DNA from: a virus
IMG/VR virus record: IMGVR_UViG_3300047357_000160
Location: 1 to 28,157 of that record
Direction: 5' to 3' (one strand)
Length of the DNA: 28,157 nucleotides
Under the pieces are notes generated by a model, which saw only the letters and a program-made list of their open reading frames with translations, made no database searches and was not told where the DNA came from. Numbering within the stretch: the stretch's first letter is position 1; every line of letters starts with the position of its first letter. Positions 1 to 28,157 of the stretch are shown here, in pieces. Both the position numbers and the translations under genes were made by a program.

Positions 1-256
1 AGCGTCCGCGCTGCTCGTCCCAGATCTTCATGACTTGATCGATGTCCAGCGCAAAGGCTAGGTTGCGCTTCTTGGCACCGAACTTCGCCTTGGCGAGCGT
101 GTTCCGCAGGTAGTCCCGTGGGCTGTTGTGTTGTGTTTTGAATTCGGCGCGAGTCCTGCAAGGGCGGCAGGTGTTCTCGACAGAACCATCTGGCCGCTTG
201 TAGAACCGCGCCGTCGTTTTTTCCTCCCCGCAAACGACGCAGATTTTGGTATTCAT
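1..256 (-). CDS. Zinc-ribbon, probable HNH endonuclease (partial, cut by left edge)
   Basis: The frame opens at the ATG at 256-254 and stays open to the left edge, giving 85 codons without a stop. The N-terminus has a CVVCGEE knuckle and a second CRPC knuckle about 20 residues later, a typical treble-clef or zinc-ribbon pair. Then come a basic stretch (AKFGAKKRN) and DQVMKIWDEQRGR, which resembles the segment just before the HNH core of phage HNH nucleases. The HNH residues themselves would lie beyond the window, so the nuclease call is inference. It starts 15 bases after the primase stop on the same strand and probably shares its transcript. Phage HNH genes often sit next to terminase genes, so terminase may lie just off the left edge. 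Confidence 0.6.
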   Translation of the reverse strand, partial: MNTKICVVCGEEKTTARFYKRPDGSVENTCRPCRTRAEFKTQHNSPRDYLRNTLAKAKFGAKKRNLAFALDIDQVMKIWDEQRGR

Positions 257-271
257 GGCGTGAAATTGTAG

Positions 272-2530
272 CTAAAAAGGTGCCTCGTCGTCCCAATTTG
301 CTGGGTCGAGCGGGTCTAGCTCCTCGGCTGCCTCGATCATCACGTTGCTGTCGATGTTGTGGTGCGCGTTAAATGCCTTGAGCGCCAGCTCTGGGATCAC
401 GAACTGAACAAAGCGAACCTGCCGGTGACCTACCCGGGAGCGTTTCTCTCCCGCGATCAGGCCATCGATCTCGTGCAGGTGCTTCCAGAACTGCGACTCC
501 TTGCGTGCGTTCTCAAATCGACCCTTCACGCTGGACACATAGGTCTGGTAGATCGAATTTTTAGGCTCGAACTTGGCGAACTCGAACACCTCGCCGTTAG
601 TGCGCTGCTCACGGAACTCACCCGACCCGATGCAATCCATAACCCACTGATCCACCGAGTCCAGCGAGTGCAGCTTCTGCTCATCGAGCGCGGCAGTCCT
701 CGGAGCCTGACGGACATCGACGGTATTCAGGTCAAAGTGCTTGAAGAAGTGCAGCAGATGCTCGGCACCTCCCCGGTCATACCAGCGCCTCAGCGCTCCA
801 AAGTATTTGGCGTCCTGCTGCCTGACGTTCGACACGTCGAAGATAGCAAAGCGGCGCTCGTCCAGAGACGCAGGCACCACCCACTCCTCGTTGGAGCTGA
901 ACAGCAGCCGGGTGTAGTTGGCAGAAGAGTACGAGTCCATACCCTTGCGCTCGACGGTGATCCGGCCATTGGTCAGCAGATCCTTGAGCGCACCCTCGGC
1001 TGCCTTGTTTCTGGCCCAATATGCCTCGTCGCATTGCAGCAGCAGGGTGTCCTCAAGGTGCCGGTTGAACTTGCCGGTGACGTGCTCGGCCTTGGACACG
1101 ATGCGGTGGTGCGCCTTGCAAAGCCCACCGACCAGCTCGCCAAAGAAAGTCTTGCCTGACCCCTTAGAGCCTCGGAGCACCAGCCCCACACCGACCTTGG
1201 ACTGCGGCTTCTGGATCATCTGCGCCACCCAGCCAAGAATATATCTGGCGTGCTCCTCGTTCCCGGAAGCGATCACGTTGGTCACGAAGTCGGTGAACGG
1301 CTGCACCTCGCCCTGCACGGCCTTGAAGCTCCAGCCTCGCCATAAGTTGTATCTCTGTAGCACCTCGGAGTCCGGGGCGAAGCAGATGCCTGCCGCGTAT
1401 GTGCGCCGGTCTGGGTGCTCAAGCCACAGGTCTACAAGGTTCACCATGCGCGGCTTGTCGCTGCCGGGATCTAGCACCTTTCGGTTGGCGAACTCTTTCT
1501 TCAGGTCTTCGATCTTGTAGAGGATGATCTGCTCGGAGTTTAGCTCCTCCCGCAGAACCCGCGCCGAGCCTTCTACCTGAACGAACGCCCACCGCTCTAG
1601 CATGGTGGGTAACTCGTCAGCGACCAGCTCGACGCTCTCGGACTTTTTTGCCTCGAACTTTAGCGAGGCCATCGTGACCTGCGCCCCTTGGTAATCACCG
1701 AAGGACAGCCACCGCTTGGCGCACTCACCCTCCTGATACTTTGATCCCTCGACAGACCAATCGTCCCAGAGCTGTAAGCCCTCCGGCTCGCCACCAAACT
1801 GGTGGTGCAGGGCCATGCCGACTTTCACCCAGTTGTCGTGGTGATCGTCTGGATCGAGGTCTCGCAGGATCGCTGCAATCTCCTCGGCGTCCATGTCCAG
1901 AGCGGCCTTGAGGTTCATCAGCGCGTCGGCCTCTTCGGCCTTCTGCTGGCTCCCGGGTCGCACCTCCTCCCAGCCCAGATCCCGGGCCACCTCCTCGAAG
2001 TATCCGATGAATGCCATCGCCAACTCCTGCGTCAGCTCCGGCAGGTCATCGTAAAACACGTCGGCGAGCGTTGGGCCGCTGACCCACTCGTATGGCTTGA
2101 TCGTCTTGGGGTGAATCCCGTATGCGACCCACTGCTGCCCATGGCCCAGAATCTCAACGGCCTGCGTGACACCGTCTGGTGTCTTGAACTCGCACGACTT
2201 CATCTTCTTAAACCGCTCGACGTTCTGGAACGGGACAACGCACTTGGGGTTCTCACCGATCCGAATGGCACCGAGACCGACATTGTTCTTCAGCCAGTGC
2301 AGCAGCTTATTGTTGACGGCCTTGTCCCGGCAGTCGATGTCAACCGCGCAGGTAGTGGAGGCCAGAACGCCGATGCCGAACTGCGGCATCTCATTGATCC
2401 AGCTTGTTACCAACTCTGGTGTGCTTTGAATCTTCTGCCAATCGTTACCGGGAGGTCTCTTCTTACCCGGCAGGATTGGAATAATGTTGTAGCCCCGCTC
2501 GACGAGGCGATGGCCAAATTGATCTAACAT
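272..2530 (-). CDS. Prim-Pol primase / SF3-type helicase fusion
   Basis: This 752-residue protein probably primes and unwinds phage DNA. Residues 1 to about 170 look like the bifunctional primase-polymerase domain (PF09250 type), with the acidic pair in VDIDCRD near residue 65 and a histidine in YGIHPKT near 140. Residues about 215-285 resemble PriCT_2 (NWVKVGMALHHQFGG). The C-terminal half is a DUF5906/D5-like superfamily 3 helicase with Walker A GSKGSGKT near 451, Walker B LLLQCDEA near 495 and the sensor RLLFSSNE near 539. The start ATG follows an AGGGGA ribosome site. It is transcribed leftward, opposite to the other replication genes, behind the Cro-like gene and a 46-residue ORF. Domain calls are from memory of the families. 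Confidence 0.88.
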   Translation of the reverse strand: MLDQFGHRLVERGYNIIPILPGKKRPPGNDWQKIQSTPELVTSWINEMPQFGIGVLASTTCAVDIDCRDKAVNNKLLHWLKNNVGLGAIRIGENPKCVVPFQNVERFKKMKSCEFKTPDGVTQAVEILGHGQQWVAYGIHPKTIKPYEWVSGPTLADVFYDDLPELTQELAMAFIGYFEEVARDLGWEEVRPGSQQKAEEADALMNLKAALDMDAEEIAAILRDLDPDDHHDNWVKVGMALHHQFGGEPEGLQLWDDWSVEGSKYQEGECAKRWLSFGDYQGAQVTMASLKFEAKKSESVELVADELPTMLERWAFVQVEGSARVLREELNSEQIILYKIEDLKKEFANRKVLDPGSDKPRMVNLVDLWLEHPDRRTYAAGICFAPDSEVLQRYNLWRGWSFKAVQGEVQPFTDFVTNVIASGNEEHARYILGWVAQMIQKPQSKVGVGLVLRGSKGSGKTFFGELVGGLCKAHHRIVSKAEHVTGKFNRHLEDTLLLQCDEAYWARNKAAEGALKDLLTNGRITVERKGMDSYSSANYTRLLFSSNEEWVVPASLDERRFAIFDVSNVRQQDAKYFGALRRWYDRGGAEHLLHFFKHFDLNTVDVRQAPRTAALDEQKLHSLDSVDQWVMDCIGSGEFREQRTNGEVFEFAKFEPKNSIYQTYVSSVKGRFENARKESQFWKHLHEIDGLIAGEKRSRVGHRQVRFVQFVIPELALKAFNAHHNIDSNVMIEAAEELDPLDPANWDDEAPF

Positions 2531-2543
2531 CTACTTCCCCTGA

Positions 2544-2684
2544 TCAATTAAATTTATGCGCCATGTCCTCGGCCCACTCAGAAATGCGGCGACAAAGCTC
2601 CACGATCCAGTAGCTCAGATCGTCAACGAACTCGCCAAGGACTTGGAAAAACCACCAGATGCACAGAAAGAATTTGCTTCTCAT
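2544..2684 (-). CDS. Small hydrophobic 46-residue protein
   Basis: A short frame whose ATG overlaps the stop of the Cro-like gene as ATGA and which ends 13 bases before the primase ATG. The protein starts MRSKFFLCIWWFFQVLGEF. The first 20 or so residues are strongly hydrophobic and aromatic, followed by an amphipathic acidic part ending AEDMAHKFN, which could be a short membrane-associated peptide. The upstream GGGAAAG is an acceptable ribosome site. The tight packing between two real genes is the main evidence that it is translated. I do not recognise a family. Confidence 0.55.
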   Translation of the reverse strand: MRSKFFLCIWWFFQVLGEFVDDLSYWIVELCRRISEWAEDMAHKFN

Positions 2685-2935
2685 TTCTTTCCCAACAACT
2701 TTGTTGTGTCTTTCAGCAGGTTAGGACAGAGGTCGAACCAAGTGATTTTTCGCTCGGTGCAAAGCTCTAGCTGAACTGCGCGAGACGCAGGCACCTCGCC
2801 CTTGGCACGCCACGCAGCCACGTTCTGCTTCTCAAGATCTAGTAGCAGAGCGAGCTGCCGATCCGACTGAAGGCCAAGTATTTTCTTTACCTGATCAAGT
2901 GCGTCGTTGACCGATTTATTGGTTTTGTTTTTCAT
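2681..2935 (-). CDS. P22 Cro / YdaS-like HTH regulator
   Basis: An 84-residue DNA-binding protein. Residues 20-75 fit the P22 Cro/YdaS-type helix-turn-helix: SDRQLALLLDLEKQNVAAW is the helix-turn-helix, and VPASRAVQLELCTERKITW matches the usual 'IP..RA..LE..T...I' tail of that family. The ATG at 2935 has an AAGGAT ribosome site 7 bases upstream. It is the first gene of the leftward early operon and lies next to the divergent control region with the 2998-3014 dyad, as expected of a Cro-type switch protein. Which operator it binds is inference. Confidence 0.75.
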   Translation of the reverse strand: MKNKTNKSVNDALDQVKKILGLQSDRQLALLLDLEKQNVAAWRAKGEVPASRAVQLELCTERKITWFDLCPNLLKDTTKLLGKK

Positions 2936-3034
2936 TTTTATCCTTATGAAAAATTATCGACAAATTTGTTTGCGTTAGTTACTTGTCTACATCATGATAC
3001 AACTCAATGTTGTACGTCAAAGAAAAAAGTATCT
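2936..3034. promoter_or_regulatory. Divergent early control region
   Basis: This is the 99-bp gap between the leftward Cro-like gene and the rightward DUF2800 gene. A leftward promoter candidate is TTGACG at 3020-3015 with TATCAT at 2999-2994 (spacing 15, short). A rightward candidate is the extended -10 TGATACAAC at 2995-3003, with no good -35. The 2998-3014 dyad lies across both. Other elements are a perfect 10-bp palindrome ACAAATTTGT at 2960-2969 and, on the minus strand at 2990-2981, GTAGACAAGT, which recurs exactly at 8217-8226 upstream of the repressor. Promoter calls are by eye. Confidence 0.5.
2998..3014. promoter_or_regulatory. Operator-like dyad O1
   Basis: TACAACTCAATGTTGTA has perfect 6-bp arms around a 5-bp centre. 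It shares the ACAAC-N5-GTTGT pattern with 8262-8278 and 10224-10240. It overlaps the likely -10 regions of both early promoters. Confidence 0.55.
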
Positions 3035-3769
3035 ATGCAGCAATTTGAAATTGACCTTGGCCCTGCGCACGCGAAGCTCAGTGCCAGCTCCGCGCATCGA
3101 TGGATCGCCTGCCCAGCCAGCGTGAAGGCGCAGGAAGGTTTGCAAGACGAGGGCAGTCCAGCCGCCGAAGAGGGCACCGCCTTGCATGAACTGTCGGAGG
3201 CTTGTTTGCATAAAGGGCTACAGCCGCACGAGCTGATGGGCGAGACCTTTAACGGGCACGTCATCAATCTGGAGCAAGCCAACATGGCGAAGGTCTATGT
3301 CGATCACTGCCGCTCACTGCCGCAAACGCGGACACATATAGAGAAGCGTCTGGACTACTCCATGTGGGCCGAGGGCGGCTTCGGCACCGCAGACTTCTTG
3401 TCCATCAAAGAAGGCGAAGCTTGGGTAGTGGACGCGAAGTTCGGACGCAACCAAGTAGATGCCGACTGCGACCAGCTTAAGTGCTACGGCCTTGGCGTCT
3501 TCAACGAGCACGGCTTTGATGCCCAGCTCGACACCATCCACATGACCATTGTCCAGCCACGTCTGGGGCACATCGACACACACACCATGCGGCACCGGGA
3601 TCTGCTGAAGTGGGGCGCGGAAGTTCTGGCACCGGCAGCCGAGGCGGCACTAGGAAAGAAGCCACCATTTAACCCCGGCGAGTCGCAGTGCCGGTATTGC
3701 AAGGCCGCGCCGACATGTCGCGCTTTGTCACAGCATATTTTCGACAAGATCGGTGAGGAGTTCGAGTGA
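3035..3769 (+). CDS. DUF2800 nuclease, N-terminal part (PD-(D/E)XK, Cas4/RecB-like)
   Basis: A 244-residue protein matching the N-terminal two thirds of DUF2800 (PF10926). The hallmark start AKLSASSAHRWIACPAS is present. A PD-(D/E)XK-like core follows: GTADF, then VVDAKFG near residue 131-137, then QLKCYGLG. The C-terminal cluster CRYCKAAPTC near 219-228, with the early cysteine near 25, resembles the four-cysteine Fe-S set of Cas4/AddB-type nucleases. I chose the ATG at 3035 because family homology begins there, although the ribosome site is weak. The family's last 130 residues are in the next, overlapping frame. The family role (exonuclease in phage replication or recombination) is inferred. 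Confidence 0.8.
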   Translation: MQQFEIDLGPAHAKLSASSAHRWIACPASVKAQEGLQDEGSPAAEEGTALHELSEACLHKGLQPHELMGETFNGHVINLEQANMAKVYVDHCRSLPQTRTHIEKRLDYSMWAEGGFGTADFLSIKEGEAWVVDAKFGRNQVDADCDQLKCYGLGVFNEHGFDAQLDTIHMTIVQPRLGHIDTHTMRHRDLLKWGAEVLAPAAEAALGKKPPFNPGESQCRYCKAAPTCRALSQHIFDKIGEEFE

Positions 3770-4161
3770 GAGACCCAGAGGTTTTAAGTAACGACGAGAT
3801 TGCAGACCTGCTGCCACACCTCGCCACTATCAAGAGCTGGTGCGACTCCGTCGCAAGACACGCAGAGAAGCTGGCGCTCTCTGGCGTACCCATTGAGGGC
3901 TACAAGCTCGTGACCAGCCGCACAAACAGAAAGTGGGCAGACGAGCAGGAGGCCATCCGCGTCATGGGGATGCTCACCAACGAACCAGTTTACTCACGCA
4001 AACCAATTTCTCCGAGCCGGGCGGTAGCCATGCTTGGGAAAGAATGCGACGGCGTCAACGCGCTGATCGTGAAACCCGAAGGCAGGCCAACTCTGGTGCC
4101 GGTATCCGATAAGAGACCAGCGCTGGATATGTTGGATGGCTTCAACGTACTTGAAAATTAG
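3766..4161 (+). CDS. DUF2800 C-terminal part as a separate ORF
   Basis: A 131-residue frame starting with GTG inside the GTGA overlap with the previous stop. Its content (LSNDEIADLLPHL, IKSWCDSVARHAEKLAL, GYKLVTSRTNRKWADE, then RPTLVPVSDKRPALD) is what normally forms the C-terminal third of full-length DUF2800 proteins, which are usually near 370-380 residues. The two pieces here sum to 375. It lies in the -1 frame relative to the upstream part, with no convincing slippery site, so either the gene is truly split and translationally coupled, or one base was gained or lost in evolution or sequencing. Confidence 0.75.
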   Translation: MRDPEVLSNDEIADLLPHLATIKSWCDSVARHAEKLALSGVPIEGYKLVTSRTNRKWADEQEAIRVMGMLTNEPVYSRKPISPSRAVAMLGKECDGVNALIVKPEGRPTLVPVSDKRPALDMLDGFNVLEN

Positions 4162-4170
4162 AGGACAGAT

Positions 4171-4734
4171 ATGAGCGAAATCATTATTAACAACGTAAGA
4201 CTTTCCTTTCCATCTTTGTTTGAGCCTTCGGCTTTCACAGAAGGAGACACACAGAAATATAGAGCGAACTTCATTCTCGATGAAGTTCAGCACAAAAAAG
4301 AGATCGCTCAGATCCAGAAGATTCAGGAGGAGCTGTCATCACGCTGGGGGGATAAGCAGCCGCGAAAGCTACACAATTGTTTGCAGCATTTTGACGATTT
4401 GGAAACGCAGCGGCCCGAGTATGAGGGAAGCTATGTTTTAAAGGCGAACAACAAGCGACGGCCAGTCGTTATTGATGCTGATAGAAGCCCATTAGTTGAA
4501 GAGGACGGCAAGCTAACACGGGGCGGGGACTACGTTAACGCGAAGGTTCGTTTCTACGCTTGGGATAACAATAAAAGTTTTTGGGGACAGTTGTGCAGCC
4601 TAGAGGTCGTGCAGTACGCGAAGGAAGGCGAGCCGCTGGGCGGCGGGAATAGCGACCCAATGGCTGGTTTTGAAGATGTTAGCAATGAGACAGCGCAGGA
4701 CGTTGCCGAAGAGGCTGAGGAGTTCTTGGCTTGA
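4171..4734 (+). CDS. Enc34-type ssDNA-binding protein (DUF2815)
   Basis: A 187-residue protein starting MSEIIINNVRLSFPSLFEP, the usual start of DUF2815 (PF10991, renamed after the phage Enc34 ssDNA-binding protein). It also has KYRANFILD, the central GSYVLKANNKRRPVVID and GGDYVNAKVRFYAWDN, all typical of this OB-fold family. The tail is acidic (DVSNETAQDVAEEAEEFLA), as in many single-strand binding proteins that recruit partners. It lies directly before the polymerase, whose TTG start overlaps its stop, consistent with coating template strands during phage replication. Confidence 0.85.
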   Translation: MSEIIINNVRLSFPSLFEPSAFTEGDTQKYRANFILDEVQHKKEIAQIQKIQEELSSRWGDKQPRKLHNCLQHFDDLETQRPEYEGSYVLKANNKRRPVVIDADRSPLVEEDGKLTRGGDYVNAKVRFYAWDNNKSFWGQLCSLEVVQYAKEGEPLGGGNSDPMAGFEDVSNETAQDVAEEAEEFLA

Positions 4735-6608
4735 TCGTAAGCCTCGACTTCGAGACCTATTCTGAGTGTGACATCAGGGCTGCGGGTGCGTGGGCGTATG
4801 CCGACCACCCCAGCACCGAGGTGCTGTGCCTAGCGTGGGCGGTAAACGATGAGCCGCCCGAGCTGTGGACGCCCGGGATGCCTGCGCCGACTGAGCTGTT
4901 CCGCTTGATCGAGCGCGGCGCTGAGATCTGGGCATGGAACAGCTTCTTCGAGCTGGCGATCTGGCAGCGGGTACTTATGTGGCCGACGATACCGATATCG
5001 CAGTGGAACGACACCGCTGCACTGGCTGCGGCGCAGGCTTACCCCCGCGCCCTCGGTAAGTGCGGCGACTTCATGGGCATGACCGGGGACGCCGCGAAGG
5101 ATAAGCGCGGGAAGTACCTGATCCAACGGCTGTGCAAACCCTACCGGGGCAAGCGAGTCCACGATCAGGATCTGCTGCGCGAGCTGTACGACTACTGTCT
5201 TCAAGACGTTGTCGCTGAGTCCGAGATCCGCAAGCAATTGCGGCCATTGCACCCCAGTGAGCGATTGGTCTGGGAGGCAGACCAGCGCATGAACCTGCGC
5301 GGTGTGAAACTAGACGCAGAGAACTGCGAGCACGCCATCGAGATCATCAAGAAAGTTGAGGCCGAACTGAACCAAGAGGTGTTCGCGCTGACTGACGGCG
5401 AGCTGGCATCAACGTCCTCACGGGCCAAGTCGCTGGAGTGGATTAATAGGCAGGGTCTGGTGATGGACAGCTATGACAAGGCAGCGGTGACCTGCGCCCT
5501 CGAAGGGGTGTGCCCACCTAAGGTGTATCGCTTCCTGCAAATTCGGCAGGCGCTGTCGAAGTCGAGCACCAAAAAGTTTCAGGCGATGCTGGCCTGCTTG
5601 GGCCGGGATGGCCGCGCCCATGGCACCGGCATGTACCACGGGGCAGCTACCGGGCGCTGGTCTGGGAGACACTTTCAGCCCCAGAATCTCCCGCGCCCCA
5701 TCGTCGATGACGTTGACCCCATCATCGATGCACTGCGGTACCGCTGCCCGGATCAGCTCCCGGGAGAGCCGATGGCTCTGCTGGCCTCGTGCCTTCGAGG
5801 GATGCTGATCGCCAGCAAGGGACGGCGCCTGATCGTGTCCGACTACTCGGCCATCGAGGCCCGAGTGCTTGCATGGCTGGCCGGTCACGAGACCGTGTTG
5901 CAGTCGTTCCGCGAGGGGCTGGATCTCTACAAGGTCACGGCATCTGACATGTACGGAATAACGTACAGCAACGTCGATAAGGATCAGCGGTTCGACGGAA
6001 AAATAGCTGTCTTAGCCTTGGGCTATCAGGGTGGGTCAAGAGCCTTTACCAAAATGGCGGCCAACTACGGAACCGACGTTGACGATGCCACGGCGCTTAA
6101 GATCCGAGACGATTGGCGAGCAGCCAACCGCCCGATTGTGAAGCTGTGGCACGAGGTTGAACGCGCCGCGTACAACGCCATCCAGAACGGCAGGCGTGAG
6201 GAGACCCGGGCCGGTGACTTCATGATGGTAAAGGGTGACCTGCTGTTCAAGCTGCCGTCTGGCCGGTGCCTCTCGTTCCCGCAGGCGGCGCTGATCAACA
6301 GCAAGATCACCTACCACGGGATGAACAACTTCACGCATAAGTGGGGAACCATCCAGACCTACGGCGGCTCACTGGTGCAGTCGATAACGCAGGCAGTGGC
6401 CCGTGACCTGCTGGCCCACGCGCTGCTGAAGCTCGACGCCGCTGGCTACGACCCCATCATGACGGTTCATGATGAGATCGTTGCCGACACAAAGATAGGC
6501 CACGGCTCACTGGATGAGTTCAACACATTAATGTGCGAGCTTCCCGACTGGGCCAAGGGTCTGCCGGTAGGCGTTGAAGGCTACGAGGCCGACAGGTACC
6601 GCAAGTGA
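4731..6608 (+). CDS. Family A DNA polymerase with 3'-5' exonuclease
   Basis: A 625-residue replicative polymerase. The N-terminal DEDD exonuclease shows DFETYSE (residues 6-12), AWNSFFELAIW and YCLQDVVAE. The polymerase domain has motif A SDYSAIEARVLAW near 370, motif B DGKIAVLALGYQGG near 422 (catalytic Lys, and Tyr) and motif C VHDE near 580. The exonuclease residues look intact, so proofreading is likely. The start is TTG in the TTGA overlap with the previous stop, with GAGGAG about 8 bases upstream. The DUF2800, DUF2815, PolA, VRR-NUC, SNF2 order is a recurrent phage replication module. Confidence 0.93.
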   Translation: MIVSLDFETYSECDIRAAGAWAYADHPSTEVLCLAWAVNDEPPELWTPGMPAPTELFRLIERGAEIWAWNSFFELAIWQRVLMWPTIPISQWNDTAALAAAQAYPRALGKCGDFMGMTGDAAKDKRGKYLIQRLCKPYRGKRVHDQDLLRELYDYCLQDVVAESEIRKQLRPLHPSERLVWEADQRMNLRGVKLDAENCEHAIEIIKKVEAELNQEVFALTDGELASTSSRAKSLEWINRQGLVMDSYDKAAVTCALEGVCPPKVYRFLQIRQALSKSSTKKFQAMLACLGRDGRAHGTGMYHGAATGRWSGRHFQPQNLPRPIVDDVDPIIDALRYRCPDQLPGEPMALLASCLRGMLIASKGRRLIVSDYSAIEARVLAWLAGHETVLQSFREGLDLYKVTASDMYGITYSNVDKDQRFDGKIAVLALGYQGGSRAFTKMAANYGTDVDDATALKIRDDWRAANRPIVKLWHEVERAAYNAIQNGRREETRAGDFMMVKGDLLFKLPSGRCLSFPQAALINSKITYHGMNNFTHKWGTIQTYGGSLVQSITQAVARDLLAHALLKLDAAGYDPIMTVHDEIVADTKIGHGSLDEFNTLMCELPDWAKGLPVGVEGYEADRYRK

Positions 6609-6865
6609 GGGAGTCCCACATAGAGGGAACCGTCAATCGCTACGCCCGGGACAGGGGCTGGCTGGCGTTCAAGTGGGTCTCAACCTCGCAGCGCGGGGTG
6701 CCCGACATGATCTATTTCAAGGACGGCGAGTGCCTGATGATCGAGTTCAAGGCACCCGGCAAGTCCGCTACTTCATACCAGCACGCAATCCACAAACGAC
6801 TGAAGGAGCATGGCTTCCACGTCTACGTCGTTGACAACATCGAGCAGGGGAAACTCCTATTCTAA
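6605..6865 (+). CDS. VRR-NUC domain nuclease
   Basis: An 86-residue stand-alone VRR-NUC protein (PD-(D/E)XK fold). Motifs in order: an N-terminal glutamate helix (HIEGTVNRYARDRG), GVPDMIY with the catalytic Asp, LMIEFKAPG with the E-x-K pair, and the following helix with Gln (SYQHAIHKRLKEHG). It starts at GTG in a GTGA overlap with the polymerase stop. In phages this small nuclease is almost always next to an SNF2-type helicase, as here, and the two may act together on branched DNA (inference). Confidence 0.88.
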   Translation: MRESHIEGTVNRYARDRGWLAFKWVSTSQRGVPDMIYFKDGECLMIEFKAPGKSATSYQHAIHKRLKEHGFHVYVVDNIEQGKLLF

Positions 6866-8211
6866 AGCACACAGACCTTCACCAGTACCAGCTCCGGGCC
6901 GCGCAGTTCATCAAAGACAATAGCCACTCGGCGCTGTGGGTAGACATGGGACTCGGCAAGACCGTCAGCACACTCACGGCGCTGGTCGATCTACTGGTCA
7001 CCAAGGACATTAAGAAGGTGCTGATCATCGCCCCGTTGCGCGTGGCGCAACACACATGGCCTGCCGAAATAAAAAACTGGCAGCACCTACGGGCGCTGCG
7101 GTTCTCTGTCATAGCGGGACTCAGCCCCGCCAAGCGCGAGGAGGCGATGCACTCCTCGGCACCCATACACATCATCAATAGGGAGAACGTACCGTGGTTG
7201 GTAAACGCTTTGCAGCGCGAGTGGCACTACGACGCCGTAGTAATCGACGAAAGCAGCAGCTTCAAAAGTCACAGCAGCCAGCGGTGGAAGGCGCTGCGTC
7301 AGGTGGTGAAGGCGGGAAGCATCAAGCGGATGGTGCAGCTCACCGGGACACCGGCACCCAACAGCCTGATGGAGCTGTGGCCGCAGATATACCTCCTCGA
7401 CAAAGGTAAGCGGTTAGGCGACACCCGGGGCAAGTTCCTCGAAACCTACTGCCGCCAAGTCGGCAACCCCCAATGGTCGCAGTATGAAGTCAGACCTGAT
7501 CGCGTTGATCTGTTGCAGGAGAGGGTGGCCGATCTGGTGCTACGCATGGACGCAGACGATTACCTCGAACTGCCGCAGCGAATCGACAGCGACGTTGTGG
7601 TGACACTGCCGCCCAAGGCCCAGAAAGCATATAAACAGATGCAAGATGAATTCCTGATAGAGCTGGAGCAGGGCGAGGTGCTTGCAGCTAACGCGGCGGT
7701 GAAGATCAACAAGCTCCTGCAAGTCAGCTCTGGGTCGCTCTACACCGAGGACGGCTACGAGGTTCTCCACGACGCCAAGATCGAGGCGCTGAAGGAGATC
7801 GTCGAGGCTTCCAACGAGCCGGTGCTGATAGCCTACAACTTTCAGTCTGATGCCGAAAGGATTTGTCAGGCGATCAAGGGCGCGGTGGTGCTGAAAAAAG
7901 ATGCAACCCTGATCGACAAGTGGAACAAGGGGCAGGTTTCGGTAATGCTGGCGCACCCCGCCAGTGCCGGGCACGGGCTGAACCTGCAACATGGCGGATC
8001 TTTGATCGTATGGTTTGGCTTATCTTGGTCGTTGGAGCTTTACCAGCAGTTCAATGCACGCCTGCATCGTCAGGGGCAAACGCGCCCGGTGCGCGTCATA
8101 CATATTCTGGCAGACACCCCAGCCGACTTGTTGGTCAGGGACGTGCTCTCAGGAAAAGACGAAGCCCAAAGTAAGTTGCTTACGTTTGTGGACGCAATGC
8201 GAAACAATTAA
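6859..8211 (+). CDS. SNF2-family DNA helicase/translocase (probable ATT start)
   Basis: A superfamily 2 ATPase of about 450 residues. The first in-frame ATG is inside Walker A (MGLGKT, 6946), so it cannot be the true start. Upstream the frame reads LKHTDLHQYQLRAAQFI, the family's Q-motif region, back to a TGA at 6832. That stretch has no ATG, GTG or TTG. ATT at 6859, 7 bases after AGGGGA, fits best. Motifs: DMGLGKT near 29-35, VIDESSSF near 127, TGTPAPN near 162, and QQFNARLHRQGQ near 396. The start overlaps the VRR-NUC end by 7 bases. Confidence 0.9.
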   Translation: MLKHTDLHQYQLRAAQFIKDNSHSALWVDMGLGKTVSTLTALVDLLVTKDIKKVLIIAPLRVAQHTWPAEIKNWQHLRALRFSVIAGLSPAKREEAMHSSAPIHIINRENVPWLVNALQREWHYDAVVIDESSSFKSHSSQRWKALRQVVKAGSIKRMVQLTGTPAPNSLMELWPQIYLLDKGKRLGDTRGKFLETYCRQVGNPQWSQYEVRPDRVDLLQERVADLVLRMDADDYLELPQRIDSDVVVTLPPKAQKAYKQMQDEFLIELEQGEVLAANAAVKINKLLQVSSGSLYTEDGYEVLHDAKIEALKEIVEASNEPVLIAYNFQSDAERICQAIKGAVVLKKDATLIDKWNKGQVSVMLAHPASAGHGLNLQHGGSLIVWFGLSWSLELYQQFNARLHRQGQTRPVRVIHILADTPADLLVRDVLSGKDEAQSKLLTFVDAMRNN

Positions 8212-8217
8212 AAGTTG

Positions 8218-8246
8218 TAGACAAGTTAAAGTAGTCGGTTTACTAT
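8218..8246 (+). promoter_or_regulatory. Promoter of the repressor gene
   Basis: A -35 TAGACA at 8218-8223 and a -10 TACTAT at 8241-8246 with 17-bp spacing, just after the helicase stop. The -35 matches 5 of 6 and the -10 matches 4 of 6 consensus positions. The dyad at 8220-8236 fills the spacer, so binding there should block or modulate initiation. Confidence 0.5.
8220..8236. promoter_or_regulatory. Operator-like dyad O2
   Basis: GACAAGTTAAAGTAGTC, an imperfect 17-bp dyad (GAC-A/T-A against TAGTC), sits between the -35 and -10 of the repressor promoter. Its GTAGACAAGT left flank is repeated at 2990-2981 on the other strand. Confidence 0.4.
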
Positions 8247-8261
8247 CAGTCTCCATTCACT

Positions 8262-8278
8262 TACAACAGGGGGTTGTT
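8262..8278. promoter_or_regulatory. Operator-like dyad O3 overlapping the repressor ribosome site
   Basis: TACAACAGGGGGTTGTT has arms ACAAC/GTTGT around AGGGG. It ends one base before the TTG start at 8279 and contains the AGGGGG ribosome site, so occupancy, or an mRNA hairpin formed by the arms, could limit repressor synthesis. Confidence 0.5.
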
Positions 8279-8932
8279 TTGAACAACTTTGCAACCCGCT
8301 TGCTGGAAGCATGTAACGCAAGCGATGAAATACCAGATTACGGAAAGGGTCAGCAGACTGCGATAGCCGCGAGATTAAATGTCAGCCAAGAGGCTGTCAG
8401 GAAGTGGCTCGCGGGGGAGACTGTGCCGAGGGCGGCGATGTCGAAGCGGCTCGCTACACTGCTCGGCGTTAAGCACTCGTGGCTCATGCTAGGCACCGCT
8501 CATGGCGAGATTGAGGTAGACATAAGGTTGGCGAGACGCCACAAGGCCTGCGTCTACGCTGTGATGACCTACGTCGTTGGCGCTGGAAAGGGCGCAACCT
8601 TTAGCGACGAAGAGGCCATCGATGACATTACGCTGATTGATGGCGGCAAGCTGCTCAGGGTCAGTGTTGAGATGGCAGAACGCCCCAGCGAAGGCGTTTA
8701 CGAGGTTAAGTTCTCCGAGCCGCAGAAGAACGCCGGGGTGACTGTGGCGGTGGTTGCGGAGTACCAAACGCAGCGTAGCGCGATGATGGACGCTCTTGAG
8801 ATCGACGAAGATATCTGGAAAAAGCACGGCAAGCTCTCGGGAAGGGAGCTAGTCCTGCGGTTTGAGAAAAGCGCACGCGGGAACAACTACTCGGTTGGTG
8901 GTACGAAAATTAGAAAGTTCTTGGAGGCATGA
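8279..8932 (+). CDS. XRE-type phage repressor without visible S24 domain
   Basis: A 217-residue protein. The N-terminal 70 residues are a classical HTH (QQTAIAARLNVSQEAVRKWL) followed by ATLLGVKHSWLMLG, the usual end of a CI-type DNA-binding domain. The C-terminal 140 residues lack the LexA/CI Ser-Lys autoprotease pattern and match no family I can name. The start is TTG at 8279 after AGGGGG. Longer in-frame starts would run back into the helicase gene and through the promoter. With operators around its own promoter it is the best candidate for the lysogeny repressor, and induction may not use RecA-stimulated self-cleavage (inference). Confidence 0.75.
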   Translation: MNNFATRLLEACNASDEIPDYGKGQQTAIAARLNVSQEAVRKWLAGETVPRAAMSKRLATLLGVKHSWLMLGTAHGEIEVDIRLARRHKACVYAVMTYVVGAGKGATFSDEEAIDDITLIDGGKLLRVSVEMAERPSEGVYEVKFSEPQKNAGVTVAVVAEYQTQRSAMMDALEIDEDIWKKHGKLSGRELVLRFEKSARGNNYSVGGTKIRKFLEA

Positions 8933-9132
8933 TGGAAAAACCGTATCTCGATTTGACAGAGCTGTCTGCTCTCTTCGGCATGAAGAAGAGCAGTCTGTTG
9001 AACGCGATCTCCAGCGAAAGGTTCTGCTGCCCCACTTACAAGCTGGGGCGTCAGCGCGTGGCGGATCGTAAAGTCGTGGAGGCCTACTTCGCCGCCAAGC
9101 GCGACGAAGGTTTGCGCCAAATTACAACTTAA
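8932..9132 (+). CDS. Excisionase-like / AlpA-like small HTH protein
   Basis: A 66-residue winged-helix-like protein: LDLTELSALFGMKKSSLLNA is the HTH, then YKLGRQRVADRKVVEAYFAA, the pattern of AlpA, Xis and similar small regulators. Two ATGs lie in tandem at 8929 and 8932. I chose 8932 because GGAGG at 8923-8927 is too close to the first. It overlaps the repressor stop, so the two are co-translated. It ends 14 bases before the convergent integrase stop. Excisionase, late-gene activator or Cop-like regulator all remain possible. Confidence 0.6.
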   Translation: MEKPYLDLTELSALFGMKKSSLLNAISSERFCCPTYKLGRQRVADRKVVEAYFAAKRDEGLRQITT

Positions 9133-9146
9133 AGGTGATAGACAAC

Positions 9147-10175
9147 CTAAAGTCCTTTTTCTTTTAGGTTTCCGACGATGTGTTCCGCTCGCAGGTGCGT
9201 ATAGGACTGAAGCATTTGGATGTCCCGGTGGCCGCTGAACATTGCCACCTCGGATGGCAGGAAGATCCCCATCTCAGTCAATCGGCTGACACCCTCGTGG
9301 CGCAGGTCGTGCCAGACCAGATCCTTGATACCCGCCTTGTCGCGATACCTGTTGAAGATCTTGGCCGCGTGGTTTGAGCTGACGTTGAAAATGAACTCCC
9401 CACGGCGCTCCTGCTTCTCAATAATCGCCATTGCATCCGCCAGTAGCGGAACCCGGCTGTAGACCTTGCCCTTGGGGTGCTTGCGCCAGCAGCCTACCGT
9501 TCTCTCCTCGGCATCCAACTCGTCCCAGCGCAGGGTAAACTGCTCCCCCCGGCGCATCGCGGTTAGGACAGCGAAGCGCATGACCTCTGGCAGAGACCAG
9601 TTCTTTTCCTGCGCCCCTTGGAAGTCATCCAGAATCCATTCCTCTTCGATAGCACGCAGCTCCTCGTCAGTGACCCTGCGCGTTCTGCGATCAGACTTGG
9701 TGATGAACTTCTGGCTTGCAAGCCAATCCTTTGCCAGATTGAATTCCGCCATCTCCGGCTTGAGCTGCATGTACGTCTCGGCAAATTTTAACAGCGTCCG
9801 CATGTACACGAATATGTGGTTTATGGAGCTGGCCTTAACCTCGTGCTTGCGCCTCTCGACGTACTCAAAGAACACCTCTCGCCTCAAATCCTTTAAAGCG
9901 TAGCACCCGAAGTGCTTGTCGATCTGCCGGTACACCTTGGCCTTATCGGCAGGCATGTCCAGCACCTTGAAGCTCTGATCAATCACGTCAGACAGCACAG
10001 TCTTTTCAGCCCTGAACTCGCCCTTTTCCAAGTCCGTCTCGGTCTTGCTGGCAAAGTCCTTGGCTGTCTGCCACTTGGAAAAAGTTTTAGAAACCGTAGG
10101 CTTTCCGGCCTTGCGGATCAACACCCGGTAACGGACGTTGCCTTTTGCATCTCTTCTCTTTTGAATCACTGCCAC
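9147..10175 (-). CDS. int: Tyrosine-family phage integrase
   Basis: A 342-residue site-specific recombinase. The N-terminal 55 residues (MAVIQKRRDAKGNVRYRV..) are an arm-binding three-stranded domain, followed by a helical core-binding domain and the catalytic domain. Active residues: Arg in AMRRGEQFTLRW near 209, HDLRHEG near 292, the second His/Arg in FSGHRD, and the nucleophile Tyr in LQSYTH near 327. The start is GTG with GGAGGTG upstream. It lies directly beside the attP-like region. Dyads O4 and O5 lie 50-115 bases upstream of the start, so its expression is probably under phage control. Confidence 0.95.
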   Translation of the reverse strand: MAVIQKRRDAKGNVRYRVLIRKAGKPTVSKTFSKWQTAKDFASKTETDLEKGEFRAEKTVLSDVIDQSFKVLDMPADKAKVYRQIDKHFGCYALKDLRREVFFEYVERRKHEVKASSINHIFVYMRTLLKFAETYMQLKPEMAEFNLAKDWLASQKFITKSDRRTRRVTDEELRAIEEEWILDDFQGAQEKNWSLPEVMRFAVLTAMRRGEQFTLRWDELDAEERTVGCWRKHPKGKVYSRVPLLADAMAIIEKQERRGEFIFNVSSNHAAKIFNRYRDKAGIKDLVWHDLRHEGVSRLTEMGIFLPSEVAMFSGHRDIQMLQSYTHLRAEHIVGNLKEKGL

Positions 10176-10223
10176 GATACACCTCCATCTGATTGCTAGA
10201 GGTTACAAAATTATCTGTGGAAA

Positions 10224-10240
10224 GACAACCTAGGGTTGTC
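10224..10240. promoter_or_regulatory. Operator-like dyad O4 upstream of integrase
   Basis: GACAACCTAGGGTTGTC has perfect 7-bp arms around TAG and is the most symmetric of the family. A related imperfect copy with the same CTAGG centre is at 10438-10454. It may be a repressor operator or an Xis/Int accessory site. Confidence 0.55.
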
Positions 10241-10250
10241 GAAACTAAAA

Positions 10251-10274
10251 CGTGGTACAGTTCGTGGTACAGTG
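10251..10274 (+). repeat. Tandem 12-bp repeat, candidate integrase arm sites
   Basis: CGTGGTACAGTT and CGTGGTACAGTG are adjacent 12-bp copies, so their centres are about one helical turn apart. A second pair of the same motif lies at 10504-10526, on the other side of the TauD-like segment. Paired direct repeats flanking a core are typical of arm-type sites of tyrosine integrases. Confidence 0.55.
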
Positions 10275-10290
10275 ACAAAAGTTATTTGTC
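10274..10290. promoter_or_regulatory. Operator-like dyad O5
   Basis: GACAAAAGTTATTTGTC has perfect 6-bp arms and a 5-bp centre, the same 17-bp geometry as O1, O3 and O4. Its start lies exactly 50 bp from that of O4. Confidence 0.45.
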
Positions 10291-10316
10291 TGAAGATGCC
10301 TTATTTTGCGTGGGTT

Positions 10317-10361
10317 TAAGTGATTGAAACGGTTACCTTTAATTTATCTAAGTGATTGAAA
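10317..10361 (+). repeat. Direct repeat TAAGTGATTGAAA (two copies)
   Basis: Exact 13-bp copies at 10317-10329 and 10349-10361, 32 bp apart (about three helical turns) on the same face of the helix. They directly precede the TauD-like segment. Possible accessory protein sites; function unknown. Confidence 0.5.
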
Positions 10362-10490
10362 ATGAACGAAAATGAAAATACCACGGTTATGTGGGACAAC
10401 CGCTGCTTGCTGCACTATGCGGTTCACGATCATGGCGATAAACCTAGGGTTATCAACAGGTTACAGGTAAAAGGGCCAGTGCCAAAGTGA
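10362..10490 (+). pseudogene. 3' end of a TauD/TfdA-family dioxygenase gene (host-derived fragment)
   Basis: The frame ends at TGA 10488-10490 and encodes TTVMWDNRCLLHYAVHDH followed by a segment ending VINRLQVKGPVPK. It matches the C-terminus of Fe(II)/2-oxoglutarate dioxygenases of the TauD family position by position: the WDNR box, the distal iron-ligand His in HYA, the R-x3-R pair (Arg266/Arg270 in E. coli TauD) and the final G-x2-P. Homology starts near 10383. The six codons before it look unrelated and a TGA is at 10353. There is no ribosome site, so it is unlikely to be translated alone. It most likely restores the end of a host gene after integration. Confidence 0.75.
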
Positions 10491-10493
10491 CCC
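10469..10493 (-). terminator. Candidate leftward terminator of the late operon
   Basis: On the minus strand GGGTCA and TGGCCC form a 6-bp stem (one G-T pair) with a 9-base loop, followed by TTTT. It lies 32 bases after the last late gene and would shield attP and the integrase from late transcription. The stem is short, so confidence is modest. It overlaps the 3' end of the TauD-like segment. Confidence 0.35.
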
Positions 10494-10503
10494 TCTAAAA
10501 CCC

Positions 10504-10526
10504 CGTGGTACGCTCTTGGTACAGTT
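10504..10526 (+). repeat. Second GTGGTAC repeat pair, candidate arm sites
   Basis: CGTGGTAC at 10504-10511 and TTGGTACAGTT at 10516-10526, related to and in the same orientation as the 10251-10274 pair. The pair overlaps the stop of the last late gene. Confidence 0.45.
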
Positions 10527-10698
10527 ACCTGCGTCTTGGCGTTGTTTTGCGCTTGCTCTTTGGCTTCTTTGCCGTCTTGGCTGCGGCTTTGAAGTCTGCG
10601 GCACTTGGCGCACCTGCGCTCCCCGGCTTGCGTGGCTTCTTTCCCGCCTTACGGCGAGCGTGAATGTTTGCGTAGAGTCCTTTACGCGGTGTTGGCAT
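10525..10698 (-). CDS. Small basic protein, last gene of the late operon
   Basis: A 57-residue, very basic protein: MPTPRKGLYANIHARRKAGK, then KPRKPGSAGAPSAADFKAAA and a Lys/Arg tail ending KSKRKTTPRRR. I know similar 'KGLYANIHAKR...RKPG' proteins as recurrent in phage genomes, without a proven role. A nucleic-acid-binding or packaged protein fits the charge. The ATG at 10698 follows a perfect AGGAGG that overlaps the upstream stop, so this start is preferred over longer in-frame ones. Confidence 0.75.
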   Translation of the reverse strand: MPTPRKGLYANIHARRKAGKKPRKPGSAGAPSAADFKAAAKTAKKPKSKRKTTPRRR

Positions 10699-10706
10699 GT
10701 TTCCTC

Positions 10707-11150
10707 CTAGCTTGTTGCCCACCAAAGCACCAAGGCGATAGCCACCGGGACTACCCCAAGGCATATGGCGATGGCTATCAGTATCTCAATCAGTTGCTTT
10801 TTCTTTTTCCTTGCCAGAGCTTCTTGTCTCTTGACCTCTTCCTGACGGTTCTTTCTAGCCTCGGCCATCTTCTGCTGCATATCATCCCAGAGGTCAGTTC
10901 GGTTCAGGGACAGGAATAAATCCTTCATCCTTTGACGTGACTGACGAACCATCTCCTCTGCCATAACCGCCTTGGCGGCCTCGGCCTCGCTCATGGTTCG
11001 GGTAGAGTTCTTGGCTTTTTGCAGATCAAACTCGGCAGCGCCCATGCGGCCTATAAAGGCACCAAGGGACTCGATGTTGTTGGCCGCGCCAGCCGCCATC
11101 TCTAGCGTCTTGCACGCCGCCGTCACCGCTGCTACTGCTTCTATTATCAT
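10707..11150 (-). CDS. Coiled-coil protein with C-terminal membrane anchor
   Basis: 147 residues. The N-terminus is an Ala-rich helix, residues about 60-115 are charged and likely coiled coil (MAEARKNRQEEVKRQEALAR), and residues about 120-145 form one strong transmembrane helix (IEILIAIAICLGVVPVAIAL) preceded by KKKK, giving an inside-positive topology. The ATG overlaps the upstream stop as ATGA. It follows the large virion proteins. Similar single-anchor proteins close the late operon in other marine podoviruses as far as I recall. Function unknown. Confidence 0.65.
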   Translation of the reverse strand: MIIEAVAAVTAACKTLEMAAGAANNIESLGAFIGRMGAAEFDLQKAKNSTRTMSEAEAAKAVMAEEMVRQSRQRMKDLFLSLNRTDLWDDMQQKMAEARKNRQEEVKRQEALARKKKKQLIEILIAIAICLGVVPVAIALVLWWATS

Positions 11151-12601
11151 GGAGCCATCAGGTTCATATAGGCTTGCTCGTCAAGCATGCCGGTCTTCAA
11201 AGCCTGACTAGCTTTGACAAGATCGGCAGCCGTGTCGCGCACCATGTTGGGGAATGCTGGCCTGAACCCGCCAAACATATCTTCTTCCCTTGCGTCCTCG
11301 TCGGTCATACGTTTGATCGGCAACACGTCGCCGTAAGCGAAGCCCTCGTCTGGTGCTAAGGCTTCCAGAGCTGGCGCTATGCTGCGTTGGCTGTCCTCGT
11401 ACATTGCCAGCTCCATGTTGTTCATGGGGCGCGAGGTTCCGTCTGCGTTCCGCACCATCAGGTCTTCACCTGTAGCACCGGCCAGTAGCCCGGTTGGTAG
11501 GCCAGTAACAGCCACATTGACGCCACGGTCTGAGAGGTTGCGTAGAACGTCCTCTGTAATGACCCCAGACTTAGCGGCCATCTGCATGGCGCGTATGTTG
11601 CGATCAGTAGGATTTATTGGGTCTACTACTGGAAGTTGTTTATCGCCCAAGCGTATTCCCGGTAAAAGCTCAAATATCGACACGTCATCGATACCAGAGA
11701 GCTGCGCGATGCCTTCACCCGGAACGCCATAAGGGTATGCCGGGTGAGTAGACTTCATTGGGTCTTTGCCTGTGGAAATTCTGCCGACGTTCTGTATACC
11801 GGCGTCTCTGGAATTAACCTGTGTGGGGTCAGCTACGGCGAGACGAGCTTGCCCGATGCTGAGACTCCCGTCGTTGCGAAATTGCTTATCAAAGACTCTA
11901 TCTTTCAGCTCTTTGCGAACCGCGTCGGGCGTGTTGCGCCAGACTTCTACAGAGCGTGGATCATCAACACCCTTCCACCCTTTGATTTTTAACCCGGCGT
12001 TCTTTCGTTTCTTGGTCTTTCTGTCTATTGACCCAACAGTCTCGTAATCCCTTATGGCCTTATCGAGTGCTTTTTTCTGAGACGGTGACATGGCAGCAGA
12101 TGCGTAAGCCATCATTGTCTCGCCGGTCATGGTTGCAAAATCACCACCTGTTGGTGCCATGCGCCAAGGTATATAAAGAGGGTCTTTGCCGTAGGTTTCT
12201 TTAAGCTCTCCAGCGGCTTTCATTATTTGGTTTACTGGATTTCTGGCCGAGGCCCACACCTGACCGGGGTTAAGCTCATCGTCGAACATGTAGCCCTGAC
12301 CGCCGCGAAGCATCACAGGGTCGTTAAACCTTACGCCGTCGATACCGATTATCTCCCCTCTGGCGTCGGTTCGGTCTGACATAGACGTAACGAAAGGCAT
12401 GCCCTCAAAATCAGACAACTTAGCAGTCGGGGGAGGCGCGTACCCTTGGTTCCGCAATACCTCTACCTCGAAATTGTTTAGCCTCTCGACTTCTCTTTTT
12501 CGCTTATCAAACCGCTCGTCGTACATGCGGCCAAGATCATCAACAAAGTCAGAGGCACCGTCATATAACTTTTTTGCAATAACAGAACTAAAACCCGACA
12601 T
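11147..12601 (-). CDS. Late-operon protein of unknown function (484 aa)
   Basis: The N-terminus (KLYDGASDFVDDLGRMYDER) is helical and charged. The middle is rich in aromatic and Gly residues (PVMLRGGQGYMFDDELNPGQ), and a basic stretch KKRKNAGLKIKGWKG lies near residue 200. No signal peptide or membrane span is seen. It starts one base after the previous stop, within the block of large proteins after the tail genes, so it is probably a virion or ejected protein. I do not recognise a domain. Confidence 0.6.
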   Translation of the reverse strand: MSGFSSVIAKKLYDGASDFVDDLGRMYDERFDKRKREVERLNNFEVEVLRNQGYAPPPTAKLSDFEGMPFVTSMSDRTDARGEIIGIDGVRFNDPVMLRGGQGYMFDDELNPGQVWASARNPVNQIMKAAGELKETYGKDPLYIPWRMAPTGGDFATMTGETMMAYASAAMSPSQKKALDKAIRDYETVGSIDRKTKKRKNAGLKIKGWKGVDDPRSVEVWRNTPDAVRKELKDRVFDKQFRNDGSLSIGQARLAVADPTQVNSRDAGIQNVGRISTGKDPMKSTHPAYPYGVPGEGIAQLSGIDDVSIFELLPGIRLGDKQLPVVDPINPTDRNIRAMQMAAKSGVITEDVLRNLSDRGVNVAVTGLPTGLLAGATGEDLMVRNADGTSRPMNNMELAMYEDSQRSIAPALEALAPDEGFAYGDVLPIKRMTDEDAREEDMFGGFRPAFPNMVRDTAADLVKASQALKTGMLDEQAYMNLMAP

Positions 12602-12602
12602 A

Positions 12603-13118
12603 TCAAGCCATCCTCATATCAAGTACACCAGCCTCCGGGGTGGGTGTGAATTGATTGGGATCGTTAAGCATGCCGGAGCTTTGGCTTGCCTCCTCCAACA
12701 GCATCTTCTCTTTCTCTCGCTTGGCCGCACTGTCGAAATCAATAGGCGTTCCAACAAAAGGGTTAGTCATATCCGGCGTGCTCAGATCCATTTGGCCCAA
12801 AGACACCATACCAGCGGCAGGGATGTTAGCGCCGATAGATGCCAGTGAGTTCTGCATCATCTTGGCCGAGTCGGCGGCTTGCATCTCCTCAATCTGAGGC
12901 ATCTGCCCCGCTCCAGCTAGACCGTAATTGTTCTGCCCGAATCCCAGCGCCCCAAGCGTTGAGGTTGCTGGATTAAACAGCTCGTTCTTGCGATCTTCGA
13001 TTCCACCCAAGAACTGAGACGCCTTGCCGTACATGCCGTCGCCGTTGGGATCCATGAACTTGTTCATGATGTCCATCTTGGCATCGCCTGCGGCCTTGAA
13101 AATATCTAACAATCCCAT
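12603..13118 (-). CDS. Small late-operon protein, possible virion component
   Basis: 171 residues, starting MGLLDIFKAAGDAKMDIMNK, with Met-, Ala- and Gly-rich middle parts (GLAGAGQMPQIEEMQAADSA) and no obvious fold signature. The ATG has AAGGAAA upstream overlapping the previous stop region. Located between two large putative ejection proteins; role inferred only from position. Confidence 0.6.
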   Translation of the reverse strand: MGLLDIFKAAGDAKMDIMNKFMDPNGDGMYGKASQFLGGIEDRKNELFNPATSTLGALGFGQNNYGLAGAGQMPQIEEMQAADSAKMMQNSLASIGANIPAAGMVSLGQMDLSTPDMTNPFVGTPIDFDSAAKREKEKMLLEEASQSSGMLNDPNQFTPTPEAGVLDMRMA

Positions 13119-13127
13119 TGTGTTTCC

Positions 13128-15119
13128 TTACTCAAAAAGCATTCCGCGAGTTTCAGCGTCAGCCCCAGTGTTCCCAGACTCGAACTCTATGACCGCGTCG
13201 TAAAGTTCCATCAAGCCCTCTTTCGCTGCCATGCGTGCGCCAGCTCTGACCCACTCTGGCCCGGTGCCAGATTTAGATCCTTTGGTTACCCAGTTGATAA
13301 ATGGCTTTGACTGCAAACCCTTAGATGCAAGATAGGGAAGGACAAAAGTGCCCAGAACCGCCCCAGAAACTTGAGCGGCGTCTCCCCCAGCCAGTCCTGC
13401 TCCCGCAGCAGTAAGAGCGGTAGTTAGAAGGTTCTGCGCTCCTGTGTTTGAGTAGTTCACTAGCTGGTCTGTCTCTTTAAGCGCACCACCCAACACCCGC
13501 AGATCCTCAAATATCTCTCTGCTGGTCATGTTGAACAGCACATCTTTAGATTCTTCGTGTATTACATTGGACGATGTCTGCGTGGGTATGCGAGACGGAG
13601 ACAATCGCTCTGCGATCTCAGCGGCGCTCCCTTCTTTCGCTTTGCCTACATCCTCTAGGATGCCAGCGCCAGCCTTACCCATGTCTGCCTCGGTCATGAC
13701 ACCAGAGGTCTGCATACGAGCTAGTCCGTCTGGGTCTCTCTTTGCCAAAGAAGCAATTTTGCTCGACACTTCCTCTGGAGGTAGCCACTCCTTGCCACTG
13801 TTAGTGGTCATGGTAGGCGTAATGACTTCGTCAATCGTCTTAGACCCCGCCCGATAAAAGTCGTTAGCAGCTGTCCAAGCCGCATATGCCTCGTCGCCTT
13901 GGCTCTTTGCCAGCTCCTGCATGTCAAGGGTGATTGCCTCGTAGAGCTTCTTTGCTTGCCCGAGTCCAATGTTCCCCGGCCCGACTGATTCTCTAGCCCC
14001 TATCTGCTCGCCCAAGGTAGAACGTATCTGCGCCAAGCTGGCATAAGAAACCGGGCCGCCGTCTTCCAAGGCACCTATGATCTTTCGGGCAAGCTGGGGT
14101 TCAAAAAGTTCACCCAGCGCATCTACACCAATCATGCCGCCAGCGGTGCTTCTGAGGTTCATCGGCATGATCACCTCATCTGGGCCGATACGCTCGTCAA
14201 CAAGTTTGTACATGTTGTCGGCTTCTTCTCGGAAGGTGGTGATGAATCCTTTGCCTTTGTCTATCGCGTTCCTGCCTGCTGTTATGGAGCTGACAGGGCC
14301 GCCCATGCCTTCAAACATATCGTCAATCATTGTTTGAATGCCTGCGTACATTTCGTCAGCAGATTTTTGGAAGTTACCCATCGCTGCGCCCATCCTTTGT
14401 GAGCCAGCCTCTAACGATTGCAGCAACCCGTTGCCTACCGTGCCTGCTGTGGCTTCAATGCCATACTTTTCAACGACCTCGCGTACAGCTTCCTGCGCTG
14501 GCCCTGTGACAAACTTACGCATGAAGTTAGATACGGGCGCACCTAGCTTATCCACGGGCAACATGCCTAGGGCGGCCTCAACGCTGTAGTCCTCGAACTG
14601 CTCGCCTAGCGTGCGCGTGTCTACCGTGTCACCCAGATACTCCATACCTTGGTCGTACATTAATCCAGCGCCTGCTGATGCAAGGCCACCGGCAACATAC
14701 GGAGCAGCCGCGCCAACACCTGTAGTGGCGGCGGGAGATGTTAAAACCGCGGCACCAATACCCGCGCCAGCGGTAACAAGCTCTCGTCCATACTCGGGGA
14801 TGTCGCCTAAGTCCATGCCCGGTGGGTTGTACAGGAACGGCTGGTTGTTGCGTCGGTTAATGGCTAGGAAATTATCTTCGCCATAAGGTATGGCCTCTGG
14901 GTAGAAGTTACGCATCGTAGCCAGCCTGTCCTCTGGACTCTGCGCTGCACCTACCTGAAGGCGTATATCTCCACTCGCGCCACGGTCTTGATCTATCTGG
15001 CCCTCGTTGAATTGAGACATACCTGCCTGAATCGCAGAAAGTGTGTCCTTGTCCCATTCGGGGTTTTTGCCTTTCTCTGTGTCGTACAAGGCAATCAAAG
15101 CGTTGAGATCTTGGCTCAT
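13128..15119 (-). CDS. Putative internal / ejection virion protein (663 aa)
   Basis: The segment FLYNPPGMDLGDIPEYGREL near residue 95-115 is, as I recall, recurrent in large internal proteins of podoviruses. It is followed by an Ala/Gly-rich hydrophobic stretch (residues about 115-160: TAGAGIGAAVLTSPAATTGV) that could insert into membranes. The rest is mainly helical, with a second Ala/Gly-rich stretch near 565-605 (LTTALTAAGAGLAGGDAAQV). It starts with an ATGA overlap. Size, composition and position after the tail genes fit an ejection protein that helps DNA cross the envelope. This is inference. Confidence 0.6.
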   Translation of the reverse strand: MSQDLNALIALYDTEKGKNPEWDKDTLSAIQAGMSQFNEGQIDQDRGASGDIRLQVGAAQSPEDRLATMRNFYPEAIPYGEDNFLAINRRNNQPFLYNPPGMDLGDIPEYGRELVTAGAGIGAAVLTSPAATTGVGAAAPYVAGGLASAGAGLMYDQGMEYLGDTVDTRTLGEQFEDYSVEAALGMLPVDKLGAPVSNFMRKFVTGPAQEAVREVVEKYGIEATAGTVGNGLLQSLEAGSQRMGAAMGNFQKSADEMYAGIQTMIDDMFEGMGGPVSSITAGRNAIDKGKGFITTFREEADNMYKLVDERIGPDEVIMPMNLRSTAGGMIGVDALGELFEPQLARKIIGALEDGGPVSYASLAQIRSTLGEQIGARESVGPGNIGLGQAKKLYEAITLDMQELAKSQGDEAYAAWTAANDFYRAGSKTIDEVITPTMTTNSGKEWLPPEEVSSKIASLAKRDPDGLARMQTSGVMTEADMGKAGAGILEDVGKAKEGSAAEIAERLSPSRIPTQTSSNVIHEESKDVLFNMTSREIFEDLRVLGGALKETDQLVNYSNTGAQNLLTTALTAAGAGLAGGDAAQVSGAVLGTFVLPYLASKGLQSKPFINWVTKGSKSGTGPEWVRAGARMAAKEGLMELYDAVIEFESGNTGADAETRGMLFE

Positions 15120-16414
15120 CGATCTGTTCTCATCATGTAGGTGGGGATATCAGGGTTGGGGGTATTAGATTTGTAACCCTCTGGGCCTTTCATCAATGCG
15201 TCTTGATCAATACCTAGACCTGTAAAGGTCTCGTCTGGCATCGTGTAGTTGATGTTCTCAATCGATGACTCGGTGTCGATATTCGGTGCGCTACCCAGAA
15301 GTTCGTTGATCTCATCATCTTGGTATTGATAACGCTTAAACTCTTTCTGGTATCCGTCTCTCTTGCTCTGGTAGGCGACGTTGTATGTGTCAACCAGCTC
15401 GTTAGACAGAGCCATGATCTCCTGTCTCATTTCAGGGGTCAGACGTTGCCCGTTATCAGCCTGCTGCATGATGATTTTCATTCTCTCGAATAAGCCGCCG
15501 GCAGAAGAGGCGACCGCAAATTCGCCCTCTCTAACAACAGAAGTCGGGTCTAGCATCTTCATGAAGCCGAAGATGGCTGCGATGTCACCGAAGGCATCAC
15601 CTGCTTCAAGAGATGACTTCAGGCGGTTGTAGCCTTGCAGCGCCTGTTTATATCCAGATACTTGCTGCGCGAACTTCTCTGCGCGACCCGTTACAAAGCT
15701 GTGCGTCGTGCGATCTACAACCCTGTCGCCGAACATCATAGCCGTCCTTTTTTCTAAGGCTAGTTGCTCAGTCAAATCTTGACGCATGGTGGGGTCGTAA
15801 TAGTCGGCTGCTCTACCCTTACCAGCAGCAAACCCCATTAGCTCTTTTTCATACGGCGACGTGGCTTGTATTTGCTGATTGCGTCGGCTGACCTCCAAAG
15901 ACGTAGCGGCGTCGAGCCGCTGGTTGCGTGAGGTCAGGAACTTCTCGACGTTGGTTTCTCGCAAAGCCTGAAGGGCGTCGAACTGGTTACGGTACCCGGT
16001 CTTGAGCCGTTCACTAGGGTCGTACTTGGTTGTGTCCTCGCCCTTGAGCCAGAACAGCGGCGACAAGAACATGCGCCCGGTGTCCGCCAGTGTGTCGCCC
16101 ACCTTAAACAATGTGCTGTCGGCTATCTCTTCTCGACGAGCCTTGTCCTGTTGCAGCGCCATCTGGAGTCGAGCCTCGCGTGACAGCGCGATGTTTCGGT
16201 AGGGGTCTACTAGCTGGCCTTGTTGGTTTGGAACCATGCCGGCCCGGCGCATTGTGTATGCGCTCTCAGCTCCGACAGCGGCGGGGTCGATACCGGGCTG
16301 CTGTAATTGCTGCGCCACATCAGCACCACCAAGATCCTGTAGCCGCTCGTCCAGCAGAGCTTGCTGGTCGCCCAGATCAAAATTGCCCCGCAGTACGTCA
16401 TATATTCCAGCCAT
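15116..16414 (-). CDS. Putative internal virion protein (432 aa)
   Basis: A helical, charged, Gln-rich protein with no membrane segment. The start MAGIYDVLRGNFDLGDQQAL has a good AAGGAAAG site 6 bases upstream. It lies between the 749-residue repeat protein and the 663-residue Ala/Gly-rich protein. The three-large-protein block resembles the ejection-protein block of T7-like and marine podoviruses. No enzyme motif seen. Confidence 0.55.
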   Translation of the reverse strand: MAGIYDVLRGNFDLGDQQALLDERLQDLGGADVAQQLQQPGIDPAAVGAESAYTMRRAGMVPNQQGQLVDPYRNIALSREARLQMALQQDKARREEIADSTLFKVGDTLADTGRMFLSPLFWLKGEDTTKYDPSERLKTGYRNQFDALQALRETNVEKFLTSRNQRLDAATSLEVSRRNQQIQATSPYEKELMGFAAGKGRAADYYDPTMRQDLTEQLALEKRTAMMFGDRVVDRTTHSFVTGRAEKFAQQVSGYKQALQGYNRLKSSLEAGDAFGDIAAIFGFMKMLDPTSVVREGEFAVASSAGGLFERMKIIMQQADNGQRLTPEMRQEIMALSNELVDTYNVAYQSKRDGYQKEFKRYQYQDDEINELLGSAPNIDTESSIENINYTMPDETFTGLGIDQDALMKGPEGYKSNTPNPDIPTYMMRTDR

Positions 16415-16423
16415 GTTCTTTCC

Positions 16424-18673
16424 TTAGATGCTGAAGTTGAAGCCGCTAGACTTGCCCTTGCTGCTAGTGTTCGAGCTGGACAAGTTGTTGGGCGCTCCAA
16501 TCTGCTCATTGTAGAATTGCAGTGAGTTGTAAGGTGCCATGCCCTGACGGTAATTGTAGTTTTCCATCTGCTGATCGTAGTCGCGCATGTATTGACCTGA
16601 ACCTTGCGCCCGATCCAAGCCAGATCCGACCATGTTCGCGCCCGTTTGCGACATACCCATGCCTGCCTGACCGCCACGGAAGGACATATCTGCGCCAAAC
16701 TGGTTGTTGGCTGTGTTTGAATTGAAGGCGTTAGCGCCCATACCAGTGCCGTACTGTCGAGCGTTGTTGTACTGGGTGGCATCGAACTGTCTGCCGTCTT
16801 GTCGCTGCCCCGCGTTGAACTGGTTGTTGTTCTGACTGAGACCGTAACCTTGGCCGAGAAGTTGATTGCCGAAACCTGCGTTTGTTTTCATTGCGTCTTG
16901 GCTAAAGCCAGCGTTCTCAGATGATCTACCGGCCTCGACGCCGAGTCCGGCTCTAGACATGTCCTGCCTAAAACCTGTGTTTTGCATTCCTGTCTGCTGG
17001 CGAAAGCCAGTGTTCATGGCGTCTACGCCCGTGGCGGTGTTGATGCCGGTACGGAGCATGTCGTTTGCCGCGCCCATGTTGGCTAAACCTGTTTGCTGAT
17101 CAAATCCAGCGTTCATACTCGCTTGGTTTGCTGCGACATCAATACCTCTGCCTTGCATGGCGTTTGCCGCGCCCATGTTGGCTAAACCTGTCTGCTGGTT
17201 GAAGCCTGCGTTCATACCCGCTTGGCTTGCTGCGACATCAATACCTCTGCCTTGCATGGCGTTAGAAGCGTTTTGGTTCGCAATGTTAGTTTGCTGGTTG
17301 AACCCAGCGTTCATGCCAGCTTGTGAACCAGCTAGGTCAATGCCTCTCGCTTGCATTGCGTTTGTGGCGTCAGCGTTTCTAATGTTTGCTTGCTGGTTGA
17401 AGCCTGCGTTTTGACTTGCTTGGTTTCCGGCGATGCCAAGACCTTGACTCGCCATGCTGTTGGTAGCGCCTGCGTTGAACTGCTGATTCTGCTGTCCCAT
17501 CTGCGCGTTCTGCTGCGCTCGGTTAGCCTCGATACCCAGCGCCTGACCATACGCCTGACCACGCATCTGCGAAGATACGTCCGCTGATCGGTCTGCTGCT
17601 CCGCGTGCGGCTATAGCGTCCATGACTGCTCTTCGACTTGACCCACTATTCCCAGATGCTGCGGCGTTGGATGCGTTGCCTGTAAACTGGTTCTCTTCCA
17701 AGTTGCGGTTGATGTCTCGCGTAGCTGCGTTGATCTGACCCTGTAAAACATCGTTGTTAATGTAATTTGACAGATTGCCTTGATTAAACCCTTGGTTCTG
17801 TGTTCCCGCAGATTGAGATGCAAGGTTGCCAGCCTGACTAACCACACCTGAGTTGAAACCGTTTACGTTTGCCGCGCCAGCGTCTCTGCTCATGCCGCCA
17901 ATCTGATTAGCTAAGTTGGTATCGATACCGTTGACGCTGGCGGCGTTGGACATGTTTGCCATACCACCAATCTGATTCGCTAACCCAGAGTTGATGCCGT
18001 TTACGCTGGCGGCGTTTGCTTGGTTTGCCATGCCGCCAATCTGATTCGCTAAACCAGAGTTTATTCCGTTGGCACTAGCGGCGTTTGCTTGGTTTGCCAT
18101 GCCACCAATTTGTGACGCAAAGCCTAGATTCGGCCCCTGTCCCTGCGCGGCGTTGCCTTGTGCAGCCAGACCGCCGTACTGCGACACGTTGCCGAGGTTT
18201 GGCCCTCTGTTGTAAGCCGCGCCCATCCTTGATGCGCTATTTCGCATGTTGTTGGCGGTGTTGTAGTTTACGCCGCCAGACTGAGCGAACCCTCCTTGAG
18301 AAACGCCCCCAGCGTACTGGTTGCCGGTATTCATGGCAAAGTTAGCGCCTGCACCGGGGCCAGCGTTCATGGCTTGGTTGGCGTAGTTCATCGCACCACC
18401 AAAGCCCTGATTCATCATGCCCCCGCCTTGCGTCATCATGTTGCCGCCAGCGTTGGCAATTTGGTTGCCTCCGGCGAACTGATCGTTCAGCGATGTTTGA
18501 AGGTTTGGGTTGATACCAGCAACGCCTTCAACGGGCATCGGCCCTTGGTTATAGAGATCCTGAGCGTTTTGCCTTACATCTTGCAGGAACGGCTGCTGAG
18601 TTGGATCAACGTATGTGTTCGCTTGACTGTTGGAGCTGCTGCTTGATTTTTTCTTACCGAATCCAAATATCAT
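16424..18673 (-). CDS. Asn/Gln/Gly/Ala-rich repeat virion protein (749 aa)
   Basis: The protein starts MIFGFGKKKSSSSSNSQANT and then is very rich in Asn, Gln, Gly, Ala and Met with almost no charge. Residues about 175-280 hold about five copies of a 23-residue unit (NQIGGMANQANAASVNGIN). Residues about 415-550 hold about five copies of a roughly 33-residue unit (NAMQGRGIDVAASQAGMNAG then FNQQTGLANMGA). The C-terminus ends in Ser/Asn/Lys. AGGA upstream overlaps the previous stop. Its place before the ejection-type proteins suggests a virion-internal or tail-lumen protein. Low sequence complexity makes homology searches unreliable. Confidence 0.65.
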   Translation of the reverse strand: MIFGFGKKKSSSSSNSQANTYVDPTQQPFLQDVRQNAQDLYNQGPMPVEGVAGINPNLQTSLNDQFAGGNQIANAGGNMMTQGGGMMNQGFGGAMNYANQAMNAGPGAGANFAMNTGNQYAGGVSQGGFAQSGGVNYNTANNMRNSASRMGAAYNRGPNLGNVSQYGGLAAQGNAAQGQGPNLGFASQIGGMANQANAASANGINSGLANQIGGMANQANAASVNGINSGLANQIGGMANMSNAASVNGIDTNLANQIGGMSRDAGAANVNGFNSGVVSQAGNLASQSAGTQNQGFNQGNLSNYINNDVLQGQINAATRDINRNLEENQFTGNASNAAASGNSGSSRRAVMDAIAARGAADRSADVSSQMRGQAYGQALGIEANRAQQNAQMGQQNQQFNAGATNSMASQGLGIAGNQASQNAGFNQQANIRNADATNAMQARGIDLAGSQAGMNAGFNQQTNIANQNASNAMQGRGIDVAASQAGMNAGFNQQTGLANMGAANAMQGRGIDVAANQASMNAGFDQQTGLANMGAANDMLRTGINTATGVDAMNTGFRQQTGMQNTGFRQDMSRAGLGVEAGRSSENAGFSQDAMKTNAGFGNQLLGQGYGLSQNNNQFNAGQRQDGRQFDATQYNNARQYGTGMGANAFNSNTANNQFGADMSFRGGQAGMGMSQTGANMVGSGLDRAQGSGQYMRDYDQQMENYNYRQGMAPYNSLQFYNEQIGAPNNLSSSNTSSKGKSSGFNFSI
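17030..17420 (-). repeat. Coding tandem repeat array, about 33-residue units
   Basis: Near-identical units such as GCGACATCAATACCTCTGCC recur in the plus-strand text at about 17128 and 17231, with related copies on either side. They encode the second array of the 749-residue protein. Confidence 0.7.
17830..18150 (-). repeat. Coding tandem repeat array, 23-residue (69-bp) units
   Basis: Units with TTTGCCATGCCGCCAATCTG and GTTTACGCTGGCGGCGTTTG (plus-strand text) recur every 69 bp and encode the first array of the 749-residue protein. Confidence 0.7.
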
Positions 18674-18682
18674 GGTTCTGTC

Positions 18683-18931
18683 CTATGCAATGTACTGCCA
18701 TCCGGCATCGTAATAATAAAGGCCTCGACCAGAGCCGGGGTTCCAAGCCGTCCCATCTGCGAGCACCACCTGACCAGTTTCTGGCTTCGCTGGCTCCACG
18801 GTCAGCACCGGCAGCGTTGTCGTTTGACCGGCAACAGTGAAGCCGTTGGCGATCCTGTTAAGCTCCTGCACCAGCCAGCTACGCAGGCCCACCGCCGTGT
18901 CGGCGGCTGTGCTTGAGGGGATGTAGCTCAT
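18683..18931 (-). CDS. Small tail-associated protein (82 aa)
   Basis: The N-terminus SYIPSSTAADTAVGLRSWL with a helical 'ELNRIA' segment is followed by a C-terminal mini-domain DGTAWNPGSGRGLYYYDAGW. That Gly/Tyr/Trp ending is common in small phage tail or fibre-related proteins. Its ATG overlaps the stop of the upstream tail protein (ATGA), so they are coupled. Specific role unknown. Confidence 0.65.
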   Translation of the reverse strand: MSYIPSSTAADTAVGLRSWLVQELNRIANGFTVAGQTTTLPVLTVEPAKPETGQVVLADGTAWNPGSGRGLYYYDAGWQYIA

Positions 18932-20484
18932 CGGCCTGCAACCTCCTGCACGTCGATATCGAGTCCGGTCAGACGCCAGTAGTCGGACGCTGAGTTCGAC
19001 TCGATTCGCAAAGCGAAATACCTGCCAGATGTGCGGAAGTCGATTTTATGATCTGACTCGACGTTGAAGGTCTTGTCGATCTGCCAGCGGATACCGTCCT
19101 GCGGCGCGTCGGAGATTCCTACCTGCACGCGCACACTGCCGGTGCCCTCAATCTGGGGCATGATGCCTTTGAGCTGCTTGATGTTGCGTGTTGACTGACC
19201 CAGCACTTGATCGAGATCGATCTTTGTGGCTTCGAGGAATGCAGGCATTGCGTTGCCCGACAGGCCGTTGGTGTCGTTCATCATGCGGATCTTGTCGCCA
19301 ACGGAATCGGCGGCGAAGAGTTTAATGTTGTTGGCCTGCGTTCCCAGCGACACGTTTGACCAATAGTCGCTGGAGGCGTTCCAAGTGGCAGTCGAGTTGG
19401 TGTAGTTACCCGACGTGTCCATGCGATCAGCAACCGTCATCGACCTAGCGTTTGGCAGGTCGATGAACGTGAAGGCGTCCTGCTTCCAGTTGTAGACCAG
19501 TGCGCGGTTTGCAGACTGCGAGTCTGCTGCGTCATCATCGGCGTAGCAGATGTACACTTCAGTCGTGTCGGGGATGGTCTGACAGAAGACAGAGCGAGTG
19601 TCGGCGAGGTCGTTGAAGAAGGTGCGCCTCACTTTGTTGTCTACGATGCTTCGCTTCTGCGACCCATCGTGCAAGTAGATGTCGTTCTGGCCCACGACCA
19701 CATGGCCGTTAGGTATCGACGCACACGCGCCACGGTTGATGATGCCGTCATCGCTGAAGACCTCTCGGAAGCTGAACACTAGAGGGAAGCCGATAAAGTC
19801 CATGGCGAACACGCCGCGCTCTGCGTAGATAATGTTCGAGTTGTTCAGCGTCAGTTGATCGACCAACTCGCCGTTAGAGCCGCCCAGAGTTGTCTCACCT
19901 GATAAGTTGGTTGTGCTGGTAATGTCATAGGAGCCGGGGATGCTGGAGGGGTCGTACTCGTCAGACCAGCGGACGGTGAATGGCCGCTTGCTGCTTCCGA
20001 TCTCATAACCAGTCATCACCAAGAAGCTGTTGAATGGCTTTAGGCACTGCGTGACCAAGTTGCTGGGCCACGAGGGTAGATCAGCAAATCGAGTGCCGGA
20101 GGGCAGCATGTACTGCGGTGCCTCGGAGCCGTTGTTCATCATCATGGCCGTACCAAGCTGCGCCCCCTGCCAGCGCGGCGAGTTTGAGTAGTTAGTAGAG
20201 TCCGATGTCTTGGTCACGTTCGTGACCGTAGTCCCGTCGAAGCGATAGAGCTTGTTGAGACTTCCGATCACCAACGTGTTGTTGCCGCCATACAGCCATC
20301 CCTGCACGGCGGTGGGGGAGAAACTCAGCGACTCGCGCACGCTGTGCCCTAGCGCCTTGCCGATGCGTCCGCTGTGGAACGTGACGTTGTTCCCATCAGG
20401 GAACTGCGTTAGCTCAAGATCATAGGGGTCTTGATCTGTAACGATTCCGCCTGCGCCTATTTTTCTTAGTGGGATGTATGGCAT
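18928..20484 (-). CDS. Tail nozzle / tubular-type structural protein (518 aa)
   Basis: It starts MPYIPLRKIGAGGIVTDQDP and continues with FPDGNNVTFHSGRIGKALG, the 'N-V-x-F-x-x-G' pattern seen at the start of many podoviral tail tube or nozzle proteins. The body is beta-rich with repeated W/Y/F-containing strands (GWLYGGNNTLVIGSLNKLYR, YNWKQDAFTFIDLPNARSM), compatible with a propeller-like fold as in P22 gp10 or T7 gp12. It ends with a beta sandwich-like segment. The start overlaps the previous stop (TAATG). The structural role is likely; the exact assignment is inference. Confidence 0.6.
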   Translation of the reverse strand: MPYIPLRKIGAGGIVTDQDPYDLELTQFPDGNNVTFHSGRIGKALGHSVRESLSFSPTAVQGWLYGGNNTLVIGSLNKLYRFDGTTVTNVTKTSDSTNYSNSPRWQGAQLGTAMMMNNGSEAPQYMLPSGTRFADLPSWPSNLVTQCLKPFNSFLVMTGYEIGSSKRPFTVRWSDEYDPSSIPGSYDITSTTNLSGETTLGGSNGELVDQLTLNNSNIIYAERGVFAMDFIGFPLVFSFREVFSDDGIINRGACASIPNGHVVVGQNDIYLHDGSQKRSIVDNKVRRTFFNDLADTRSVFCQTIPDTTEVYICYADDDAADSQSANRALVYNWKQDAFTFIDLPNARSMTVADRMDTSGNYTNSTATWNASSDYWSNVSLGTQANNIKLFAADSVGDKIRMMNDTNGLSGNAMPAFLEATKIDLDQVLGQSTRNIKQLKGIMPQIEGTGSVRVQVGISDAPQDGIRWQIDKTFNVESDHKIDFRTSGRYFALRIESNSASDYWRLTGLDIDVQEVAGR

Positions 20485-20990
20485 TACGCGAACTCCACCT
20501 CAACAACGCCTGACCCGTCAAAGTCTGCTCTCTCTGAAGTCGTAAGCTGCCACTGCCAAACAGTCACGTCTTGAAAACTTTGATGGTCAGATGGGTATTG
20601 AAAATAGCTGTAGCCCGTGCCACTTCCTGTGTACTTGGTTCCCATTGAATTAAAAGAAACCGAAGAAAAAAGGTTTTCGCTCTGTTGACCGTCTACCCAA
20701 ACCTCTAGTTTCTTGAACGGGGTGCCGTAACCAAAATCTTGGTAGGTCACGCGAATCCCCTCAATGTCTACACCGTTCAGTTGAGTAGGTGAAACTGACC
20801 CTAAATTACTGCCGCCTATCCGCGTTGTCTGGAAGCCAGCGACATTTAAGGTGCTCGTACCCGAATAGCCCTGCGTAACTCGGTGGTTCGCTGACCACAC
20901 CAACGTGCTGCCAGAATACACCTCTAACACCTGCGTTGAGCCAGAATATATCTCTGTGATTTCTGTCGATCCGCTGTAGATACCTGACAT
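20484..20990 (-). CDS. Tail-associated protein with N-terminal YSGST repeats (168 aa)
   Basis: The protein opens with three 10-residue repeats, IYSGSTEITE, IYSGSTQVLE and VYSGSTLVWS, predicted as short beta hairpins, followed by a beta-rich domain (GYSGTSTLNVAGFQTTRIGG...). Short repeats of this kind occur at the start of phage decoration and tail proteins. It starts one base after the fibre stop and overlaps the next gene by one base. I see no Shine-Dalgarno, so translation is probably coupled. Function unknown. Confidence 0.6.
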   Translation of the reverse strand: MSGIYSGSTEITEIYSGSTQVLEVYSGSTLVWSANHRVTQGYSGTSTLNVAGFQTTRIGGSNLGSVSPTQLNGVDIEGIRVTYQDFGYGTPFKKLEVWVDGQQSENLFSSVSFNSMGTKYTGSGTGYSYFQYPSDHQSFQDVTVWQWQLTTSERADFDGSGVVEVEFA

Positions 20991-20991
20991 T

Positions 20992-22653
20992 TTAGCTAGT
21001 CACAAAATAGATTGTGTTGGCGTCAGGGGAACCGGGAAGCGAGGAAACCACCGCAACAGATTTACCGTCTACCTTGGCGCTGTCTGCTGCTGTACCCCCG
21101 ATTGCTAAAAACCGATTGTCTGCTTGAGTTTCAGTGAAATAACGAGTGTCGTGGGTGTGCGAGTCGTTGGCGACTGTTGCCGTGATGCTCACATTGCCCA
21201 AGTTGGTCATGGTGCCAGTGCCACTGACATCACCTGTTAAAGTTATTGATGGGTCTTTGGTTAAAACCAAATCAATAGTTCCATCAGCATCATCGTAGGT
21301 GGCACTTAAACCAGTTTCGGTGTTGCCAGAGAACATGGCTCCTACTACGTCCTGCACCTCTTCCGCAAACGAGTCGATGTTAGATGCGACGTGGTTGTGG
21401 CTGTCATCCGCAACCGTAGCGGTAATGCTCACATTGCCCAAATTGGTCATGGTGCCAGTGCCACTGACATCGCCGGTCAAAGTTATCGTTGGGTCTTTCG
21501 TCAGAACCAGATCAATAGTGCCGTCATTATCTTGGTACGTCGCACTCAAACCAGTTTCGGTGTTGCCCGTAAACATGGCTCCGACAATGTCTTGCACATA
21601 CTCGGTACTTAGCACCAAGTCCACGGTGCCGTCGCCGTCTTGATAAGTGGCGGACACCCCTGTCTCAGTATTGCCGCTGAACATGTAGCCAGCTATATCC
21701 TGAACTGCCTCTGTGAACCCGTCGATGTTGCTTGTGATGTGATTGTGAGAATCATCAGCAATTGTGGCCGTGATGCTCACATTGCCCAAGTTGGTCATGG
21801 TGCCAGTGCCACTGACATCGCCGGTCAAAGTTATTGTTGGGTCTTTGGTTAAAACCAAATCAATAGTGCCATCCGCATCATCGTAGGTGGCACTCAAACC
21901 AGTTTCGGTGTTGCCGCTAAACATAGCGCCCACAACATCTTGTACTTCTTCGGCAAATGAGTCGATGTTAGATGCGATGTGGTTGTGGCTGTCATCCGCA
22001 ACCGTGGCGGTGATGTTTACGTTCTGCGAACCGTTAAAAGAAGCAGAGCCAGTAACATCGCCAGACATAGATATCGTTCTGGATGTAGTAAGTTGTGAAG
22101 CGGTTGTAGCGGTTGTAGCGGTTGCTGCATTCCCTGAAGTGTTCTGATTGCCAGAGGTGTTTACGCCCGGAAGGTTGATGCTGGCGGTGCCGTTAAAAGC
22201 GACGCCGCCGATGTTTCTGGCTGTCGCAAGTCGAGTAGCGGTTGCCGCGTTCCCCGATGTGCTCTGGTTGCCAGAGGTATTTACGCCGGGCAAGTCAATG
22301 CTGGAGGTGCCGTTAAAAGAGACGCCGCCGATGTTTCTGGCAGTTTGCAGCCTAGTGGCCGTCGTGGCGTTTCCGCTCAACGCGGCTGTAATCGTACCGG
22401 CGGTGAAGTTGCCAGAGGCGTTTCGCTTGACGATTGTGGTCGCGGTGTTGGCACTGGTCGCTAAGTTAGCCTTAGTCACCGCGCTGTTGATATCTGTGTG
22501 GCTGCCGCTGACCGCGCCAGTGACGTTCGGGAACGTAGCCTTGATTGTGCTTTTGATCAAGCGGATGTGGTTGTCGCCGTCGCTGATGTTGTCCGAGCTA
22601 GTGGGGTTCGATACAACCAAGCCGTTGATATATGTGCTGGATTCGAGAGCCAT
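20992..22653 (-). CDS. Repeat-containing tail fibre (553 aa)
   Basis: The N-terminus ALESSTYINGLVVSNPTSSD then GDNHIRLIKSTIKATFPNV is a common phage fibre attachment module. Two repeat families follow: ATARNIGGVAFNGTASINLP type (two close copies plus partials) and GNTETGLSATYDDADGTIDL with DVSGTGTMTNLGNVSITATV (three to four copies, about 80 residues apart). The C-terminus has YFTETQADNRFLAIGGTA and ends FVTS. The longer frame starting at 22740 is rejected because ATG at 22653 overlaps the holin stop as TAATG and has AAGGTG upstream. Probably a trimeric receptor-binding fibre. Confidence 0.8.
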   Translation of the reverse strand: MALESSTYINGLVVSNPTSSDNISDGDNHIRLIKSTIKATFPNVTGAVSGSHTDINSAVTKANLATSANTATTIVKRNASGNFTAGTITAALSGNATTATRLQTARNIGGVSFNGTSSIDLPGVNTSGNQSTSGNAATATRLATARNIGGVAFNGTASINLPGVNTSGNQNTSGNAATATTATTASQLTTSRTISMSGDVTGSASFNGSQNVNITATVADDSHNHIASNIDSFAEEVQDVVGAMFSGNTETGLSATYDDADGTIDLVLTKDPTITLTGDVSGTGTMTNLGNVSITATIADDSHNHITSNIDGFTEAVQDIAGYMFSGNTETGVSATYQDGDGTVDLVLSTEYVQDIVGAMFTGNTETGLSATYQDNDGTIDLVLTKDPTITLTGDVSGTGTMTNLGNVSITATVADDSHNHVASNIDSFAEEVQDVVGAMFSGNTETGLSATYDDADGTIDLVLTKDPSITLTGDVSGTGTMTNLGNVSITATVANDSHTHDTRYFTETQADNRFLAIGGTAADSAKVDGKSVAVVSSLPGSPDANTIYFVTS

Positions 22654-23027
22654 TATTTTTTCACCTTGTTCATAATGCCGATAACTCCCCGGACACCGAA
22701 ACTGGCGGCGATAATTACGGACAGTCCATACTGGTACCACTCTGGCATGGTTGATAAAACCTCAAAGCCTTGTCGGACATACGGTACCGCCGAGGGCACA
22801 AACGCCAGCACCAGAGGTATGCTGAATAAAATTGTCAGCCACTCGTCTTTCCAGCTCTGGTTGCTGGCGCGAGCCATTGCCGTTTCCCAGTCAGCCGCAG
22901 ACTTGGCCTGCGTGATCATTACCTTGGACTCTGCCTCGGCCTTGGCCTTGGTCTTGGCGACCTTGCCCTCCATCCAAGTTTTGCCTAGCTCGGCAACCGG
23001 GCCAATGATCGATCCCAGTAAACTCAA
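22653..23027 (-). CDS. Holin, GTA 3TM type
   Basis: A 124-residue protein resembling GTA_holin_3TM (PF11351). It has an N-terminal segment LLGSIIGPVAELGKTW, a charged Lys/Ala helix, then the conserved WETAMARASNQSWKDEW, and two or three membrane helices (LTILFSIPLVLAFVPSAV; YGLSVIIAASFGVRGVIGI) with a KVKK tail. The start is TTG in a TTGA overlap with the previous stop, with GGGGTGG upstream. It lies in a row with the peptidase and the anchored coiled coil, forming the lysis cassette. It should form the inner membrane hole that frees the endolysin. Confidence 0.8.
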   Translation of the reverse strand: MSLLGSIIGPVAELGKTWMEGKVAKTKAKAEAESKVMITQAKSAADWETAMARASNQSWKDEWLTILFSIPLVLAFVPSAVPYVRQGFEVLSTMPEWYQYGLSVIIAASFGVRGVIGIMNKVKK

Positions 23028-23311
23028 TTCGCCACCCCGCTAACCAGTAGTCCAACAAACACCGTCATACCCAGCCAGAAAAGTCGCTCGCCCTTGCCGA
23101 GCGTGAACTCCTGCACCGCGTTCTGAGCCTCAAGCTCATCGACTCGGTTGTCTAGCTGCTGCACCTGCTCGTGAATCCTGTCGTTGTGCTTCAATATCGT
23201 CGTGACGCGCTCCTCGATACGGGCCAGTGAGACCAATGCGTCATTGATCGTGTCCAGCTTCTCCTCGAAGCGCGTTAACCGCTGCTCGACATCCACTAGC
23301 TGTACTGCCAT
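23024..23311 (-). CDS. Coiled-coil lysis protein with C-terminal membrane anchor (XhlA-like)
   Basis: 95 residues. Residues about 5-70 show heptad-like hydrophobics (VEQRLTRFEEKLDTINDALV, HEQVQQLDNRVDELEAQNAV), and residues about 75-93 form one membrane helix (LFWLGMTVFVGLLVSGVAN). This is the layout of haemolysin XhlA-like proteins, which work with a holin in phage lysis. It overlaps the peptidase gene by 16 bases and the holin by 4. A spanin-like role is an alternative, but there is no lipobox and the anchor is at the wrong end for an i-spanin. Confidence 0.65.
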   Translation of the reverse strand: MAVQLVDVEQRLTRFEEKLDTINDALVSLARIEERVTTILKHNDRIHEQVQQLDNRVDELEAQNAVQEFTLGKGERLFWLGMTVFVGLLVSGVAN

Positions 23312-23646
23312 ATCATTGGGTCTGTTTCGCGCCTATCGACGTGAACAAACGTCTTCGCTACACCGATGCCCTTGAACCCGAGCTTGATGGCGTTGCTGAC
23401 AATCGCGTGCCGCTGCGCCCCGCCAGTGACCTTAATGTCCGCCGCAATGCCCAGAGTGTGCTGCCCGGGCCTTGCCTTGGCGGCCTCGGCGCTGTGGGAC
23501 GGCGAGCGGTAACCCGATGTGATGATGAACGGGAATCCGCACACGCCGCGCAGGTCATCGAGAGCGGACACGAAGTCCCACTGGATCTCGTTCTCTCCGG
23601 TTTCACTGCACGCAAAGTCTTCGATTTTGAAGTATCGAAAGTCCAT
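23296..23646 (-). CDS. Peptidase M15-type endolysin
   Basis: A 116-residue zinc peptidase of the M15_3/VanY-like group that should cut peptide cross-links of peptidoglycan. Zinc ligands are visible: His and Asp in GQHTLGIAADI and the second His in FVHVDRR. The upstream ITSGYRSPSHSAEAAK is the usual substrate-side loop. The start is ATG at 23646 with GGAG 6 bases upstream. No signal peptide, so it depends on the holin. It is the first gene of the lysis cassette, preceded by a 91-bp gap with a promoter candidate. Confidence 0.88.
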   Translation of the reverse strand: MDFRYFKIEDFACSETGENEIQWDFVSALDDLRGVCGFPFIITSGYRSPSHSAEAAKARPGQHTLGIAADIKVTGGAQRHAIVSNAIKLGFKGIGVAKTFVHVDRRETDPMIWQYS

Positions 23647-23705
23647 ATGGCTCCAAGAGGGTTGTGTGCTGTCGCGGAAGCGGTGTAGCAGGGTGGATGT
23701 TGTCG

Positions 23706-23733
23706 ATTCTACTGAAAGTTGTATCTAAATCAA
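23706..23733 (-). promoter_or_regulatory. Candidate internal promoter of the lysis cassette
   Basis: On the minus strand, TTGATT at 23733-23728 and TAGAAT at 23711-23706 with 16-bp spacing, in the only sizeable gap of the late operon. Between them is TACAACTTTCAGTAGAA (23723-23707), a weak match to the 17-bp operator pattern. Assigned by eye. Confidence 0.3.
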
Positions 23734-23737
23734 AGAC

Positions 23738-24280
23738 TTATAGGTATCTGTATTTGATGGTTGCCGTCGTAGCACCGCCCGATTCTGATAGATCCTCGAC
23801 GCCAGCCAAAGACACGTCGTAGATATTTGACGCAAAGCCTTTGCTCATGTGGTAGTTGAAGAGGCTACTGTTGTGATTGCACCTTATTAAAAAGCCAAGC
23901 ATCCCTAGCTGGTCACGCAAAAAATCTCTTGTAGTCTCGACGTAGGCTAAGTCGTGCAGCCAGCTTTTGCTGCCTCCAGCGTCTGCACCGTAGAGGGCGT
24001 ATTGGAAAACAATGTAATCGTTTTCCGCTGGATCGATGTTGCAAGCCGCTATTTGAACTGGGTGCCCATCTTTTTGCCATAAAAGAACCATTAACACAGG
24101 GATATCTGAGTGTAAAAATTGTTCATATTGCCCCCTTATGACTTCCTTTTTAGCGCCGTTATCTGCGGGGCTTCCGTAATACGCCCAATCAAATGTGCCT
24201 GATTCCATGCTTGGCAGAGACTGCGCAAACAGGGTGTCAAAGCTCGCCGGCAAGGTGTCAATTTGTGACAGTGTGTACAT
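23738..24280 (-). CDS. Late-operon protein of unknown function, possibly GNAT-like (180 aa)
   Basis: An alpha/beta protein. The segment VLMVLLWQKDGHPVQIAACN followed later by NHNSSLFNYHMSKGFASNIY faintly recalls the beta-4/beta-5 region of GNAT acetyltransferases ('N..s...Y...GF'), but the acetyl-CoA loop is not clear. It starts in a TAATG overlap with the upstream gene and is the last gene before the lysis cassette. A fibre-modifying enzyme is possible, and an accessory tail protein equally so. Confidence 0.6.
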   Translation of the reverse strand: MYTLSQIDTLPASFDTLFAQSLPSMESGTFDWAYYGSPADNGAKKEVIRGQYEQFLHSDIPVLMVLLWQKDGHPVQIAACNIDPAENDYIVFQYALYGADAGGSKSWLHDLAYVETTRDFLRDQLGMLGFLIRCNHNSSLFNYHMSKGFASNIYDVSLAGVEDLSESGGATTATIKYRYL

Positions 24281-24696
24281 TAGCCTTGCCCGCCGTAAAA
24301 TTGGTTCATCGATATGGTTCCGCTGCTTGGTATGCCTGTATTGATGCTGGTAGCCGCAGTGGCACGACGAACGTAGTAGTAGTACGTTGTCGTGTATTTG
24401 CCGTAGATCGTCGTATAAAGAGAGCCTCGCTGATATGTGTAGCCGCCAGCCGTGGCGCTTGTCGCGCCAGCACTCACATTAGCCACCTGCGAGCCGTTCC
24501 AGACCACAATACCGTCGCCGGTAAAGTAATAAAGCGGGGATTGTAAACTAGCCTGATAACTTGAATACGACCCTGTTCCAGTTGTCGGGACATAGCTCCC
24601 GCCACGGTAATACTCCGACATCGAAATCGGGTTGCTGCCTCCAAACTCAGCCTGCACTTGGCTGAGTGATATTGCGCCAGAGGTCTGAAGTGGCAT
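24280..24696 (-). CDS. Small tail-tip-like protein with duplicated 'slsq..FyGG' motif (138 aa)
   Basis: It starts MPLQTSGAISLSQVQAEFGG followed by SNPISMSEYYRGGSYVPTTG, and ends IPSSGTISMNQFYGGQG. This start and end recur in small phage tail proteins associated with fibres. The centre is Tyr/Thr/Gly-rich and beta-like (YYYYVRRATAATS). The start overlaps the previous stop as TAATG. Probably surface exposed near the fibre; function not established. Confidence 0.6.
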   Translation of the reverse strand: MPLQTSGAISLSQVQAEFGGSNPISMSEYYRGGSYVPTTGTGSYSSYQASLQSPLYYFTGDGIVVWNGSQVANVSAGATSATAGGYTYQRGSLYTTIYGKYTTTYYYYVRRATAATSINTGIPSSGTISMNQFYGGQG

Positions 24697-24956
24697 TAAT
24701 CAGTCCAGAGCGCGTTGCAGACTGCCTGAACCGCAGCATCTTCCCCGCTGATATCAGTGACGTTCTGCACTTTGTTGCCATTCTCGTCTGTGCTTTCGGT
24801 ATACCGCTTCAGCACCACCTTGCGATCTGAGGTGAACGGAAGCTGCGCGTCCTCGGTATCGTCAAAAGTTTCCTCATAAACCACCGTCACCAGCCAATCT
24901 GGATCTCTTGGGAAAACCTCCAATCGGTTCACCGTCCTTACTCGTGTGATCGCCAT
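24696..24956 (-). CDS. Small protein downstream of the S74 fibre (86 aa)
   Basis: A compact beta-rich, acidic protein (TVNRLEVFPRDPDWLVTVVY, KVVLKRYTESTDENGNKVQN) ending in a short helix (AAVQAVCNALWTD). Its ATG directly follows the TAG of the fibre gene. The tight position suggests a fibre assembly helper or baseplate-like component, but I recognise no family. Confidence 0.6.
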   Translation of the reverse strand: MAITRVRTVNRLEVFPRDPDWLVTVVYEETFDDTEDAQLPFTSDRKVVLKRYTESTDENGNKVQNVTDISGEDAAVQAVCNALWTD

Positions 24957-27900
24957 CTATTTATCCTCTAGCTGTGCCCTGAGGTCGTTAACCTCTTGCT
25001 TTAATTCTTTGATCGCCTCAACCAGCAACCCAATCGTGCCGCTGTAGTCGAGGGTCAAATGATCTTCTACCTCGCTGACTGCTTCGGGCAGTACCGCCTC
25101 AACGTCTTGAGCGATTAGCCCTGCGTAGCGCCGGTTGGCATCGTCCATGTCTGTACGGATGTAGGTCTGACCGTGTAGCTGCTGCACTTTAGAAAGCGCG
25201 TCAGTAATTGGCTCAAACTGCGCCTTGACCCGACGATCTGAGTAGGCGGTGATGTTGCCGGTGGCAGTGAACGATCCGTTGTCGTTGAAAGTGTATTTAA
25301 CGGTGGTGCCGTCTCGGATGTAGAAGTTTCCGATTCCAGAGTTGAGATCCATGTACATGTGCGAGCCGTTGCAGAATAACTCCACATCGTCGCCAGAGCC
25401 AAAGCGCAGGAAGTCGCTGTCCGCTAAGTCGATGGCTACTCGGACATTCAGTGTTCCGGCAACGGTTGTCGTGCCTTGGTTTACCTCAAGCCGCTCTGTG
25501 CCGCCCGTTACAACACGCCATTGATCGGCTGCGTGGAATTGCATGTAGGTATTTGTGTCGCCCGAGTGCCGAATCTGACTTGGTATATCGATTGCACTGG
25601 CGGTGAACACAGCGCTGCCGTTGCTTAGTTGTAGTTGAACCTGATTATTCGCGTAACAATCCAAGCGGTTGCTGGAGTTGAGGTAAATCAGTCCGCCAAG
25701 AAAATCATCATCCGTATCCCCTAATAAAATACCGCTCTGAGAAGATGTTCCTGTAATAATTTGAAGATAGGCGTTGCTTGTGTCGCCAATCCTTATAGCC
25801 GCCTCGGAATTGAAAGCATCACCACCAGAGCTTCCGATTGCGATATTTGTGTTGGCGTTCAGTGAAATACCGCCGCAGTCGGTCATCGTGTTGTTGTTCA
25901 TGTCCAACGTGGCGGCGGTGAAGTTGAACTCATGCGATCCGTTACACGCTACACCGATGGTGTTAGCACCGCTGTCGAAGAAGCCGGTATTAGTGTCGCC
26001 TACCTGAAACGCAGGAGATGCCGCTGTGCCTACGCCGGAGAAAAACCTGTCGGCTGTTACTAAGCCGGAAACCGAAAGGTCACCCGTGCCTGAGTGGTAA
26101 AGTTTGCGCCAACCATACCAAGTGCCGTTGTAATAGTTTCGGAAGTAGTAATTGTTTCCGTTGTATTGGTGGTAGGTCTGATAAACCATAAGGCCGTCTG
26201 ATTTGACGGTCAGCATACCAGCGGAGGATGCAGGGTAGTTGGAACCGTTCGTCGCGCCAGAGTTAGAGTTTTGGTGATAAAACCCATTGTCGGTGTAGTT
26301 GTTGAGATCGACGCTACCCCCCAAATCAGAGCCTTTAATCATGATTTGCGAGGCGTGGACGCCGTCAACAGTGTCAGCATCCAGACCTGAGCCAGAGCCG
26401 TCGTTGCCTGCGTGCCAGACTGTATTGCCCCCAATACTGATATCGCCTGTGGTTGTTAAAGCACCAGTGATCTGCGCTCCACTAGCGTTGATGTTCAGCC
26501 GCCGGGTGCCGTTGGCGGCAAAAGCAACTTCGTGGTTGGCAGGCGAGTACATCCCAGTATTCAGGTCGCCATTAAAGCCATACGACGCTGTGGTTGTTGA
26601 ACCCAAACCGGCTGTTAAAGAGCCTCCAAAATAGTTACGAACTGCGTCAGCAATGTACACGCCGTAGGCGGTAGAAGGCAGAGTGCCTGCATAGTTGCCG
26701 TAATAGAGATAGCCGGTATTAATGGTGACATCGCCAGCGGAGTCGTTATCAAACTGCGCCTGAAAAACGTGTGCGCTCGATAGCGTTGTGCTCGCGCCCG
26801 AAGGATCAATTTCAACCTCACCGTAGACGCCAACCGCGAGATTGACATTAGAGTCTTGCCCTGCGCCCACGAGTGTTTTTCCGTAGAGCGCGTAATTGTT
26901 GGTGATCGTTGTACCGCTGGCGTTTGCCACAGAGTTTAGGGCGTGAACTCCGTAGCTGCTGCTTAAAGTGCCGCCAGTGACATCACCTGTGGCTTGAAAA
27001 TATCCTCCGTACAGAGCTGTAACTTGTCCTGCGGTTTGCTCGGCTTCTGCGCTGGCATATATCGAGTATATTAAGTCAGAGTCGCCCGTCGATTTTACGC
27101 TGCTTTGGATGCCGTAGAGCCTGTGCTCGTGGCTTGTGCCCCCTCCTGTCGCGGAACTATCCACGTCAACCACCAGACCAGTATGTGCTCGGTCTGCGGT
27201 TGTTGTATCAGACCCGCTGGCGTTGTGGTCGATCAACATGGTTGTAAACGCCGCGTCAGCGACCGAATCTGTGCCCGTTACCCGCAAACCGTTGGAAGAA
27301 GTGACATCGACTTGTAGGTCTCCGACGTTGTCAAGTTGGTTCCCTTTCATATCCAGCTTGGTTGGCTGGAAGTCGTATTCCAGAACGCCGCCGAGAGCCA
27401 CGCCGATCATGTTAGCGCCGCTGTCGTAAAACCCTGAGTCTGGGTCGCCAACTTTATATGCGGGTGATGCCACTGAGCCGATACCCGACAGGAATCTGTC
27501 AGCGGTCACTTGACCACTTGCGCTTATGGTTCCTATGTTCGATAGGTTGCGGCTTTGGTCAATTATCACAGTAGTGCCCATCTCCAAGGAGCCGGTAGCA
27601 ATGCGGACATTGCTTTTTGGTTCAAGGATGATGTCTGCCTGCGTGTCAACAATAGCTGCCGCATCCAGCCCCAAATACGCACCAAACGTACCGCCAGCGT
27701 TTGTACTAATAATCATATCGCTGTTGGCGTTAGTATTGCCGGTATATCCGATACCCATGGCATCGCCTTCGGTATTGCGTAACAAGATTTTTGCTTCAGC
27801 CCCGCCACCACCACCGTTGCCCGTATCACTCAAAATAAGCTGTGGGGTACTGTTTGAAACAATCACATCACCGCTGCTCGTAATGGCACCGCTTTCGATG

Positions 27901-28157
27901 GTTCCTAAGTTTGCAAGGTTACGACTGGAGTCGATGACGGTGGTGCCGTTCATAGACAAAGAGCGCCCGCTACCTAAATTCACGCTGCCGGTGCCAACCG
28001 TGAGACCGGGATCGCCGTTGTGAATGCCCCCGTTACCAAGTTGGATCACTCCACCACCGTTGGTGATGTACATGGTGGCGCGATTGCCTATCAGCCCGTA
28101 GCCGCTGACGATAGTGTTGTTAGATGAAACTGCGACGTTGCCTGCCGAATCAATTCC
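24957..28157 (-). CDS. Large tail fibre with S74 autoproteolytic chaperone (5' end cut by right edge)
   Basis: The frame is open from the first base at the right edge, and the 28 codons before the first ATG (28073) read as ordinary fibre sequence, so the true start lies outside the window. The 1066 visible residues include two copies of a ~65-residue module (TADRFLSGIGSVASPAYKVG; TADRFFSGVGTAASPAFQVG) and a third, diverged one (SYGFNGDLNTGMYSPANHEV). They also include a pyocin-knob-like domain (GTWYGWRKLYHSG) and a C-terminal intramolecular chaperone (SDRRVKAQFEPITDAL, YAGLIAQDVEAVLPEA, coiled-coil end). The chaperone drives trimer folding and is then cut off at the Ser of SDRR in known S74 proteins. 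Confidence 0.88.
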   Translation of the reverse strand, partial: GIDSAGNVAVSSNNTIVSGYGLIGNRATMYITNGGGVIQLGNGGIHNGDPGLTVGTGSVNLGSGRSLSMNGTTVIDSSRNLANLGTIESGAITSSGDVIVSNSTPQLILSDTGNGGGGGAEAKILLRNTEGDAMGIGYTGNTNANSDMIISTNAGGTFGAYLGLDAAAIVDTQADIILEPKSNVRIATGSLEMGTTVIIDQSRNLSNIGTISASGQVTADRFLSGIGSVASPAYKVGDPDSGFYDSGANMIGVALGGVLEYDFQPTKLDMKGNQLDNVGDLQVDVTSSNGLRVTGTDSVADAAFTTMLIDHNASGSDTTTADRAHTGLVVDVDSSATGGGTSHEHRLYGIQSSVKSTGDSDLIYSIYASAEAEQTAGQVTALYGGYFQATGDVTGGTLSSSYGVHALNSVANASGTTITNNYALYGKTLVGAGQDSNVNLAVGVYGEVEIDPSGASTTLSSAHVFQAQFDNDSAGDVTINTGYLYYGNYAGTLPSTAYGVYIADAVRNYFGGSLTAGLGSTTTASYGFNGDLNTGMYSPANHEVAFAANGTRRLNINASGAQITGALTTTGDISIGGNTVWHAGNDGSGSGLDADTVDGVHASQIMIKGSDLGGSVDLNNYTDNGFYHQNSNSGATNGSNYPASSAGMLTVKSDGLMVYQTYHQYNGNNYYFRNYYNGTWYGWRKLYHSGTGDLSVSGLVTADRFFSGVGTAASPAFQVGDTNTGFFDSGANTIGVACNGSHEFNFTAATLDMNNNTMTDCGGISLNANTNIAIGSSGGDAFNSEAAIRIGDTSNAYLQIITGTSSQSGILLGDTDDDFLGGLIYLNSSNRLDCYANNQVQLQLSNGSAVFTASAIDIPSQIRHSGDTNTYMQFHAADQWRVVTGGTERLEVNQGTTTVAGTLNVRVAIDLADSDFLRFGSGDDVELFCNGSHMYMDLNSGIGNFYIRDGTTVKYTFNDNGSFTATGNITAYSDRRVKAQFEPITDALSKVQQLHGQTYIRTDMDDANRRYAGLIAQDVEAVLPEAVSEVEDHLTLDYSGTIGLLVEAIKELKQEVNDLRAQLEDK

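Follow-up and report, generated by a model that had tools for sequence, protein, structure and literature searches.

Why would a phage carry, next to its integrase gene, the 3'-terminal piece of a gene for a metabolic enzyme? The question is raised by a short open frame in a virus record that we analysed over its whole length (28,157 bp; hereafter the window). The integrase is a tyrosine recombinase of 342 aa (9147-10175, minus strand; Pfam PF00589, E 8.8e-20; PHROG 1, 1.1e-39). Convergent with its gene (int) lies that of a small HTH_17 protein (8929-9132, plus strand; Pfam 7e-4, below the cut-off), which we infer from position and domain to be a likely excisionase. A candidate CI-like repressor of 84 aa is encoded at 2681-2935 (minus strand; Pfam Phage_CI_repr, 4.7e-7). 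Among the structural genes, positions 16424-18673 encode a 749-aa protein of no family, with many Gln/Asn/Gly-rich repeats (NIGGMANQANAASVNGINSGLANQ and similar).

The end of a dioxygenase gene beside the integrase

The frame runs on the plus strand from an ATG at 10362 to a TGA at 10488-10490, and its 42 codons encode MNENENTTVMWDNRCLLHYAVHDHGDKPRVINRLQVKGPVPK, followed by the stop. The similarity to the C-terminus of the TauD family, on which the original prediction hinged, was found by a profile search: Pfam TauD (PF02668) matches over profile positions 237-266 of 267 with E 2.1e-4 and 21.7 bits, which a mere fragment would be expected to leave short of the gathering score (27 bits), and a six-frame search of the whole record gave the match at E 3.8e-5. 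With phmmer, the frame aligned to residues 254-287 of AtsK (E 1e-6) and to the final residues of 3pvj, a 277-aa taurine dioxygenase chain. This marine phage carries next to its integrase gene the last 33 codons of a bacterial TauD-type dioxygenase gene, the likeness beginning around codon 8-9 and reaching the family's own C-terminus. The predicted origin as the end of a host gene holds from there onward; it does not extend to codons 1-8 (MNENENTT), which have no match in the host gene and which we read as phage arm. Aligned to AtsK, the frame places its His18 on His264, the third iron ligand, and its Arg29 and Arg33 on Arg275 and Arg279. In TauD and AtsK, the arginines of this R-x3-R pair serve the 2-oxoglutarate side and the sulfonate/sulfate side, and the histidine is an iron ligand.

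The frame lies, as predicted, beside the integrase gene (187 bp upstream of its start), between paired repeats and on the opposite strand from both int and the gene block 10525-12601. It had also been described as lacking a start signal, which is not fully accurate: the ATG at 10362 is in frame, and an in-frame ATG or GTG occupies this place in each of the seven phages with a read att region (GTG in L007); the probability of an in-frame start there by chance is about 0.29. No good Shine-Dalgarno sequence is seen before the ATG, and no sigma-70 promoter for a free-standing gene was recognised on the frame's strand.

Architecture of the probable attachment site

Three elements are arranged around the frame. 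The first is a core (10385-10438, plus strand) identical at 54 of 54 positions to a host tauD-family gene (L132). It overlaps a putative strand-exchange site, CGGTTA-TGTGGGA-CAACCG (10384-10402), proposed from the sequence and the phage alignments, an imperfect inverted repeat around 7 bp that becomes perfect in the related phages L003-L005 (YAACCG). The 7 central bases are the last two of a Met codon, a Trp codon and the first two of an Asp codon, and the only degenerate base stands just outside them. The second element is the replacement tail (10439-10490, plus strand), (D)KPRVINRLQVKGPVPK and the stop, which holds both arginines of R-x3-R and is conserved with hosts as protein while its codons have diverged from theirs. 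The third consists of putative integrase arm sites: two copies of CGTGGTACAGT 12 bp apart on the left (10251-10273), kept in all related phages, and CGTGGTACGCT with CTTGGTACAGT 11 bp apart on the right (10504-10525).

A palindrome, GACAACCTAGGGTTGTC, lies in the left arm (10224-10240) and a near-copy of it, ATAAACCTAGGGTTATC, inside the coding tail (10438-10454); L003 has the same G-to-A change in both. These AACCTAGGGTT palindromes flank the core; L003 changes both to AACCTAGAGTT, L004 does not, and the palindromes are absent from L007 and L008. The tail codons that contain AAACCTAGGGTTATC, the copy resembling the left palindrome, may also serve to bind a protein, and their drift from the host's codons could have its cause there.

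Related phages keep the peptide or exchange it

An integrase with 76-100% identity to that of the window is encoded on seven other viral contigs. Four of them (L002-L005) have the same tauD-like frame, with the peptide unchanged from core to stop. Over this stretch they show five changes at four third-codon sites (10397, 10448, 10469 and 10484), all five synonymous, for which P is about 4e-4 to 1.6e-3 at a synonymous fraction of 0.21-0.27. Amino-acid changes among the four fall in the codons directly before the core, and the first nine codons vary freely.

Two further relatives, L007 and L008 (integrase 76-78% identical), have the arm repeats and the left arm in common with the others, as well as TTATGTGGGACAACCG. 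After ATGTGGGACAACCG they have a short in-frame tail, RLPLVA and a stop, instead of the tauD tail, and then the right arm repeats. We read the tauD tail as a cassette between core and right arm, because these phages share arms and core and have a different tail. The candidate strand-exchange stretch is common to tail-bearing and tail-less phages, and the switch to RLPLVA points to exchange at the Met-Trp-Asp codons. If L007 and L008 use the same site, TauD would be cut off before its iron-ligand His.

The att tails of L007 and L008 differ by two bases, both differences being synonymous, and the att region of L007 lies upstream of int (3001), as does that of L008. Their LVA end resembles an ssrA-type degradation tail; ARAGORN and Rfam were used to look for a tmRNA as the target of these two phages and found nothing. 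Their tail sequence is absent from 207 host-family genomes and from the other viral contigs. More distant integrase relatives (29-37% identity, L021-L035) had no tauD match in the loci fetched, and no further viral contig with the phage arm was found.

A matching gene in marine gammaproteobacteria

A single fragment is too short a query, and the host search was made with an alignment of its copies. The peptide search, which the original prediction had directed at marine proteobacterial genomes, led to tauD-family genes in marine gammaproteobacterial metagenome-assembled genomes (MAGs; titles naming HTCC2089, OM182, the K189A clade and Pseudomonadales). The best matches are full TauD-family proteins of 261 aa (L056, Pfam 1.3e-63). 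L056 and its relatives carry WHSDMTY (H-x-D), LLHY (with the distal His) and R-x3-R, as members of the TauD/TfdA family do; against the NCBIfam model for taurine dioxygenase proper (NF007104), the target gene scores 205.6 bits, below the cut-off of 313, which places it in the family and outside that model.

The predicted copy of a host gene end was found at the level of DNA. The window is identical to L132 at 54 of 54 positions (10385-10438) and to L056 at 55 of 56 (10386-10441), and matches L134 at 52 of 54 and L043 at 51 of 53 (L056 and L133 are the same gene, as are L043 and L135). This identity stops sharply at 10438-10441, beyond which the protein alone is conserved and codons differ. Where phage and host encode the same amino acid, 15 of 16 codons are identical in the core, compared with 3 of 9 in the tail for L132 and 1 of 8 for L133 (Fisher P 0.003 and 0.0002). 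The longest exact runs between the fragment and 47 host sequences measure 53 and 50 bases. When the fragment was reshuffled synonymously 2000 times, with general or position-specific codon use, the best run was 47 and the second best 36, and none reached the observed pair. Part of the phage-host identity could reflect synonymous-site conservation among hosts, a point that the position-specific reshuffle addresses. Phages and hosts also agree by type: those with GAT at the Asp codon (L003-L005) match the GAT-type hosts L134 and L135 over 50 bases, and the GAC-type phage of the window fits the GAC-type hosts L132 and L133.

The hosts resemble each other in the same stretch. L132 and L133, hosts picked by their match to the phage, use the same codon at 14 of 16 positions of the core and at 83 of 183 in the rest of the gene. 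Host species thus differ less in the core than elsewhere in the gene, and the phage, as we read these alignments, uses a stretch that is conserved among hosts anyway. Host tauD genes only about 75% identical share 10385-10438 almost base for base. Phage-borne homogenisation of the bacterial site (attB) across host species is possible, and the choice of hosts by phage match could explain the likeness.

A model of integration into the tauD-family gene

The locus combines what is expected of a gene-restoring attP: it adjoins int, holds a segment identical to a host gene and carries an in-frame end down to the stop. On these comparisons, it is highly probable that this attP inserts into the 3' part of a gammaproteobacterial tauD-family gene and supplies an in-frame replacement end. 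Positions 10224-10525 would serve a temperate phage as attP, its tyrosine integrase targeting that part of the gene, with strand exchange most likely at ATG-TGG-GA (Met-Trp-Asp), and the overlap would be unchanged in any host that keeps these residues. At attL, the 5' part of the host tauD would be joined in frame to the phage codons, AAACCTAGRGTTATCAACAGG; at attR, AAGTGATTGAAAATGAACGAAAATGA would be followed by a core and a tail of host type, because the original 3' end of the host gene would now stand at the other end of the prophage. The lysogen's enzyme would keep its length, with the Fe-ligand His and both arginines encoded by the phage, and would have a new but probably equivalent active-site end.

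Hybrids built in silico in three hosts are full-length TauD proteins of unchanged length, with 7-8 residues changed near the end and both arginines kept. Together with the synonymous-only variation of the tail, they support the earlier proposal that the replacement end keeps the enzyme intact. The suggestion that the phage might alter the substrate-side Arg was not borne out: the Arg is the same, and it is the residue just before this second arginine that differs (His in the host, Asn in the phage). We infer recombination at this place, the exact cut and the activity of the hybrid enzyme from sequence. Single-site exchange alone does not explain why the identity runs about 40 bp past the proposed cut before it ends; the true core may be longer, or phage and host copies may have undergone conversion.

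The prophage that the original prediction expected beside tauD did not turn up. A close integrase was found neither in the 207 host-family genomes nor in a 392-genome sample of the order, the phage-arm sequence had no match in either set, which held no lysogen, attL or attR, and an integrase alignment search of the genome contigs gave no relative. Lysogens may be absent from the MAGs searched.

The gene downstream of tauD allows an extension of this model. Where the attB match is best, the stop of tauD shares 1 or 4 bases (TAATG or ATGA) with the start of a gene of about 270 aa (L056 6099-6908, L043 6096-6911, and also L132-L135 and L138), an overlap not present in L136, L137, L141 and L144. 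The product of this gene belongs to no known family, the best match being a very weak one to the acyl-CoA dehydrogenase middle domain. Since the tauD stop overlaps the downstream start, integration would split a coupled pair. At attR, a frame of 42 codons would start at the phage ATG (10362) and end at the host overlap. The attP might then refit both halves of the operon, attL restoring TauD and this ATG keeping the downstream gene translated by coupling, and L007 and L008 would keep the second function alone, truncating TauD with the RLPLVA end; we consider this extension rather unlikely.

Other readings of the locus

The core could be a real att site at which insertion harms the enzyme, such that the hybrid TauD is inactive or altered and lysogeny switches or changes it. 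The 7-8 changes near the active site, including the His to Asn by the substrate-side Arg, would fit this, as would the outright truncation expected from L007 and L008 if they use the same site; the retention of the iron ligand, both arginines and the length, and a tail peptide unchanged in four related phages, speak against it and leave it unlikely.

Could the fragment be the relic of a captured tauD gene, acquired as an auxiliary metabolic gene or through imprecise excision and beside int by chance, with the attP elsewhere? Phage records with tauD-family genes exist, and the genomes searched held no lysogen. A relic would decay, however, and the tail has changed only synonymously; the DNA identity is limited to the core while the tail keeps the protein alone; and the fragment sits between paired arm repeats that are kept even in the tail-less sister phages. 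We regard this reading as very improbable.

That the 42 codons are a small phage gene of their own, translated from their own ATG, is more improbable still, for although an in-frame start occurs in 7 of 7 phages, its chance of arising is considerable, a sigma-70 promoter and a good ribosome site are missing, the first nine codons vary freely while the rest is fixed, and the product would be an isolated enzyme end.

Relation to known integration systems

Restoring the 3' end of a target gene is what the tRNA-type attP of temperate phages does, and the site described here resembles it in this respect. It differs in having a protein-coding target, in which sequence identity would be maintained by the single-codon residues Met and Trp and by protein conservation, not by RNA structure. 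Phage 21 integrates at icd, as e14 does. In E. coli, e14 replaces 54 C-terminal residues of the icd product, with 12 nucleotide exchanges and two conservative replacements (PMC11148124). As at icd, the phage would enter the gene of a metabolic enzyme within its 3' part, bring a replacement 3' end with silent and a few amino-acid changes, and displace the original one. Unlike at icd, the target is a tauD-family gene, the iron ligand and two active-site arginines lie in the stretch that is replaced, sister phages have the same arms without the replacement, and the case is built from sequence, no lysogen having been found. Islands at dusA also use a tyrosine integrase aimed at a conserved coding stretch and replace the gene end (PMC4482086); they replace the 5' end, whereas here it is the 3' end, with another integrase group and target, and the part that they replace has no known catalytic residue, unlike the tauD tail. 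More generally, protein-coding genes are stated to be the targets of many islands, which reconstitute them, the attP restoring the end of the target gene (PMC12884075). The literature searched gave nothing relevant on prophages inserted at tauD or other taurine dioxygenase genes, and an earlier listing in the 2020 target survey of Mageeney et al. is possible. The mechanism is of the e14/icd kind, already known; the tauD-family target appears to be new.

With it, a TauD-family dioxygenase gene of uncultured marine gammaproteobacteria would join the protein-coding attachment sites of phages, and an environmental phage group is linked to its probable hosts. In a lysogen, the enzyme would owe its iron ligand and both active-site arginines to phage codons instead of those of the host. 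Through the related phages that lack the tail, lysogeny that repairs its target gene can be compared in nature with lysogeny that does not.
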